Assembly: GCF_009601505.1 (NCBI RefSeq)
Contig: NZ_WITC01000027.1
Span: 1 to 64,000, forward strand
Reading direction: 5' to 3'
From: Sinorhizobium terangae
Lineage (GTDB): Bacteria; Pseudomonadota; Alphaproteobacteria; Rhizobiales; Rhizobiaceae
DNA length: 64,000 nt
Positions 1-64,000 of this stretch are shown here, piece by piece (the first letter of the stretch is position 1; each line of letters starts with the position of its first letter). The notes beneath the pieces are model-generated. The model saw nothing but the letters and a program-made list of their open reading frames with translations, did no database searches and was not told the DNA's origin. Made by a program: the position numbers and the translations under genes.

Positions 1-1237
1 AGGCACGCTGCTCCTTGAGGTTCAGCCGCCCGCTGGCCTCCATTTGCGTTCGGCCGGGTAGCAGCGCCACGGCATTCTCAACGATCCAGCCGGCGCCGTC
101 GGGCCTGACATCGAGCCGCACGTCCCGAACCGTCGTGTCGCCGATCACGATCGCCGGCAGCTTTAGGCTGGCGCGTCCCGGCACCTGCGGGATGGGTATG
201 TCGGCGGCGATCGCCAGCATCGCCTCGATCCGCTGGCGCAGCGAAATTGCGGGGTCGCGGCCGGTCTTGCCGCTTCGGCCGGAATTGCCGATGCGGCTGA
301 CGTCGATCTGCTGGCCATCGGCAATCAGCAGGAATTTCTGGTCCTTGCCGGTGTCGAGGGTCGCCTCCCCGGTGACGACATAGGGATCGTCCGGCGGGCC
401 GGCCTCGAAGCGGTATTCCGGGACACGGATGCTCTCGTTGGTGAGCTGGAATTCGCCGTTGATGCGCAGAGCGCCACTTTGCTTGGCTTCGTCCGCCGGC
501 CGGTTTTCCGTCAGCGTGAACCGCCCGCCATAGACCGGCCTGAAGTCGACAACCTTGAGATCGCCGTCGAGCTCGACGCCGAACGGTCGCTTGTCCGGTG
601 TCAGCCGCGCCCTGAGGCTCAGCGCCCCTTCCTCGTCCACCGCGTTGCTGGAAAAGGCGAAGCTGCCGGCTTCACCGTCGAGTGCCGCGCGCCCCTCGAC
701 CTTCCATGGACCGGCAAGAGTGCGCGCCGACAGGTCGGCGGAAAGGTCTGTGACACGGCGCGTCCGTCCCGTCTGCTCGTCGACGAACTCGATCTCACCG
801 TCGACAACCTCGACCTTTTCGAGAACGACCGTACTTGCAGGAATCGATGCCTGCGACCCACGCGCCCAGTCGAGCGTGCCATCCGGCAGGAGACGAATCC
901 TCGCTTTCGGTCGATCGAGCCGCATATCGAAGATCAGCGCCTCGCCGCTCAGGAACGGCGCAAGCTCGGCGCTCATCGAGAATTGCGCGACCTGGACGAT
1001 CGGCTGGTCGCTCTCAGTAGAACCGACGCGCACGTCATTGAGGGTCACGGTCGGGAACGGGAGGATGCGGGCGTCGACACTGCCATGGACGACCACCGGC
1101 TTGCCCATGATGCGGCTTGCCTCGCGCTCGAAATCCTTGCGGAAGTTGGTCCAGTCGATGAACAATGGCGCGATCAACGCCGCAAAGAGCGCGACGACAA
1201 CAAGCCCACCGATGGTAACCAGAATTCGCGCCAGCAC
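1..1237 (-). CDS. AsmA-family envelope protein, N-terminal part (cut by left edge)
   Basis: A minus-strand frame runs off the left edge, leaving about 412 N-terminal residues and no stop. It opens with one hydrophobic anchor (about residues 3-25, VLARILVTIGG onward), then FIDWTNFRKDFE and a GKPVVVHGSV segment. This is the usual opening of AsmA-family proteins, which are inner-membrane anchored with a long periplasmic beta-rich domain and are linked to outer-membrane lipid homeostasis. I chose the GTG at 1237 because an in-frame stop lies 27 bases upstream and GGGAAAG sits 7 bases before it. The gene lies downstream of the flavoprotein at 1305-2771 on the same strand, with a 67-base gap. The family is well supported; the specific role is not known. 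Confidence 0.8.
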   Translation of the reverse strand, partial: MLARILVTIGGLVVVALFAALIAPLFIDWTNFRKDFEREASRIMGKPVVVHGSVDARILPFPTVTLNDVRVGSTESDQPIVQVAQFSMSAELAPFLSGEALIFDMRLDRPKARIRLLPDGTLDWARGSQASIPASTVVLEKVEVVDGEIEFVDEQTGRTRRVTDLSADLSARTLAGPWKVEGRAALDGEAGSFAFSSNAVDEEGALSLRARLTPDKRPFGVELDGDLKVVDFRPVYGGRFTLTENRPADEAKQSGALRINGEFQLTNESIRVPEYRFEAGPPDDPYVVTGEATLDTGKDQKFLLIADGQQIDVSRIGNSGRSGKTGRDPAISLRQRIEAMLAIAADIPIPQVPGRASLKLPAIVIGDTTVRDVRLDVRPDGAGWIVENAVALLPGRTQMEASGRLNLKEQRA

Positions 1238-1304
1238 CGCGTCACTTTCCCGTCTGTCTCATTCGCGCCCTGCTCGCATCCTTGAGCGGCCGATCCCCGC
1301 GCTG

Positions 1305-2771
1305 TCAGGCAAAGATCTTGCCCGGATTGAAGATATTGTCTGGATCAAGCGCCCGCTTGATCTGCCGCATCAGATCCAAGGCGTCGCCGAGCTCCGCCTT
1401 GAGAAACGGCATCTTGCCCTGCCCGATTCCATGTTCGCCCGTGCAGGTGCCGTCCATCGACAGAGCCCGCGCGTTCAGCCGCTCCACGAAGGCCTCCGCC
1501 CGCGCAACATCGGCTGGATCCTTGTCGTCGAAAAGCAGCCCGACGTGAAAGTTGCCGTCGCCCGCATGGCCGACGATCGGGGCGACCAGCCCGTGTGCCG
1601 CGCTGTCCTCTTGCGTCGCCGCGACGCAATCGGCAAGCCGCGAGATCGGCACGCAGACATCCGTCGAAAGGATCGCGGCGCCGGGCACCAGCCCCTTCTG
1701 TGCCCAATAGGCGTTGTGCCGCGCCTTCCAGAGTCGCGAGCGCTCTTCCGGATTGGTCGTCCAGATAAAACCAGTAGACCCCAATTCCGACGCTATTTCG
1801 GCGAACTGGCGCGATTGCAACTCGACGCTCTCGGCGCTGCCATGAAACTCGACGAAAAGCGTCGGCGTCTCCTCATAGTTGAGGTTCGAATAGGCATTGC
1901 ACGCCTTCATCTGCAGCGCGTCGAGCAGTTCGATGCGCGCTACCGGAATGCCCGATTGGATCGTCAGGATCACCGCGTTGCAGGCATCGGCAATGGTCGG
2001 GAAAGGGCAGACGCCACCGGAGATCACCTCCGGTATGCCTTGCAGGCGCAGCGTGATCGACGTGACGATACCGAGCGTGCCTTCCGCGCCAACGAAGAGC
2101 CGCGTCAGGTCGTAGCCTGCCGAGGACTTGCGCGCCCGGTGGCCGGTCGAAATCTCGCGACCGTCGGCAGCGACCGCCGTCACCGCCAGCACGTTTTCCT
2201 TCATCGTGCCGTAGCGCACCGCGTTGGTGCCGGAGGCACGCGTCGACGCCATGCCGCCGATCGAGGCGTTCGCCCCCGGGTCGATCGGAAAGAAAAGACC
2301 GGTATCGCGCAGATAAGTGTTCAGGTCCTCGCGTGTGATGCCGGGTTCGACCGTGCAATCGAGATCCTCGGCATTGACGGCGAGAACGCGGTTCATGCGC
2401 ATCATGTCGACCGATATCCCGCCATGCGGCGCGTTGACGTGCCCTTCCAGCGACGATCCGGTGCCGAAAGGGATCAGCGGCACGCGGTGCGCGCTGGCGA
2501 TCTTGACGATCTCGCGCACTTCGGCGCCGCTTTCGGGAAAGACCACGGCATCCGGCAATTGCGCAGGAATATAGGTCGTCGTGTGCGTGTGCTGGGCCCG
2601 GACCGCCTCGCCCGCCTGGAAGCGCTCGCCGAATCGCGCGGCAAGAAGTTCCTTTGCCGCAACGATACCGCTGTCGTTTCTCGTTCCCGCTTTGATTGCC
2701 TTCAACGCCACGAAAACGCCCTTTCCCTGCAGCCCTCGCGTTCCGGCCGGTCGCGCAAGGCACTCTAACAT
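1305..2771 (-). CDS. FAD-linked oxidase, D-lactate dehydrogenase (cytochrome)/GlcD type
   Basis: This 488-residue flavoprotein has the PCMH-type FAD-binding fold at its N-terminus (IPFGTGSSLEGH near residue 105, DPGANASIGGMAS near 170). The C-terminal FAD-oxidase domain has the HAGDGNFH metal/substrate motif near residue 405 and GTCTGEHGIG near 450, ending in DPDNIFNPGKIF. The order and length fit cytochrome-linked D-lactate dehydrogenases (EC 1.1.2.4) and the related glycolate oxidase subunit GlcD. The single-subunit context, with no glcE or glcF beside it, favours D-lactate dehydrogenase or a broader 2-hydroxyacid dehydrogenase feeding electrons to the respiratory chain. The ATG at 2771 has a weak ribosome-binding site and an alternative start lies 30 codons upstream, so the N-terminus is uncertain. 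Confidence 0.85.
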   Translation of the reverse strand: MLECLARPAGTRGLQGKGVFVALKAIKAGTRNDSGIVAAKELLAARFGERFQAGEAVRAQHTHTTTYIPAQLPDAVVFPESGAEVREIVKIASAHRVPLIPFGTGSSLEGHVNAPHGGISVDMMRMNRVLAVNAEDLDCTVEPGITREDLNTYLRDTGLFFPIDPGANASIGGMASTRASGTNAVRYGTMKENVLAVTAVAADGREISTGHRARKSSAGYDLTRLFVGAEGTLGIVTSITLRLQGIPEVISGGVCPFPTIADACNAVILTIQSGIPVARIELLDALQMKACNAYSNLNYEETPTLFVEFHGSAESVELQSRQFAEIASELGSTGFIWTTNPEERSRLWKARHNAYWAQKGLVPGAAILSTDVCVPISRLADCVAATQEDSAAHGLVAPIVGHAGDGNFHVGLLFDDKDPADVARAEAFVERLNARALSMDGTCTGEHGIGQGKMPFLKAELGDALDLMRQIKRALDPDNIFNPGKIFA

Positions 2772-3157
2772 TCTGAATCGCCGCTCGATTTTATCCCCAA
2801 TTCCACGCGGAATTAAGGAATTGCGCGGCGGCTGCCTCCACCCTGGCGTGGTGCGCCCCAAGCCCGTACGCGCACTCGTCTTTCAGTGATGCCACGTCGC
2901 GACGAGACGCCCGAAGTCAGATCGGAAGCGCTGACATTTCAAGGCGCTACTGTGCAAATCGGAATCAATTTGTCCAGAAGTTCACGCAAGCTCGAAGCTC
3001 CGCACGGCGCGAAATCACGGATGGTGATACCGGCTTGTCACAAGTGCGCGACTGGCGGCCTCTTCGCCGGTCGACAGCGTTCCTTCCACGTCTGGTAGCA
3101 AGCGGTGCTATGATCACCGTACCGCCGTCCATCACCCATTATTCTGGAGAAGGTTGA
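2772..3157. other. Intergenic region between divergent genes
   Basis: This 386-base gap separates the minus-strand FAD oxidase from the plus-strand DUF1772 gene and must carry both promoters. I see no RNA gene, clear palindrome or credible coding frame in it. Confidence 0.4.
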
Positions 3158-3592
3158 ATGTTTGGATTGCTCGCCCTCATTACGGCGTCCGTCTTCTTCG
3201 GCGCCGCGATTTATATCAACGTGGCCGAGCAACCGGCACGGCTCGTCCTTGATGACCGCTCGGCGCTCACCGAGTGGCGTCCGGCCTACCGGCGAGGCTT
3301 CGAGATGCAGGCTTCCCTCGCCGTTGTTTCCGGGCTCCTTGGCGCCGCGGCATGGTGGCAGACCGGCAGTTCGCTCTGGGGCCTCGGGGCTGCGGTCATC
3401 ATCCTGAACTGGCCCTATACCCTGCTCGTCGTCATGCCCGTCAACCGCCGCCTAGAGGCGGCACGCCCGGAAGAGGCCGGCGACGAGACCCGTGCGCTGC
3501 TCACGCGCTGGGGCAAGCTCCATGCCGGCCGAAGCGCGCTCGGCGCAATTGCGACGGCGATCTATCTGATCGCCGCACTGCGCGGGTTGTAG
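3158..3592 (+). CDS. DUF1772-type integral membrane protein
   Basis: A 144-residue protein with four predicted hydrophobic segments (about residues 1-20, 50-68, 74-95 and 125-142). The conserved pattern FFGAAIYINVAEQPAR near the N-terminus and NWPYTLLVVMPVNRRL in the middle place it in the DUF1772 (anthrone oxygenase-like) family. Fungal relatives are oxygenases; most bacterial members have no assigned function. GGAGAAGG lies 5 bases before the ATG. It stands alone, with a decayed arsR immediately downstream. I would not infer a reaction from the family name alone. Confidence 0.8.
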   Translation: MFGLLALITASVFFGAAIYINVAEQPARLVLDDRSALTEWRPAYRRGFEMQASLAVVSGLLGAAAWWQTGSSLWGLGAAVIILNWPYTLLVVMPVNRRLEAARPEEAGDETRALLTRWGKLHAGRSALGAIATAIYLIAALRGL

Positions 3593-3620
3593 GCGTCATC
3601 ACATCGTCACGATAAGCACC

Positions 3621-3880
3621 TAAGGAGCCCCTTCGGCCCTTGACCAAGATCCGCGGCTCGAAGCTTTTCGCCTTCTGGTGCGCGCCGGACCGGATGGCGT
3701 GCGGACCGGCGAAATCGCCACGCGGGCTTGGCACAATCAACACGCGACGAACGGGTCGTGCGATGCGTCGCTGATATGACTGGCTTCAGGGATCTGCTCG
3801 CCTATCTCGTGAAGCACCGCTCCAACGGTAGTCCCAAACTTTGCCGCCCGGTCATTGATGCCGTGACCTGCAATCGTTGA
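3621..3880 (+). pseudogene. arsR-family regulator remnant, internally deleted and frameshifted
   Basis: Two pieces of an ArsR-type repressor are visible in different frames. The first (about 3636-3722) reads ALDQDPRLEAFRLLVRAG then PDGVRTGEIATR, which matches the first helices of the winged-helix domain. The second (about 3723-3880) reads AGLAQSTRDERVVR, then MTGFRDLLAYLVK, and ends in DAVTCNR before a TGA, which matches the wing and C-terminal helix. The stretch that should hold the recognition helix is missing at the junction. The remnant's stop touches the GGAGG ribosome-binding site of arsC, so this was the first gene of an arsRC-type operon. No working repressor can be made from it. Confidence 0.75.
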
Positions 3881-3892
3881 GGAGGATTAATC

Positions 3893-4405
3893 GTGAACGA
3901 CCACAGGCCATTCAACGTTCTCTTTCTTTGCACAGCCAATTCCGCGCGCTCGATCCTCGCCGAGGCGATCCTCGATCGGCTCGGTCAGGGCAAGTTCAAG
4001 GCGTTTTCGGCCGGATCGCAGCCCAGGGGGAAGGTTCATCCTCTCACACTGGAGGTCCTGGAGAGCCTCAACTACGATACCTCATTCGCGCGCTCCAAAA
4101 GCTGGGACGAGTTTGCAACTCCTGACGCGCCGAAGATGGATTTCGTCTTCACCGTCTGCGACGATGCCGCCAACGAGGCTTGCCCTGTCTGGCCGGGGCA
4201 ACCGCTGTCTGCGCATTGGGGCGTGCCGGACCCGGCCGCGGCCGAAGGCAGCGAGCCCGAAAAACACTTTGCCTTTGCAGAGGCTTACCGGATGCTGAAT
4301 AACCGGATATCGATCTTCATCAACTTGCCTATGCCCTCTCTCGACAAGCTCGCCTTGCAACAGCGCCTCGACGAGATCGGCCGCGATAGGCCGGACGCGG
4401 AGTGA
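3893..4405 (+). CDS. arsC: Arsenate reductase, low-molecular-weight phosphatase fold
   Basis: This 170-residue cytosolic enzyme would reduce arsenate to arsenite. The low-molecular-weight tyrosine phosphatase P-loop CTANSAR (C13 to R19) is intact, and two further cysteines, C89 and C97 in VCDDAANEACP, are placed like the redox relay cysteines of ArsC. The GTG start at 3893 is chosen because GGAGG (3881-3885) lies 7 bases upstream and directly follows the stop of the arsR remnant. Other usual rhizobial ars partners (aqpS, arsH) are absent here. With the repressor broken, expression may be constitutive or depend on read-through; this is inference. Confidence 0.88.
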   Translation: MNDHRPFNVLFLCTANSARSILAEAILDRLGQGKFKAFSAGSQPRGKVHPLTLEVLESLNYDTSFARSKSWDEFATPDAPKMDFVFTVCDDAANEACPVWPGQPLSAHWGVPDPAAAEGSEPEKHFAFAEAYRMLNNRISIFINLPMPSLDKLALQQRLDEIGRDRPDAE

Positions 4406-4543
4406 TAGTGATGGCATTCGACCTTCCGGTTTTCACGTCCGCCTAAAGCGCCGCGCGTCTCTTGAAGACGTGCAAAGAATCGATTCCATTCTGATGGATG
4501 CGGGATGCGGGCGGAAAACCGCGCGCACTTTTCCTCATCCCGC

Positions 4544-7500
4544 TTAGCGCATCTCCACCATCGCTGAGGCCGCGTCCATCTCCTCGTGCAGCTTGCGCTC
4601 CTCGTCGGCATGCGGCTTCGTGAAGCGCGCAATGACGAGATAGGCGACCGGAGTGAGGTAGAGTGTCACGATCACCGCAAGGCCCAGCCCGCCGACCAGA
4701 ACCCAGCCGAGCGCGACACGCGCCTCGGCCCCTGCCCCGCTCGCCAGAACCAATGGGACAGCGCCGACGACGGTCGCGATCATCGTCATCATCACGGGTC
4801 TCAGGCGGATATTGGCCGCACTCTCGATGGCGCTGCGCACATCCTGGCCGCGATCGCGCAACTGATTGGCGAACTCGACGATCAGGATACCGTTCTTTGC
4901 CATGATGCCGACCAGCATGACCAGACCGATCTGGCTATAGATGTTCAGCGTATTGCCCGTCAGGATCATCGCGAAGACGGCACAGGCAAGCCCGAGAGGC
5001 ACGGTCGACATGATGATGAGGCCGCTGACGAAGCTCTCGAACTGTGCTGCCAGCACCAGGAAGATGATGACGATCGCGAAGCCGAAGGTGATGAAAAGGC
5101 CATTGGCATTCTCGTTGAGCGTTGCCGCTTCCGCGAGCGGCATCACCCGCGAGCCCGGCGGCAACAGCGGCTCCGCCATCTCCTCCACCATCGACAGCGC
5201 CTCACCGAGCGCGAGGTCGGACTTGAGGCCCGCCGAAAGCGAAACGGCGCGAAGCTGCGACTCGCGCGCCAGCTGCGGCGCCACGGCCTTTTCCTCGATC
5301 GTCGCGATGCTCGACATCGGCACGATCCGGCCGTCGCGGGCCTTGACGAAGATGTTCTGCAGATCCGTCGGGTCGTTGAGCGGGGTCGTCGAGGAAAGCA
5401 GCTTGACGGGATAGGCATCGCCCTCGACGAAGATATCGACGACGCTGCTGCCGTCGAGCATCGCCTGCAGCGCCCAGGAGAGGCCGCTGATATCCACGCC
5501 GAGGTCGGACGCGCGCTCGCGATCGATGGTGATCGAGAGTTGCGCCTGGTTGGCCTCATAGTTGAGCCGCACGTTCTCGAAACGGCCGGTGTCTTCGATC
5601 TCGCGGACGAGTTTCGCCGCCGCGTCGCCGAGCTTCGTGTAGTCGTTGCCGACCAGGGCCACCTGAAGGCCGCTACCGGCACCGCGAATGCCAAGACTGT
5701 TGGACTGGATGGCAAAGGAGCGGACGGACGGAACTTTCGCGGTCACCTTATTGATGTCGGCGACGATCTGCTGCTGCGTGCGCTCTCGTTCTTCCCACGG
5801 GGCAAGTGTCAGCACCATGAAGCCGCTATTGGCCGTGCCGCCCTGCCCCGAGATTGAAAAGACATTGGCGATCTCGCCCGATTTGACCAACGGCTCAAGG
5901 CCTTCCTCGATGCGACGCATCTGCGCCTGCGTATATTCGAGCGAGACGCCCTGCGGCGCGTTGATCCTGAGCATGACTTGCGAACGGTCCTCGTTGGGGG
6001 TCAGCTCGGACTTCAGCGTCAGGAAACCGGCGGCACCTGCCGCGGTGAAGAAGGCGGCGACGACGAAGACGATGAGCGGCGCATTGAGGCACGCACGAAG
6101 CGTCACCCGATAGAACGCCGCGGCCCGCGCCCCGAGCCGACTCATCACGCCCTGATGAGCATGCGCATCGGTCGTCAGCAGACGCGAGGCGAGCATCGGG
6201 CAAAGCGTGAGCGAGACGAAGGACGAGAGCAGGATCGAGAAGGCGAGCACAAAGCCGAACTCGCGGAAGAGTCCACCGGTCTGCCCGGGGAGGAACGAGA
6301 GCGGCACGAAGACCGCCGCAAGCGTGGCGGTTGTCGCCAGCACCGCGAAGAAGACTTCGAGCGTGCCATGGACGGCGGCGGCCCGCGGTCCGAGCCCCTC
6401 CGCCCGGCGGCGCACGATGTTTTCGAGCACCACGATCGCGTCGTCGACGACGAGGCCGGTTGCAAGCACGATCGCGAGCAGCGTCAGGATGTTGATCGAG
6501 AAACCGGCAAGATAAATTGCCGCGAGCGTGCCGATCAGCGCGATCGGCATCGAGATCGCCGGGATCAGCGTCGCCCGCCAGTCGAGCAGGAAGAGATATA
6601 TGACGAAGGTGACGATGAATACGGCGACGAGGAGCGCTATCTCCACTTCGTGGATCGCGCCGTTGATGAAGACGGCATCGTCGCTGGTGATCTTGAGTTC
6701 CGTTCCCTCAGGCAGGATCTCCGCGGAGATCGTATCCACCACCTTGTGCACGCCCTCGGAGATATTGACCGTGTTCGACTGGGCCTGGCGGACGATGCCG
6801 AGACCAATGCCCTGCCGACCATTGGAGCGCAGCGCCGACGTGCCCGTGTCCGGGCCGAGCGTCACCGTCGCGACGTCGCGCAGCCGCACATTGTCGCCGA
6901 TGATGAGGTTTTCGAACTGCTCGGGCGTCTGGAGGTCCGCCGTCGCCCGAACAGAAATATCCTGGCTGGCGCTGGTCAGCGAGCCCGCGGGCACGTCGTA
7001 AGACGCGTTGGAGAGCGCTTCGCGAAGATTGGCCACCGTGACCCCACGCCCGGCGAGCTTCGCCTGGTCCAGGTCGATGCGGAAGATCTTCTCCTGGTCG
7101 CCGTAGACGGTTACATCGGCGACGCCCTCAACAGCCGCAAGCCGGTCGCTGATCTCGTTCTCGACAAGCAGCGTCATGTCTTCCATGGTCATCGTGTCGG
7201 AGGTGAGCGCCAGCCGGATGATGGGCTGGCTGTCCGCGTCCGCCTTGACGATGATCGGCTCGTCGGCATCGTCTGGAAGCTGGCCGGCAACGCGGCCGAG
7301 CGCATCGCGGATGTCATTGGCGGCCTGGCCGATATCGGTCGTGTCGGAGAATTCGAGCGTCACGCGGCTACGCCCGAAGGAAGAGCTCGACGAAATGCTT
7401 TTAAGGCCCTGGACGCGCGACACCGCGCCTTCGACGACCGAGGTCACCTCGCGGTCGATCGTTTCCGGCGAAGCGCCTTCGAACCATGTCGTCACGGAGA

Positions 7501-7687
7501 CGACCGGCTGGTCGACCTGCGGCAGTTCGCGCATTTCGATCCCGTTCCAGGCGGCGAGGCCCGCAACGACGATCAGCGTGTTGATCACCAGCGCGAAGAT
7601 CGGCCGGCGGATGAAGAGCGCGGTAAAGCCGCTCTTTCCCCCTTGGTCTCCGCCCTTGCCGTGATGCCCCCCGAACCCGATGTTCAT
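4544..7687 (-). CDS. RND-family efflux transporter, inner-membrane subunit
   Basis: A 1047-residue proton-driven exporter of the AcrB/MexF class. After a Gly-rich N-terminus come the first membrane helix (FALVINTLIVVAGLAAW), the large periplasmic loop, a helix block near residues 340-540 (including GLVVDDAIVVLENI), the second loop, and a final helix block ending AYLVIARF. Length and repeated architecture match complete 12-helix RND pumps. The ATG at 7687 overlaps the stop of the upstream membrane fusion protein by 4 bases (ATGA), so the two are co-translated. No outer-membrane TolC-type gene or TetR regulator is adjacent, so the outer-membrane partner must be encoded elsewhere. Substrate unknown. 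Confidence 0.93.
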   Translation of the reverse strand: MNIGFGGHHGKGGDQGGKSGFTALFIRRPIFALVINTLIVVAGLAAWNGIEMRELPQVDQPVVSVTTWFEGASPETIDREVTSVVEGAVSRVQGLKSISSSSSFGRSRVTLEFSDTTDIGQAANDIRDALGRVAGQLPDDADEPIIVKADADSQPIIRLALTSDTMTMEDMTLLVENEISDRLAAVEGVADVTVYGDQEKIFRIDLDQAKLAGRGVTVANLREALSNASYDVPAGSLTSASQDISVRATADLQTPEQFENLIIGDNVRLRDVATVTLGPDTGTSALRSNGRQGIGLGIVRQAQSNTVNISEGVHKVVDTISAEILPEGTELKITSDDAVFINGAIHEVEIALLVAVFIVTFVIYLFLLDWRATLIPAISMPIALIGTLAAIYLAGFSINILTLLAIVLATGLVVDDAIVVLENIVRRRAEGLGPRAAAVHGTLEVFFAVLATTATLAAVFVPLSFLPGQTGGLFREFGFVLAFSILLSSFVSLTLCPMLASRLLTTDAHAHQGVMSRLGARAAAFYRVTLRACLNAPLIVFVVAAFFTAAGAAGFLTLKSELTPNEDRSQVMLRINAPQGVSLEYTQAQMRRIEEGLEPLVKSGEIANVFSISGQGGTANSGFMVLTLAPWEERERTQQQIVADINKVTAKVPSVRSFAIQSNSLGIRGAGSGLQVALVGNDYTKLGDAAAKLVREIEDTGRFENVRLNYEANQAQLSITIDRERASDLGVDISGLSWALQAMLDGSSVVDIFVEGDAYPVKLLSSTTPLNDPTDLQNIFVKARDGRIVPMSSIATIEEKAVAPQLARESQLRAVSLSAGLKSDLALGEALSMVEEMAEPLLPPGSRVMPLAEAATLNENANGLFITFGFAIVIIFLVLAAQFESFVSGLIIMSTVPLGLACAVFAMILTGNTLNIYSQIGLVMLVGIMAKNGILIVEFANQLRDRGQDVRSAIESAANIRLRPVMMTMIATVVGAVPLVLASGAGAEARVALGWVLVGGLGLAVIVTLYLTPVAYLVIARFTKPHADEERKLHEEMDAASAMVEMR

Positions 7688-8868
7688 TGCGCATCTCCCG
7701 CGACCTTCTGCTCGGGCTCGGGCCGGCTTTCGCCGGCAACGCGCACTGCGCCGCCGTCGCGCAGGCGCTGCACGCCCTCGGTCACGACACGGTCGCCCTC
7801 GGCAAGAGCGGCATCGACAAGCACTTTGTCCGGATTGCGCTGGATGATCTTGACCGGCACCCGCTCGCTGCGGTCGCCTTTGACACGCCAGATATAGGAT
7901 CCGTCCGAACTCCACTGGATCGCCAGCGGATCGACCGTCGGATAACGGTCGCCATCGAAGGCCATGGTGACCGAGAAGGACATGCCCGCCCGCAGCATGT
8001 CGTCGGGATTTTCAAGCCGCGCGCGGACGCGGAGCGTCCGACTCGCCTGATCGAGACGGTTGTCGATGGCGTGGATGACGCCTTCGAGCTGCCGCCCGGG
8101 TTGCGCGATCGCATTTGCCGTCACCGGCTGATCAACGAAAATCTTGCTGGCGAAGCGTTCCGGCACCCAGAAATCGACAAGAATTTGCGAACGGTCGTCC
8201 ACCACCGCGATCGGCGTCGAGGTCGTGACGTAGTCACCGACATTGACGGTGATGATACCGACCACACCTTTCGAGGGTGCGACAATGTCGCGGCGCTTGA
8301 GATCCAGTTCTGCCGTCTTCAGCGCCAACTCCGCCGCCTGCAGCGCGATTTCCGCGTCGCGTACCTCGACTGCCGTCACAGCCCTTGCCGTGCTGAGATT
8401 GCGATAGCGCTCGAGCTTTTCCTCGGCACTGTCGCGCGTCAGCTTCGCCTGTTGCGCCGCAACCTTTTGGTCGTCGCTGTCGAGCCGGGCAATCACCTGA
8501 CCCTCGGCGATCCTGTCGCCGGATTTTACCAATATTTCGGTGAGATTGCCGGTCGCCGTCGGTGTTACCGAGACGGAGTGGATCGCCTCGCCGTTACCGA
8601 TGGCGTTGAGCCTGTCGTTGACGATCGCGCTCGCCGACGGCCTGACGACAACCAATGTCGCGTCGCCGAAGCCGCCCTGCCCGCGTCCGCCGTTGCGCCG
8701 CCCGCCTTCGCCTTCGCCACCGTCAGACTTCGACAGTGCGTCGATCAACGGATGCGAAACGCCGATCGCCGCCAGCGTTTCCCCCGCGCCGGGCGCAAAA
8801 CGTACCCAGGCGACTGCCCCCACCACGAGCACAACGGCGCTGACCGCCAGTTGCTTCCAAACCCGCAT
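7684..8868 (-). CDS. RND efflux periplasmic adaptor (membrane fusion protein)
   Basis: A 394-residue HlyD/AcrA-type adaptor joining the RND pump at 4544-7687 to an outer-membrane channel. It has an N-terminal hydrophobic anchor (residues 7-24), a Gly/Arg-rich linker near residues 48-70 (GGRRNGGRGQGG), the first half-lipoyl segment (SGDRIAEGQVIARLD), a coiled-coil hairpin (about 155-205), the second half-lipoyl segment (APSKGVVGIITVNVGDYV), and a beta-barrel with a C-terminal domain. GGAG precedes the ATG at 8868. A TTAC-N6-GTAA palindrome lies about 115 bases upstream. The start and family are secure. Confidence 0.92.
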   Translation of the reverse strand: MRVWKQLAVSAVVLVVGAVAWVRFAPGAGETLAAIGVSHPLIDALSKSDGGEGEGGRRNGGRGQGGFGDATLVVVRPSASAIVNDRLNAIGNGEAIHSVSVTPTATGNLTEILVKSGDRIAEGQVIARLDSDDQKVAAQQAKLTRDSAEEKLERYRNLSTARAVTAVEVRDAEIALQAAELALKTAELDLKRRDIVAPSKGVVGIITVNVGDYVTTSTPIAVVDDRSQILVDFWVPERFASKIFVDQPVTANAIAQPGRQLEGVIHAIDNRLDQASRTLRVRARLENPDDMLRAGMSFSVTMAFDGDRYPTVDPLAIQWSSDGSYIWRVKGDRSERVPVKIIQRNPDKVLVDAALAEGDRVVTEGVQRLRDGGAVRVAGESRPEPEQKVAGDAQ

Positions 8869-8980
8869 TCACATCTCCAAATGAAAAGCACGCTCCAGCG
8901 CGGCCCGTGCCGGCGGAGCGTTCCGATTTGCCCCGAGTATCATTATTTGCGTGCCTTCGAGCAATCTCGGAATGCCATCA

Positions 8981-8994
8981 TTACGCAATTGTAA
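8981..8994. promoter_or_regulatory. TTACGCA-type palindrome upstream of RND operon
   Basis: TTACGCAATTGTAA is a TTAC-N6-GTAA inverted repeat lying 113-126 bases before the adaptor start. The same core occurs at 16307-16320, and a near match at 36418-36431. It looks like a transcription-factor site; the factor is not identified. Confidence 0.4.
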
Positions 8995-9162
8995 TAAAAG
9001 CGAATTTGTTGGCGGCATGATGGCGCCGATCGCCGTGCGTCGATTGCGCAGTGTTTTGCTGGACAACCAGTGTTTACAGCCTCGACGGCTGGGCTATTCT
9101 GCTTGCCTCGGGGACCATTTCCGATCGGTTTCGATGTTCAACTCATGTTGTGGAGAAGGACG

Positions 9163-9258
9163 ATGTGCGACGCCTGCGTCATGGAAGCCGTAAGGCAGCG
9201 TATGCTGTCGCGGCGCGGCTTTTTCTACGCTGCTGCGGTTGGCAAGGAGAAAGCATGA
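9163..9258 (+). pseudogene. Short ORF, probable remnant of a Tat-exported protein N-terminus
   Basis: A 31-codon frame begins MCDACVMEAVRQRMLSRR and continues GFFYAAAVGKEKA. The SRRGFF segment followed by alanines looks like the start of a twin-arginine signal peptide, and the MCDAC opening is one I associate with exported cyclase-family hydrolases of rhizobia. The frame stops where the mature protein should begin. It has a good ribosome-binding site (GGAGAAGGA, about 9152-9160), and its TGA overlaps the ATG of the next gene (ATGA). I read it as the 5' stump of a deleted gene that may now act as a leader for the downstream AhpD-like gene. A true small protein is the alternative. Confidence 0.45.
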
Positions 9259-9665
9259 GTACTGTCGTCCCGCCGCCCGATCCCGAAGCCGACCCGCGTG
9301 TCAAGGCGGTTTTCGATGACATCCGTGCCACCCGGAAATCGGACTTCATCAACAATATGTGGCTCTGGCTCGCCTTCGACGCGGACCTCCTGGAGCGGAC
9401 TTGGGCGGAGGTGAAGGCGGTCATGGCGACGCCCTCCGCCCTCGACCCACTAGTCAAGGAAATGCTCTATATCGCCGTTTCCGTCAGCAACGGCTGCGGC
9501 TATTGCATCCACTCCCACACGGCATCGGCCAAGGCCAAGGGCATGACAGAGGCGCAGCATGCCGACCTTCTGCGCGTCATCTCGCTCGCCGCCAAGACCA
9601 ATCAATTGGCGACCGCGCTGCAGGTCCCTGTCGATCCGGCTTTCGATGCGACAGGCGAAAATTGA
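9255..9665 (+). CDS. Carboxymuconolactone decarboxylase/AhpD-family protein
   Basis: A 136-residue alpha-helical protein with the CGYCIHSH motif (two cysteines three apart, followed by the histidine) that defines redox-active AhpD-like members. These act as thiol-dependent hydroperoxidases or peroxidase-linked proteins. Family length is normal for a single domain. AAGGAGAAAG lies just before the ATG at 9255, which overlaps the stop of the 31-codon frame upstream. The intact CxxC-H motif favours a redox role over decarboxylation. The physiological substrate cannot be read from the sequence. Confidence 0.82.
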   Translation: MSTVVPPPDPEADPRVKAVFDDIRATRKSDFINNMWLWLAFDADLLERTWAEVKAVMATPSALDPLVKEMLYIAVSVSNGCGYCIHSHTASAKAKGMTEAQHADLLRVISLAAKTNQLATALQVPVDPAFDATGEN

Positions 9666-9778
9666 TGGCTTCGAAATAGCCTATCTTTCCACAGGCTTGT
9701 CTTCGCGCTTGAAGAATCCGGAATAAAAGAAGAACATCATTTCTGGCCTTTCGGTCCCGAATCACTACATTGGGCCGC

Positions 9779-12433
9779 ATGAGCAAAGGTTTTGACGACA
9801 TTCCCTTCTTCGACGAGGAGCCGGCACCGCGCAAACCCGCGCCCGCCGCCAACGGTATCGCTGCGCGCGCCATGGCCGCCCGCGACAACGCCAAGCGCCC
9901 GGATTATCTCTCCGGCCTCAATCCCGAGCAGACGGAAGCTGTCGAGACGCTCGAAGGACCTGTGCTCGTCCTCGCCGGTGCCGGCACCGGCAAGACCCGC
10001 GTTCTGACGACCCGCATCGCCCATATCCTTTCGACCGGCCGCGCTTTCCCCTCGCAGATCCTCGCGGTCACCTTCACCAACAAGGCCGCGCGCGAGATGA
10101 AGGAGCGCATCGGCGTGCTTGTCGGCCATGCGGTCGAAGGCATGCCCTGGCTCGGCACCTTCCATTCGATCGGCGTCAAGCTGCTCCGCCGCCATGCGGA
10201 GCTCGTCGGCTTGAGGTCGGATTTCACCATCCTCGACACCGACGATGTCGTGCGGCTGATCAAGCAGCTCATCCAGGCCGAAGGGCTCGATGACAAGCGC
10301 TGGCCGGCCAAGCAATTCGCCGGCATGATCGACACCTGGAAGAACAAGGGCCTCGATCCTTCGCAAATTCCGGAGGGCGACGCCCGCGCCTTCGCCAACG
10401 GCAAGGGCCGCGAACTCTACGCCGCCTACCAGAACCGGCTCTTGACGCTCAACGCCTGCGATTTCGGCGATCTGCTCCTGCACCCGATCCGCATGTTCCG
10501 CGCCAATCCGGATGTGCTCCGGGAATATCACGACAAGTTCCGCTACATCCTGGTCGACGAGTACCAGGACACCAACACCGCGCAATATATGTGGCTGCGG
10601 CTCTTGGCGCAGCGGCCGCAGGGAAAAAGCTGGTCGCAACGAAACCCCTCCCCAACCCCTCCCCACAAGGGGGAGGGGCAGGTGCGTGCCGCTGACTCCC
10701 GCTCCCCATCGCAGTCGAGCGAGGAGCAAGCGTCGAACCTCGATGACCGGAACGCGGCGGCGCGGCAGGATAGCCCCTCCCCCTTGTGGGGAGGGGTTGG
10801 GGAGGGGAAATCGCAGGGAGCCGGCGACAGGAAACCCACCGTCAACATCTGCTGCGTCGGCGACGACGATCAGTCGATCTACGGCTGGCGCGGCGCGGAG
10901 GTGGACAACATTCTGCGCTTCGAAAAGGATTTCCCCGGCGCCAAGGTCATCAAGCTGGAGCGCAACTACCGCTCGACCGAACATATTCTCGGCGCCGCCG
11001 CGCACTTGATCGCCCACAACGAAGGCCGCCTCGGCAAGACTCTCTTCACCGAACGCACCAATCCGGACGATGAGAAGGTGCACGTCCATGCCGCCTGGGA
11101 TTCGGAAGAGGAAGCCCGCGCCATCGGCGAGGAGATCGAGCAGCTACAGCGGCAGAAGCACAATCTGAACGACATCGCGATCCTGGTGCGCGCCTCGTTC
11201 CAGATGCGCGAATTCGAAGACCGCTTCGTCACACTCGGGCTCAACTACCGCGTCATCGGCGGCCCGCGCTTCTACGAGCGGCTCGAAATCCGCGACGCCA
11301 TGGCCTATTTCCGCCTTGTCTGCCAGCCGGCCGACGACCTCGCCTTCGAGCGCATCGTCAACACGCCGAAGCGGGGCTTAGGCGACACCACGGTGCGCAC
11401 CCTGCACGACTATGCCCGCGCGCGCGACATCCCCATGCTCGCCGCTGCGACCGAGATCATCGAGACCGACGAGTTGAAGCCGAAGGCGCGCAAAGCCCTC
11501 TTCGACGTCGTCACCGATTTCCGCCGCTGGCAGACGCTGCTCGAAACGACGCCGCATACGGAGCTTGCCGAGCAGATTCTCGATGAGAGCGGCTACACCG
11601 CCATGTGGCAGGCCGACAAATCGGCGGAAGCCCCGGGGCGGCTCGAAAACCTGAAGGAACTCATCCGCTCGATGGAGGCCTTCGAGTCGATGCGCGGGTT
11701 CCTGGAACATGTCGCGCTCGTCATGGACGCCGAGCAGAACGAGGATATGGATGCCGTCTCGATCATGACGCTGCATTCGGCCAAGGGCCTGGAATTCGAC
11801 ACGGTGTTCCTGCCGGGCTGGGAGGAAGGCCTCTTCCCCCACCAACGCGCGCTCGACGAGGGCGGCCGCGCCGGTCTCGAGGAAGAACGCCGCCTCGCCT
11901 ATGTCGGCATCACCCGCGCCAAGCGCCGCTGCCATATCTGGTTCGTCTCGAACCGCCGCATCCACGGCCTATGGCAATCGACGATGCCCTCGCGCTTCCT
12001 GGACGAACTGCCGATCGACCATGTGGAAGTGGCCGAGCAGGATGTCTCCTATGGCGGCTACGGTCGCGGCGGCTATGGCCAGTCGGGTTTCGACAAGGCC
12101 GATCCCTTCGAAAACTCCTACCAGACCCCCGGCTGGAAGCGCGCCCAGCAGCACCGCTCGGAGGCGACCCGCGACAATTGGGGCACCCGCTCCGGCCACG
12201 CCGTCGAGCGCATCGGCTACGGCGAGTCCGGCCCGCGCACCCGCATGATCGAGGGCGAACTGGTCGCCAAGTCGACGACCTCGGAACCCTCCCGCTTCAA
12301 CATCGGCGACCGCGTCTTCCACTTGAAATTCGGCAATGGCAACATCGCCGCGATCGAGGGCAACAAGCTGACGATCAATTTCGATCGGGCCGGACAGAAG
12401 CGCGTGCTCGAGGGGTTTGTGGAGCGGGTGTGA
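9779..12433 (+). CDS. uvrD: UvrD/PcrA-family DNA helicase with an in-frame palindromic insertion
   Basis: An 884-residue superfamily 1A 3'-5' helicase for nucleotide-excision and mismatch repair. The Walker A motif GAGTGKT is at residues 67-73, motif II VDEYQDTN near 258-265, motif III GDDDQSIYGWRG near 362, then the C-terminal motifs (TLHSAKGLEFD, YVGITRAKRR). The tail ends with a Tudor-like RVFHLKFGNG region. Between motifs II and III are about 70 extra residues rich in Pro, Ser and Gly (PSPTPPHKGEG to SPSPLWGGVGEG), encoded by a 35-bp perfect inverted repeat and its spacer. E. coli UvrD has under 30 residues there. The frame stays open. I chose ATG 9779 over the TTG 9 bases upstream; neither has a strong ribosome-binding site. 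Confidence 0.93.
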   Translation: MSKGFDDIPFFDEEPAPRKPAPAANGIAARAMAARDNAKRPDYLSGLNPEQTEAVETLEGPVLVLAGAGTGKTRVLTTRIAHILSTGRAFPSQILAVTFTNKAAREMKERIGVLVGHAVEGMPWLGTFHSIGVKLLRRHAELVGLRSDFTILDTDDVVRLIKQLIQAEGLDDKRWPAKQFAGMIDTWKNKGLDPSQIPEGDARAFANGKGRELYAAYQNRLLTLNACDFGDLLLHPIRMFRANPDVLREYHDKFRYILVDEYQDTNTAQYMWLRLLAQRPQGKSWSQRNPSPTPPHKGEGQVRAADSRSPSQSSEEQASNLDDRNAAARQDSPSPLWGGVGEGKSQGAGDRKPTVNICCVGDDDQSIYGWRGAEVDNILRFEKDFPGAKVIKLERNYRSTEHILGAAAHLIAHNEGRLGKTLFTERTNPDDEKVHVHAAWDSEEEARAIGEEIEQLQRQKHNLNDIAILVRASFQMREFEDRFVTLGLNYRVIGGPRFYERLEIRDAMAYFRLVCQPADDLAFERIVNTPKRGLGDTTVRTLHDYARARDIPMLAAATEIIETDELKPKARKALFDVVTDFRRWQTLLETTPHTELAEQILDESGYTAMWQADKSAEAPGRLENLKELIRSMEAFESMRGFLEHVALVMDAEQNEDMDAVSIMTLHSAKGLEFDTVFLPGWEEGLFPHQRALDEGGRAGLEEERRLAYVGITRAKRRCHIWFVSNRRIHGLWQSTMPSRFLDELPIDHVEVAEQDVSYGGYGRGGYGQSGFDKADPFENSYQTPGWKRAQQHRSEATRDNWGTRSGHAVERIGYGESGPRTRMIEGELVAKSTTSEPSRFNIGDRVFHLKFGNGNIAAIEGNKLTINFDRAGQKRVLEGFVERV
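10645..10807. repeat. Palindromic element inserted inside the helicase gene
   Basis: Left arm 10645-10679 and right arm 10773-10807 are perfect reverse complements over 35 bp (cores CCCCACAAGGGGGAGGGGC and its complement), separated by 93 bp. The arms are C/G-rich and unlike the surrounding coding sequence. They resemble the CTCCCC..GGGGAG palindromes at 21857-21881 and 26369-26394. Both arms and the spacer are read through in frame by the helicase. Confidence 0.85.
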
Positions 12434-12470
12434 TCAGGCCGAACGCTGGGTCGACGCCACCGCCCCGCGC

Positions 12471-12932
12471 TCAAATCATCATCTTGTACATCACAAAGCC
12501 AGACTTCTGCGCCAGCTTGTCGTAGAGCCGCATCGCCTTGATGTTGCTTTCGTGCGTCAGCCAGTACACACGCGGCGAGCCTGCCCGTCGTGCCGCTTCG
12601 AAGACGCCGTTGATCAGCGCCTGGCCGACGCCCTTGCCGCGCGCGGCTTCGTTGATGAAGAGGTCCTGGAGATAGCAATTTGGCTGGATCGAGATCGTGC
12701 TGCGATGGAAGATGTAATGCGTGAGCCCGATCAGCCGGCCTTTGCTTTCGGCAACCAGCGCATGCATCGGTTCATAGGCATCGAAGAAGCGTGACCAGGT
12801 CATGAGCGTGATGTCGGGCGTGAGCGCGGTTGCCCCCGCGCGGCCGTAGAAGGCGTTATAGCCTTCCCAGAGCGGCAGCCATCGATCGTAGTCACTGCGC
12901 ACGACGGGTCGGATCGAGAGGTCTTCGGTCAT
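12471..12932 (-). CDS. GNAT-family N-acetyltransferase
   Basis: A 153-residue acyl-CoA-dependent acetyltransferase. It starts MTEDLSIRPVVRSDYDRW (beta-1/alpha-1 of the GNAT fold). The acetyl-CoA binding segment LFINEAARGKGVGQALI carries the R-G-x-G-V-G pattern of motif A near residue 90, and motif B follows with YWLTHESNIKAMRLYDKL. The ATG at 12932 matches the natural start of the fold; an upstream in-frame ATG at 13013 would add 27 residues of unlikely sequence. It converges on uvrD, with 37 bases between the stops. The acetyl acceptor is not predictable from the sequence. Confidence 0.85.
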   Translation of the reverse strand: MTEDLSIRPVVRSDYDRWLPLWEGYNAFYGRAGATALTPDITLMTWSRFFDAYEPMHALVAESKGRLIGLTHYIFHRSTISIQPNCYLQDLFINEAARGKGVGQALINGVFEAARRAGSPRVYWLTHESNIKAMRLYDKLAQKSGFVMYKMMI

Positions 12933-13108
12933 TTTCGAACCCACCAGGAAGGCCTTGCAGAGCGCGAGAGGATAAACCCTGACATCAATCCGGTCCATGC
13001 GGCTGTCGCGCACCAGTTCATCGCTCGACGATGGTTCAAGGACATGAGGCAGGCGCTCGATAAATCAATACTTCATGAAAGCGGAATGTCGTCGCGATCG
13101 CCAATGGC

Positions 13109-13768
13109 TCACCGCCCCCTCGCCTCCTTCATAAGCGCGACCACCTCTGCATCCGTCGTCTGCTCAAAATCGTCGTAGTAGATGCTGACCGCATGGAACG
13201 GGCTGGGGCTCGATAGGCAAACGATCCGGTCCACCTCCCGGCGCAAGCTGCTAACAGCGCTCGGCGGCGCGACCGGAACGGCGAGCATCAGCGCTGCCGC
13301 ACCTGCCTTCCGCAGTGCCTGGATCGCCGCTTTGGCCGTGCCGCCGGTAGCAATGCCGTCATCGACGACGATGACATTGCGCCCCTTCGGTGAAACGCGC
13401 GGTCGGTCGCCCACATAAAGCGCCCGGCGCCGTGTCAGTTCGAGCCGCTGGCGCTCGGTCTCGGCCTCGATATAGGCCTCGGGCGGATGCACGAGGCGCA
13501 TCGCTTCGTCGTTCAATACAAGCTGCGGCACTTCGCCGTCGACGAGTGCACCGAGCCCGAATTCGGCATGCCCGGGCGCGCCGATCTTGCGGACGATCAG
13601 GAGTTCGAGCGGCGCGCCGAGATGGGCGGCGACCTCGAATGCCACGGGCACGCCGCCGCGCGGCAGCGCCATCACCACGGGATCGGCGAAATCCTCGCGC
13701 TCGATCGCGCGCGCCAGCTTTCGGCCTGCATCGACCCTGTCCGCAAAAGGTAGGCTTTCACCCGGCAT
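13109..13768 (-). CDS. Phosphoribosyltransferase-domain protein
   Basis: A 219-residue protein with a type I phosphoribosyltransferase fold. The PRPP-binding motif is VIVVDDGIATGGTA (about residues 131-144), and the N-terminal half has VMALPRGGVPVAFEVA and LLIVRKIGAPGHAEFGLGA. This arrangement is typical of free-standing PRTase-like proteins often found near stress or hydrolase genes; I do not recognise it as one of the known nucleotide salvage enzymes. The start at MPGESLPF is preferred; a longer in-frame version starting at 13828 is possible. It is divergent from the diguanylate cyclase. Substrate base unknown. Confidence 0.8.
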   Translation of the reverse strand: MPGESLPFADRVDAGRKLARAIEREDFADPVVMALPRGGVPVAFEVAAHLGAPLELLIVRKIGAPGHAEFGLGALVDGEVPQLVLNDEAMRLVHPPEAYIEAETERQRLELTRRRALYVGDRPRVSPKGRNVIVVDDGIATGGTAKAAIQALRKAGAAALMLAVPVAPPSAVSSLRREVDRIVCLSSPSPFHAVSIYYDDFEQTTDAEVVALMKEARGR

Positions 13769-13948
13769 CGCATCCGCTCCCGCCGGTCTCCGCGCATTGG
13801 CATGCACAACCGTTACGCGGTCAACCAATCGCTAAAATTGCATCCAATTTTTCCGGCTTTCGTTAATGCGCCACGGGTACCAATTGACTTCGCATATTGG
13901 CTGGAACGCAAGCCGCCTTTCTATTTTAGCACGACAGGCCGTTTCGAA

Positions 13949-15193
13949 ATGAGCTTTCTCCCTGCCATATCGCTTTTGGCGCTTTTGATGATGCTGCCGA
14001 TCCTCTTGTCGCTACGGCAGTCGGCGGCCGGCATGCAGTCTTTTTGCCTCGGCTGCGCGCTTGCGGCGATCGCAATCGCCTTGATGATCCTTGCGGGTAT
14101 GGTCTCGGCCATTCTTCCCGTCGTCGTCGGCTACGGCGCGCTGATCTCCGCGTGCCTCTTCATCCTTCTGGGGTTCCGTGGTCTCCTTGCGCTACCCGCT
14201 CCCGCTTTCCTGTTGCCGGCATTGGTGCTCGCCGCCGGCATTGTCGGCCTGGTCGTATCATTGAACGGTGACGACAGAGTCGGCGCCTTGCTGCTTGTGG
14301 TCGGTCTTGCCTCTGCCCTTCTTCTGGTCGCCGGCCTCGCCGTCGTCGATCGCTGGCCGAAGGCACGGCTTGCGTGCCACGTGGTCATCGTCATTTCGGT
14401 CGCAGTCGGCTGCGCCGCGCTCTTCCATGCGCTGACCCCCCTGCATCAGTCAGCCGCGGCTCCTGCTTCTGTCGCCTCCGAGTTCGCGCTTGCCGCAATG
14501 CGGGTGGCTTTTCTGCCGCTCCTGTTCCTCGCTGTTATCCTCAGCGTCCAGAGCCGCATCATCGCTGGTTTGAGGACGACGATCGCCCGCGACGGACTGA
14601 CCGGCGCCTTGTCGCGCGGGGCGCTGATCGAGGCGGGAGAACGGATTTTCGCGGACTGCGCGGCCCGGCGCCGGCCGCTTGCCTTCCTGCTCCTCGACCT
14701 CGACTATTTCAAGCAAATCAATGACCATTACGGCCACGCCTGCGGCGACATTGCGCTCAAGCATTTCGCAGAGACCGTATCCGCCTTTCTTGACGGACGC
14801 GGTGCCTTTGGCCGTATCGGCGGCGAGGAATTCGGCCTGATCCTGCCGGACCACACCGAGGAGCAGGCGACAGCGCTTGCCGAGGCAATCTGCCGGACCG
14901 TGCGTGAAACGCCCGTCACCCGCGTCCATCAACGCATCCGGCTGACCGTCAGCATCGGCATCGCGGCCGCAGCGCCAGGCGACACGATTACCGACGTGAT
15001 GATCCGCGCCGACCTGGCGCTCTATGATTCCAAGGCGGACGGCCGCGATCGCTGCACGATCGCAAGGCAGCGCCAGATCGACGCCAGTGCTCGGGCGCTC
15101 GCGGCGGCAGCGGCGCAGCTGCGCCAGTCCGATAGTCGTCCGCAGCCGGAAAAGGCGACTCCGCGGCAGGCGACACGTCAGTATCGGTCTTGA
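13949..15193 (+). CDS. Membrane-bound diguanylate cyclase (GGDEF)
   Basis: A 414-residue protein predicted to make cyclic di-GMP. The first ~210 residues hold about six or seven hydrophobic helices with no recognised sensor domain. The GGDEF domain follows, opening with TIARDGLTGALSRGAL, then DLDYFKQINDHYGHACGD (metal and GTP binding), and the active-site GGEEF at residues 291-295. The inhibitory I-site (RxxD four residues before the R-x-GGEEF arginine) is absent, the residues there being DGRG. That predicts an enzyme without standard product inhibition. The ATG at 13949 gives a clean membrane start, but its ribosome-binding site is weak. No phosphodiesterase EAL domain is present. Confidence 0.88.
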   Translation: MSFLPAISLLALLMMLPILLSLRQSAAGMQSFCLGCALAAIAIALMILAGMVSAILPVVVGYGALISACLFILLGFRGLLALPAPAFLLPALVLAAGIVGLVVSLNGDDRVGALLLVVGLASALLLVAGLAVVDRWPKARLACHVVIVISVAVGCAALFHALTPLHQSAAAPASVASEFALAAMRVAFLPLLFLAVILSVQSRIIAGLRTTIARDGLTGALSRGALIEAGERIFADCAARRRPLAFLLLDLDYFKQINDHYGHACGDIALKHFAETVSAFLDGRGAFGRIGGEEFGLILPDHTEEQATALAEAICRTVRETPVTRVHQRIRLTVSIGIAAAAPGDTITDVMIRADLALYDSKADGRDRCTIARQRQIDASARALAAAAAQLRQSDSRPQPEKATPRQATRQYRS

Positions 15194-15307
15194 GGTTCAA
15201 GCTGTGAACGCACCGCGGCCTGCCGCGACAAAGCAGCTACAGGCCGGCGCCTTGCATTGCCGCGCCCGCCACCTATCTCAACGCTGCGATCCATCGGAGT
15301 GAATTTC

Positions 15308-15802
15308 ATGTTCCGCCCCATCCGCATCCTGCTCCTTGCCGGTCTGGCCGCCTGTGCAGCGTCCCTCCCCGTGCGCGCCGAAACGGTCGGCCAAGTGGGC
15401 GTCGACTGGCTCGGCAACGACATCAAGATCGATGCCGTCCGCGACCCCAAGGTCAACGGCGTCACCTGCCACGTGACCTATTTCGATCGCAGTGTGATCG
15501 ACCGCCTGAAGAACGGCAACTGGTTCGAGGACCCCTCCAACAATTCGATTGCCTGCAGGCAGACGGGGCCGATCACCATCGGCGACATCGATCTGTCGAA
15601 GGAAGGGGAAGAGGTTTTCCGCTCCGGCCTGTCGCTGATCTGGAAAGATCTTCTGGTGACCCGCATTTACGACAAGGCCAATGACACGCTGATTTACCTT
15701 GCGCATTCGCGACAGCTGACCGATGGATCGGCCAAGATGTCGATTACGACCGTGCCGCTCTTCGGCCAGACGGTTACCTGGGAGAAAGGGCGCCCGCAAT
15801 AG
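15308..15802 (+). CDS. creA: CreA-family periplasmic protein
   Basis: A 164-residue exported protein with a signal peptide (MFRPIRILLLAGLAACAASLPVRA, cleavage near residue 24) and a mature domain starting ETVGQVGVDWLGNDIKIDA. The mature part carries GVTCHVTYFDR, NSIACRQTGP and the C-terminal SITTVPLFGQTV, all characteristic of CreA. CreA is widespread in proteobacteria, sits beside creBCD in E. coli, and has no proven biochemical function. Here it stands alone. The ATG at 15308 is supported by GGAGTGA a few bases upstream and by the signal peptide beginning there. Two conserved cysteines may form a disulfide. Confidence 0.88.
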   Translation: MFRPIRILLLAGLAACAASLPVRAETVGQVGVDWLGNDIKIDAVRDPKVNGVTCHVTYFDRSVIDRLKNGNWFEDPSNNSIACRQTGPITIGDIDLSKEGEEVFRSGLSLIWKDLLVTRIYDKANDTLIYLAHSRQLTDGSAKMSITTVPLFGQTVTWEKGRPQ

Positions 15803-15865
15803 TGTTGTCAGAGCTCAAGGCGGTTGTCCCATCCCGCCTTGAGAATTGTTCACACTATCCGAATG

Positions 15866-16174
15866 TCACGGTGTTGGGGGAACGATACCGCGGTAATAGT
15901 CGCCTTCCCCGGTCTGATAGCGTGGCTGAAGGGTGGATCCGCCGCTATTCGGATAGATGATCCGACCGTTGCGGTCGATGCTGCCCGTTGGCATCTCGTC
16001 AACCGCAGCCGGCCGGTTCTGCGGCATAGCCGTGGCCCGTACCTGGTTCTGCGTGCCCGGAGGATTGTTCGGGTCGATGCCCGGATAGTAGGAGTCCGCC
16101 AAGGCTGGCGCTGCGCCGCCGAGTACGGAGGACAGGGCAAATGCAACAACTGATGTTTTCAGCGAAACTTTCAT
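15866..16174 (-). CDS. Small secreted protein, paralogue A (unknown function)
   Basis: A 102-residue protein with a clear signal peptide (MKVSLKTSVVAFALSS through ALA, about residues 1-26) and a mature part that starts DSYYPGIDPNNPPGTQN and contains VDEMPTGSI. It ends EGDYYRGIVPPTP. I do not recognise a named domain. A second copy of the same design lies at 16564-16869 on the same strand. AGGAG precedes the ATG at 16174. Upstream lie GTGAC-N5-GTCAC (16264-16278) and a TTACGCA-type palindrome (16307-16320). The Pro/Gly-rich, probably unfolded mature region suggests an envelope or secreted role; this is inference. Confidence 0.72.
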   Translation of the reverse strand: MKVSLKTSVVAFALSSVLGGAAPALADSYYPGIDPNNPPGTQNQVRATAMPQNRPAAVDEMPTGSIDRNGRIIYPNSGGSTLQPRYQTGEGDYYRGIVPPTP

Positions 16175-16563
16175 GACATTAGCTCCTATGTTCATTTTGC
16201 ATCCGGCCTCCAACGGATACTGAAAGCATAACACCTTTGGAGAGCAGTTGTTCATTGCAAGCGGTGACGTTTTGTCACGAATGACTCATGCAACCGTGAT
16301 GGAACATTACGCAGCTGTAACTTGACGCCGCGTTCGCGGCCCTACTGGGTGACGATCGAGAACGAACCACTCCCACGCACCGGCGATCGGGATCTGCAAT
16401 CGCCAATGCGCATATACCGGTGGTGCTCGCCTCATTGAGGCCACGCACTCATGACGCCGGAGGACGAAAAATCGCCGATCGCGCGCTGTCTAGTGCCGGT
16501 AATATATCGGTAAGATCCAGACTATGCTGTCACTCAGGGAACCGGTGCCGGGGGCATGATACC
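16175..16563. other. Intergenic region between the two secreted paralogues
   Basis: 389 bases carrying the likely promoter of paralogue A. It holds two inverted repeats (16264-16278 and 16307-16320) and, at 16534-16563, the untranslated continuation of the paralogue B reading frame. I see no other gene. Confidence 0.5.
16307..16320. promoter_or_regulatory. TTACGCA-type palindrome upstream of secreted paralogue A
   Basis: TTACGCAGCTGTAA has the same TTAC-N6-GTAA design and TTACGCA start as the site at 8981-8994. It lies 133-146 bases before the start at 16174. The cognate regulator is unknown. Confidence 0.4.
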
Positions 16564-16869
16564 CTAGTAGTAGTCGCCCTGACCGCCACCCTGGTACTCA
16601 TTCCGATACTGCTCACGCACGCGCCCCGGGGCTCCACTGACGCTGCCCGTCGCCATGGGATCGACGTAGATGCTGCCTGTCGGCATTTCATCGACGTAAT
16701 ATGGGCGTCGTTGCATCGGTACTAACACCGTTCCTCTGTTTTGAGTCCCAGGAGGATTATGCGGATCGATGCCCTGATAGTAGCTGTCGGCAAGGGCCGA
16801 ACCCGCGACGCCTGCAAGGGCAGACGAGAGGACGAATGCGGCCAAGGATGTTCTCATGGAAACTCTCAT
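16564..16869 (-). CDS. Small secreted protein, paralogue B, shortened by a nonsense codon
   Basis: A 101-residue paralogue of the neighbour at 15866-16174. It has a signal peptide (MRVSMRTSLAAFVLSS through ALA), then DSYYQGIDPHNPPGTQN and VDEMPTGSI. It ends QGDYY at a TAG (16564-16566). Beyond the TAG the same frame continues GIMPPAPVP to a TGA at 16534-16536, matching GIVPPTP at the end of paralogue A. So the TAG replaces the arginine codon found in A and removes about ten residues. The protein is otherwise intact, and AGGAG precedes the ATG at 16869. Function unknown; probably still exported. Confidence 0.7.
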   Translation of the reverse strand: MRVSMRTSLAAFVLSSALAGVAGSALADSYYQGIDPHNPPGTQNRGTVLVPMQRRPYYVDEMPTGSIYVDPMATGSVSGAPGRVREQYRNEYQGGGQGDYY

Positions 16870-17056
16870 GGCATTGCTCCTGTGTCGGTAGCACCCCGCC
16901 TCCCGAGGGATGCTGTGGTTTTTCAGCATAGGCTGTTTACCATGCTGTTAGGGTATAACTCCTTCGCCGCGCCCGTGTTCCTGGAGTGCGACTGCCTCAG
17001 CGCCGTCTGACTTTGAAGCGCCGGTGGAAACCGGGACAAACTTGCATCGCCGGCAT

Positions 17057-17083
17057 ATAAAAAGGCCCGCCGAAGCGGGCCTT
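17057..17083 (-). terminator. Rho-independent terminator of the MCP-cheW unit
   Basis: Stem GGCCCGC/GCGGGCC (17064-17081) with a 4-base loop, followed on the minus strand by TTTTTATA. It lies about 30 bases after the cheW stop. Confidence 0.85.
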
Positions 17084-17113
17084 TTGCCTGGAAGATCTGA
17101 GCCTGCGCTCAGG

Positions 17114-17578
17114 CTATGCCGCCTGTGCCAGCTCGTCGGCGATGACTGTATCGAGATTGAGGAAGCAGACCATCGACTTTTCGAGCGCCACGATGCCGCG
17201 GCAGAAGGCCCGCTGCGCCTCCGGAATGATCTCCGGTGGCGGCTGCAGGTCTTCGCTGCGGATCGTCATCATGTCGGAGACTTGCTCGACCAGAAGCCCG
17301 ACAAGCTTGCCATTGATGTCGGTGACGATGATTGCCGAGCGCTCGGACGGCTCGGTCATCTTCATGCCGAGGCGGCAGGCCATGTCGATCACCGGGATCA
17401 CGGCGCCGCGCAGGTTGATGAGGCCAAGGACGTAAGGCGGCGTATGCGGCATCGGGGTAACCGGCGCCCAGCCGCGAATTTCGCGGATCGCCATGATGTC
17501 GATGCAGAACTCCTGGTCTCCGAGGTGGAAGGAGACGATTTCGAGATAGGCGCCGGACTGTTTGATAGCGTTGCTCAT
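17114..17578 (-). CDS. cheW: Chemotaxis coupling protein CheW
   Basis: A 154-residue adaptor that links chemoreceptors to the kinase CheA. A single CheW domain covers nearly the whole length: EFCIDIMAIREIRGW at the N-terminus, YVLGLINLRGAVIPVIDMA in the middle (the signature NLRG), then SAIIVTDINGKLVGLLVE and ILPxE-like residues near the end. It follows the MCP gene at 17581-19656 with only 2 bases between, so the two are one operon. No cheA, cheB, cheR or cheY is present, so this is a satellite receptor-adaptor pair that must feed a kinase encoded elsewhere. A strong terminator follows. Confidence 0.92.
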   Translation of the reverse strand: MSNAIKQSGAYLEIVSFHLGDQEFCIDIMAIREIRGWAPVTPMPHTPPYVLGLINLRGAVIPVIDMACRLGMKMTEPSERSAIIVTDINGKLVGLLVEQVSDMMTIRSEDLQPPPEIIPEAQRAFCRGIVALEKSMVCFLNLDTVIADELAQAA

Positions 17579-17580
17579 GG

Positions 17581-19656
17581 TCAGAATTCTTCCCAGTTAT
17601 CGCCGGAGGCCGTAACGGAAGGTACGGAGCCCGGCTTGTTGCCGAAAGCGCCCGCCAGCTTGCCCATCAGGGCCTTGGCGGGTGATGGAGCTGGACGAGC
17701 GGATGCCTGCGCGGCGGACGGTTTGCGCAGGGGCACCGGCCCTGCGGGGGCCGCGGCGCTGGCCCGGACTGGACTCTTGGCCGGGGCGCCGATCTTGACG
17801 GAGGGCTGCGCCGGAGCGGGCGCTGCCTTCCGGAATGCTGCCTCACTCACCTGCCCGTGGCGGAATTGGCCGACGAGCTCACTGAGCTTCTCGGCGTCCT
17901 GCGCGAGCGTGTGGCTCGAAGCGTTGGTCTGCTCGACCATCGCAGCGTTCTGCTGCGTCATCTGATCGAGCTGGCCGACAGCGGTGCTGATTTCGTTGAG
18001 CCCGGTCGACTGCTCGCGCGCCGCCATCACGATCGAGCTCATATGTTCGTTGATGCGCGCGACGTCGGCGCCGATGCGGCCGAGCGCCTCGCCGGTCGCC
18101 TGCACCAGCTTTACGCCCGTGCCGACCTCGTTGCCGGATCGTGTGACAAGCGCCTTTATGTCCTTCGCCGCGCCGGCCGCCCGCTGGGCGAGTTCGCGAA
18201 CCTCCTGGGCAACGACGGCAAAGCCCTTGCCCGCTTCCCCTGCCCGCGCAGCCTCGACACCGGCATTGAGCGCCAGAAGGTTCGTCTGGAAGGCGATCTC
18301 GTCGATGACATTGATGATCTTGCCGATTTCGTTGGAGGCGCCCTCGATGCGCGCCATCGCAGAGATCGCTTCGCCGACGATGCGTCCGGATTCTTCCGCG
18401 TTGGTGCGCGTCTCGTCGACCATGCGGCTTGCTTCTTCGGCGCGCTCGGTCGCGGTCTTCACCGTCACAGTGATTTCCTCCAGAGCGGCCGAGGTCTGTT
18501 CGAGCGACGCCGCCTGCCGTTCCGTCCGCCGAGCCAGATCGTCGGCGGCGCTGCGCATCTGCCGACCGTTTGTTTCGATCGAAACGGCATTCTCCTTGAC
18601 GCTTGCAAGAACGTGGCCCAGCCGTTCGACGGTGTTGTTGAAATCACGGCGCAGCACATCGAGGTCACCTACGAAAGGTTCGCGGATTGCGACTGCAAGA
18701 TTGCCCTCGGCAAGCTGGTTAAGGGCCCGCCCGAGCGCATCGACCGCGGTTTTGATGCGGGCGACAGCCTGGTCGCGCTCGGCTTCCTGACGCTGGCGCT
18801 CCTCCTCGATTTCCCTGCGGCTCGCCATCGCGTTCTGCTCCAGCGAACGTTTTTCGATCGCCGAAGCCCGGAAGAGCTCCACGGACCGGGCCATCTCGCC
18901 GATTTCGTCGCCGCGCGCGAGCCCTGCCAGGCTGGAGGTCAGATCGCCCGAATGGATCCGCTGCATGCTGTCGCGCAAGCCGAGGATGCCCCGGCGCAAT
19001 GCATTGCCGTGGAACCAGATCAGCGCCAGCAAGGTCGCCATCGCCAGCAGCCCTGCGGCTCCCTGCAATACGAGTGCGTTCGCTGATGCGGCTTGTGTCT
19101 CGGCGATGCGCGCGGACGCAAGGCCAGCGGCGGCTTCGCTCAGCTCAGCGAGTGCGGCGCCAAGACGCTCCCCGCCGCCATCGATCGCATCGTCGATGCG
19201 GGCGAATTCGTCCGCTTGCGCTCCAGTCTCCACCAGCGCCTTCAGATCCACCTCAACCGCCTTGCGCAATTGGGCAAGATCGGCATCGAAGTTGGAGAGA
19301 ACTTCCGGTCTGCCGAGGAGACGCGCCAGCGCCTCGACATCGGCTTTCCTGGCGTCGAGCGTTGCGAGCGAAGCTTTGATTTGGGCCGCGCGCTCGGGCA
19401 GAATCTTGCCTTCGTCACGATCGACGATCGTGTCCATCGCCGCGAGCACCAGCTCAAGGCCGGCAAGTCGCATTTCCTCGACCGTCCTCATGCCGCGCTG
19501 GGCGGCGACCGCCTTTTCAAGCGTCTGTTCCGATCGCCGCTCCTGGTACAAACCAACGGTGAGCACCGAACCAAAGCCGAGGAAGGCGGCGGCTGCAAGA
19601 GTCGCCAGTCGCTGGCTGATCGAGAGGGTGCGTCCGACGGATGGAGAGGTGTTCAT
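17581..19656 (-). CDS. Methyl-accepting chemotaxis protein
   Basis: A 691-residue transmembrane chemoreceptor. The first membrane helix is near residues 15-37, followed by a periplasmic helical-bundle sensor domain, a second helix near 200-220, then HAMP (LRRGILGLRDSMQRIHSGDL) and a long cytoplasmic coiled coil. The signalling tip reads IAFQTNLLALNAGVEAARAG and then GFAVVAQEVRELAQRAA. The C-terminus is NWEEF, matching the x-aromatic-x-x-aromatic pentapeptide that docks CheR and CheB in other receptors. A Pro/Ala-rich linker (about residues 610-680) precedes it. It is co-transcribed with cheW. ATG 19656 is preferred over the in-frame ATG 5 codons earlier. Ligand unknown. Confidence 0.92.
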   Translation of the reverse strand: MNTSPSVGRTLSISQRLATLAAAAFLGFGSVLTVGLYQERRSEQTLEKAVAAQRGMRTVEEMRLAGLELVLAAMDTIVDRDEGKILPERAAQIKASLATLDARKADVEALARLLGRPEVLSNFDADLAQLRKAVEVDLKALVETGAQADEFARIDDAIDGGGERLGAALAELSEAAAGLASARIAETQAASANALVLQGAAGLLAMATLLALIWFHGNALRRGILGLRDSMQRIHSGDLTSSLAGLARGDEIGEMARSVELFRASAIEKRSLEQNAMASRREIEEERQRQEAERDQAVARIKTAVDALGRALNQLAEGNLAVAIREPFVGDLDVLRRDFNNTVERLGHVLASVKENAVSIETNGRQMRSAADDLARRTERQAASLEQTSAALEEITVTVKTATERAEEASRMVDETRTNAEESGRIVGEAISAMARIEGASNEIGKIINVIDEIAFQTNLLALNAGVEAARAGEAGKGFAVVAQEVRELAQRAAGAAKDIKALVTRSGNEVGTGVKLVQATGEALGRIGADVARINEHMSSIVMAAREQSTGLNEISTAVGQLDQMTQQNAAMVEQTNASSHTLAQDAEKLSELVGQFRHGQVSEAAFRKAAPAPAQPSVKIGAPAKSPVRASAAAPAGPVPLRKPSAAQASARPAPSPAKALMGKLAGAFGNKPGSVPSVTASGDNWEEF

Positions 19657-19808
19657 TGACTGGCAGTCCATGGCAATGGACCCGCCGCGGCAGGCGAGGT
19701 CCTCCGTTACGATCGATGCGGAAGGCCGGGCTCGATCAAACCGGATGACCTCATGTCATATCGAAGTGGTGCACTTCTCCGCTTTCGGCGACACTGGCAA
19801 ACAGACCT

Positions 19809-19816
19809 TAACCATT
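19809..19816 (+). promoter_or_regulatory. CtrA-type half-site upstream of the MCP operon
   Basis: TTAACCAT matches the half-site reported for the cell-cycle regulator CtrA in Sinorhizobium. It lies about 150 bases upstream of the receptor start. An 8-base match can occur by chance, so this is weak on its own. Confidence 0.3.
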
Positions 19817-19899
19817 CGCTAAAACATGGCTACCAGCTCTGCGGATCAACCGCCTGTGCTCCCCTTTCTTTGTCGCCTTCGAGTGCTATGATCCGGGGT

Positions 19900-20058
19900 A
19901 TGCGCACGGACACGAAGAAATCGCTCTCGCCCCTCGTCCTCACCCTTTTTGCGGGCGTGTTCGCACTCGTCGCACTCCTGGCTTTCCAAGGCTGGATCGC
20001 GCATGGCGCCGACATCTTCCTGTCGCTCGCTCAAGCCGGCATTTCCTGGTGCTTCTGA
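19900..20058 (+). CDS. Small single-pass membrane protein (unknown)
   Basis: A 52-residue frame: a short charged start (MRTDTKKSLSP) followed by one long hydrophobic helix (LVLTLFAGVFALVALLAF) and a moderately hydrophobic tail ending AGISWCF. It lies on the same strand as, and 124 bases before, the Sco gene. An earlier in-frame ATG at 19888 is possible. I do not recognise a family. The composition (one membrane helix, Lys/Arg only at the N-terminus) argues for a real membrane peptide, but the evidence is modest. Confidence 0.45.
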   Translation: MRTDTKKSLSPLVLTLFAGVFALVALLAFQGWIAHGADIFLSLAQAGISWCF

Positions 20059-20182
20059 CGCCCTGGCTTGCCGCATGCACCGCCTGCGGCAATTCTCCCT
20101 TTGCGCCGGTGGTGGTGACGCGGTATCACAACGCCACGTTCATTGAACGCCCTTACGAAGGCTCAGCAAACCGGTAGCAACG

Positions 20183-20782
20183 ATGAAAACCATACGCATC
20201 GTCCTTTGGGCGGCCATCCTCGTCATGGTGGCGATCCTCGGCTGGCTCACCTACGACATGACGCAATCGCGGCAGCAGGCGTCCTCCGGTCCCTTCGGCG
20301 TGCCCTTCACGCTTGTCGCACAGGACGGCAAGCCGATCACCGAACGGGCGTTCACCGGCAAGCCGACCGCGCTTTTCTTCGGCTTCACCCATTGCCCGGA
20401 AGTCTGCCCGACCACGCTTTTCGAGCTGGACGGCTGGCTTGAAAAGGTTGACCCCGACGGCAGCAAGCTGCAGGCCTATTTCATCACCGTCGACCCGGAG
20501 CGCGACACCCCGGACGTTCTTGGCCAGTACGTCTCCAACGTCTCCAAGCGCATCACCGGCATTTCCGGACCGCCGGACAAGGTCCTTGAAATGGTCAAGG
20601 GCTACCGCGTCTACTACAAGAAGGTGCCGGTCGACGAAAAGAACCCGAACGGCGACTACACCATGGACCACACGGCCTCGGTGTTCCTTCTCGACGCCAA
20701 CGGGCACTTCAGCGGCACGATTGCCTATGGCGAGAACCCGGACACCGCCGTTCAGAAGCTCGAGAACCTGACCAAGAGTTGA
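20183..20782 (+). CDS. SCO1/SenC-family copper chaperone
   Basis: A 199-residue membrane-anchored, periplasm-facing thioredoxin-fold protein that delivers copper to the CuA centre of cytochrome c oxidase. It has an N-terminal helix (IVLWAAILVMVAILGWL), the copper-binding THCPEVCPTT motif (CxxxC, near residue 73), TVDPERDTP, and the conserved histidine in YTMDHTASVFLL near residue 160. All three metal ligands are therefore present and the length is normal. It stands alone between a small membrane protein and prmA and is closed by a 12-bp hairpin terminator. No cytochrome oxidase genes are adjacent. Confidence 0.93.
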   Translation: MKTIRIVLWAAILVMVAILGWLTYDMTQSRQQASSGPFGVPFTLVAQDGKPITERAFTGKPTALFFGFTHCPEVCPTTLFELDGWLEKVDPDGSKLQAYFITVDPERDTPDVLGQYVSNVSKRITGISGPPDKVLEMVKGYRVYYKKVPVDEKNPNGDYTMDHTASVFLLDANGHFSGTIAYGENPDTAVQKLENLTKS

Positions 20783-20809
20783 GCGGCTACTTCATCATCT
20801 CCCATTCCC

Positions 20810-20845
20810 GCAAAGCGCCGGCTCCCCGCCGGCGCTTTGCGTTTC
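20810..20845 (+). terminator. Rho-independent terminator after the Sco gene
   Basis: Perfect 12-bp stem GCAAAGCGCCGG/CCGGCGCTTTGC (20810-20840) with a 7-base loop, followed by GTTTCT. It lies 28 bases after the Sco stop and before prmA. Confidence 0.85.
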
Positions 20846-20895
20846 TACCGGATCCATGATAGCCGCGAGGCCGACCACATCCGAAGGACAGATCG

Positions 20896-21771
20896 TTGAG
20901 CGAGATAAGACTTTTCGTCACCAGCACCGAGAAACAGGTCGCGGCCGTGCTCGATGTCATGAGCACGATCTTCGAGGACGACGACTATGCCATCGCGACG
21001 ATGGAGATCGACGAGAAGCGCGACGTCTGGGAAGCCTCGGTCTACATGATGGCGGACGAGGAGGAGAGCGTCAGGGTGCGGCTTGCCGACGCGCTCGCCG
21101 CGGGTTTCTCCCATCTGCCGATCGAACGCGAAGTTTTGCCCGATATCGACTGGATCGCCAAATCGCTGGAAGGGCTCGCCCCCGTGCGCGCCGGACGCTT
21201 CGTCGTCCACGGCTCTCATGATCGAGACAAGGTCAGGACCGGCGAGATAGCGATCGAGATCGACGCCGGCCAGGCCTTCGGCACGGGCCATCATGGCACA
21301 ACCGCCGGGTGCCTAGAAGTGCTTGCCTCCGTTGCGCATACGCGGCCGGTCCGCAATGTCCTCGACCTCGGCACAGGTAGCGGCGTGCTTGCGATCGCGG
21401 CCTGGAAACTCCTGCATGTGCCGGTGCTTGCCACCGACATCGATCCGATCGCGACCCGCGTCGCGAGCGAAAACGCCCGCCGCAACGGCGTCGTCACTGG
21501 CATGACCTTTGCCACCGCCCCCAGTTTCCACTCGACGGCGTTCAGCACCAATGGCCCCTTCGACCTGATCATCGCCAACATCCTGGCGCGGCCGTTGATG
21601 AAGATGGCGCCGCAGCTTGTCGCCAATCTCGCCGCCGGCGGCTCGGTCATTCTGTCCGGCATTCTCGCCGAACAGCGCTGGAAGGTGCTTGCCGCCTATA
21701 ACGGCCAGCGCCTCAAACACGTGCGCACCATCTGGCGCAACGGCTGGGTCACCATCCATCTGACGAAATAG
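20896..21771 (+). CDS. prmA: Ribosomal protein L11 methyltransferase PrmA
   Basis: A 291-residue cytosolic methyltransferase that trimethylates ribosomal protein L11 using S-adenosylmethionine. The N-terminal third is the substrate-binding domain. It is followed by the AdoMet domain with AFGTGHHGTT near residue 132, motif I VLDLGTGSGVLAIAAWK near 156, the acidic loop ATDIDPIA, and catalytic-loop NILARPL near 224. Full family length. The start is a TTG at 20896, chosen because GAAGGACA lies about 7 bases upstream and the encoded protein begins where PrmA proteins usually do. Transcription is independent of the Sco gene because a strong terminator separates them. Confidence 0.93.
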   Translation: MSEIRLFVTSTEKQVAAVLDVMSTIFEDDDYAIATMEIDEKRDVWEASVYMMADEEESVRVRLADALAAGFSHLPIEREVLPDIDWIAKSLEGLAPVRAGRFVVHGSHDRDKVRTGEIAIEIDAGQAFGTGHHGTTAGCLEVLASVAHTRPVRNVLDLGTGSGVLAIAAWKLLHVPVLATDIDPIATRVASENARRNGVVTGMTFATAPSFHSTAFSTNGPFDLIIANILARPLMKMAPQLVANLAAGGSVILSGILAEQRWKVLAAYNGQRLKHVRTIWRNGWVTIHLTK

Positions 21772-21856
21772 CGGGTTGTCACCTGCCCGTTATCCGCCTA
21801 CCGGCACCTTCTCCTCGCAAGCAGGGGGATGGGACGACGCCGCACGCTCCCAATCC

Positions 21857-21897
21857 GCTCTCCCCGTCAGAACGGGGAGAGCGCTAGGGTGAGGGCC
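21857..21897. repeat. CTCCCC/GGGGAG palindromic intergenic repeat
   Basis: GCTCTCCCCGT and ACGGGGAGAGC (21857-21881) flank a 3-base centre and are followed by GCTAGGGTGAGGG. The same palindrome-plus-tail design occurs at 26348-26407, so this is a dispersed REP-like element. Confidence 0.75.
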
Positions 21898-21991
21898 GAT
21901 CAAAGGAGCACTGGTGGCAATTGTTGGTGTCGGCGGTCGCAGCGCGGACGCTACTCCCCTGATCCAGCGAAATCGCCGAGTAAGCAGAAAA

Positions 21992-22030
21992 CGAAAAAGG
22001 CCACCCAGTCCATCATGACGGGTGACCTTT
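21992..22030 (-). terminator. Second hairpin downstream of the anti-SD small RNA
   Basis: On the minus strand GGTCACCC pairs with GGGTGGCC (one G-U pair), followed by TTTTTC. It lies just beyond the small RNA's own terminator and backs it up. Confidence 0.65.
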
Positions 22031-22033
22031 TCG

Positions 22034-22196
22034 AAACAAAGGCGATGCCGGAGGCATCGCCTGCTGGGCGGCTTTGAGGCCGACCATGCCCGCGAGCCTG
22101 AGGAGGAGGAGCGCTCGAGCGGGCGTCTACCGTTCTGAAATTGGCCACCCTTGAGGGAGGAGGAGAACAGAATGACCAACTATTCTCAGAACCGCA
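22034..22196 (-). ncRNA. Candidate trans-acting small RNA with anti-Shine-Dalgarno loops (NfeR1/alpha-r14-like)
   Basis: Read on the minus strand, three stem-loops follow in order. Hairpin 1 (22192-22132) pairs GTTCTGA with TCAGAAC and TTGGTCA with TGGCCAA, leaving CTCCTCCTCCC in the loop. Hairpin 2 (22124-22088) pairs GCCCGC with GCGGGC and exposes CTCCTCCTCC. Hairpin 3 (22061-22041) is a perfect 9-bp GGCGATGCC/GGCATCGCC stem followed by TTTGTTT, a terminator. Exposed CCUCCU loops on a terminator-ended RNA are the hallmark of rhizobial anti-SD small RNAs such as NfeR1 (alpha-r14), which block translation of many mRNAs. Assignment to that exact family is from memory, and the 5' end is approximate. 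Confidence 0.65.
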
Positions 22197-22466
22197 GCTT
22201 TTTTGAACCACCGGATGTTCGTCCGTGTTCGTTGAGCGCGCTTATAAACCATTATTCCGATAGAGATAGATGCGTTGCAGCATGGGTGCCATGCATATGA
22301 TGCATATGTCCGCAGCCTGGGCAAATGCCCTGATTGGCAGGTGCGTAACCGCGGCGGCCTGCGCCTGTTCACAGCCGGATATCGCCTCTTTCCTCGGCAG
22401 CGACCTTTCCGCTAACATGACGATCATCCCAGTCGCGGTTCTCCGCCAAATTGCCGGAAATATTCC

Positions 22467-24299
22467 ATGTTTCAGTCCTTCGAAGTCACCTCCACGCCTC
22501 AGTTCGGCAAGGAGCGCACCGCCGCTCTGCGCGCCGTCTTCCCGGCCCTTGGCATTGACGGCTTCCTCGTGCCGCGCGCCGACGAATTCCAGGGCGAGTA
22601 TGTGCCGGCTTCGTCCGAGCGCCTTTCCTGGTTGACCGGCTTCACCGGCTCCGCCGGCGTTGCGCTTGTCACGCAGCGTGAAGCGATCGTCTTCGTCGAT
22701 GGACGCTATGTGACCCAGCTCAAGGAGCAGGTGGACGGCAGCGTCTTCACGGGGGGTGACCTTATCGGCGAGCCGCCGCATGTCTGGCTGGAGGCTCATG
22801 CGCCGAAAGGCTTCCGCCTCGGCATCGACCCGTGGCTTCATACCGGCGCCGAGGTCCTCAAGCTGCAGAAGGCGCTCGCGGCGGTCGGCGGCGCGCTGGT
22901 CTTCCTCGATCACAACCCGCTCGACAAAATCTGGACCGGCCGGCCCGCAGCTCCCCTTGGCCGGGTGACGATCCAGCCGAGCGAGCATGCCGGCCAACTG
23001 GCGAAGGACAAGATTGCCGCGATCGCTGCCGGCCTTGAAGCCAAGGCGGCCGCTGTCGTCCTCACCGACCCCTCCTCGGTCGCCTGGACCTTCAATATCC
23101 GCGGCAGCGACGTGCCGCACACGCCGCATCCGCTTGCCCGCGCGATCATCCATGCGGACGGCCGCGCCGAGATCTTCCTCGATAAGCGCAAGACCGGCAT
23201 CGAACAGGAAGCCTATCTGACCCAGCTTGCCGAAATCACCGCTCCGGCGAGTTTCGAGGACCGGCTGGCGGCGCTCGCGACGACTGGTGCGGCGATCATG
23301 ATCGATCCGGACCTTGCGCCCTTCGCCATCGGTGAACTGATCCGCGAGAAAGGCGGCTCGGTCGTCGGCGCAGTCGATCCGGCCCGCCTCCCCCGCGCCC
23401 GCAAGAACGCCGCCGAGATCCAGGGATCGGCGCGCGCGCATCTACAGGACGGCGCCGCGATGGTCGAATTCCTCGCCTGGCTTGACCAGACCGAGCCCGG
23501 CAGCGTGACCGAGATCGCCGCAACGGAAAGGCTGGAGGCCCTGCGCGCGACCGTCGGCGAGCGCATGCAGAATCCGCTGAAGGACATTTCCTTCGACACG
23601 ATTGCGGGCGCCGGCTCACACGCGGCGATCATGCATTACCGCGTGACGACGGACACGGACCGGACAATTGAGCCCGGAACCATGTTCCTGATCGATTCCG
23701 GCGCGCAATATATCAACGGCACGACCGATATCACCCGAACGGTTGCGATCGGTGCCGTTCCGGAAGAGCAGAAGCGCTTCTTCACATTGGTGCTGAAAGG
23801 CATGATCGCGATCAGCACGGCGCGCTTCCCCAAGGGTTCGCGCGGTGTCGATCTCGATCCCCTCGCCCGCATCGCGCTCTGGAAAGCCGGCGCCGACTAT
23901 GCCCACGGCACCGGCCATGGCGTCGGCTCCTATCTTTCCGTGCATGAGGGACCGCAGCGCATCGCCCGGCTTTCGACGCAAGAGCTGCTGCCGGGCATGA
24001 TCCTTTCCAATGAGCCCGGCTACTATCGTCCGGGCGCCTTCGGCATCCGCATCGAAAACCTCGTCGTCGTCCGGGAAGCCTCGGAGATCGAAGGCGGCGA
24101 CCTGCCGATGCTCGGCTTCGACACGCTGACCTACTGCCCGATCGACCGGCGCCTCGTCCTCCCTTCGCTGTTGACCGACGAGGAGCTTGGCTGGCTGAAC
24201 GCCTATCATGCCGAAACGCGCGACAAGCTCATGCCGCTCATCGCCAGCGACGACACACGCCACTGGCTGGAAGCCGCCACCGACGTGATCGCGCGATAG
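22467..24299 (+). CDS. Xaa-Pro aminopeptidase (aminopeptidase P)
   Basis: A 610-residue three-domain metallopeptidase that removes N-terminal residues preceding proline. The two N-terminal creatinase-like domains (from FLVPRADEFQGEYVP) are followed by the pita-bread catalytic domain. Its dinuclear metal ligands are visible: LIDSGAQY and GTTDITRT (two aspartates), GTGHGVG (histidine), SNEPGYYRPG (glutamate) and GIRIENL (glutamate). The length matches the large eukaryote-like class of aminopeptidase P rather than the ~440-residue E. coli PepP. It stands alone, 270 bases after the anti-SD small RNA on the opposite strand. Cytosolic: no signal peptide. Confidence 0.92.
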   Translation: MFQSFEVTSTPQFGKERTAALRAVFPALGIDGFLVPRADEFQGEYVPASSERLSWLTGFTGSAGVALVTQREAIVFVDGRYVTQLKEQVDGSVFTGGDLIGEPPHVWLEAHAPKGFRLGIDPWLHTGAEVLKLQKALAAVGGALVFLDHNPLDKIWTGRPAAPLGRVTIQPSEHAGQLAKDKIAAIAAGLEAKAAAVVLTDPSSVAWTFNIRGSDVPHTPHPLARAIIHADGRAEIFLDKRKTGIEQEAYLTQLAEITAPASFEDRLAALATTGAAIMIDPDLAPFAIGELIREKGGSVVGAVDPARLPRARKNAAEIQGSARAHLQDGAAMVEFLAWLDQTEPGSVTEIAATERLEALRATVGERMQNPLKDISFDTIAGAGSHAAIMHYRVTTDTDRTIEPGTMFLIDSGAQYINGTTDITRTVAIGAVPEEQKRFFTLVLKGMIAISTARFPKGSRGVDLDPLARIALWKAGADYAHGTGHGVGSYLSVHEGPQRIARLSTQELLPGMILSNEPGYYRPGAFGIRIENLVVVREASEIEGGDLPMLGFDTLTYCPIDRRLVLPSLLTDEELGWLNAYHAETRDKLMPLIASDDTRHWLEAATDVIAR

Positions 24300-24747
24300 A
24301 ACTTGCATTGTTTCAAAGAGTTAGAGCGATTCCAGGAAAAGCGTGTGGCGGCATAAATTGTGTAATATCAAATAGCTAGATCGCTTCGCGAGTTCATTCA
24401 AACAGTGAAAACGATCTAATCGCCACAGAAATAGGAGTCTTTTCGCGAACCGGCGTCGCGAAACTTCGTGACAAGTAAAGGACGCGGGGAGGCCCGGCGG
24501 CGTAGGTTGGGGGCTACAGGGGGCGGCCGGGCCTCGGTTGGGAGGTACGATGTCTCTACCAACGATACTGTTATATTTCCCGCGCCACTCCGGCGTAACC
24601 CGGAAATTTTACGGGATTGCACGCTTGGTTTGAAAATCGTCATTCGCCAAGCGTGAAAGGCCGGGCCACGCGGCACCCTCGAGGCCTGACCGATCGTTCG
24701 CGGAATTTTCAAAGCTGAAAGGCCGGGGCGATTCCCGGCTCTTCCAT
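24300..24747. other. Gene-poor region with several strong inverted repeats
   Basis: No convincing gene. From 24318 it begins with a degraded rhizobial intergenic repeat (AGAGCGATTCCAGGAAAAG). It then holds TTTCGCGA/TCGCGAAA (near 24441), GAGGCCCGGC/GCCGGGCCTC (about 24489-24535, enclosing GTAG/CTAC), and CACGCTTGG/CCAAGCGTG (about 24619-24655). A 27-codon frame at 24550 has GGGAGG upstream but no other support. A structured RNA is possible. Confidence 0.4.
24717..24739 (-). terminator. Terminator of the small secreted protein gene
   Basis: GCCGGG/CCCGGC stem (24722-24739), followed on the minus strand by CTTTC. It lies 9 bases after the stop at 24748. Confidence 0.55.
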
Positions 24748-24987
24748 TCAGATTCCCAGCATTTTCTTCGCCTCGCCGAGCGCTGCCTCCGAGCCTGCGT
24801 GATCGCCGGACTGGTGCAACTGTTCGCCCTGCTGGCGCAACTGCTTGACCTTGGCCATGTCGGCTTCAGAAAGGGAGGCGTTCGGCAGGGCGGCGTCAAT
24901 CGCCGCCATCATGGTGGGGCACTGATTGGCGAAGGCCGTTACAGGTGCGAGCGCCAAAAGAAGGGCAATTGAAATCCTGATAATCAT
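24748..24987 (-). CDS. Small exported protein (unknown function)
   Basis: A 79-residue protein with a signal peptide (MIIRISIALLLALAPVTAFA) and a short mature part starting NQCPTMMAAIDAALPNASLS. A predicted helix (EADMAKVKQLRQQGEQLHQSG) follows, ending AKKMLGI. The mature domain resembles small periplasmic helical proteins common in rhizobia, but I know no function. GAGGAG lies 7 bases before the ATG at 24987. It sits downstream of azlD on the same strand with a 128-base gap, so it probably has its own promoter. A larger frame covers the same DNA but is an antisense artefact of azlC and azlD. Confidence 0.72.
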   Translation of the reverse strand: MIIRISIALLLALAPVTAFANQCPTMMAAIDAALPNASLSEADMAKVKQLRQQGEQLHQSGDHAGSEAALGEAKKMLGI

Positions 24988-25115
24988 GGGGTCGCTCCTC
25001 CAGAGCCGGAGGGCTGATGCCTCTCCGGCAACCAAAAGATGATAGCCCAGTGTCGGTTCAGCGCCAATGGTGGGCGCCCGACTAGCACTGTCCGGCAGCC
25101 GGGAGGACGAGAGAA

Positions 25116-25424
25116 CTACAGAACCACGTGCCGGATCACCATCACCACGGCCCAGCCGACAAGCAGCATCCGGAGTGTCGAGAAGCGCAGTCCGATCGCG
25201 AAGGCGACGAGCATCGACACCGCGACATCGAAGCCACCATAGACAAAGGCCGGTGCAACCAGCGTCGTCAGGACCGCCGCCGGGACGGCGTTCAGCGCCG
25301 CTTCGAGCCGCGGTGGAATGCGCTTCAACTGGGTGATCAGCACATAGCCGCCGAACCGGGTCGCGAAGGTGGCGAGTGCGGCGGCAACGATCAGGTAGAT
25401 CAGGTTGAGGTGCTGTGCGTCCAC
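25116..25424 (-). CDS. azlD: Branched-chain amino acid exporter small subunit AzlD
   Basis: A 102-residue protein with three or four hydrophobic helices (LIYLIVAAALATFATRF, AVLTTLVAPAFVYGGF, MLVAFAIGLRFSTL, LLVGWAVVMVIRHVV). Length and helix spacing match AzlD/YgaH, the small partner of AzlC in branched-chain amino acid export. The start is a GTG at 25424, three bases after the azlC stop. AAGGAGG, its ribosome-binding site, lies within the last azlC codons, so the two are translationally linked. Substrate preference is inferred from the family. Confidence 0.86.
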   Translation of the reverse strand: MDAQHLNLIYLIVAAALATFATRFGGYVLITQLKRIPPRLEAALNAVPAAVLTTLVAPAFVYGGFDVAVSMLVAFAIGLRFSTLRMLLVGWAVVMVIRHVVL

Positions 25425-25427
25425 GGC

Positions 25428-26147
25428 TCAGGCCTCCTTTTTCACGGGCGCCGGCCCTTGCCTCAGGCGATGCTCCGGCGGCAAGACGGCCGCGAGTAGG
25501 ATGCCCGCAAGCGCGCCGATACTGACATGCCAGGGCGAGCCGACGAAATGCATCGCGGCAACGGAGGCGACGGCGCTGGTGGCGACCACGGGCAGGAAGC
25601 GATCGCGTGTGCGGAAGCCGAGCACGAGCCCGAGGAAATAGATCGGCAGGAGCACATCGAGGCCGATCGCCTTCGGATCGCCGATCAACTGGCCGAACAG
25701 TGCGCCGACCAGCGTGTTGAGGATCCACGGGAAATAGATCACGAGCCCGAAGCCGAGATACCAGGAAAAGGTCACCGGCAGACCGCGCTCCGCCCGCCTT
25801 TCGCTTTCGGCATATTGCGGATCGACCAGCAGGAAGAAAGCCATGAGCTTCTGGGCGAGCGTGAAGTGGCGGATGTGCTTTGCGATCGAGGCGGAATAAA
25901 GCACGTGACGGAAATTGACCGCGAAGACCGAAAGCACGACCAGCCACGGCTGCACATTGTTGCCGAAGAGTTCGATGCCGACCATCTGGCTGGCGCCCGC
26001 ATAGACGGTGGCGCTCATGAACACCGCATCGGCAACCGAAAAACCGTTATCGACCGCAAGCGCACCGAAGAGCGCGCCGAAGGGCGACGCGGAAAGCATG
26101 ACGGGAAAGCCCGTCCGCAGGCCCGCACGGAAATCGTCTCTGTTCAT
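25428..26147 (-). CDS. azlC: Branched-chain amino acid exporter large subunit AzlC
   Basis: A 239-residue inner-membrane protein with about seven helices. The opening FRAGLRTGFPVMLSASPFGALFGALA, the core VFMSATVYAGASQMVGIELF and VFAVNFRHVLYSASI, and the length all match AzlC/YgaZ. With AzlD it forms a two-subunit exporter for branched-chain amino acids. I chose the ATG at 26147 because GGAGG sits 6 bases upstream; an ATG 6 bases earlier overlaps that site. azlD follows directly. No Lrp-type regulator gene is adjacent. Confidence 0.88.
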   Translation of the reverse strand: MNRDDFRAGLRTGFPVMLSASPFGALFGALAVDNGFSVADAVFMSATVYAGASQMVGIELFGNNVQPWLVVLSVFAVNFRHVLYSASIAKHIRHFTLAQKLMAFFLLVDPQYAESERRAERGLPVTFSWYLGFGLVIYFPWILNTLVGALFGQLIGDPKAIGLDVLLPIYFLGLVLGFRTRDRFLPVVATSAVASVAAMHFVGSPWHVSIGALAGILLAAVLPPEHRLRQGPAPVKKEA

Positions 26148-26347
26148 GATCATCCTCCGCCGAAACCGGAGGCATGTCCGCGAACCGGCATGGGGACAGA
26201 TAGGGGCTGCCGCACCCGACGACAATTCAATTGCGCTGATACAGTGATTGAATTTTCTGATGGTTGAATGGCAACTGCCAGGCTCGGTGCAGCTGCTGCA
26301 CCTGGGGCACGATCATCCGGCGACATACCGTTTTGCTCGCATTTCTG

Positions 26348-26407
26348 CCCCTCATCCCGCTACCGCGACCTTCTCCCCGCGCGCGGGGAGAAGGTTAGGG
26401 TGAGGGG
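26348..26407. repeat. REP-like palindromic intergenic repeat
   Basis: CCTTCTCCCCGC/GCGGGGAGAAGG (26369-26394) is a near-perfect palindrome, framed by CCCCTCA at 26348 and TGAGGGG at its right end. It belongs to the same dispersed family as 21857-21897 and lies between panB and azlC. Confidence 0.8.
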
Positions 26408-26431
26408 GCAAAGATTGCGATCGTGCAGTGA

Positions 26432-27253
26432 TCAGCGTTTCAACTGGAACGTATGCTCGATAGCCGGGAAGGTCCGCGCCTTCACCTCGTTGGCATAGTC
26501 CTCGACCGCCTTCGAGATCGCTGGAGCGAGCTCGGCGAAATGCTTGACGAAGCGCGGCTTGAAATCGTTGAAGATGCCGAGCATGTCGTCGGAGACGAGG
26601 ATCTGGCCGTCGCAGGCGGGGGATGCGCCGATGCCGATGGTCGGCGAACGCAGGGTAGCGGTAATCTCGCGCGCGACCGGTTCGACCGTGCCTTCGACGA
26701 CGATGGCGAAGGCGCCGGCATCGTCGATCGCTTTGGCGTCGCGGCGGATCTTCGCCACTTCCTTCTCGTTGCGGCCGACCGAACGGTAGCCACCGGTGGT
26801 GTTGACGAGCTGCGGCATCAGGCCGACATGGCCGAGCACCGGAATGCCGCGGCTGACGAGGAAATCGACCGTCTCGGCCATTTCCGCCCCGCCTTCCAGC
26901 TTCACCGCGCTGCAGCCGGTTTCCTTCAGGATGCGCGCGGCGCTGCGGAAAGCCTGCTCCTTCGATTCCTGATAAGAGCCAAAGGGAAGATCAACGACGA
27001 TGCAGGAGCGCTCGGAACCGCGCATCACCGCCTGGCCATGCGCGATCATCATGTCGAGCGTGACGCCGACTGTGGTGTCGAGGCCATAGAGCACCATGCC
27101 GAGCGAATCGCCGACGAGCAGGAAATCGACGTGCGGATCAAGCAGGCGCGCGATCGGCGTCGTATAGGCGGTGAGGCTGACGATCGGGCGTTCACCCTTC
27201 AGGGCTTCGATATTGGCGGGGCTCAGCCGCCGCTTCGCGGTGTGTACGCTCAT
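26432..27253 (-). CDS. panB: 3-methyl-2-oxobutanoate hydroxymethyltransferase
   Basis: A 273-residue TIM-barrel enzyme catalysing the first committed step to pantothenate: transfer of a hydroxymethyl group from methylenetetrahydrofolate to 2-oxoisovalerate. Motifs in order are [32 protein letters not shown] (metal-binding aspartate), [22 protein letters not shown], and the catalytic FAIVVEGT glutamate, then [18 protein letters not shown]. Family length is normal. It follows panC by 2 bases, so panC-panB is one operon. A REP-like repeat lies just downstream. Confidence 0.96.
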
Positions 27254-27255
27254 TC

Positions 27256-28131
27256 TCAGGCTACCTTTGCAAAATGGGCGGATTTCGGTGCGATCACACG
27301 GTTGTCGAGCAGCTTCGTGGTACCGAAGCGGACGAACAGCAAGAGCAGAACCGGTTTCTCGCCGATTTCCTCGATCGGTTCCAGCGTTTCCGGATCGCGC
27401 AACGCGACGACCTCCGGTCGCGCCAGCGGTTCTGTGGACAGAAAGTCGAGAACACCTTTCTCGACGGCAGCAGGGTCGGTCAGGCCGCTGGCGATCAGCC
27501 GTTCGGCCTCGCCCAGCGCCTTGGGCACAATCGCCGCGGCGCGACGCTCGTCGGTGGTCAGATAGACATTGCGCGACGAGCAGGCGAGCCCATCGGCCTC
27601 GCGCACCGTCGGCACGCCGGTCACCGAGACGGGCTGCGCCAGATCCTCGACCATGCGGCGGATGATCTGGAGCTGCTGGAAATCCTTCTCGCCGAAATAG
27701 GCGCGGTCCGGCTGAACGATATTGAAGAGCTTGGTGACGACCGTCGCGACGCCGGCGAAATGGCCTGGCCGGACCGAACCCTCGAGCTCCGAGCCGAGCT
27801 TCGGCACGTCGACCACGGCCTCCATCGGACGCGGATACATGTCGGAAACACCGGGCGCGAAGAGAAAATCGACGCCGCCCTCGGCAAGCATCGCCTGGTC
27901 GCGCGCAAGATCGCGCGGGTATTTGGCAAGATCTTCGCTCGGTCCGAACTGCAGGGGATTGACGAAGATGCTGGCGACGACCACGTCGTTCTCACCGCGC
28001 GCGCGGCGGACAAGTTCCATGTGGCCGACGTGAAGATAGCCCATGGTGGGGACCAGACCGATACTCTTGCCCGCGCGCCGATGCTCGGCGAGAGCCGCGC
28101 GCAGTTCGGCGATGGTGGTGATCGTTTTCAT
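27256..28131 (-). CDS. panC: Pantothenate synthetase
   Basis: A 291-residue cytosolic ligase that joins pantoate and beta-alanine using ATP to give pantothenate. It shows the nucleotidyltransferase signature [17 protein letters not shown] (the HxGH-type HVGH) near residue 28, then [38 protein letters not shown], and the KMSKS-like SSRNVYLT. The ATG at 28131 gives the standard family start; the frame remains open 31 codons further upstream, but those residues do not resemble the family. panB follows after 2 bases. Confidence 0.96.
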
Positions 28132-28336
28132 CTTCGGACCCTCCAATCCGCCGGGGCGCGGGCGTACGCGCCCCGTTTCGCCATATGGCCCCTTGTGAGC
28201 CCCGCGAAAAAGGCAACTGCACAAATTTTGGCTTGCAAAGCTCTATCTTGTGCAGCGCAAAAAGACAAATGGAAATGGTGCGTGAAGCCGGATTGCAGGG
28301 TCCAAAAAGCAGGCCGGATCAGCGGCCTACCCGATT

Positions 28337-28936
28337 TCAATCGAACTTGACGAGATTCAGCGCGGGCAACGGACCGCCGGGAAACTGCGTGAGCTTTCCG
28401 CCAACCGAGAGCGGGCCGAGATCGATGCCGAAGAAGCCCAGCCGGTCGATCAGCGCGCCGACCTCCGCCTTGGCGGCGGCGTCATCGCCGGAAAAGAAGA
28501 GCACGCGGCGGCCGCCTTCTGCCTTCGGATCGCCGGAAACGAGGTGTGGCTGCAGATGATTGAGGGCCTTGACGACGCGCGCACCCGGGACGAGGCCGGC
28601 GAAGACCTCACTCGAGAGCCGACCCTTGAGCTCGGCGGGCTTGAAGAGCGGCGCTTCGATCGGATTGTTTGCGTCGATGACGATCCGGCCGTTCCAATCC
28701 GGCAGACCGGAAAGCGCCTTGGGCAGCTTCGACCAGGTGACCGCGACCAGCACGAGATCGGCGCTTGCGGCCTCTTCGCGTGTTCCTGCGGTGATGTAAG
28801 GGGCGAGTTCGCCGGCAAGCGCTTTCAGGCTCTCCGGCCCACGGCTGTTGGAAATGATCGCCGGGATCTCCGCCCGGGCGAGCGCCCTGGCAACGGCCGC
28901 CCCGATGTTGCCGGATCCGATGATGCCAATGGACAT
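28337..28936 (-). CDS. NADP oxidoreductase, coenzyme F420-dependent family (NADPH-binding)
   Basis: A 199-residue protein with an N-terminal Rossmann motif (IGIIGSGNIGAAVARALA, GxGxxG) and the segments ITAGTREEAASADLVLVAV, IVIDANNPI and VKALNHLQ typical of the F420-dependent NADP reductase-like family. Most such bacterial proteins lack F420 and act on other acceptors, so the name is only a family label. It starts just after a decayed short-chain dehydrogenase on the same strand; in related genomes such pairs may have been co-transcribed (inference). Substrate unknown. Confidence 0.82.
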   Translation of the reverse strand: MSIGIIGSGNIGAAVARALARAEIPAIISNSRGPESLKALAGELAPYITAGTREEAASADLVLVAVTWSKLPKALSGLPDWNGRIVIDANNPIEAPLFKPAELKGRLSSEVFAGLVPGARVVKALNHLQPHLVSGDPKAEGGRRVLFFSGDDAAAKAEVGALIDRLGFFGIDLGPLSVGGKLTQFPGGPLPALNLVKFD

Positions 28937-28952
28937 GGCGACTTCCTTTCAA

Positions 28953-29400
28953 GTTGCCAGTCGCTGCGACCTGAGGCGGTGAAGCCGCCGCCAGCGACGA
29001 TGTCGGCGCCCGTGATGAAGGCGGCATCGGGGCTCGACAGAGAGGCAACGACGCTCGCGATCTCGTCCGACTTACCATGGCAGCCGATCCGGGCCGACGA
29101 TCGTGGAGACCGGCCCGCCGTCGGCGTTCATGTCGGTGACGTTCAGACCGGGATCGCGCACCAGCTGCAGGTGAAGCCGGCGACCGCACCTCGGTCAACT
29201 GCAAAGCGAGGCGGTCGGCGTAGCGACATCGAGCTGCCGACATGGATAACGCGCCCGCCCGCCTTCGTGTTGCGCACCGCCTCCTGCGTGGCAACGAAGA
29301 CGCCGGTGACATTGACCGCGATCATGCGATTGTAACCCGCCTCGGTGATCTCGTCGATCGGACCGTCGAACGCGAGCGGCCGGCGGAACGTTTGCCGGAA
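28953..29400 (-). pseudogene. Short-chain dehydrogenase/reductase remnant
   Basis: Pieces of one SDR gene lie in order but in different frames. The first (about 29400-29200) reads DGPIDEITEAGYNRMIAVN, then VTGVFVATQEAVRNTKAGG and VIHVGSSMSL, which is the SDR helix-4/strand-5 region. After it the active-site Tyr-x-x-x-Lys segment is scrambled and the frame shifts (GAVAGFT is still visible). A piece near 29142-29095 reads NVTDMNADGG. The last (about 29085-28965) reads HGKSDEIASVVASL, then SSPDAAFITGADIV and GGGFTA, the SDR C-terminus. The N-terminal NADP-binding motif and the catalytic residues are missing, so this cannot be functional. Confidence 0.75.
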
Positions 29401-29529
29401 GCATCGGCTGAACTGCGGTTGAAAGCCGCTGCGCGAGCACCAGTTTAAACTCGTCTCCGCCTGTCGGCTGGCGAAGCCGCGTTTCGTCCTTGGTTCGTAG
29501 AAACAACTATCCGTCACGAGGAACGTCCC

Positions 29530-29934
29530 ATGCGCATGATTTTTGTAAACCTGCCCGTCAAAAACCTGGAAGCCTCCCGGACCTTCTTTTCCGCCCTCGG
29601 CTTCACCTTCAACGAGCAGTTCTCGGACGACACGGCCGCCTGCATGGTGATCGACGACAATATCTTCGCCATGCTGCTGACCGAGCCTAAATTCCGCAAC
29701 TTTATCACCGGGGAGATCAGCGACACGGCCAAGGGCACGGAAGTCATCACCGCCCTTTCCGCCACAAGCCGCGCCGAGTGCGACGACATGCTTGCCAAGG
29801 CGCTCGCCGCCGGCGCCAAGCCGTGGAAGCCGGCAATCGACTACGGCTCGATGTACGGAATCAGCTTCCAGGATCTCGATGGCCATGTCTGGGAATTCAT
29901 GTGGATGGACATGTCGGCCGAGCAGGCGGCGTGA
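29530..29934 (+). CDS. VOC-family (glyoxalase/bleomycin resistance fold) protein
   Basis: A 134-residue protein with two beta-alpha-beta-beta-beta modules of the vicinal-oxygen-chelate fold. It opens MIFVNLPVKNLEASRTFFSA and closes GISFQDLDGHVWEFMWMD, which holds the usual C-terminal glutamate ligand. The members closest in form act as putative lyases or extradiol-like enzymes, but many have no known substrate. GGAACG precedes the ATG at 29530; a second ATG two codons later is also possible. It stands alone between the SDR remnant and ligA. Confidence 0.83.
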   Translation: MRMIFVNLPVKNLEASRTFFSALGFTFNEQFSDDTAACMVIDDNIFAMLLTEPKFRNFITGEISDTAKGTEVITALSATSRAECDDMLAKALAAGAKPWKPAIDYGSMYGISFQDLDGHVWEFMWMDMSAEQAA

Positions 29935-30061
29935 CTGGCTGAGCCAGTGCGGAAAACGGCGCGCTGGAAATGCCCAGCCGCTCAAGAGTCTCTTTGCGAC
30001 GCCGACGCGTCCGCGTCGCGATAGACTCAAATCGCGCCCTAGCATGCCGCTGCTGCGCTTC

Positions 30062-32245
<2,184 letters not shown>

Positions 32246-32247
32246 TT

Positions 32248-32353
32248 ACTGCATGATTCCTTAAAGCGGAATCCGCTTTAAGGATAGAATGATGCAGCAA
32301 TTCAAAGTGCTACAGCAATCTTCTGCGTTCTCAAGAGATACGGCGCTGTAGCG
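32248..32353. repeat. RIME-like mosaic intergenic repeat, copy A
   Basis: Begins ACTGCATGATTCCTTAAA, passes through a short palindrome (AAAGCGGAATCCGCTTT), then GATGCAGCAATTCAAAG, and ends GCGCTGTAGC. The same order of blocks occurs at 59681-59786, so this is a dispersed element lying between recN and ligA. It resembles the rhizobial intergenic mosaic elements. Confidence 0.75.
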
Positions 32354-32382
32354 TGATCGGCGCTATGGAAAATCAGCTGTGA

Positions 32383-34056
32383 TCAGCCGCTTCCGGCAAG
32401 CAACCGCGCTGCTGCCGCCCTCGCCTCCTCGGTGATCGAGGCGCCGGCAAGCATGCGGGCGATTTCTTCCGTACGCGCCCTGTCGTCCATGCGGGCGACG
32501 CGGGTGGCGATCATTTCGGATTTTTCCGCCGACGGGCCCTTGGAGATCAGAAGATGCGTCGCCGCGCGCGCCGCCACTTGCGGCGCATGGGTGACGGACA
32601 GCACCTGGACATTCCTGGAAAGCCGCTTCAGCCGCTGGCCGATGGCATCCGCAACCGCCCCGCCGACGCCGGTGTCGATTTCGTCGAAGACGAGTGTCGG
32701 CGCCGAGCCGCGATCGGCAAGCGCCACTTTCAGCGCCAAAAGGAAGCGCGATAGCTCGCCACCGGAGGCGACTTTCATGATCGGCCCTGGCCGGGTGCCG
32801 GGGTTTGTCTGGACATGGAATTCGACGACATCGATGCCGTCGGCAGTCGGTGACGACGGATCGCTCGCGACCTCGACCATGAAACGCGCCCGTTCGAGCT
32901 TCAATGCCGGCAGTTCCGCCATCACTGCCGCCGAAAGCGCGTCTGCAGTGTGGCGGCGCTTCTCCGACAGCGACCGGGCCGCGGCATCGAACGCCGCCCT
33001 TGCCTCCCCCACCTGCACTTCCAGCTGCTTCAACTTCTCCTCGCCGGCATCGAGATCGGCGAGGTCGGCGATCATGCGGACAGCAAGCGCCGGCAGTTCC
33101 GTAACCGGAACCGAATATTTGCGGCTTGCAGCACGCAGCGCGAAGAGCCGCTCCTCGGCGCGCTCCAGTTCCTTCGGATCGAATTCGGTGTTGCGCAGCG
33201 CCCGCTCCACCGCCATCTGCGCGTCCGAAAGCTGGTTCAACGCTCCATCCAGAAGCTCCACGGTCTCTTCGAGGAGCCCCGGGGCCTCATGGCTCTTGCG
33301 CTCGAGCCGCCGGACCAACGAGGCGATTAGCGGAACGGGCGAAGTATTGCCGCTGAGAAATTCCGAGGCCTCGCTGATATCGCCGGCGATCCGCTCAGCC
33401 TTCATCATCCGCGCGCGGGCTTCGGCCAGTTCCTCCTCTTCGCCGTCGCGCGGCGAAAGTGTCTCCAGCTCTTCGACCGAGGAGCGCAGATAGTCGGCTT
33501 CGCGCGCCGCCGCCTCGACGCGCTCGCGGTGTTTCTTGAGATTGCGTTCCGCGTCCCGCCAGCCGCGGTAAAGCGCACCAACCTCTTCCGCCGCCTCCGA
33601 TGTCCCTCCGAAAGCATCGAGCAGCGCGCGGTGCGCATCGGTGTCGACCAGCGCCCGGTCATCATGCTGGCCGTGGATTTCGACGAGCGTCTGGCCGAGC
33701 TGACGCATCAGTTGCACGCTGACCGGCTGGTCGTTGACGAAAGCTTTGGTACGGCCATCGGTCGACTGCACGCGGCGGAAAATCAGATCACCGTCGTCGT
33801 CGATGCCGTTTTCGCGGAGCATCAGCCGCGCCGCGTGGCCGGTCGGGACATCGAAGACCGCGGTCACTTGTCCCTTGTCCTCGCCGTGGCGCACGAGCGA
33901 GCCGTCGCCGCGGCCGCCGAGCGCCAGCGACAGGCTGTCGAGAAGGATGGATTTGCCCGCGCCGGTTTCGCCGGTCAGCACGGAGAGCCCGGCTTCGAAG
34001 GTGAGGTCAAGCCGTTCGATCAGGACGATATCGCGGATCGAGAGCTGCGCGAGCAT
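32383..34056 (-). CDS. recN: DNA repair protein RecN
   Basis: A 557-residue SMC-like ATPase for double-strand break repair. The Walker A motif GETGAGKSIL is at residues 29-38 after IRDIVLIERLDLTFEAG. Two long coiled-coil arms fill about residues 160-370, and the C-terminal half has the signature SGGELSRFLLALK and Walker B TLVFDEIDTGVGG. It ends near ARAAAARLLAGSG, which is full length. It is downstream of bamD with a 36-base gap and upstream of ligA, so these envelope and repair genes may share transcripts. SOS control is known for RecN in other bacteria; I did not find an obvious LexA site here. Confidence 0.96.
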   Translation of the reverse strand: MLAQLSIRDIVLIERLDLTFEAGLSVLTGETGAGKSILLDSLSLALGGRGDGSLVRHGEDKGQVTAVFDVPTGHAARLMLRENGIDDDGDLIFRRVQSTDGRTKAFVNDQPVSVQLMRQLGQTLVEIHGQHDDRALVDTDAHRALLDAFGGTSEAAEEVGALYRGWRDAERNLKKHRERVEAAAREADYLRSSVEELETLSPRDGEEEELAEARARMMKAERIAGDISEASEFLSGNTSPVPLIASLVRRLERKSHEAPGLLEETVELLDGALNQLSDAQMAVERALRNTEFDPKELERAEERLFALRAASRKYSVPVTELPALAVRMIADLADLDAGEEKLKQLEVQVGEARAAFDAAARSLSEKRRHTADALSAAVMAELPALKLERARFMVEVASDPSSPTADGIDVVEFHVQTNPGTRPGPIMKVASGGELSRFLLALKVALADRGSAPTLVFDEIDTGVGGAVADAIGQRLKRLSRNVQVLSVTHAPQVAARAATHLLISKGPSAEKSEMIATRVARMDDRARTEEIARMLAGASITEEARAAAARLLAGSG

Positions 34057-34092
34057 CCGGTTTCAGATCTTCCTTGTCGAGCGCCGAGCAGG

Positions 34093-34959
34093 TCAGGCGC
34101 CGATGAGCCTCTTGCCTGCGCGCGCAATCCAGGACGTACCGCTTTCGCGCGGCTCAAGTCCGCCCGACTGCAGCAGTTTGTAGGAATCGGCATACCACTG
34201 GCTGTCCGGATAATTGTGCCCGAGCACCGCCGCCGCAGTCTGCGCTTCCGCCGTTACACCCATGGCGTAATAGGCCTCGACGAGTCGGGCAAGCGCTTCT
34301 TCGACCTGGTTCGTATTCGGATACTGCTCGACTACCGTGCGGAACCGCGAAACGGCCGCAAGATATTCCTTGCGCTCGAGATAGTAGCGACCGACCTGCA
34401 TTTCCTTGCCGGCGAGCTGGTCGCGGGCGAAACGGATCTTCGCCTGGGCGTCCTCGACATAGTCCGAGTCCGGATATTTATCGATGACCGTCTGCATCGC
34501 CTCAATCGCCTTCGAGGCCGCCTTCTGGTCCTGCGTTACCGACGGAATCTGCTTCGTATAGGCGAGACCCTGAATATATTGCGCATAGGCCGCATCGTCC
34601 GATTGCGGGTAGAGGTTCAGATAGCGGCTGGTGGCGTTGATTGCGTCCTGATACTGGCCGTTGCGGTAGGCGACGAAGGCGTTCATCACCAGAGCCTTGC
34701 GGGCGTACTCGGAAAACGGGTGCTGGCGGTCGAGCGCTTCGAACTTGCGCGCCGCTTCCGTCGTCTTGCCGGCGTTAAGGTTGGCAAGGCCCTGGTTGTA
34801 GAGCACCTCCGGCGGATCGGTTTCCGCCGCGAGCTTGGTGATATCGATATCCGGGTCGTTCTGGCAGGCTGTGATCAGGCTGCTGCCAACCACAGCCGCA
34901 ACAACGACCGCGGCAACGCGCACTGATTTTCTCATATCGAGCGAAACTGCAAGAACCAT
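34093..34959 (-). CDS. bamD: Outer-membrane assembly lipoprotein BamD (ComL)
   Basis: A 288-residue lipoprotein of the BAM complex, which folds outer-membrane proteins. The signal peptide ends in the lipobox LITAC (lipidated cysteine near residue 32). The mature part consists of TPR-like repeats: [55 protein letters not shown], then [19 protein letters not shown] 34959 is preferred because GGGAA lies about 8 bases upstream; ATGs at 34977 and 34935 are alternatives that keep the lipobox. It lies 267 bases after lpxC, beyond that gene's terminator, and upstream of recN. Confidence 0.93.
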
Positions 34960-35172
34960 CGAATATTCCCGTTTCATTCGGCGGACCGCATCCCGCCAGA
35001 CCTGCGCGTTTTAGAGCAAGTTGCCTCAAGATCGCAATGTCATGATCAGCAATTCATGCAAATTTGTGGCGGTATGCAGTGCTTTGCGCGTTTTCCACGG
35101 ATAAAAGCCGTCCAATACTTGGCGCGGAAGGATATCTCGGCTCCCAAATGGGCTGCCGAGAATCACCCCGCA

Positions 35173-35200
35173 CAATGAAAATGCCGGCCTTTCGGCCGGC
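35173..35200 (-). terminator. Terminator of lpxC
   Basis: GCCGGCC/GGCCGGC stem (35183-35200) with a 4-base loop, followed on the minus strand by ATTTTCATT. It lies 27 bases after the lpxC stop. Confidence 0.8.
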
Positions 35201-35226
35201 GACTGGAGAAGAACTGACTTTTATTG

Positions 35227-36180
35227 TTATGCGGACCAGGGCGCAAAGCCCGGAGCTGCGACGGCGACCATGTCGCGCGAGCGGGTGCGCTGACGCGGTG
35301 TTGCCGTTTCGACGACCTCGTAGGCGGTGGGGTCGCTCAGCAGGGCCTTCAGCGCGTTCGCATTCATCTTATGGCCGCCGCGATAGGAGCGATAGCAGCC
35401 GATGAACGGAGCGCCGGCCAGCGAAAGATCGCCGACGGCATCAAGGGTCTTGTGGCGCACGAACTCGTCCGCATAACGCAGCCCTTCGACATTGACCACC
35501 GTGTTGTCGTCCGAGATCACCACCGAGTTTTCGAGCGACGAACCAAGCGCAAAGCCGCCGGCCCACAGCCGTTCGACGTCGCGCATGAAGCCGAAGGTGC
35601 GTGCGCGCGACAGTTCCCGCTTGAAGACGGAAGGCGTCATGTCGCCCTTCCAGGCCTGGCGGCCAATCAGCGGGCAGTCGAAGTCGATCTCGACCTCGAA
35701 GCGCATGCCGTCATAGGGCGTGAACTCCGACCAGGAAGCGCCCGAGTCGATGCGTACCGGCTTGATGATGCGGATATAGCGGCGCTTGACGGCCAGTGCC
35801 CTCAGGCCGACCTGTTCGATCGCGTCGATGAATGGCTCGGAGCTGCCGTCCATGATCGGCATTTCAGCGCCATGAACCTCGACGAGCAGGTTATCGAGAC
35901 CGAGCGCATAGATCGCTGCCATTACATGTTCGACCGTGGCGATCGACGTTGCCGACGAGAAGCCGAGAACCGTGCAGAGGTCGGTGTTGCCGACCTGCGA
36001 CGAGACGGCTCTGAACTCGGCAACGCGGCCGCCGGCGAGAACGCGCTGAAACACGATGCCGGCGTCGGCCTCCGCCGGATGGAAGGTGATCGACACTTCC
36101 GCGCCGGAATGGACGCCAATTCCCTTCAGCGTTACCGGGTTCGCAATCGTCGTCTGAAACCCGAGGAGCTCAATTCCCAT
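35227..36180 (-). CDS. lpxC: UDP-3-O-acyl-N-acetylglucosamine deacetylase
   Basis: A 317-residue zinc amidase that commits the cell to lipid A synthesis. Zinc ligands are visible as H85 in VEHVMAA and H243/D247 in RHKTLDAVGDL. Other family segments are GIGVHSGAEVSITFHPA near residue 20 and DGSSEPFIDAI near 111. ATG 36180 gives the standard N-terminus (MGIELLGFQTTI); the frame upstream lacks family likeness. It follows ftsZ, as in most proteobacteria, but a strong terminator after ftsZ and the 355-base gap suggest its own promoter, where a TTACGCA-type site lies at 36418-36431. Confidence 0.96.
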   Translation of the reverse strand: MGIELLGFQTTIANPVTLKGIGVHSGAEVSITFHPAEADAGIVFQRVLAGGRVAEFRAVSSQVGNTDLCTVLGFSSATSIATVEHVMAAIYALGLDNLLVEVHGAEMPIMDGSSEPFIDAIEQVGLRALAVKRRYIRIIKPVRIDSGASWSEFTPYDGMRFEVEIDFDCPLIGRQAWKGDMTPSVFKRELSRARTFGFMRDVERLWAGGFALGSSLENSVVISDDNTVVNVEGLRYADEFVRHKTLDAVGDLSLAGAPFIGCYRSYRGGHKMNANALKALLSDPTAYEVVETATPRQRTRSRDMVAVAAPGFAPWSA

Positions 36181-36417
36181 TCTCGTCTTCACTTTCACTC
36201 TATGCGGCCCTGGCACTCGATAAGCCATCGGCCAAACGCACGAGGGAAGCAGCGATGCTCAAGGCGCAAGTCGGACGTTCCGAGGAACGGCCCCGATTGG
36301 CCGAAACCTCGAATCTCCGAACTAACAGCGCCCGATCGAATCGTATGCGTCCCCAATTCCGATGCTGAAAATATGATTTTGGAGGCACCATTCCAAATCA
36401 CTGTTCGTTTCGCATTG

Positions 36418-36431
36418 TTACGCAATTGTCA
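36418..36431. promoter_or_regulatory. TTACGCA-type near-palindrome upstream of lpxC
   Basis: TTACGCAATTGTCA differs by one base from a full TTAC-N6-GTAA palindrome and shares its first 11 bases with the site at 8981-8994. It lies about 240 bases before lpxC. The remaining lpxC-ftsZ gap holds the ftsZ terminator and nothing else I can see. Confidence 0.35.
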
Positions 36432-36467
36432 TGCGCGCAACATAATTTGCAAGCCATTGAAATAACG

Positions 36468-36505
36468 AATAAAATCGAAAAATGCCCGGGCGGTTGCCCG
36501 GGCAT
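36468..36505 (-). terminator. Terminator of ftsZ
   Basis: A perfect 10-bp ATGCCCGGGC/GCCCGGGCAT stem (36482-36505) with a 4-base loop, followed on the minus strand by TTTTCGATTTTATTC. It lies about 30 bases after the ftsZ stop and separates ftsZ from lpxC. Confidence 0.92.
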
Positions 36506-36535
36506 TCGGCAAGGTGAAGGAACAGTCCTTCAAAA

Positions 36536-38308
36536 TCAGTTCGACTGGCGGCGAAGGAATGCCGGGATTTCGAGCTGATCATCTTCGTGCGAGCGCGCCT
36601 GCGGCGAGACGCGGCCGTGATCGTCAAGTTGACCGCGACGCGGTGCGTAAAGGCTCGCTTCCGGCGAAAGCGGGCGGCGCTGCTGGGACGCAGGGCTCGG
36701 CGCTGCCGCCGTCATGTCGGCCGACACACCGTGGTCGTCATCGTCGCGGCGGGAAAGCGAATTGGTGATTCGCTTCAGGAGCCCCATCGGCCCGCGCTCT
36801 TCCTGGTGAGTAGGGGCGGCATGCGCGCGGTGATCAATCTCAGCCTTCACGACCGGAGGAAAATCCTCGACCTTCGGCATGCGCACCGGTTCGGCATGCT
36901 GGCGCATGACCGGAGCAGGCTCGTGGCGAACCGGCTGCGGCTGCACCTGCGGCTGGACCTGTGCCTGCACCGGCATTTCGACCGGACGCTGCACCGGCGG
37001 GGCCTGACGCACTACGGGAGCGGCCTCCACCGGCGCGGCGCCGGCGAAAAGTTTGCTTTGGGGCCGAAAGGCTTCTTCCTGCACGTGCTGTACCGGCGCG
37101 GCGACCTGGGCACGGGTGGCGATATCGAGCTCGCGCTCCATCTCGGCCTCGCGGATTGCAAGCGCGATCTGGTCGACGGTGTTTTGCTGCGGCACGGGCT
37201 GAGCGACCGGCTGCGGCTGCGGTGCCGGCGGCTGGTGCTGGGCGGCCGGCTGCGGCTGGGCCGGGATTGCGGCGGACGGGCGTACGATCGGCTTCGGCGC
37301 TACCGGACGAAAGTCAGCAGTGCGACCGGCCACCTCCGCAGCCGTGCGATCGATACCGGTTGCAACAACGGAAACGCGGATCAGGCCTTCGAGTTCTTCA
37401 TCGAAGGTGGCGCCAAGGATGATGTTGGCGTCCGGATCCACTTCCTCGCGGATGCGTGTTGCAGCCTCGTCGACCTCGAAGAGCGTGAGGTCGCGACCGC
37501 CGGTGATGGAAATGAGCAGGCCCTGCGCACCCTTCATCGAGGTTTCGTCGAGCAGCGGGTTGGCGATTGCAGCCTCGGCGGCGGCCATTGCGCGGCCTTC
37601 GCCCGATGCTTCGCCGGTGCCCATCATGGCGCGGCCCATTTCGCGCATCACCGAGCGGACGTCGGCGAAGTCGAGGTTGATCAGGCCTTCCTTGACCATG
37701 AGGTCGGTGATGCAGGCAACACCCGAATAGAGGACCTGGTCGGCCATGGCGAAGGCGTCCGCGAAGGTCGTCTTGTCATTGGCGATGCGGAAGAGGTTCT
37801 GGTTCGGGATGACGATCAGCGTGTCGACCGACTTCTGCAGTTCGGCAATGCCCTGATCGGCAAGCCGCATGCGGCGCTGGCCTTCGAAGTGGAACGGCTT
37901 GGTGACGACGCCGACGGTCAGGATGCCCTTGTTGCGGGCCGCCTGGGCGACGATCGGAGCCGCACCCGTGCCGGTGCCGCCGCCCATGCCGGCGGTAACG
38001 AAGCACATGTGCGTGCCATTCAGGTGATCGATGATCTCGTCGATGCACTCCTCGGCGGCCGCGCGGCCGACTTCGGGCTGCGAGCCGGCGCCGAGACCTT
38101 CGGTAACCGCAACACCCATCTGGATGATCCGTTCAGCCTTGGTCATGGTAAGCGCCTGCGCGTCCGTGTTGGCGACGACGAAGTCGACGCCCTGCAGGCC
38201 CGCGGTGATCATGTTATTGACGGCGTTGCCGCCGCCGCCACCGACGCCGAAGACCGTGATGCGGGGCTTCAGCTCGGTAATATCCGGCTTTTGCAAGTTG
38301 ATGGTCAT
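36536..38308 (-). CDS. ftsZ: Cell division GTPase FtsZ
   Basis: A 590-residue tubulin-like GTPase that polymerises into the division ring. The nucleotide fold begins [17 protein letters not shown], and the T4 loop [11 protein letters not shown] is at residues 107-116. Residues up to about 320 are the conserved core. A very long Pro/Gln-rich linker (about 330-565) follows, and then the C-terminal peptide [10 protein letters not shown] that binds FtsA and other partners. About 590 residues, against 383 in E. coli, is typical of the main rhizobial FtsZ; the extra length is all linker. It is 102 bases after ftsA and closed by a strong terminator. Confidence 0.98.
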
Positions 38309-38410
38309 ATCACTGTTCCTTCTCGTTTTCTGGCCGCCTTGCCGAGCCGGCCAAATCCTTCAAAACTCAAACACCTGTTACGTCCGACGCCCCTGCGGCA
38401 TCGGCGAAGC

Positions 38411-39742
38411 TCAGAAACTCTCTTTCAACCACTGCCCCATGCGGGCGATGCGGCTGTTGCCGCCGCCGAAGGTGGAGAACATGCCGCCATGGGCAGCATG
38501 GGTCTCGAGATCGGCTACCTGGGGATAGATCATCAGTCCGACGGCCGTCGAAAACGCCGGGCCCTTGGCCGCGGTCGGCAGGCCGGACACGCCGAGCGGG
38601 CGGCCGATGCGGACATTGCGGGCGAGAATGCGCCGCGCGGCTTCCGGCAGGCCGGTCAACTGGCTGGCGCCGCCCGTCAGCACAATGCGTTTGCCGACGA
38701 TCGGGCTGAAACCGGAGCGCTGGATGCGATCACGGATGAGCTCCAGCGTCTCCTCAATGCGGGCGCGAACGATGCGCGACACCAGTGCGCGCGGCACATG
38801 GGTCGGCTGGTCGCGATCGTCCTCTCCGATCGGCGGGACAGATACGATATCGCGCTCGTCGGCGCTGTTGGGCAGCGCTGAACCGTGCACGACCTTCAGC
38901 CGCTCGGCATCCTCGATGCGCGTCGAAAGCCCGCGCGCAAGATCGGTGGTGACATGGTGGCCACCGAGGCTGACGGCGTCGGCGTGAACCAGCTTGCCTT
39001 CTGCGAAGACGGAAATCGTCGTCGTGCCGCCGCCCATGTCGATCGCCGCGCAGCCAAGCTCCACCTCGTCGTCGACGAGTGCGGCAAGACCGCTGGCATA
39101 AGGCGTCGCAACAATACCCTCGACCGAGAGATGGGCGCGGTTGACGCAGAGCTCGAGGTTCTTGAGAGCAGCCCGCTCGACCGTCAGCACGTGCATATCC
39201 ACGCCGAGGACGTCGCCGAACATCGCCAGCGGATCGCGGATGCCACGCTCGCCATCGAGCGAGAAGCCGGTCGGCAGCGAATGCAGGATCGCGCGGTCGG
39301 AGCGCTGCGACTGCTGGCCGGCAGCGGCGAGAACCTTCTTGAGATCGCTCGCATCGACTTCCTGCCCGCCGAGATCGATCGTCGCAGTGTAGACGTCGCT
39401 CTGGAGACGGCCTGCGGAAACATTGACGATCAGGCTGTCGATCGTCAGCCCCGCCATCCGCTCCGCGGCGTCGACCGCAAGACGAACGACACCTTCCGCC
39501 GCGTCGAGATCGGCGATGACGCCGTTCTTCACGCCGCGCGACTTTTGATGGCCGATGCCGATGATTTCGATATTGTGGGTGCGACCGGGCAGGATCTGGC
39601 TTTCGGCGCGCGGCGTCAGCCGGCCAATCATGCAGACGATCTTGGTCGAGCCGATGTCTAGCACCGAGACGACATGAGACCGCTTGGAAGACAGCGGCTT
39701 CAGGCGCGGAAGACCCAAATTGGAAGAACCGAACAAACTCAT
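38411..39742 (-). CDS. ftsA: Cell division protein FtsA
   Basis: A 443-residue actin-like ATPase that tethers FtsZ to the membrane and recruits the divisome. The phosphate-1 motif is VVSVLDIGSTKIVCMIG near residue 28, followed by the 1C domain (VNVSAGRL), and phosphate-2 GCAAIDMGGGTTTISVF near 227, with ADP-binding IVLTGGASQLTG near 355. The C-terminus SRIARMGQWLKESF is the amphipathic membrane-targeting helix. The ATG at 39742 overlaps the ftsQ stop by 4 bases. Full length, no anomalies. Confidence 0.97.
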   Translation of the reverse strand: MSLFGSSNLGLPRLKPLSSKRSHVVSVLDIGSTKIVCMIGRLTPRAESQILPGRTHNIEIIGIGHQKSRGVKNGVIADLDAAEGVVRLAVDAAERMAGLTIDSLIVNVSAGRLQSDVYTATIDLGGQEVDASDLKKVLAAAGQQSQRSDRAILHSLPTGFSLDGERGIRDPLAMFGDVLGVDMHVLTVERAALKNLELCVNRAHLSVEGIVATPYASGLAALVDDEVELGCAAIDMGGGTTTISVFAEGKLVHADAVSLGGHHVTTDLARGLSTRIEDAERLKVVHGSALPNSADERDIVSVPPIGEDDRDQPTHVPRALVSRIVRARIEETLELIRDRIQRSGFSPIVGKRIVLTGGASQLTGLPEAARRILARNVRIGRPLGVSGLPTAAKGPAFSTAVGLMIYPQVADLETHAAHGGMFSTFGGGNSRIARMGQWLKESF

Positions 39743-40668
39743 ATCCGCTTCTCCTGGGCTTTCAGCATCTTCTCCCTCGCCTTCAACGCGACTTCCCGCC
39801 GGGCAACGGCTTCCGGCGTCAATTGTACCGTGGTGCGGTCTTCAAGCCTCAGATCGACGGCGGCGATGTCGCGCTCCAGAAGCTGATGCTTCTCCTCCAT
39901 GTCGGAGAGAACCTTCATCGCCCGCGCGACGTCGTCCTCCGGAAGCTTGACGATAATGCCGTTGTCGAGGCGCAGGTCCCACCGCCTGCTGGAAACGCGC
40001 ACAAAAGCCTTCACGCGCGAGCGGAACTCCGGCCAGCGGGAGAATTCGTCATAGAAGCCGGCGGCCGCCGTCTCGGCATCGCGGCCGACGAACAGCGGCA
40101 AGGCCGCGAACTTGTTGTCGCGAAGCGGCGCGATGACGCTACCGCTACGCTCGATCAGCGACAGGTCGGAGCCGTGCTGCCAGATGCCGAAGGCTTTGCG
40201 CTCCTCGAGGTTCACCTCGATCGTGCCCGGATAGACCTTGCGCACGGTGACGTTCTGCACCCAGGGCAACTCGCTGATCAGCCTGCGGGCCTCGGCGATG
40301 TCGAGGGCCACTAGCGAGGTCGTGCCATCCAGCCCAAGCTGCTGCAGAATATCGATCTCGGACGTCTGCTCGTTGCCGGAAACCCGCACGTCCTCGATGG
40401 CAAAGCCGGCGGCGGTTGTCGAGGCCTGCGCGAAATTCTGCGTGTGGCCGCCGAGCGACATGCCGTAGAAGCCCGTCGCCGCCAAGAAGGCAGCAGCCGA
40501 AAGTGTGCCGGTATGCGCCGGAAAGCGGATGCGCCCGGTACCGAGGCTGACCAGGAAACGGACCACCTTGCGCAATGGACGCGGCAGAACGAACGTCTCA
40601 TCCGCCTCAGCGGCGACGCCGAGCGGGTGACGCACCCTTCTGCCCCTTCTGCCCCTCAACGCAAACAC
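39739..40668 (-). CDS. ftsQ: Cell division protein FtsQ
   Basis: A 309-residue bitopic inner-membrane protein linking early and late divisome proteins. A basic cytoplasmic N-terminus is followed by one membrane helix (about residues 55-75), then the POTRA domain ([20 protein letters not shown]) and the beta domain ([22 protein letters not shown]). I chose the GTG at 40668 because GGTGGAGG lies 7 bases upstream; it overlaps the end of ddlB by 13 bases. An ATG at 40689 would add seven residues but contains that ribosome-binding site. The C-terminus overlaps ftsA by 4 bases. Confidence 0.93.
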
Positions 40669-41582
40669 GATGCGTCCTCCACCATCCACCTGAGAAACTC
40701 ACCAAACTGAAGGCCCGCATGCTGCGCCATCTCGGGCACCAGGGAGGTCGGGGTCATGCCGGGCTGGGTGTTGATTTCCAGCCAGATCAACTCGCCTTCG
40801 CCGGGACCGCGATCATCGAAGCGGAAGTCGGATCGGCTGACGCCGCGGCAACCGATTGCCTGATGCGCCTTCAAAGCGAGTGTTTGTATTTTTTGGTAAA
40901 TATTTGGTGAAATCTGTGCCGGAATGACGTGGCTTGAACCACCTTTTACGTATTTTGAATCATAATCGTAGAAGGCGTGCCCCTGCGGAATGATCTCGGT
41001 AACGCCAAGCGCGACATCGCCCATGACACCGCAGGTCAACTCGCGGCCGGCGATGTAGCGCTCGACCATGACGCGGTCGCCGTAGCGCCATTCGCTCGAC
41101 GTGATCACCTGCGGCGGATGCGACTGGTCTTCCTTGACGATCACGACGCCGAAGCTCGAGCCTTCGCGCACCGGCTTGACCACATAGGGCGGCTTCATAG
41201 GGTGTTCGTTGCCGAATGTGCGCCGGTCCATGATCAGCGCCTCGGCGACCGGAATGCCGGAGGCCTTGGCAACATGCTTGGCCTGCGCCTTGTCCATGGC
41301 GAGAGCCGAGGCAAGCACGCCGGAATGAGTATAGGGGATCTCCAGATATTCCAGGATTCCCTGGATCGTGCCGTCTTCGCCGAATGGGCCATGCAGGGCA
41401 TTGAAAGCGACATCCGGGCGGAGATCGGCGAGAACCGCGGCCACGTCGCGACCGACGTCCACGCGAGTGACGCGATAGCCTTCGGCTTCGAGAGCATCGG
41501 CGCAGGCAGCCCCGGAAGACAGGCTCACCGGCCTCTCCGAGGAAAATCCGCCCATCAGGACAGCAACATGCCTGCCGCTCAT
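40656..41582 (-). CDS. ddlB: D-alanine-D-alanine ligase
   Basis: A 308-residue ATP-grasp enzyme making the D-Ala-D-Ala dipeptide for the peptidoglycan stem. Motifs: [20 protein letters not shown] at the N-terminus, [19 protein letters not shown] near residue 62, [16 protein letters not shown] in the ATP-grasp core, and C-terminal RSDFRFDD with [19 protein letters not shown]. The ATG at 41582 ([11 protein letters not shown]) is the usual start. It is the first gene of the ddlB-ftsQ-ftsA-ftsZ block, which is cut off from murB by an opposite-strand transporter, so a promoter must lie upstream. CtrA-type half-sites occur about 105-130 bases before it. Confidence 0.96.
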
Positions 41583-42163
41583 CAAACCCCCCAAAGAATA
41601 CGCCACTATTACAATGCTTGCTTGCGTCTGGCTGATTCCGGTTGCCGAGTCACCGGCGCCCGAACAGGGCCACTAGAACGGCATTATGGTTAATGAACCG
41701 TTTACTTTGGTTAACTCTTCTCATGAAAAGCATCAGGTTCGCCGCCCAAAAACGCCTGACGAAAAGAGGTAATTAGGGGCAACTTCAGTGGCTTGCGCGA
41801 CCACGTTGAGAAAGGAGTGCAGAAGCCGAAAAAATGATTGCGCCGGAAATCCTGGAACGACGAGGCGCCCTCCGCGAGTATAGCCACGCCAGCCATTAAG
41901 CGGGACACTCCCATTCGCAGACGATTTATCAGAGAACGATTAAGACCGTGATAGGGATGCCACCGCGACCTGCCCGCTGCCGAAAATTGAGGCATCCGAC
42001 CGCATAGATCTCGTGAGCCATGCAGCAGCGGAATAATGCTGCGCGCGCCGCGAATTTAGTTCGCATTTCTTACGAATTCCGACTTTCTCCCGATCGCAAC
42101 TTGCGCTAAGAACCCGCCGACCGCCTCCCAAGACGGCACGACAATTCATACCAGGATAACACA
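41583..42163. other. Intergenic region upstream of ddlB and the MFS gene
   Basis: A 581-base gap between divergent genes in the middle of the dcw cluster. It holds two TTAACC motifs near the ddlB end (41686-41715) and nothing else I recognise. A 94-codon minus-strand frame (41711-41995) has no family likeness, and I treat it as chance. Confidence 0.5.
41686..41715 (-). promoter_or_regulatory. Paired CtrA-type half-sites upstream of ddlB-ftsQAZ
   Basis: On the minus strand TTAACCAT (41693-41686) is preceded by TTAACCA (41714-41708 region), about 20 bases apart. CtrA controls ftsQA and ftsZ in Caulobacter and recognises TTAACCAT half-sites. The position 105-130 bases before ddlB suits a promoter. 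Binding is inferred. Confidence 0.4.
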
Positions 42164-43474
42164 ATGACAGACGCGACAACCTCGCTGTCGCCGAAGGATA
42201 GTGCGTTCGTTCGGCCGGCAGCGAATTCCCCCGCCCGGGTGCTGTTTGCGAGCCTCGTCGGCACGACCATCGAATTCTTCGACTTCTATGTTTATGCGAC
42301 CGCGGCGGTAATCATCTTCCCGCATCTCTTCTTTCCTTCGGCCGATCCGACCTCGGCGATGCTGCAATCCTTCGCCACCTTCTCGATCGCCTTTTTCGCC
42401 CGCCCCTTCGGCGCGGTGGTCTTCGGCCATTTCGGCGACAAGGTCGGCCGCAAGGCAACGCTGGTCGCGGCGCTGATGACTATGGGCGTTTCGACCGTCG
42501 TGATCGGTCTCCTGCCGACCCATACCACGATCGGCATCGCCGCGCCCCTCTTGCTTGCGCTGTGCCGCTTCGGCCAGGGCCTGGGGCTTGGCGGTGAATG
42601 GGGCGGCGCCGTGCTGCTGGCGACCGAGAATGCGCCGGAAGGCAAGCGGAGCTGGTATGCGATGTTCCCGCAACTCGGTGCGCCAATCGGCTTCAGCCTT
42701 TCCGCCGGCATCTTCCTCGTGCTCGGCGAAGTGATGAGCGAAGAAGCCTTCCTCGCCTGGGGCTGGCGGGTTCCCTTTATCGCCAGCGTCCTGCTCGTCA
42801 TCGTCGGCCTCTATGTCCGGCTGAAGATCACCGAGACACCGGAATTCCAGAAGGCGATCGACAAGCATGAGCGCGTTCAGGTTCCGGTCGCAGCCATCTT
42901 CCGCTCGCACAAGCGCAGCCTTGTGCTTGGCACTTTCGTGGCCCTCGCGACCTTCGTCCTGTTCTATCTGATGACCGTCTTCTCGCTCTCCTGGGGCACG
43001 GCGAAGCTCGGTTTTTCGCGCGAGCAGTTCCTGATCGTCCAGATGGTCGGCGTCGTCTTCTTCGGCCTGATGATTCCGGTCTCCGGCATTCTTTCGGATC
43101 GCTTTGGCCGACGGCTGGTTCTGGTGCTGACGACGATCGGCATCGGCATCTTCGGTCTCGCCATGGCTCCGCTGATGACGAGCGGCCGTGGCGGCGCCTT
43201 CGCCTTCTCGATCATCGGCCTCGGCCTGATGGGGCTTACCTACGGGCCGATCGGCGCGGCACTCGCCGCCCCCTTCCCGACAGCCGTGCGCTACACCGGT
43301 GCATCGATGACCTTCAACCTCGCCGGCATATTTGGCGCATCGCTGGCGCCCTATATCGCCACCTGGCTCGCGACCAACTACAGCCTCGGCCATGTCGGCT
43401 ATTACCTGCTTGCAGCCGCGCTGATCACGCTCGCCTGCCTGCTGCTATCAAAGGAAGAAGAAGTCTCCGGCTGA
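42164..43474 (+). CDS. MFS transporter, metabolite:H+ symporter (MHS) family
   Basis: A 436-residue transporter with 12 predicted helices. The opening VLFASLVGTTIEFFDFYVYA, the loop FGHFGDKVGRKATLV between helices 2 and 3 (G-x-x-x-D-x-x-G-R-[KR] signature), and RFGQGLGLGGEWGGAVLLA place it in the MHS family, near proline/betaine, alpha-ketoglutarate and shikimate carriers. It is the only plus-strand gene between mraZ and ligA and interrupts the dcw cluster between murB and ddlB. It has its own terminator. Codon composition looks like its neighbours, so a recent transfer is not obvious. Substrate unknown. Confidence 0.9.
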   Translation: MTDATTSLSPKDSAFVRPAANSPARVLFASLVGTTIEFFDFYVYATAAVIIFPHLFFPSADPTSAMLQSFATFSIAFFARPFGAVVFGHFGDKVGRKATLVAALMTMGVSTVVIGLLPTHTTIGIAAPLLLALCRFGQGLGLGGEWGGAVLLATENAPEGKRSWYAMFPQLGAPIGFSLSAGIFLVLGEVMSEEAFLAWGWRVPFIASVLLVIVGLYVRLKITETPEFQKAIDKHERVQVPVAAIFRSHKRSLVLGTFVALATFVLFYLMTVFSLSWGTAKLGFSREQFLIVQMVGVVFFGLMIPVSGILSDRFGRRLVLVLTTIGIGIFGLAMAPLMTSGRGGAFAFSIIGLGLMGLTYGPIGAALAAPFPTAVRYTGASMTFNLAGIFGASLAPYIATWLATNYSLGHVGYYLLAAALITLACLLLSKEEEVSG

Positions 43475-43493
43475 CGGCAGTTCCAAGCAAACA

Positions 43494-43533
43494 GCAAAAG
43501 GGCCGCGACGGTGACTCCGTCGCGGTCCTTTCG
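43494..43533. terminator. Bidirectional terminator between the MFS gene and murB
   Basis: A 12-bp stem (43500-43511 with 43517-43528, one G-U pair) and a TGACT loop, with T-rich runs on both sides (TTTCGCTTT to the right, TTTTGCTGTTT on the minus strand). It serves the convergent MFS and murB genes. Confidence 0.85.
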
Positions 43534-43549
43534 CTTTCATGCTTCCGGC

Positions 43550-44524
43550 TCAGGCGATGCCGCGGCCGAGGAATTCCTTGATCTCGTAGCCCGGCATGAA
43601 ATTGCCGATGCGCTTGATTTCCCATTCGAGACGAACGCCGGAATGCTCCAGCACGCGTGACCGCACAGTCTCGCCGAGATATTCGAGCTCGTAGCCGGTC
43701 GACTGTCCGGTGTTTATCATGAAGTTGCAGTGGAGCGGCGACATCTGCGCGCTGCCGATCATCATGCCGCGGCAACCCGCCTCATCGATGAGTTTCCAGG
43801 CGGAGTGGCCTTCCGGGTTCTTGAAGGTCGAGCCACCGGTCTTCTCGCGGATCGGCTGCACCGTCTCGCGATGCTGGCGCACCGCGTCCATGTCGGTGCG
43901 GATCTTGTTCTTGTCTTCCGGATATCCTTCGAAAATCGCGTGCGTGAAGATCAAGTCCTTCGCCGCTGCAGTGTGACGATAGGAATATCCCATGTCGGCA
44001 TTGCTCAGCACATGCTTTTTGCCTTTGCGGTCGACCGCATGGACCTCCACAACCCGCTCGCGCGTCTCGCCGCCGTTTGCCCCGGCGTTCATCCGGAGCG
44101 CGCCGCCGATCGAGCCCGGAATGCCGTAGTAGAAATAGAAGCCGCCAATGCCATGATCGAGGGCCATGGCCGCGATGTTCTTGTCGGGGCAGATGGTACC
44201 TGCCTTGATGCGGTTTTCGCCGACGAGTTCGAGATCGCCAAAACCCTTGGCCGAAAGGCGGATGACGACGCCCGGTATGCCGCCGTCGCGCACGAGCAGG
44301 TTGGAGCCGACGCCGATCACCATGACCGGAACCTCCTCCGGCACGAGCTTCAGGAAGGTGACGAGATCGTCCGTGTCGTGCGGCTGGAACATGAGCTCGG
44401 CAAGCCCGCCGGCGCGAAACCAGGTCACCCGGTCCATCGGGGCATCGGGCGTGATGCGTCCGCGGACTGCGCTGACGCCGCTTCCGAGCGCTTCGAGAAG
44501 TCTTTCACCGTTAACCTGTTTCAT
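43550..44524 (-). CDS. murB: UDP-N-acetylenolpyruvoylglucosamine reductase
   Basis: A 324-residue FAD enzyme that reduces the enolpyruvyl group to make UDP-MurNAc. It shows the FAD-binding PCMH motif [21 protein letters not shown] near residue 70, [16 protein letters not shown] near 125, the catalytic serine segment [12 protein letters not shown] near 230, and [14 protein letters not shown]. The YSYRH segment and spacing fit the type IIa enzyme. It follows murC by 2 bases and is the last gene of the mraZ-murB transcript, since a bidirectional terminator lies immediately after it. ATG 44524 ([14 protein letters not shown]) is the natural start. Confidence 0.96.
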
Positions 44525-44526
44525 GC

Positions 44527-45936
44527 TCAAATTCCTGAAATATTCGCGAGTTCCTTGGGAAGGGCCGCAGCCCAATAGGTAATGCTGCCGGCCCCCAAGA
44601 GAACCACAAAATCGCCCGCCTGCGCAATCTTCGAGACGATCGGCGCGATCGCCTCCTGCCCGGGAACGTAACGCGCGTCGCGATGCCCTGCCGCCTTGAT
44701 GCGGTTGACCAGCACTTCCGAATCCACCCCGTCGATCGCGTCTTCACCCGCCGCATAGACCGGCGCGATCAGGATCGTGTCGGCATCATTGAAGCAGGAG
44801 GCGAAGTCCTCGAAAAGGCTCGAAAGACGGCTGTAGCGATGCGGCTGGTGAACGGCGATGATCCGGCCCTGGCAGGCCTCACGCGCCGCCCTCAGCACCG
44901 CCTTGATCTCGACCGGGTGATGGCCATAGTCGTCGAAGATGCGCGCCCCGTTCCACTCGCCGGTGAGCGTGAAGCGCCGCTTGACGCCACCAAAGGCGGC
45001 GAGCCCTTTCGCGATATCCTCCGGCTTGATGCCGAGGCGCTGGGCGACGGCAATCGCGGCCGTGGCGTTGGAAACGTTGTGGCGGCCGGGCATAGGCAGC
45101 CGCAGATCCTTCATCGTGATCACCTGACCCGTGCGGCGGCGGCGAATCTCGATATCGAAGACGGAGGTCGCGCCGTCCATGCGGATATTGTGGTAGCGCA
45201 CGTCCGCCTGCGGGTTCTCGCCATAGCTGACGACCTTGCGGTCCTCGATCTTGGCGACCATCGCCTGGACCTCGGGGTGATCGAGGCAGAGCACACCGAA
45301 GCCATAGAAGGGCACGTTCTCGACGAACTGTCGGAAAGCAGCGCGCACGGCGTCGAAATTGCCGTAGTGGTCGAGATGTTCGGGGTCGATATTGGTGACC
45401 ACTGCGATATCGGCGGGCAGCTTCAGGAAGGTCCCGTCCGACTCGTCCGCCTCGACCACCATCCATTCGCCGGCACCCATGCGCGCATTCGTGCCGTAAG
45501 CATTGATGATCCCACCATTGATGACCGTCGGATCGAGTCCGCCGGCGTCCAGAAGCGCCGCGATCATCGAGGTCGTCGTCGTCTTGCCGTGCGTGCCGCC
45601 GATGGCGATCGCGTTGCGGAAGCGCATGAGCTCGGCCAGCATTTCGGCGCGCCGCACCACCGGCAGGAACTTTTCGCGCGCGGCGATCAGCTCGGGATTG
45701 TCCTTTTTGATCGCCGTCGAGACGACGACGACCTCGGCATCGCCGAGGTTTTCAGCCTTATGGCCGACGGAGATCTTGATGCCCTTCTCGCGAAGGCGCT
45801 GCACGTTGGCGCTGTCCGACTGATCCGACCCCTGCACCCGATGCCCGAGATTATGCAGCACCTCTGCGATGCCGCTCATGCCGATGCCGCCGATACCGAT
45901 GAAATGTACGAGCCCGATCGTCTTCGGCATTTTCAT
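44527..45936 (-). CDS. murC: UDP-N-acetylmuramate-L-alanine ligase
   Basis: A 469-residue ATP-dependent ligase adding L-alanine to UDP-MurNAc, the first stem residue. The N-terminal nucleotide fold has [16 protein letters not shown] (residues 12-27), the ATP P-loop is [10 protein letters not shown] at 113-122, and the central domain has [10 protein letters not shown] and [12 protein letters not shown]. The C-terminal domain has [14 protein letters not shown]. All catalytic segments are present. The start overlaps the murG stop by 4 bases (ATGA), and murB follows after 2 bases. Confidence 0.97.
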
Positions 45937-47057
45937 GAGCGTGTTTCCTTGAATTTCTCGACTGTCAAACCGCTGGCAATAGCCTCTACGAGGGATGCAA
46001 GCAAGCGCGCGGCGTCCGGTTTGCCGGTTTCGCGGGCACTGGCGGCCATTTGCGCCAGGGACTGTGGATTGTTCATCGCGTCGGCGAGGATGCCCGCAAG
46101 CCGTTCGGCGCTGAGCTCGGCCTGCGCGATAACGCGGGCACCGCCCTTGGCCGCAAGTGCGGCCGCATTCGCCGCCTGATCGTGGTCAAGGGCATAGGGA
46201 TAGGGCACGAGGATCGCCGGCCTGCCGATCACCGCAAGCTCGGAGACGGTCGATGCGCCCGAGCGGCAAACGACGAGCTGGGCGGCTGCTATCCGCGCCG
46301 CCATGTCGTTGAAGAAGGGAGAGACTTCCGCCGGAACGCCGAGTTTGTCGTAAGTCGCGATTACGCCTTCACGGTCCTCGGGACGCGCCTGCTGCGTGAC
46401 CCGCAAGCGCTGACGCGTGGCGTCGCCGAGACGGCAGATCGCCTGCGGCATCGCTTGCGAGAAATATTGCGCGCCCTGGCTGCCGCCGAATACGACCAGA
46501 TGGAATGGTGCGTCGCGCATCGAATCCGCGTAGGGCACGCCCGCCGCCTCGAGCACGGGTGGACGCACGGGATTGCCGGTCGTCACCGTTTTCGTCGCGA
46601 AAACCCCGGTGCCTTCGGGAAGAAAGCCGCCGGCAATTGCCTGCACGCGTGAGGCCAGCATCTTATTGGCCCGTCCCATCACGGCATTCTGCTCGTGGAT
46701 GATTGACGGCACTCCCATGCCGGTCGCGGCGAGCAGCGGCGGCACCGTCGGGTAGCCCCCGAAACCAATCACTGCTTTGGGCTTCAGGCGCGTGATCAGG
46801 CGCCGCGCCGCACGCAAGCCAGTCCAGAGCTTCCAGACCGATCGCGCCAGCTTGATCGGGTTCTTCGAGCCGATCGTCGCCGAAGGCACGATGTGGATCT
46901 CGTCTGCCGGAAATCGGCCGGCAAAGCGCTCGGCGCGGCTGTCCGTCACCAGATGCACGTCGTAGCCGGACGCCTTCAGCTCATGCGCCAGCGCTTCGGC
47001 GGGAAAGAGGTGGCCGCCGGTGCCCCCGGCGGCAAGAAGAATGATGCCTTTGCTCAT
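45933..47057 (-). CDS. murG: UDP-GlcNAc:undecaprenyl-PP-MurNAc-pentapeptide transferase
   Basis: A 374-residue peripheral membrane glycosyltransferase (GT28) that converts lipid I to lipid II on the cytoplasmic face. The N-terminal glycine loop is [17 protein letters not shown], the second glycine loop [12 protein letters not shown] lies near residue 190, and the UDP-GlcNAc site [24 protein letters not shown] near 265 with [11 protein letters not shown]. It lies 3 bases after ftsW, and its stop overlaps the murC start by 4 bases, so the three are tightly coupled. Confidence 0.97.
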
Positions 47058-47060
47058 GAC

Positions 47061-48215
47061 TTACTCCGCCGGCATTCCGACACCGGATCGAAAGAGGCTG
47101 CGCTCCACGGCGCGCTTCTCGGGCCGGTGACGGGTCAATGCCAGGATGAATCCGGCCGTCACGCAGATCGCCACCATCGAGGAGCCGCCATAGGAAATCA
47201 GCGGCAGGGTCATGCCCTTGGCCGGAAGCAACTCGAGGTTCACGCCAATGTTGATCATCGACTGGATGCCGAGTTGCAGCACAAGACCGGCAACGGCAAA
47301 GCGGTTGAAATCGTTCCGCTCGCGGAAGGCATGGCTGAGACCACGCATGACCAGGAAGGAAAAGATCAGCACGATGACCATGCAGAAGACGATGCCGAAC
47401 TCTTCGGCAGCCACGGAAAACACAAAGTCGGTGTGGCTGTCGGGAATGATGCGCTTGACGACACCTTCTCCCGGGCCGCGGCCGAACCAGTCGCCGCGAA
47501 TGATCGCCTCGCGGGCCGTATCCACCTGGAAGGTATCGCCCTCGCCGGTCAGGAACCGGTCGATGCGACCGGCGACGTGCGGCAGCATGGTATAGGCGAC
47601 GAAGAAACCGCCGACCGCGGCGCCCGCAAGCACGATAATCCAGAGCCACGGCATGCCGGCCATGAAGAACATGCCGCCCCAGACCGCCGTGGTCAGGATG
47701 GTCTGGCCAAGATCCGGCTGGGCGACAAGAAGCGCCCCGACGATCCCGAAAAGCAGGATGGCGAAGAGATTACCTGGGATTTCCGGCTGCCGTGCGTGCT
47801 CGGAGAAAAGCCAGGCGCAGACGACAACGAAGGCCGGCTTCATGAATTCCGAGGGCTGGATAGAAATGCCGCCGATCGATATCCAGCGCAGAGAGCCCTT
47901 GACCTCCTGGCCGACGAAGAGAACCAGCACCATCATCCCGAGCGAGACGCCGAGCAGGATGATCGCTGCGCGCCTGACCTGGCGTGGCGAAAGGAAGGAG
48001 ATGCCGACCATCACTGCGAGCGACGGCAGGAGGAAGAGCGCATGACGCTTGACGAAGTGGAAGCTGTCGAGGCCGAGCCGTTCGGCAACCGGCGGACTTG
48101 CCGCGAAGGAGAGCATGAAGCCGACGCCCATCAGGAGGATGAAGGTCGCCAGAAACAACCTGTCGATCGTCCAGAACCAGTCGGCCACGGGGCCACGTTC
48201 GGCTCGGCTTACCAT
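47061..48215 (-). CDS. ftsW: Septal peptidoglycan polymerase FtsW
   Basis: A 384-residue SEDS-family membrane protein with about ten helices, the glycosyltransferase that builds septal peptidoglycan with FtsI. It begins with a short cytoplasmic tail and WFWTIDRLFLATFILLMGVGFML. It contains SIGGISIQPSEFMKPAFVVV (the conserved QPSE region), the large periplasmic loop with WFGRGPGEGVVKRIIPDSHTDFVF, and the final GMTLPLISYGGSSM signature. ATG 48215 is preferred because it leaves a typical short basic N-terminus; the frame extends 12 codons further. A 64-base gap separates it from murD. Confidence 0.96.
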   Translation of the reverse strand: MVSRAERGPVADWFWTIDRLFLATFILLMGVGFMLSFAASPPVAERLGLDSFHFVKRHALFLLPSLAVMVGISFLSPRQVRRAAIILLGVSLGMMVLVLFVGQEVKGSLRWISIGGISIQPSEFMKPAFVVVCAWLFSEHARQPEIPGNLFAILLFGIVGALLVAQPDLGQTILTTAVWGGMFFMAGMPWLWIIVLAGAAVGGFFVAYTMLPHVAGRIDRFLTGEGDTFQVDTAREAIIRGDWFGRGPGEGVVKRIIPDSHTDFVFSVAAEEFGIVFCMVIVLIFSFLVMRGLSHAFRERNDFNRFAVAGLVLQLGIQSMINIGVNLELLPAKGMTLPLISYGGSSMVAICVTAGFILALTRHRPEKRAVERSLFRSGVGMPAE

Positions 48216-48279
48216 CTGTCTGTCCCCTTTTCCGGCGCAGGTCTGCGCCAATGTCCATCCTTCAGGCCGGCTCCGCTCG

Positions 48280-49671
48280 TCAGACGAGCATGGTCACGCC
48301 TTCGAGTGCTGCCACATGCCCGACAAAGGCATCTCCACGCACCTCGAAATTCTTGTACTGATCGAAGCTTGCGCAAGCCGGGGAGAGCATCACGGCGGAA
48401 GGCCCGCCCTCGTCTCGTGCCGCATCCGCCGCCGCATGCGCGACCGCCTTCTCCAGCGTCCCGGAAATCTCGTAGGGCACGGCCTCGCCGAGCGTCGCTG
48501 CAAAGGCCGGCGCGGCCTCGCCGATCAGATAGGCCTTGACGATCTTCGGGAAGAACGGCACCAGCGACGTGATGCCGCCCTCCTTCGGCAGACCGCCGGC
48601 GATCCAGTAGATGCGATCGTAGCTCGAAAGTGCTGGCGCCGCGGCATCCGCATTGGTCGCCTTGCTGTCGTTGACGAAGACGACGTCACCTTTCTTGCCC
48701 ACGGGCTGCATCCGGTGTTTAAGTCCCGGGAAGCTGCGCAGCCCATCGATAATGTCCTTCTCGTTGACATCGACCGCCAGGCAAGCGGCAATTGCGGCAG
48801 CGGCATTCTGTGCATTATGCCCTCCGCGCAGCGTCTGGATCCCTTCAAGGTCTGCGAACAGCGAAGACGTGCCGCCGCTTGCGCGCATCAGCCGCGAGCC
48901 CTCGGCATAAAACCCGTCGGCAAGCGCATTCCGACGCGAAATGCGCACGACCCTGGTTCCGGCGCGCTCCACCCGATCGGCAATCAGGCTCGAGAAGCTG
49001 TCATCGACGCCGACGATCGCCGTGCCGCTTCCGGCCACCAGCCGCTCCTTGATACTGGCATAGTGCTGCATCGTGCCGTGCCGGTCCAAATGGTCCGGCG
49101 TCAGGTTCAGCAGGACGCCGGCCGTGGGCTCAAGCGTCGGCGCAAGATCGATCTGATAGGAGGAGCATTCCACCACGTAGCAGCGCTCGGCCTTCGGCGG
49201 ATCGAGCGTCAGCACCGCGGTGCCGATGTTGCCGCCAAGCTGGGTGTCCCGCCCGCTTTCTCTGAGGATATGGGCGATCAGCGCCGTCGTGGTCGACTTG
49301 CCGTTGGTGCCGGTGATGGCGATGAACGGGCAATCGGGGGCGTGAACCCGGCGCTCACGCACGAAAAGTTCCACGTCGCCGATGATCTCGACGCCAGCGT
49401 GGCGGGCGAGATCGACCGTCCAATGGGGCTTCGGATGCGTCAACGGCACGCCGGGAGAAAGCACGAAGGCGGCAAAGGCCGACCAATCGACGCTGCGCAG
49501 ATCGGCCGTCGAAAGCCCTGCAGCCGCGGCCTTGGCGACGCTGTCCGGATTATCGTCCCAGGCGACGACCTCCGCCCCGCCTGCGACCAGCGCTTGCGCT
49601 GTCGCGAGGCCCGAACCGCCGAGCCCGAAGAGCGCGACCTTCTTGTCCTTGAATGTGGTGACCGGAATCAT
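48280..49671 (-). CDS. murD: UDP-N-acetylmuramoylalanine-D-glutamate ligase
   Basis: A 463-residue ligase adding D-glutamate to UDP-MurNAc-L-Ala. The N-terminal domain has [18 protein letters not shown], the ATP loop [17 protein letters not shown] is near residues 118-134, and the central domain has ECSSYQID and [14 protein letters not shown]. The C-terminal domain has [18 protein letters not shown] near 315 and the closing [21 protein letters not shown] (shown here split by its SPACASFD core). Complete and typical. It follows mraY by 7 bases. Confidence 0.97.
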
Positions 49672-49678
49672 CGCGCCG

Positions 49679-50779
49679 TTACCTGAGCTTCAGCGTCGAA
49701 AGGCCGATCATCGCGAGGATGACGGCGATGATCCAGAAGCGGATCACCACCTGACTTTCCGTCCAGCCCTTCTTTTCGAAATGATGGTGGATCGGCGCCA
49801 TAAGGAACACGCGGCGGCCCGTGCGCTTGAACCAGAAGACCTGGATGATCACCGACAGCGTCTCCATGACGAAGAGACCGCCGATGATGATCATAACGAC
49901 TTCATGCTTCGTGGCAACGGCAACCGTGCCGATGAGGCCGCCGAGCGCCAGCGAGCCCGTGTCCCCCATGAAGATCGCGGCGGGCGGTGCGTTGAACCAG
50001 AGGAAGCCGAGGCCGGCGCCGATGACGGCGCCGAGGATTACGGCGAGTTCGCCGGTGCCTGGCACGAAATGGATCTGCAGATAGTTGGCGAAAACGGCGT
50101 TACCGGCGAGGTAGGCGATGAGCCCGAAGGCGGCGGACGCGATCATCACGGGTACGATGGCGAGGCCGTCGAGACCGTCGGTCAGGTTCACGGCGTTGCC
50201 CGCGCCGACGATGACGAAACCGCCGAAAAGCACGAAGAAATAGCCGAGATTGAGCATCAGGTCCTTGAAGAAGGGGAAGGTCACCGAGGAACCGAAAGTG
50301 GAGCCGGCGGTCCCCGCCGAAAGCGACGCCTGCATCATGAAGAAGACTGCGATCGCCGCGATCACGAACTCGATGCCAAGGCGCGCCTTGCCCGAAAAGC
50401 CCTTGTCCGACTGCTTGGTCACCTTGAGATAGTCGTCGTAGAAGCCGATTGCGCCGAAGCCCAGCGTAACCAGGAGGGTCGAAACGACATAGACGCTCGA
50501 AAGGTCGGCCCACAGCAGCGACGAGACCACGATACCGGCGAGGATCATTAGACCGCCCATGGTCGGCGTACCAGCCTTCTTGAAATGGGTCTGCGGACCA
50601 TCGGCGCGGATCGGCTGACCTTTGCCCTGGCGGATACGAAGCGATGCGATCATCGCCGGGCCGAACAGGAAGACGATCAGGGCGGAAGTGAAGAGAGCTG
50701 CACCCGTGCGGAAAGTGATGTAGCGAAAGAGATTGAAGAATTGAAAGTGGTCCGCCAGTTCCACGAGCCAGATCAGCAT
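49679..50779 (-). CDS. mraY: Phospho-N-acetylmuramoyl-pentapeptide transferase
   Basis: A 366-residue polytopic enzyme that transfers the phospho-MurNAc-pentapeptide to undecaprenyl phosphate, forming lipid I. About ten helices. Conserved cytoplasmic-side motifs are [10 protein letters not shown] near residue 72, FYDDYLK (the DD pair) near 113, [13 protein letters not shown] near 190, [12 protein letters not shown] near 265, and the C-terminal [13 protein letters not shown] histidine motif. Full length. A 139-base gap separates it from murF and includes a CCACCAC/GTGGTGG hairpin (about 50895-50913) without a T-run. murD follows after 7 bases. Confidence 0.97.
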
Positions 50780-50918
50780 AAGGGACCTTTCCCCAAAGGT
50801 TTAGAATCGGACATCGTCCAACAGAATCATCTGATAGACGTTACCCACTTGTGGTCGACTATGTTAGGCCATATCCCCTGGCCGAGCGCGGTATCCACCA
50901 CGTGCAGTGGTGGCAGCG

Positions 50919-52352
50919 CTATACTTCCCTGCTCCTCGCCGCTTCTTCCGGATAGGCGTTGAGAAGCGCCTGGATGATCCGCCCGCAGCCGGTTCCCTTG
51001 GACGATTTGACCATCACCACATCACCGGCGGCAACCGCTGCGAGTGCATAGTCCGTGAGATCGTCGACAGACTCGCGATAAACGACCGAAACCTCCGGCG
51101 GCAGAGAGTCGCGCAGATGCGCCATCTCGGGCCCGGCGAGCCAGACGTCGACAATGCCGGCCTCGACGATCGGCCCGGCGAGAGCCGCATGAACATCGGC
51201 CGCGTGCTCGCCCATCTCCAGCATGTCGCCGAGGATTGCGATCCGGCGCCCGCCGACGGGCGGCTCGGCGTCGCGCAGCAGCGAGATCGCGGCGCGCATC
51301 GAAGCCGGGTTGGCATTGTAGCTCTCGTCGATAAGCGTCAGCCGTCCAGTGCCGACCTTCAGACGGTGCTGCAATCCCCTGCCCTTTTCCGGTCGCATCG
51401 TCGCAAGCGAGGCCAGGACCTGATCGAGATCAGCGCCTGCAAGCTTCGCCGCCGCAATCACGGCCAGGGCGTTCTCGGCGATATGGCGTCCCGGAGCGCC
51501 GATCGCGACTTCAAGCGTCTTGCCGCCGATCCCCGCCCAAAGCACCGATCCTTCCGATCGACCGGTGAATTCGACCAGCCGGAACTCGGCTTTGGGATTG
51601 GCGCCGAAGGAATGGATGTAGCTCACACCGGCAGCACCGGCGGCGCGCTCCAGGAGAGTGAATTGCGGGCTGTCGATATTGAGGACGGCGTGGCCGCCCT
51701 TGACGACACCCTCGAAGATCTCGGCCTTCGCCGCTGCGATCTCGTCGAGGCTTTCGAAATTGCCGAGATGAGCCGGCGCGATGCTGGTGACGACTGCCAC
51801 GTGCGGACGAACCATCTTCGTCAGCGGCCGGATCTCGCCGGGGTGATTCATGCCGATCTCGAAAATGCCGAAGTCGGTGGCCTCAGGCATCCGCGCAAGG
51901 GTCAGCGGCACGCCCCAGTGATTGTTGAAGGAGGCAACGGACGCGTGCACCCTGCCGAGCGGGGACAGCACGTGTCTCAGCATCTCCTTCGTCGTGGTCT
52001 TTCCGACCGATCCGGTGACGGCGATAACCTTTGCCGCACTGCGGTCGCGCGCTGCGCAGCCGAGGCGGATCAGGGCCTCCAGCACGTCATCGACGACGAT
52101 CATAGGTGCGATCAGCCGACCGAGGGCGGGAATCTTGCCCTCACTGACGACAAGGAGGGAAGCTCCGTTGGCAAGCGCGATCCCGGCATAGTCATGGCCG
52201 TCGACGCGATCGCCCTTAATCGCGAAAAACGCCTCGCCCTTGTTGATCGTTCGGCTGTCGATCGAGATGCCGGCTATGCCCTCTGGCAGATTTCCGACCG
52301 GACGGCCGTTCATCGCAGCCAGAAGATCGCTGCTTGTCCAGAGCCAGTTCAA
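50919..52352 (-). CDS. murF: UDP-N-acetylmuramoyl-tripeptide-D-alanyl-D-alanine ligase
   Basis: A 477-residue ligase that attaches the D-Ala-D-Ala made by Ddl to the UDP-MurNAc-tripeptide, completing the cytoplasmic precursor. The ATP P-loop VTGSVGKTTTKEML lies at residues 112-125; NNHWGVPLTLARMP and EIGMNHPGEI follow in the central domain, and DESYNANPASMRAAI in the C-terminal domain. It starts one base after the murE stop, so murE and murF are translationally coupled. Full length and regular. Confidence 0.97.
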   Translation of the reverse strand: MNWLWTSSDLLAAMNGRPVGNLPEGIAGISIDSRTINKGEAFFAIKGDRVDGHDYAGIALANGASLLVVSEGKIPALGRLIAPMIVVDDVLEALIRLGCAARDRSAAKVIAVTGSVGKTTTKEMLRHVLSPLGRVHASVASFNNHWGVPLTLARMPEATDFGIFEIGMNHPGEIRPLTKMVRPHVAVVTSIAPAHLGNFESLDEIAAAKAEIFEGVVKGGHAVLNIDSPQFTLLERAAGAAGVSYIHSFGANPKAEFRLVEFTGRSEGSVLWAGIGGKTLEVAIGAPGRHIAENALAVIAAAKLAGADLDQVLASLATMRPEKGRGLQHRLKVGTGRLTLIDESYNANPASMRAAISLLRDAEPPVGGRRIAILGDMLEMGEHAADVHAALAGPIVEAGIVDVWLAGPEMAHLRDSLPPEVSVVYRESVDDLTDYALAAVAAGDVVMVKSSKGTGCGRIIQALLNAYPEEAARSREV

Positions 52353-52353
52353 G

Positions 52354-53814
52354 TCACCGCCCTCCCAATGCCTTGCGTACTTCCTCGTGGTCCGAGAACG
52401 GCAGGGTCACGGAACCGATCGTCTGCCCTTCCTCATGTCCCTTGCCGGCGACAATCAGCGTGTCGCCGCTTTTCAGCATCCCGACCGCGGCGCGGATCGC
52501 CTCAGCGCGGTCGCCGATTTCGGTCGCGCCTTTGGCCGCAGCCATGATCTCGGCGCGGATGACCTCCGGCACTTCCGAGCGCGGGTTGTCGTCGGTGACG
52601 ATGACGACATCGGCAAGCCGCGTGGCAATCTCGCCCATGATCGGCCGCTTGCCCTTGTCACGGTCGCCACCGCAGCCGAATACGACAATGATCCGACCCG
52701 TGGTAAACGGACGAACCGAAGTCAGGACATTCTCCAGCGCATCCGGCTTGTGGGCATAGTCCACATAGGCGAGCGCGCCATCCTTCGTGTGCCCGACAAG
52801 CTCCAGGCGCCCGGATGCGCCCTGCAGTTTCTCAAGCGCGGAAAAGGCCGCCTTGGCGCTGATGCCGGTGGACATGGCAAGGCCAGCGGCAACCAGTGCG
52901 TTGGCGATCTGGAAGTCGCCGGCAAGCGGCACGTGGATTTCAAAGATATCGTCGCCGACATGCACCTCCGCCGACTGCTTGTGGCGGAAGTGCTCGACGC
53001 GCTTCAACGTGATGAATTCGCCCTTGCGCCCGACGGTGCGCACATCCTGGCCGGCTTTGCGGGCGGCGGCGATTGCCTGGTCCGACCATTGGTCGTCGGC
53101 AAAGATCACCGCCGGCGCACCCTTGGGCAGGAGGGCCGAGAAGAGGCGCATCTTCGAGGCCATGTAGTGTTCGACCGTCGGATGGTAGTCCATGTGGTCG
53201 CGGCCGAGATTGGTGAAGGCGGCAGCGGCAAGCCGAACGCCGTCGAGACGGTTCTGGTCGAGGCCGTGGCTGGAGGCTTCCATCGCCGCATGGGTCACGC
53301 CGACATCGGCGAGTTCCTTAAGCAGCTTGTGCAGCGAGACAGGGTCCGGCGTGGTCAGCGATCCATAGTCGTTGCGGCCCGGTGCGACGACGCCGGTCGT
53401 CCCGATCATCGCGGCGGCAAGGCCCGAATGCGCCCAGATCTGCCGGGTGAACGAAGCAACAGAGGTCTTGCCCGCCGTCCCGGTCACCGCCACCATGGTC
53501 TCCGGCTGGCGACCGTAGAAGGCGGCTGCAGCCTTCGCCAGGAAACGGCGCGGCTCCGACAGCCCGAATACCGGCATGCCGGCTTCGGCAACACCGCCGG
53601 CCGCGGTGACCACGGCTGCGGCGCCACGCGAAAGGGCGTCGGCAATGTATGCGGCACCGTTCGCCTTCGTGCCGGAGACAGCGACAAAAAGATCGCCCGG
53701 TTTGACCTGCCGGCTATCGGCCGTAATGCCGGCGATCTCGATATCCGAGGAAACGCCCTTCAATTGCGCCGATAGTTCCGGGAAAGCTGCTCCCGCCAGG
53801 TCCTTGATCTTCAT
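52354..53814 (-). CDS. murE: UDP-N-acetylmuramoyl-tripeptide synthetase, meso-diaminopimelate-adding
   Basis: A 486-residue ligase adding the third stem residue. The ATP loop [16 protein letters not shown] is at residues 110-125, and the central domain has [15 protein letters not shown] and [11 protein letters not shown]. The C-terminal domain carries DDNPRSE, and the DNPR motif is the hallmark of enzymes selecting meso-diaminopimelate, as expected in a Gram-negative. ATG 53814 ([14 protein letters not shown]) is preferred over an ATG six codons earlier. murF follows after 1 base, and ftsI ends 66 bases upstream. Confidence 0.96.
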
Positions 53815-53880
53815 GAACTGCATGTCCCGCATCGATATCGACCCGCCGGATCGCGAATCGCTCGCATTCTCATTTCACGG

Positions 53881-55626
53881 TCAATAAGACACAAGCAAGG
53901 CAGAACCGTCTTCTCCAAATTTCGGTTCGACGCCGAGAAGCGGCGCGGAGCGGCTGATGATGTCGCGCACCATGGGCGCTGCGTTTGAACCCGCGGTCCG
54001 CCCGCCGCCTTCGCCGGTCTTCGGGGCATCGATGAAGGTGAGCACGATGTATTTGGGATTGTCGATCGGGAACGCGGCGAGGAATGCGTTGAAGTTCAGG
54101 TCGTGGGCGTAACGGCCGTTGACCACCTTGTCAGCCGTGCCGGTCTTGCCCCCGACGTTGAAACCGGGAACGAGCGCCCGCTTGCCCGATCCGGCAATGC
54201 CGTTCCAGCGAAGCAGGAAGCGCATGTCGTCACTTGTGCTCTTCTTGACGACCGCCGTCGCGAGTTCGTTTGCCTGTTCCTCCGTGCGCGGCAGGAAGGT
54301 CGGCGGAATGAGCTTGCCGCCATTGACCAGTGCTGCTCCGGCAACAGCCGTCTGCAGCGGCGTCGTGGAAACGCCGTGGCCGAAGGAGATGGTGATCGAG
54401 TTGATCTTCTTCCATTCGCGCGGCTGGGTCGGCGTCTTGACCTCCGGAAGCTCCGTCGGCAGCTTCGAAAGGAGCCCCATGCGCGTCAGGAATTCCTTGT
54501 GGCCGGGGATGCCGATCAGGTCGGCGATCTTGGCCGTGCCGATGTTCGAGGAATACTGAAAGATTTCCGGGACCGTCAGCACGCGGCGCTTGCCGTGAAA
54601 GTCCTTGATGGTGAAGCCGCCGATGCGGATCGGCGCCGACGCATCGAAGCTGTCGTTGAGCGTCACCTTGCCGGAGTCGAGCCCCATCGCGATCGTGAAG
54701 GTCTTGAAGGTGGACCCCATCTCGAACGTGCCGTTCGACATGCGGTTCATCCAGCCTTCCTCGGCGCCTTCCGCCGGCTTGTTCGGGTCGTAGTCCGGAA
54801 CCGAGGCCATTGCCAGCACTTCGCCGGTATGGACGTCGAGCACGACCGCGCCGGCAGCAATCGCCTGGAAGTTCTTCATGCCTGCGTCGATCACATCACG
54901 AACGATGTTCTGCACGCGCACATCGATCGAAAGCCTGACCGGCTCGAGTTTGGCATCACTCGTCATGCCGATCGCCGCGAGGTCGGCGAGGCCCTGGCCG
55001 TCGATGTAGCGCTCCATGCCGGCAACGCCGCGGTTATCGATATTGACATGACCGAGGATATGGGCGGCGGTCGGACCACCGGGATAGAAGCGCCGCTTTT
55101 CCGGGCGGAAGCCGACGCCGGGAATGCCGAGCGCCAGGATTTCGCTCTGCTGCTTCGGCGTCAGTTGCCGGCGCAGCCACTGGAACCGGGATTTCGACTT
55201 GAGCTTGTTGTAGATCTCGCGGGCATTGAGATCGGGGAGAACCGTCGCCAGACGCTCGACCGCTTCGTCGGCATCGACGATCTTGTGCGGCTCGGCGTAG
55301 AGCGACACGGTGCGGATATCGGTTGCGAGGATTTCGCCGTTGCGATCGAGAATGTCGGGGCGCGAGGCCATCAAACTGTCGGCAGGCCCGATCGAGGAAA
55401 CGGTCTCCGGCTGGGCCATGCCGTATTGCACCAGCCGCCCGCCGATCACCGCATAGACGATGCCGAAGCTGGCAATGACGATCGCCACCCGGTTCTTCGC
55501 CTGGCTGGCGCTTTTCTTGCGTGCTCCCTGGATCGTGACTTTCACCCCATCGGATGGGCGATTGTTGCCGCCCGCCGAGAAATGCGCCTTGCTCTTCAGC
55601 ACCATGATACGGGAGAGAAACGACAT
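53881..55626 (-). CDS. ftsI: Septal transpeptidase FtsI (PBP3)
   Basis: A 581-residue monofunctional class B penicillin-binding protein that cross-links septal peptidoglycan with FtsW. A basic cytoplasmic tail precedes one membrane helix (about residues 46-64), then a dimerisation/pedestal domain (ILDRNGEILATDIRTVSLYA), and the transpeptidase domain. Active-site motifs are all present: STFK (S305, K308), SSN at 359-361 and KTG at 494-496. The start overlaps the ftsL stop by one base (TGATG). Complete. Confidence 0.97.
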   Translation of the reverse strand: MSFLSRIMVLKSKAHFSAGGNNRPSDGVKVTIQGARKKSASQAKNRVAIVIASFGIVYAVIGGRLVQYGMAQPETVSSIGPADSLMASRPDILDRNGEILATDIRTVSLYAEPHKIVDADEAVERLATVLPDLNAREIYNKLKSKSRFQWLRRQLTPKQQSEILALGIPGVGFRPEKRRFYPGGPTAAHILGHVNIDNRGVAGMERYIDGQGLADLAAIGMTSDAKLEPVRLSIDVRVQNIVRDVIDAGMKNFQAIAAGAVVLDVHTGEVLAMASVPDYDPNKPAEGAEEGWMNRMSNGTFEMGSTFKTFTIAMGLDSGKVTLNDSFDASAPIRIGGFTIKDFHGKRRVLTVPEIFQYSSNIGTAKIADLIGIPGHKEFLTRMGLLSKLPTELPEVKTPTQPREWKKINSITISFGHGVSTTPLQTAVAGAALVNGGKLIPPTFLPRTEEQANELATAVVKKSTSDDMRFLLRWNGIAGSGKRALVPGFNVGGKTGTADKVVNGRYAHDLNFNAFLAAFPIDNPKYIVLTFIDAPKTGEGGGRTAGSNAAPMVRDIISRSAPLLGVEPKFGEDGSALLVSY

Positions 55627-56009
55627 CAGCGCGCCACCGATCCTGTTGCAATACCATCTGTTTTGATGACGGCGGCGATGCCGTCTTCAGCCGCCTTGTC
55701 GTCTTCCGGCTGCGGCAGGTCCGCTTTGAGCATCGGAAGCTCCTCGGGCCGCGCGAGTTGTGTCGAAGGGGTCGGCGCGAGTTGCAGGTCTGCAGCGAAG
55801 GCGCCCACGAGGCGCTCGAGCCGGTTCGGTTGCGTCAGTAGCGCCCAATCCGCCTTCAGGAGATCGATCGTGTCTTCCTCGAGCTTGATCGCGGCGTCGA
55901 GCCGGCGAACTTCTTCGCGCTTGTTCTCGGCCTGATGCTTGATCGTGTAGGTGACCGTCGCAGCTGCCGTCATGACGACGATCAGGACAATGTCGAGCGT
56001 TCGCAGCAT
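55626..56009 (-). CDS. ftsL: Cell division protein FtsL
   Basis: A 127-residue bitopic membrane protein. A very short N-terminus leads into one membrane helix (about residues 5-22, IVLIVVMTAAATVTYTI). A periplasmic coiled-coil segment follows (ENKREEVRRLDAAIKLEEDT) with the LTQPNRLERLV motif, then a disordered Pro-rich tail. Sequence conservation of FtsL is low, so the call rests on size, topology, the LxQPxRLE motif and its place between rsmH and ftsI. It lies 6 bases after rsmH and overlaps ftsI by one base. Confidence 0.9.
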   Translation of the reverse strand: MLRTLDIVLIVVMTAAATVTYTIKHQAENKREEVRRLDAAIKLEEDTIDLLKADWALLTQPNRLERLVGAFAADLQLAPTPSTQLARPEELPMLKADLPQPEDDKAAEDGIAAVIKTDGIATGSVAR

Positions 56010-56015
56010 CTTCTC

Positions 56016-57041
56016 TTAGCCCCCCAGTTTCGCAAGGCTCGCCAGTTCCGGCAGATTGAAAATGGATAGATCGTTTCCCGGCGACGGGGCTTCCGTGCGG
56101 ATGCCGGCCCTGAGCTTGGCGGACCGGGCGCGCGGATTGCGGGACGCTTCTTCCTCGCTGGCCGCAATCATAGGCTTGCCAACTGGCGTGAAGGTTGCGG
56201 CGCGTGCCGCGACCATCGGCAGATGGCGGGATCCGGCCGCCTTGCCCGATCGGTCCTGGAAGAACGTCTTGACGATCCTGTCTTCGAGAGAATGGAAGGT
56301 GACGACGACAAGGCGCCCGCCAGGTTTCAGTACCCGCTCGGCGGCAAAAAGCGCATTGGCGAGTTCCCCGAGTTCGTCGTTGACGAAGATGCGCAGCGCC
56401 TGAAAGACGCGGGTCGCGGGGTGGATCTTGTCCTTGGCCTTGCGCGGCGTGACGGTCTCGATGAGGCCCGCGAGGTCGCGCGTCGTTTCGAACGGCGCCT
56501 CCGCGCGGCGCTTTTCGATGGCGCGGGCGATGCGGCCCGCCTGCTTCTCTTCGCCGAGGAAGCCGAAGATGCGGATGAGATCGGAGACCTTGGCGCGGTT
56601 GACGACGTCGGCGGCGGAGACGCCGGCCGCCGACATGCGCATGTCGAGAGGCCCCTTCTTCTGAAAGGAAAAGCCTCGCTCGGCCTCGTCGATCTGCATC
56701 GATGAAACACCGATATCGAGCACGACGCCGTCGAGGCCTTCTGCCGGCGCATGTTCGGCCAGTTCTGAAAATTGGGAATGAATGAGCGTGAGCCGGCCTT
56801 CGGAGGCAGCGACAAGAGGTTGACCTGTGGCAATCGCCGTCGGATCGCGGTCGAGCGCGATCACGTCGGCACCGGCCTTCAGGATGGCGGACGTGTAGCC
56901 GCCGGCACCAAACGTGCCGTCGAGAATGATCTTGCCGGGTGCGGGATCGAGGGCAGCGAGCACTTCGCTCAACAGGACGGGAATGTGACGAACCGGTCCG
57001 CCGTCGGCTTCAGAATCTCCGCCGCCTTGATCCGTCACCAT
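56016..57041 (-). CDS. rsmH: 16S rRNA (cytosine-1402-N4)-methyltransferase RsmH (MraW)
   Basis: A 341-residue AdoMet methyltransferase modifying C1402 of 16S rRNA. It starts with [18 protein letters not shown] near residue 15, AdoMet motif [16 protein letters not shown], then [39 protein letters not shown], and the late motifs [18 protein letters not shown] and [19 protein letters not shown] 57041 follows GGCGG and matches the family start; the frame is open for another 214 codons upstream but there it overlaps mraZ out of frame. It lies 14 bases after mraZ and 6 bases before ftsL. Confidence 0.96.
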
Positions 57042-57055
57042 TCCGCCTCTCCATT

Positions 57056-57496
57056 CTATTCCGGACGCAACCCCCTTTGCTTGCGCCCTTCCCGGGCCTC
57101 CGCCTGCGCCCTCGCAAACGCCTGCGGCTCCCAGAGCTGAAAATGATCGCCCCGCCCGACGAAAGTCACGTCGGTCGAGATGCCGGTGAAGTCGCGAATA
57201 AAATCCGTCACCATCAACCGGCCCTCCGGGTCGAGCTTCACAAAGACGCCGCCCCCATGAACGAGGAGCGACATCTGGTTGGCGACATCCGAGAACGGAT
57301 CCTCTGCCGCCATCTGCTTCTCGAACCGGTCCAGAAGCTCCGGCCCACCTACGCTGATCGCCGGAAAGACGAAGTCCTGAAAGCAGTATAACTCCCGGAC
57401 GCCTCCATCCGAAAGCACGGCGCGGAACGCCGAAGGCACGGACACCCGTCCCTTTGCATCGATCCGGTTCGTAGCATGTGACAAGAAGCGGTTCAT
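57056..57496 (-). CDS. mraZ: Transcriptional regulator MraZ
   Basis: A 146-residue DNA-binding protein and first gene of the dcw cluster. Two MraZ (SpoVT/AbrB-like) repeats are visible, the first with [18 protein letters not shown] (the D-x-K-G-R signature) near residue 11 and the second with [18 protein letters not shown] (D-x-x-G-R) near 87. MraZ forms rings that bind tandem repeats upstream of its own gene and repress the cluster in E. coli. Four ATGGG repeats with a 10-bp period lie 176-210 bases upstream here, consistent with that control. Confidence 0.95.
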
Positions 57497-57671
57497 AACG
57501 CGAAACGGCCGCCTCCGACTGACGGGCCACGATCATTGGCCCGCGCGAACACTCGCCTGCGCGCGCAAAAGACCCCCGCCGAACACAAGCGTGTCCGCCC
57601 GATCCTTCCGAGGAAGGAACCTTGGAATTTTGCGATGATGGGCCACGACGCGGCCCTTGCGCAGTGCCATT

Positions 57672-57706
57672 ATGGGATAACATGGGACCATATGGGCGTC
57701 AATGGG
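57672..57706. promoter_or_regulatory. Putative MraZ operator: four ATGGG repeats, 10-bp period
   Basis: ATGGG occurs at 57672-57676, 57682-57686, 57692-57696 and 57702-57706, each separated by exactly 5 bases. MraZ of E. coli binds three TGGG-type repeats separated by 5 bases. The repeats read on the plus strand, that is, as CCCAT in the direction of mraZ transcription. Confidence 0.75.
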
Positions 57707-57915
57707 AGAAGCTCGTAATAAGCCTTGCGGATGATCAAATATTGATAGGTTGTTAAGTTTAACAAAAAGTTACGACCGGGACCCTAATCCCTTGGAATCC
57801 CGCGCGAAACCGCCCTGCGGCAGCAATGGTCGCGGGAACTTTCGGCTGCTGATTCGTTTGAGAAGAGGCGGCTCCGCTCGAAATGCGGTTGCGAACAGCA
57901 GGGGAAAGAAAAATA

Positions 57916-58322
57916 GCCAGTTGGCCTGTAAGCCGGGTTCTGTATGGCCCCGCTCCCGGAGGAACGGAGCGTGGCAGCCATTCATCTGGGACTGCGCTTG
58001 CGCGCAGCCTCTTGCAACCCACCCGGATGACGCGCCTGGAAACCGGCTGGACGCTTGCGCGCCCGTGTCATCCCTATTCGGTCTTGCTCCCGGTGGGGTT
58101 TGCCGTGCCGTCCATGTTGCCATGTCCGCGGTGGGCTCTTACCCCACCCTTTCACCCTTACTCCGCGAAGCGAAGCGGTTTGCTTTCTGTGGCACTTTCC
58201 CTGGGGTCGCCCCCGCCGGACGTTATCCGGCACCGTGTTTCCGTGGAGCCCGGACTTTCCTCCCCCCGCGGCCTTTCGGCACTTGCGGAGCGCGGCTGCC
58301 CGGCCAACTGGCAGAGGGGTCA
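57916..58322 (-). ncRNA. rnpB: RNase P RNA (type A)
   Basis: On the minus strand the region starts with CTGCCAGTTGGCCGGGCAGC and reaches GGGGGGAGGAAAGTCCGGGC (58270 downward), the universal CRI core of RNase P RNA. The conserved CACAGAAA (P4 partner) and GGGTAAGAGCCCACCG follow, and the RNA ends AGAACCCGGCTTACAGGCC near its 3' end. The terminal GCCAGTTGGCC closes P1 with the 5' end. It is about 407 nucleotides, normal for alphaproteobacteria. It is the catalytic subunit that matures tRNA 5' ends. It lies between the FAD oxidase and mraZ, in the same direction as the dcw cluster. Ends are accurate to a few bases. Confidence 0.96.
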
Positions 58323-58386
58323 TTAACCGACCGAAGCGGCAAGCGCCAGAGAAATCGAATATTTCATCTTCGCTTACGCGGATCGG

Positions 58387-59574
58387 TCAGCGGTACGAAA
58401 CCGCAAAGTCGGTCTCGTATTCAGGGGCATCGAGGTGCCCGTTCAGGACGAGCACGGCACCGAGCCGGCCGATCTCGTCGGAACTCTTGGCGGCCTGTCC
58501 GTTGCCGCCGGTGACGACAGCGAGGCGATCGCTGGCAAAGCCGATATAGGGATAACCGTGCCGCGTGAACGACGTGACGCAAGGCGCAAAATGCGTCGAA
58601 ACAGGCCGGAAGCCCGGCATTACTTCGGCCAGCAGGCCATGCATATGATCGGCCGCCGCCTTGTTGCCGCCAGCGCGGAACCATCCCCTCACCGCCGGTT
58701 CGCTCGCAAGCATCCGATCAGTCGGGTCGCCGCCAATCTTGATGTAGTATTTGCCGTCCGCATAGGCAACCGGCGGCAGCAAATAGTAGCTTCGCGCCTG
58801 CTCCGGAGCCGCGCCGATCAGCGACGGCATGCCCTCGAAGTCGGCGAGATCCTCGGCGCCAACCTCGGCGAAAAGCACCGTGCGCGCCTTCACGACAAGA
58901 TCGATCGGCCGGGGTAGCAGCGCGTTCGACAGCGAGAAGCCACCGGCCGCGACGAGGACGCGCCTCGCGCGAACCGTCTGGAAGTCGGCGGTCGCAACAG
59001 CGACGTGATCCGAACGCTCATCGACGGAAATCACCTCGGAACGGATGACCCGCGCACCCGATCTTTCGGCAAGCAGCGTCTGCGCCCGCACCAGCGCCCG
59101 CGGGTTGATGTGGCCCGCGCCGCTCGCCTCATGGATACCGCCATAGCCTTGTGGAAAACGAAACCAGGGGAAGCGCTGAACGAGATCATCGCCAGAAATC
59201 AGGGGCGCCTCGACGCCAAGCCTGTCGCGGGCGTGCCCGACCTTGTCCAGATAGTCGAACTCTCCGCCCGGCGCCGGTGCCGCTATCAGGCAACCGACCT
59301 CCGCATAGAAGTCGATGCCGCTCTCGCCGGCAATCGCAGGGTAGCGATCGATCGAGCGGCGCGCGAGACGGGCCCAGACTGGATCCTCGTCGATCGTGCG
59401 GGTAATGCGGGCATTGTCGTAGTGGCTGGCGAAAACGCCGCCGTGGCTGGCCCAATCTTCTGGCTCGTCGGGGCCGATAAGCGCGACGCTTGCACCTGCA
59501 GCGGCCAGATGCCGCGCGGCCGCAGCCCCCATCATGCCCTTGCCGACGACAACGAAATCAAGACTTTCCGACAT
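58387..59574 (-). CDS. FAD-dependent amino acid/sarcosine oxidase-like oxidoreductase (DAO family)
   Basis: A 395-residue flavoprotein of the DadA/sarcosine oxidase (DAO) family. The dinucleotide-binding motif FVVVGKGMMGAAAARHLAAAG lies near residues 6-26 (GxGxxG core). EASGAGHINPRALV in the middle and VVTGGNGQAAKSSDEIGRL near the C-terminus are the substrate and FAD-contacting regions. The MxGA and CVTSFTRHGYPYIGF segments suggest a monomeric sarcosine oxidase or N-methyl amino acid oxidase relative. ATG 59574 gives the natural start. It stands alone between rnpB and an intergenic mosaic repeat. Substrate not assigned. Confidence 0.83.
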   Translation of the reverse strand: MSESLDFVVVGKGMMGAAAARHLAAAGASVALIGPDEPEDWASHGGVFASHYDNARITRTIDEDPVWARLARRSIDRYPAIAGESGIDFYAEVGCLIAAPAPGGEFDYLDKVGHARDRLGVEAPLISGDDLVQRFPWFRFPQGYGGIHEASGAGHINPRALVRAQTLLAERSGARVIRSEVISVDERSDHVAVATADFQTVRARRVLVAAGGFSLSNALLPRPIDLVVKARTVLFAEVGAEDLADFEGMPSLIGAAPEQARSYYLLPPVAYADGKYYIKIGGDPTDRMLASEPAVRGWFRAGGNKAAADHMHGLLAEVMPGFRPVSTHFAPCVTSFTRHGYPYIGFASDRLAVVTGGNGQAAKSSDEIGRLGAVLVLNGHLDAPEYETDFAVSYR

Positions 59575-59680
59575 GCGACTCCCCGATCGTTCGCTCCGCC
59601 GGGATAACATGTCGTAAGAGCATTGGCACAGAATTCCTTCGGGGGTTAACGCTATGCCGGAACGCGAGACCTGTCCGGCT

Positions 59681-59786
59681 ACTGCATGATTCCTTAAATC
59701 GGAACCGATTTACGGACAAAATCATGCAGAAACTCAAAGCTCTGCAGCGACCTTTGCGCGTCTGACTCGACGCGCGGCGCTGTAGG
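59681..59786. repeat. RIME-like mosaic intergenic repeat, copy B
   Basis: Shares the block order of copy A (32248-32353): ACTGCATGATTCCTTAAA, a short palindrome (AATCGGAACCGATT), ATCATGCAGAAACTCAAAG, and the end GCGCTGTAGG. A partial, inverted block (GCGCCGCGCGTCT then AGACGTGCAAAG) lies at about 4446-4475, downstream of arsC. Confidence 0.75.
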
Positions 59787-59864
59787 CCTTGGACCGCGAC
59801 CGATCCAAGGCAAGTCATGTATCGGCTCGGGGCGGAGCCCCCCGCGGAACCGATGATTGAGCGC

Positions 59865-60398
59865 TTAGTTCAGGATGCTCTCGACCTTGCCGCAATAGCG
59901 CTTCGACACCGGGTTCATGCGCTTGGCGCCATGGCCGGCGTTGTATTTCAGGATGGTGCCGCAGGTTGAGCCGTCCGAGAGCTCTTGCGCCTTCGCCAGA
60001 TACATCATGCCGAACTTGATGTTGGTTTCCGGATCGTAGAGACCCTTGGCGGAACCGGAGTAGCCCATCATGCGGGCAGTGGCGGGCTTGATCTGCATGA
60101 GGCCGATCTCACCGGCGCTGCCGCGTGCATTCGCGTCGAAGTTGCTTTCGATCTGAACGACGGCGTGGGCGAGGCCGGCGGGGACGCCAAATTGCTTGGC
60201 GTAGGATTGGATGAGGATCGTATATTGCGAGCCCGTCGACAGGCTCAGGTCAGGCTTCGGATAACCAGTCGTTCTGGTCACTGACTGAAGCGAAGAGGTC
60301 TTGATGGTTTTGTCGACATCCCCTGCATACGACACATCCATCCCGGCAACGGACATGCCAAAGCATGCCGCCACCGCAGCAACAGACGATATTCTCAT
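59865..60398 (-). CDS. Lytic transglycosylase (SLT domain)
   Basis: A 177-residue exported enzyme that cleaves peptidoglycan glycan strands. The signal peptide is about residues 1-25 (VAAVAACFGMSVAGMDVSYA). The SLT domain has the catalytic glutamate in AVVQIESNFDANARG near residue 84, GLMQIKPATARMMGYSG, and the closing LKYNAGHG. The domain fills almost the whole mature protein, so this is a minimal lytic transglycosylase. It is near the AmpD-type amidase gene but separated from it by 228 bases. ATG 60398 starts the signal peptide directly. Confidence 0.9.
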   Translation of the reverse strand: MRISSVAAVAACFGMSVAGMDVSYAGDVDKTIKTSSLQSVTRTTGYPKPDLSLSTGSQYTILIQSYAKQFGVPAGLAHAVVQIESNFDANARGSAGEIGLMQIKPATARMMGYSGSAKGLYDPETNIKFGMMYLAKAQELSDGSTCGTILKYNAGHGAKRMNPVSKRYCGKVESILN

Positions 60399-60626
60399 TT
60401 AGTTTGAAGTCTCCGGTCTGGGGAACCGCTCGCGCCGGCGCACCCCGCCGCCACGACCGAATTTCCCGATCGTTTTTATTGACAAAAGAGCGGCGCGGTC
60501 GCGCTGCATCCCCTGCAGTTGATGCAGGGAAAATGAAGGGGCCATCATGGTAAACATGTGGCAACACAAAAAAATCGCGCAAGAAAGTGATGAGCGCGCT
60601 AAATTTGCGCCCCCAAAAATCGCCGC

Positions 60627-61391
60627 CTAAACGCTGCGATTCGGAAGTGCGGAGAGCAGGCGGTGAAGCGTGTCGATGGTCGAAACATCGGCGATTCCGT
60701 CCACTCTCGCCTGACGGAAATGCCGCTGGAAAGCGGCCACGGCGCCTTCCGTCTTCTCACAGAAATCGCCTGTTATTTCAATTCCATAGCCGTAGAGAGA
60801 CAAGAGCGACTGGATGGCCTCGACCGGTTGCCCGCGGTCACCGCGCTGGAAAAACCGGCCTCCGCCCACCGGCGTCGGTTCCACCCAGTGTCCGACCCCC
60901 TTGGCGTGCAGCACATGCCAGGGAAATTTTTCTCCCGGATCGACCTTGCGAATCGGTGCCACATCGCTATGTGCAAGCACTCTTTCCGGGGCGATGGACC
61001 AGCGCTGGCCACAGTCCCGACACAATTCGACGACCGCGTCGACCTGTGCTTCAGGGAAGTCCGGCAGTCCGCCCGGATGGCCGGCATTGGCGATCTCGAT
61101 GCCGATCGAACAGGAGTTGATGTCCGTCTCGCCTTTCCACGAGCTTTTGCCCGCGTGCCAGGCGCGTCGCCCCTCGGCGACGAGCTGGTCGACGCGACCG
61201 TCCTCATGGACGAAATAGTGGCTGGAGACCTGGCTTTCCTCGCGGCAAAGCCAGTCGAGCGCCGAAGCGGCCGTCTCCATGCCGGTATAGTGCAGCAGGA
61301 TCATATCCGGATTTCGCCCGCCGGCGCGCTCGCCGTAATTGGGCGACGGCACCAGACGCGCACCGGGAAAATCGCATGTCTTCGCTGTCAT
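60627..61391 (-). CDS. N-acetylmuramoyl-L-alanine amidase, AmpD type, with peptidoglycan-binding domain
   Basis: A 254-residue zinc amidase. The Amidase_2 domain covers about residues 20-165, with LLHYTGM (first zinc histidine), SSHYFVHEDGRVDQLV, IGIEIANAGH and LAHSDVAPIRKVDPG (second histidine and aspartate). A C-terminal peptidoglycan-binding domain follows (about 185-245, LLSLYGYGIEITGDF to AVAAFQRHFRQARVDG). No signal peptide is visible, which suits a cytosolic AmpD recycling anhydromuropeptides; the extra binding domain makes it closer to the AmiD/AmpDh style. The start overlaps the TerB-DnaJ gene stop by 4 bases, so the two are one operon. Confidence 0.9.
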   Translation of the reverse strand: MTAKTCDFPGARLVPSPNYGERAGGRNPDMILLHYTGMETAASALDWLCREESQVSSHYFVHEDGRVDQLVAEGRRAWHAGKSSWKGETDINSCSIGIEIANAGHPGGLPDFPEAQVDAVVELCRDCGQRWSIAPERVLAHSDVAPIRKVDPGEKFPWHVLHAKGVGHWVEPTPVGGGRFFQRGDRGQPVEAIQSLLSLYGYGIEITGDFCEKTEGAVAAFQRHFRQARVDGIADVSTIDTLHRLLSALPNRSV

Positions 61392-62092
61392 GCGGCGCGG
61401 CGTTCTTTCTCGATCGCCTCATAGGCTGCGTTGAGCGCCGCCATGCGATCGTTCGCGATCGCGTGAAATTCCTCCGGCACGCCCCGCGCCACCAGCATGT
61501 CCGGATGGTTCTCGGACACGAGCACGCGATAGCGCCTGCGGATCTTGGCGAAATCGTCCTTCGGCGACACGCCCAGCACCTCATAGGGATCACCCGTGAG
61601 ATGGACATGGCGCGCCATGATGCGCTGGAAATGCTCCTCGTCCATCTTGAAGATCTCCGCGACCCGCATGAGGAAAGCGAGTTCCTTCTCATGCACGGCG
61701 CCATCGGACTTCGCGATGTGGAAGAGCCCGTCGATGATGTCCTCGAGGATCGGGCAGTTCTTTTCGCAGGAAGAGCACAGCGACGCCATTTTCTCGGCAT
61801 AGGCCTCGTAGCCCGCGACGTCCTGACGCGCGAGGTTGTAGAGACGCGCAACGTTCTGCGCCTGATCGGCGGGAAATTTGAAGATATCGCGGAAGGCGGC
61901 AACCTCGGTCTCGCTGACGATGCCGTCGGCCTTCGCCATCTTCGCGGAAAGGGCGATCATTGCGACCGAGAACGCGACCTTGCGCCGCGTTTCCGGATCC
62001 CCTTCAAAGAGGGTGCGTACGGCCTCTACCACGCCCGCGAGCGCATTGCCCGTGGCTGTGACGATTTTCAGCAGGCTGTCCCAGAATGACAT
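61388..62092 (-). CDS. TerB-DnaJ domain protein (DjlA-like)
   Basis: A 234-residue protein. A short N-terminal hydrophobic stretch (LLKIVTATGNALAGVV) is followed by a TerB-like helical domain (about residues 45-150, VAFSVAMIALSAKMAKADG with acidic residues). A C-terminal J domain (about 170-232) has YEVLGVSPKDD and the HPD tripeptide in SENHPDML, so it can stimulate a DnaK partner. DjlA of E. coli has the same domain order. ATG 62092 (MSFWDSLLK) is the natural start; the frame upstream is open but unrelated. It overlaps the amidase gene by 4 bases. Confidence 0.87.
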   Translation of the reverse strand: MSFWDSLLKIVTATGNALAGVVEAVRTLFEGDPETRRKVAFSVAMIALSAKMAKADGIVSETEVAAFRDIFKFPADQAQNVARLYNLARQDVAGYEAYAEKMASLCSSCEKNCPILEDIIDGLFHIAKSDGAVHEKELAFLMRVAEIFKMDEEHFQRIMARHVHLTGDPYEVLGVSPKDDFAKIRRRYRVLVSENHPDMLVARGVPEEFHAIANDRMAALNAAYEAIEKERRAA

Positions 62093-62416
62093 ATGTGCGA
62101 TTTTTCCCTGTCCACCCTGCAGCATGACCCGAAGTGGTGGCAAATTGCAAGCGGCCGATCGCCGGAAAACGTCACGGATGACGAGTTTGTGATGGCCCCT
62201 CAATAAATCATATTGCCGTAAATCTCAACCTATTTCGAAGTATATGGGCCTTGATCGATTCCGCAGCTGGCGGCCGAACTTTTGAAGCATCCACAGGCCT
62301 GTCATTTAACTTCCATCGGATTTGCGCTAGACCACGGTGTCCTTGAATGAGCAAGGATAATGAACATGACCGGCTCCGCTGAGCCGTTGCCAGTGCCGAA
62401 TCGCCGAGGAGGAACC
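62093..62416. other. Intergenic region between divergent genes
   Basis: 324 bases between the TerB-DnaJ gene and the phosphofructokinase gene, containing both promoters. I see no repeat, RNA gene or additional coding frame with support. Confidence 0.4.
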
Positions 62417-63631
62417 ATGGCCAAGAAGAAAGTCGCAATGCTGACGGCGGGCGGGCTCGCCCCCTGCCTTTCATCCGCAGTCGGCGGCCTGATCGAACGG
62501 TACACGGACATTGCGCCCGACTACGAACTCGTTGCCTACCGTTCCGGATATCAGGGCCTGCTTCTCGCTGACCGCATCGAGATCACCAGGGACATGCGCG
62601 AGAAGGCGCATATCCTCCACCGCCACGGTGGTTCGCCGATCGGCAACAGCCGCGTCAAACTTACCAACACAGCCGACTGCGTGAAACGCGGGCTCGTCAA
62701 GGAAGGTCAGAACCCGCTTCGGGTCGCCGCCGAAAGGCTGGCCTCGGACGGTGTCACGATCCTGCATACGATCGGCGGCGACGACACCAATACGACGGCG
62801 GCCGATCTTGCCGCCTATCTCGGCGCGAACGGCTATGACCTGACAGTGGTCGGCCTGCCAAAGACAGTCGACAACGACGTCGTGCCGATCCGCCAGACTC
62901 TCGGCGCCTGGACGGCGGCCGAATACGGCGCCCGCTTCTTCGACAATGTCAGCAACGAGCAGAGCGCGGCGCCGCGCACGCTCGTCGTCCACGAAGTGAT
63001 GGGCCGCCATTGCGGCTGGCTGACAGCGGCAACCGCGCGCTCCTATATCCAGATGGCCAAAGACAAGGAATATGTCGACGGCTTCATGATGAACAAACAG
63101 CTGAAGAGCATTGATGGCCTCTACCTGCCGGAGATGAAGTTCGATCTGGACGCCGAGGCAGAGCGCCTGCGCGAAGTCATGGACCGCGCTGGTTTCGTCA
63201 CCCTGTTCGTCAGCGAAGGTGCCTGCCTCGACGCGATCGTCGCCGAGCGCGAGGCGGCCGGCGAGACAGTGAAGCGTGATGCTTTCGGCCACGTAAAGAT
63301 CGACACGATCAACGTCGGCAACTGGTTCTCGAAGCAGTTTGCAGCTCTTCTCGGCGCCGAACGCTCGATGGTGCAGAAGTCCGGCTATTACGCCCGCTCC
63401 GCGCCTGCCAATGGCGACGACCTTCGCCTGATCCAGGGCATGGTCGACCTTTCGGTCGAAAGCGCTCTAAACAAGGTCTCCGGGGTCACCGGCCATGACG
63501 AGGACCAGGGCGGCAAGCTGCGCACGATCGAGTTTCCGCGCATCAAGGGCGGCAAGCATTTCGACATGTCGACCAAGTGGTTCGGCGACGTCATGGACGT
63601 CATCGGCCAGAAGTGGCAGGCGGCAGACTAA
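62417..63631 (+). CDS. 6-phosphofructokinase, pyrophosphate-dependent type
   Basis: A 404-residue enzyme phosphorylating fructose 6-phosphate. The N-terminus VAMLTAGGLAPCLSS is the nucleotide/pyrophosphate loop. The GGDD at residues 120-123 (in IGGDDTNTTA) has aspartate where ATP enzymes have GGDGS, a change associated with pyrophosphate use. PKTVDNDV at 148-155 carries the lysine found in PPi enzymes, and MGRHCGW at 195-201 is the sugar-phosphate site. ATG 62417 follows GAGGAGG by 6 bases; an ATG 57 bases earlier is less likely. Phosphoryl donor is inferred from these residues. Confidence 0.88.
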   Translation: MAKKKVAMLTAGGLAPCLSSAVGGLIERYTDIAPDYELVAYRSGYQGLLLADRIEITRDMREKAHILHRHGGSPIGNSRVKLTNTADCVKRGLVKEGQNPLRVAAERLASDGVTILHTIGGDDTNTTAADLAAYLGANGYDLTVVGLPKTVDNDVVPIRQTLGAWTAAEYGARFFDNVSNEQSAAPRTLVVHEVMGRHCGWLTAATARSYIQMAKDKEYVDGFMMNKQLKSIDGLYLPEMKFDLDAEAERLREVMDRAGFVTLFVSEGACLDAIVAEREAAGETVKRDAFGHVKIDTINVGNWFSKQFAALLGAERSMVQKSGYYARSAPANGDDLRLIQGMVDLSVESALNKVSGVTGHDEDQGGKLRTIEFPRIKGGKHFDMSTKWFGDVMDVIGQKWQAAD

Positions 63632-63655
63632 AGAGCGCCCATAATTGCAGTTGAC

Positions 63656-63721
63656 GGCTCCGCGCTTGCGTGGCTCCCTCCGGGTTCTTTCCAGGAAAAC
63701 CATCCAAGCGCGGAGCCTTTT
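63656..63721 (+). promoter_or_regulatory. Long inverted repeat ending at the lysE start (terminator or attenuator)
   Basis: GGCTCCGCGCTTG (63656-63668) and CAAGCGCGGAGCC (63705-63717) are perfect 13-bp reverse complements, 36 bases apart, followed by TTTTC and the ATG at 63723. The right arm contains GGAG, the likely ribosome-binding site. It could end the phosphofructokinase transcript or hide the lysE ribosome-binding site. Confidence 0.6.
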
Positions 63722-63722
63722 C

Positions 63723-64000
63723 ATGTCCTTCGAACATTGGTTCGCCTTTGCCGCCGCCTCGGCAGTGCTGCTCGCCATCCCTGGCCCAACCATTCTTCTT
63801 GTGATTTCCTATTCCCTCGGGCACGGTCGCAAGACCGCCGGCGCGACCGTCGCCGGCGTCACCCTTGGTGACTTCACCGCCATGACCGCCTCGATGCTCG
63901 GCCTCGGCGCCCTGCTCGCCACGTCGGCTGCCATCTTCACCATTTTGAAGTGGGTCGGCGCCGCTTACCTCGTCTGGCTCGGCATCAAGCTCTGGAAGGC
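63723..64000 (+). CDS. LysE-family amino acid exporter, N-terminal part (cut by right edge)
   Basis: The first 92 residues are present. MSFEHWFAFAAASAVLLAIPGPTILLVISYSLGHGRK shows the family opening (split here by the conserved AIPGP motif), then GVTLGDFTAMTASMLGLGAL and LKWVGAAYLVWLGIKLWK. This is the start of a six-helix LysE/RhtB exporter. The gene continues past the right edge. The ATG at 63723 lies just after an inverted repeat that contains its GGAG, so translation may be controlled by RNA structure. The exported amino acid is unknown. Confidence 0.88.
   Translation, partial: MSFEHWFAFAAASAVLLAIPGPTILLVISYSLGHGRKTAGATVAGVTLGDFTAMTASMLGLGALLATSAAIFTILKWVGAAYLVWLGIKLWK

Follow-up and report, generated by a model that had tools for sequence, protein, structure and literature searches.

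The uvrD gene of Sinorhizobium terangae raises the question of how a long, perfect palindrome comes to lie in frame within the motor core of a repair helicase. Within the window, by which is meant the whole 64,000-nt stretch of contig NZ_WITC01000027.1 that was analysed, uvrD (DNA helicase II, 884 aa) occupies positions 9779..12433 of the forward strand as an open frame, assigned by Pfam matches to UvrD-helicase and UvrD_C and by PDB alignments, with Ensifer sp. BR816 supplying the closest named orthologue (92%). Read in this frame on the forward strand, DEYQDTN at 10556..10576 is presumably helicase motif II, and GDDDQSIYGWRGA at 10859..10897 is taken to be the motif III region. Between them, an inverted-repeat search of the same strand located a 35-bp left arm (10645..10679), a 93-bp spacer (10680..10772) and a 35-bp right arm (10773..10807). 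The right arm is the reverse complement of the left over its full length (100% complementarity), both arms are themselves hairpins (CCCCTCCCC-ACAAG-GGGGAGGGG in the left arm), and the uvrD frame stays open across the two, confirming the in-frame palindrome between motifs II and III described in the initial annotation. The inverted-repeat score of the insert is 35, compared with at most 13 in 60 shuffles, and the arm core CCCCTCCCCACAAGGGGGAGGGG, with up to three mismatches allowed, has two matches in the window and none in 100 shuffles. Folding of the corresponding RNA (10630-10835) gave −141.2 kcal/mol (z = −10.1 relative to 200 shuffles), and Rfam gave one sub-threshold match, likely due to chance.

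The entire variable insert, delimited by orthologues with an empty loop and by PDB alignments, consists of residues 282-355, from RLLAQRP to NICC (10622..10843, forward strand). In the alignment with PcrA (1pjr) the break separates residues 244 and 245, and in that with UvrD of E. coli (3lfu) residues 238 and 240, so the 74 residues are surplus relative to PcrA. Measured as the motif II-III segment, the protein has 107 residues where most Rhizobium loci have 37, an excess of 70 that agrees with the approximately 70 added residues first estimated. In the AlphaFold model, residues 282-352 have a pLDDT below 50, preceded by a helix and followed by the strand that runs towards motif III, consistent with the earlier placement of the insert in a loop of the motor core. 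Given that the model is weak overall, with a mean pLDDT of 66.6 and other motor stretches also below 50, the predicted disorder of this loop is supported, not proved.

The element, hereafter type A, recurs throughout the genome. BLAST of the element against the 7.08-Mb draft assembly (139 contigs) returned 71 pieces, and the arm core with up to two mismatches matched 35 times genome-wide, compared with none for a reversed-pattern control. Grouped by the author's own reading, these pieces and matches define 27 places, bearing out the suggestion that the uvrD copy belongs to a dispersed palindromic family that has entered a coding site. Element length ranges from 117 to 166 bp over the 17 places measured; the arms resemble one another, the spacers do not. 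A frame open for at least 30 codons on each side runs through the element in 15 of the 26 places other than uvrD (25 frames in total), and Pfam identified uvrB in one of these frames, a domain starting only after the element in two (Metallophos and DUF1513) and no domain in 22. Deciding coding from non-coding by frames and Pfam, short of a full annotation and with one place at a contig end (C120) outside the call, two of the 27 places are recognisably coding, namely uvrD and a degraded copy in uvrB, both nucleotide-excision-repair genes. Of the traits of a MITE, the long inverted arms are present and no target duplication was evident by eye at the element copies; a parent transposase was sought via PF01797 only, and this Y1 (RAYT) transposase domain had no match in the genome, the control search being positive in 5 of 14 genomes. 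One type-A copy (G000:C52:17164-17317) is flanked by TGCGGGAAAG and CTTAACCCGCA, as if inserted in the loop of an existing hairpin.

An insert at the same site is a general feature of the genus. uvrD was found in all 33 congeneric genomes, the present one included, and in each of them an insert occupies this position, in 11 cases of the same type, contrary to the expectation that close relatives would lack the extra residues. Single-linkage clustering chained 115 of the 142 inserts of the wider survey described below into one group and was replaced by hand-made signatures, so the family letters are rough. Judged by peptide, the 33 inserts comprise 11 of type A, 20 of type B or B-like and two of types D/E (CTCTCCCC/CTTCTCCCC), that is, at least three kinds. 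Three of the 11 type-A inserts are eroded, with deletions in the arms. The clearest type-B signature is GEARASQGWPDDVSSAPAERSRASGDSVSAN, and the type-B core appears by eye to be an array of small hairpins. The type-A arm core is present in 31 of the 33 genomes, many of which have type B in uvrD. Matches to the type-B core outside uvrD number only four in the 33 genomes, each 830-895 bp toward the N-terminal side of the uvrB match (G012, G026, G018 and G008). In two genomes (G018 and G016) the uvrD loop holds a tandem pair of type-B-like units.

The partner gene uvrB shows a parallel series. In the S. terangae genome the uvrB copy (positions 1490-1600 of L352, contig C125) is a degraded type-A element lying in frame in the C-terminal linker. 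The helicase, UvrB and UVR domains all lie ahead of the element, the frame continues for 122 residues past it, and the arms are degraded such that no inverted pair of at least 12 nt is found. All 33 genomes of the genus contain uvrB, and in the 30 loci read (L357-L386) the C-terminal linker was sorted with the author's own patterns as A-like in 15, C-like in 10 (peptide signature ISPPVGEMSGRTEGG) and other in five. The arms in uvrB are mostly degraded, with an inverted-repeat score of at least 15 in six of the 30 loci, and a B-like peptide is present in the N-terminal linker of four.

Beyond the genus, uvrD was collected from a family sample of 146 genomes, drawn from about 150 of 240 matches and skewed to closer relatives, and from named GTDB genomes, some of which were reached twice. 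Together with the genus this gave 259 loci, of which 255 could be read and four misfit the motif pattern. The frame is open in all 255. The length of the motif II-III segment divides them into 113 empty loops of 33-46 aa and 142 filled loops of 50-131 aa, with none between 46 and 50. The loop is empty in nine of ten named Rhizobium (R. alarense is filled) and in all three Agrobacterium, and filled in all five Mesorhizobium and all ten Bradyrhizobium. A strong inverted repeat (score of at least 15) is present in 38 of the 142 filled inserts, with several different arms among them (for example ATCTCCCCCC, CTTCTCCCCG, CCCTCTCCCC, CACCTCCCCC and GTCATTCCGGG types), and different elements occupy the same codon position in different species. 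Six of these 38 were merged into one query and searched in their six source genomes; counting type A, all seven inserts tested have further copies in their own genomes. Because 104 of the 142 have no strong inverted repeat and the type-B core is nearly single-copy, a dispersed origin is not shown for every insert, and part of the weakly palindromic ones may be decayed elements or native linkers.

The reading that best accounts for these observations, held with a probability of roughly 0.83, is that UvrD offers, between motifs II and III, a permissive and disordered surface loop where dispersed REP-like palindromes have landed repeatedly in Hyphomicrobiales, with the linkers of UvrB used likewise. 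Elements would arrive by some form of transposition or by template-switch copying, and the insert would then be translated and retained in the protein. The likeness of the arms would be kept by forces acting on the nucleic acid, whether template-switch homogenisation, conversion between copies or selection on the hairpin.

The type of insert changes repeatedly between species. A tree of the uvrD flanks with the insert removed (36 rows) implies 10 changes of type and rejects type A as a clade (p-AU = 6e-8), and an rpoB tree (31 rows, one per genome) implies eight changes and likewise rejects a type-A clade (p-AU = 4e-5). In both trees G007 (type A) and G006 (type B) are sisters, and this pair differs in uvrB linker type as well. 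Import of short tracts by homologous exchange was considered as the cause of switching between A and B and rejected, since the nearest 60 bp on each side have no association with type (Fst = −0.012 and −0.048). Some farther windows do associate with type, for example −360 to −300 (permutation p < 1/300), with a value of.040 for the gene as a whole, as would be expected from shared ancestry; very short tracts or old exchange may lie behind the switching. Between sister species, no block of differences recurs consistently next to the insert except recoded Ile-Cys-Cys codons. At the right edge of the uvrD insert in L076, L072, L077 and other loci, Ile-Cys-Cys-Val following ACA CAA CAA is written ATT TGT TGT GTG in place of ATC TGC TGC GTC, which makes an 11-bp inverted repeat; L073 and L091 are without it.

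Two further routes to this distribution were examined. Fresh insertion of type A, separately for each species, is disfavoured by the similarity of the uvrD spacers, which in seven of seven comparisons, made with own-genome copies only, are closer to each other than to the 16 other type-A copies of the genome (weakest comparison, 5.3 for the best uvrD spacer against −1.5 for the best genomic one). An ancestral tandem of A and B followed by differential loss was tentatively set aside, with both types together in none of the 33 genomes. Given the mutual likeness of the spacers and flanks without a trace of type, type A in uvrD seems to be old and held in common, yet scattered, and the scatter may stem from replacement happening repeatedly, from exchange of very short tracts or from ancient polymorphism.

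The arms and the remainder of the insert evolve under different regimes. Codons were compared among the seven type-A rows with both arms, leaving aside three rows with deleted arms and the row of the conspecific G032, which is the same as that of the window. In the uvrD flanks, pS was.341 and pN.016. The corresponding values were.063 and.030 for the arms, and.480 and.314 for the non-arm part of the insert. The loop peptide is thus almost unconstrained, with the spacer evolving near-neutrally, while conservation of the arms extends to synonymous positions. No segment with amino-acid conservation across the family was found: sister species differ, and the high pN of the non-arm portion of type A is that of a drifting peptide, in keeping with the insertion first proposed. 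Third-position differences amount to.039 in the arms and.242 in the flanks, and flank block pairs as low as the arms arose once in 20,000 random draws, overlapping draws being counted as not lower. The type-B core behaves similarly, with.067 against a flank median of.220 and none of 774 flank windows as low (15 of the 20 type-B rows). Inserts also fold far better than their surroundings: among 134 inserts with a segment of at least 60 residues the median fold z is −3.43, compared with −0.12 in 240 flank pieces; z falls below −3 in 71 of the 134 and in two of the 240, and 107 of the 134 fold better than every flank of their own. The weaker-folding types B and 'other' have median z values of −1.78 and −1.25.

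Conservation of arms and B core at synonymous sites, together with this excess of folding, is what might be seen if the hairpin itself were selected, the cruciform or mRNA stem in uvrD being functional in tuning expression or as a UvrD substrate and the palindromes being interchangeable parts. A further point in its favour comes from 37 loci ending in QQ(I/V)N, where the third positions of the Gln codons pair with the third positions of Ile-Cys-Cys (Gln1 with Cys1 in 34 of 37 and Gln2 with Ile in 31 of 37). However, the covariation stems mainly from two haplotypes, and with the partners slid by −3 columns the score is equal (.169, compared with.171 unslid; pairing cells 57.5% and 87.7%), so this silent-site pairing, seen at the right-hand border of many B-like inserts, is suggestive only. 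Selection on the hairpin also sits poorly with the 113 loci in which the loop is empty, with the one-sided changes in the arms of type-A rows and with the loss of arms by deletion in three of them. Template switching is known to homogenise arms (PMC8604942; PMC8794818), which would give the same picture and could explain the conservation of the arms in the absence of selection. A selected hairpin is thus considered unlikely. The same holds for the stronger proposal that uvrD and uvrB are true cassette sites, with hairpin modules exchanged among species faster than the genes diverge and coding hairpins actively maintained, which is regarded as doubtful; were it true, excision-repair genes would host, and perhaps be tuned by, the DNA structures that their products handle.

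The segment could instead be a native, fast-evolving linker of UvrD that resembles a repeat merely through base composition. Among 45 UvrD proteins the motif II-III segment is the sole motor stretch between conserved columns that varies by more than five residues in length. Four C-terminal linker stretches of the same proteins vary by 13 to 55 residues (the N-terminal tail lay outside the measurement), as a linker origin would lead one to expect, and type B is nearly single-copy, with B-like peptides occurring in other genera. Against this, each of the seven inserts tested is a dispersed repeat in its own genome, empty orthologues are shorter by about 70 residues, and sister species differ by whole cassettes. 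A native linker is therefore improbable, being disfavoured for the palindromic types, although some of the 104 inserts with weak palindromes may be of this kind.

Skipping or removal of the insert, by ribosome bypass or as an intron or intein, would spare the cell from decoding an mRNA stem of −141 kcal/mol, a severe obstacle, and the bypassed elements of some mitochondria are hairpin-rich. The reading frame speaks otherwise: the coding frame of the 142 inserts contains no stop codon, while the other two forward frames contain 149 and 193, a bias that skipping would not need. The type-A spacers in uvrD, at 93, 69 and 27 nt, are all multiples of three, albeit through few independent changes, element length is divisible by three in eight of 17 other copies measured in the genome, and intein or intron domains are absent among the Pfam matches. 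With the coding frame free of stops and the others rich in them, the insert is very probably translated, and skipping is highly improbable. An assembly artefact at the repeat, conceivable in a window from a 139-contig draft, can be set aside as extremely unlikely, since the three-contig genome of the conspecific G032 has the same insert peptide and arms and two further three-contig genomes (G007 and G022) also carry type A in uvrD.

The permissive-loop reading extends earlier work on repeats within genes. The initial annotation knew of no comparable case in a rhizobial helicase; the available text of a 2013 report (PMC3733652) describes REPs inside genes, many of them in genes of DNA replication and repair, and names a UvrD/Rep helicase, uvrA and the uvrB of Rickettsia conorii among the genes bearing them. 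The REPs in recB of two Xanthomonas lie at about the same site, and those of other genes in the category differ in site (PMC3733652). Both data sets concern in-frame palindromes in repair genes, and some UvrD cases described here may be included in the supplementary table of that report. Relative to its available text, three points are added. Across an order, unrelated palindromes belonging to several arm families have filled one and the same UvrD site repeatedly; sister species alternate between cassettes in both uvrD and uvrB; and in uvrD it is at the nucleic-acid level that the palindromic parts are conserved, whereas the peptide drifts. In a literature search that covered few subscription papers and only main texts, no account emerged of palindromes filling a single UvrD site in series, and serial refilling of a single site appears to be new.

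Other repeat systems resemble the type-A family in part. By their description (PMC3733652), Rickettsia palindromic elements share the combination of an in-frame coding copy with non-coding copies; they occupy many R. conorii genes, compared with two recognisably coding places of 27 for type A, and differ in that different families here use the same gene site. Like REPs of the GTAG/CGTC superfamilies, which are dispersed palindromes of 20-40 bp and often occur as inverted pairs, the 35-bp arms are dispersed hairpins found mostly as inverted pairs, but the uvrD arm contains CCTC and neither GTAG nor CGTC, does not have the AT at the first two positions of published REP stems, and resides in a genome without a RAYT match to PF01797. 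Bradyrhizobium sp. LTSP885 (L144) has both half-sites of the Bradyrhizobium repeat Br-REP1, CCGGAATCTCGAG and CTCGAGATTCCGG, in frame in its uvrD loop, where the halves are split by 15 nt, although Br-REP1 was described as intergenic in the available text of PMC5082802. Within the same genus, RIME, Sm-repeats and ABC motifs of Sinorhizobium meliloti are, from their description (PMC2573895), structured repeats that are likewise dispersed. Long, perfect inverted repeats within translated genes also occur as the coding palindromes of nematomorph mitochondria (PMC6649704), with arms that encode conserved protein where the uvrD arms encode a variable loop.

If the permissive-loop reading holds, core repair proteins carry the changing scars of mobile DNA. 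At a single codon position of a core repair enzyme, relatives present a natural series of in-frame insertions in empty, fresh, decayed and replaced states, with a parallel series in its partner UvrB. Such a series makes testable how palindromes enter genes and are kept there, why repair genes recur as hosts, and how disordered protein segments are born.

The window contains two further palindromes, at 21857 and 26369, to which the initial annotation had likened the uvrD element. A palindrome search confirmed both as real and perfect, with arms of 12+12 and 14+14 nt respectively, and neither was assigned a strand. They belong to the CTCTCCCC and CTTCTCCCC types and fall outside the uvrD arm family, so the likeness to the element of this uvrD did not stand. 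The first, CGCTCTCCCCGT/ACGGGGAGAGCG (21856..21883), is of a kind that G012 and G031 have in their uvrD loops, and the second, ACCTTCTCCCCGCG/CGCGGGGAGAAGGT (26368..26395), of a kind found in the uvrD loop of L117, L222 and L227; CTCTCCCC- and CTTCTCCCC-like sequences thus occupy the uvrD loop in other species.
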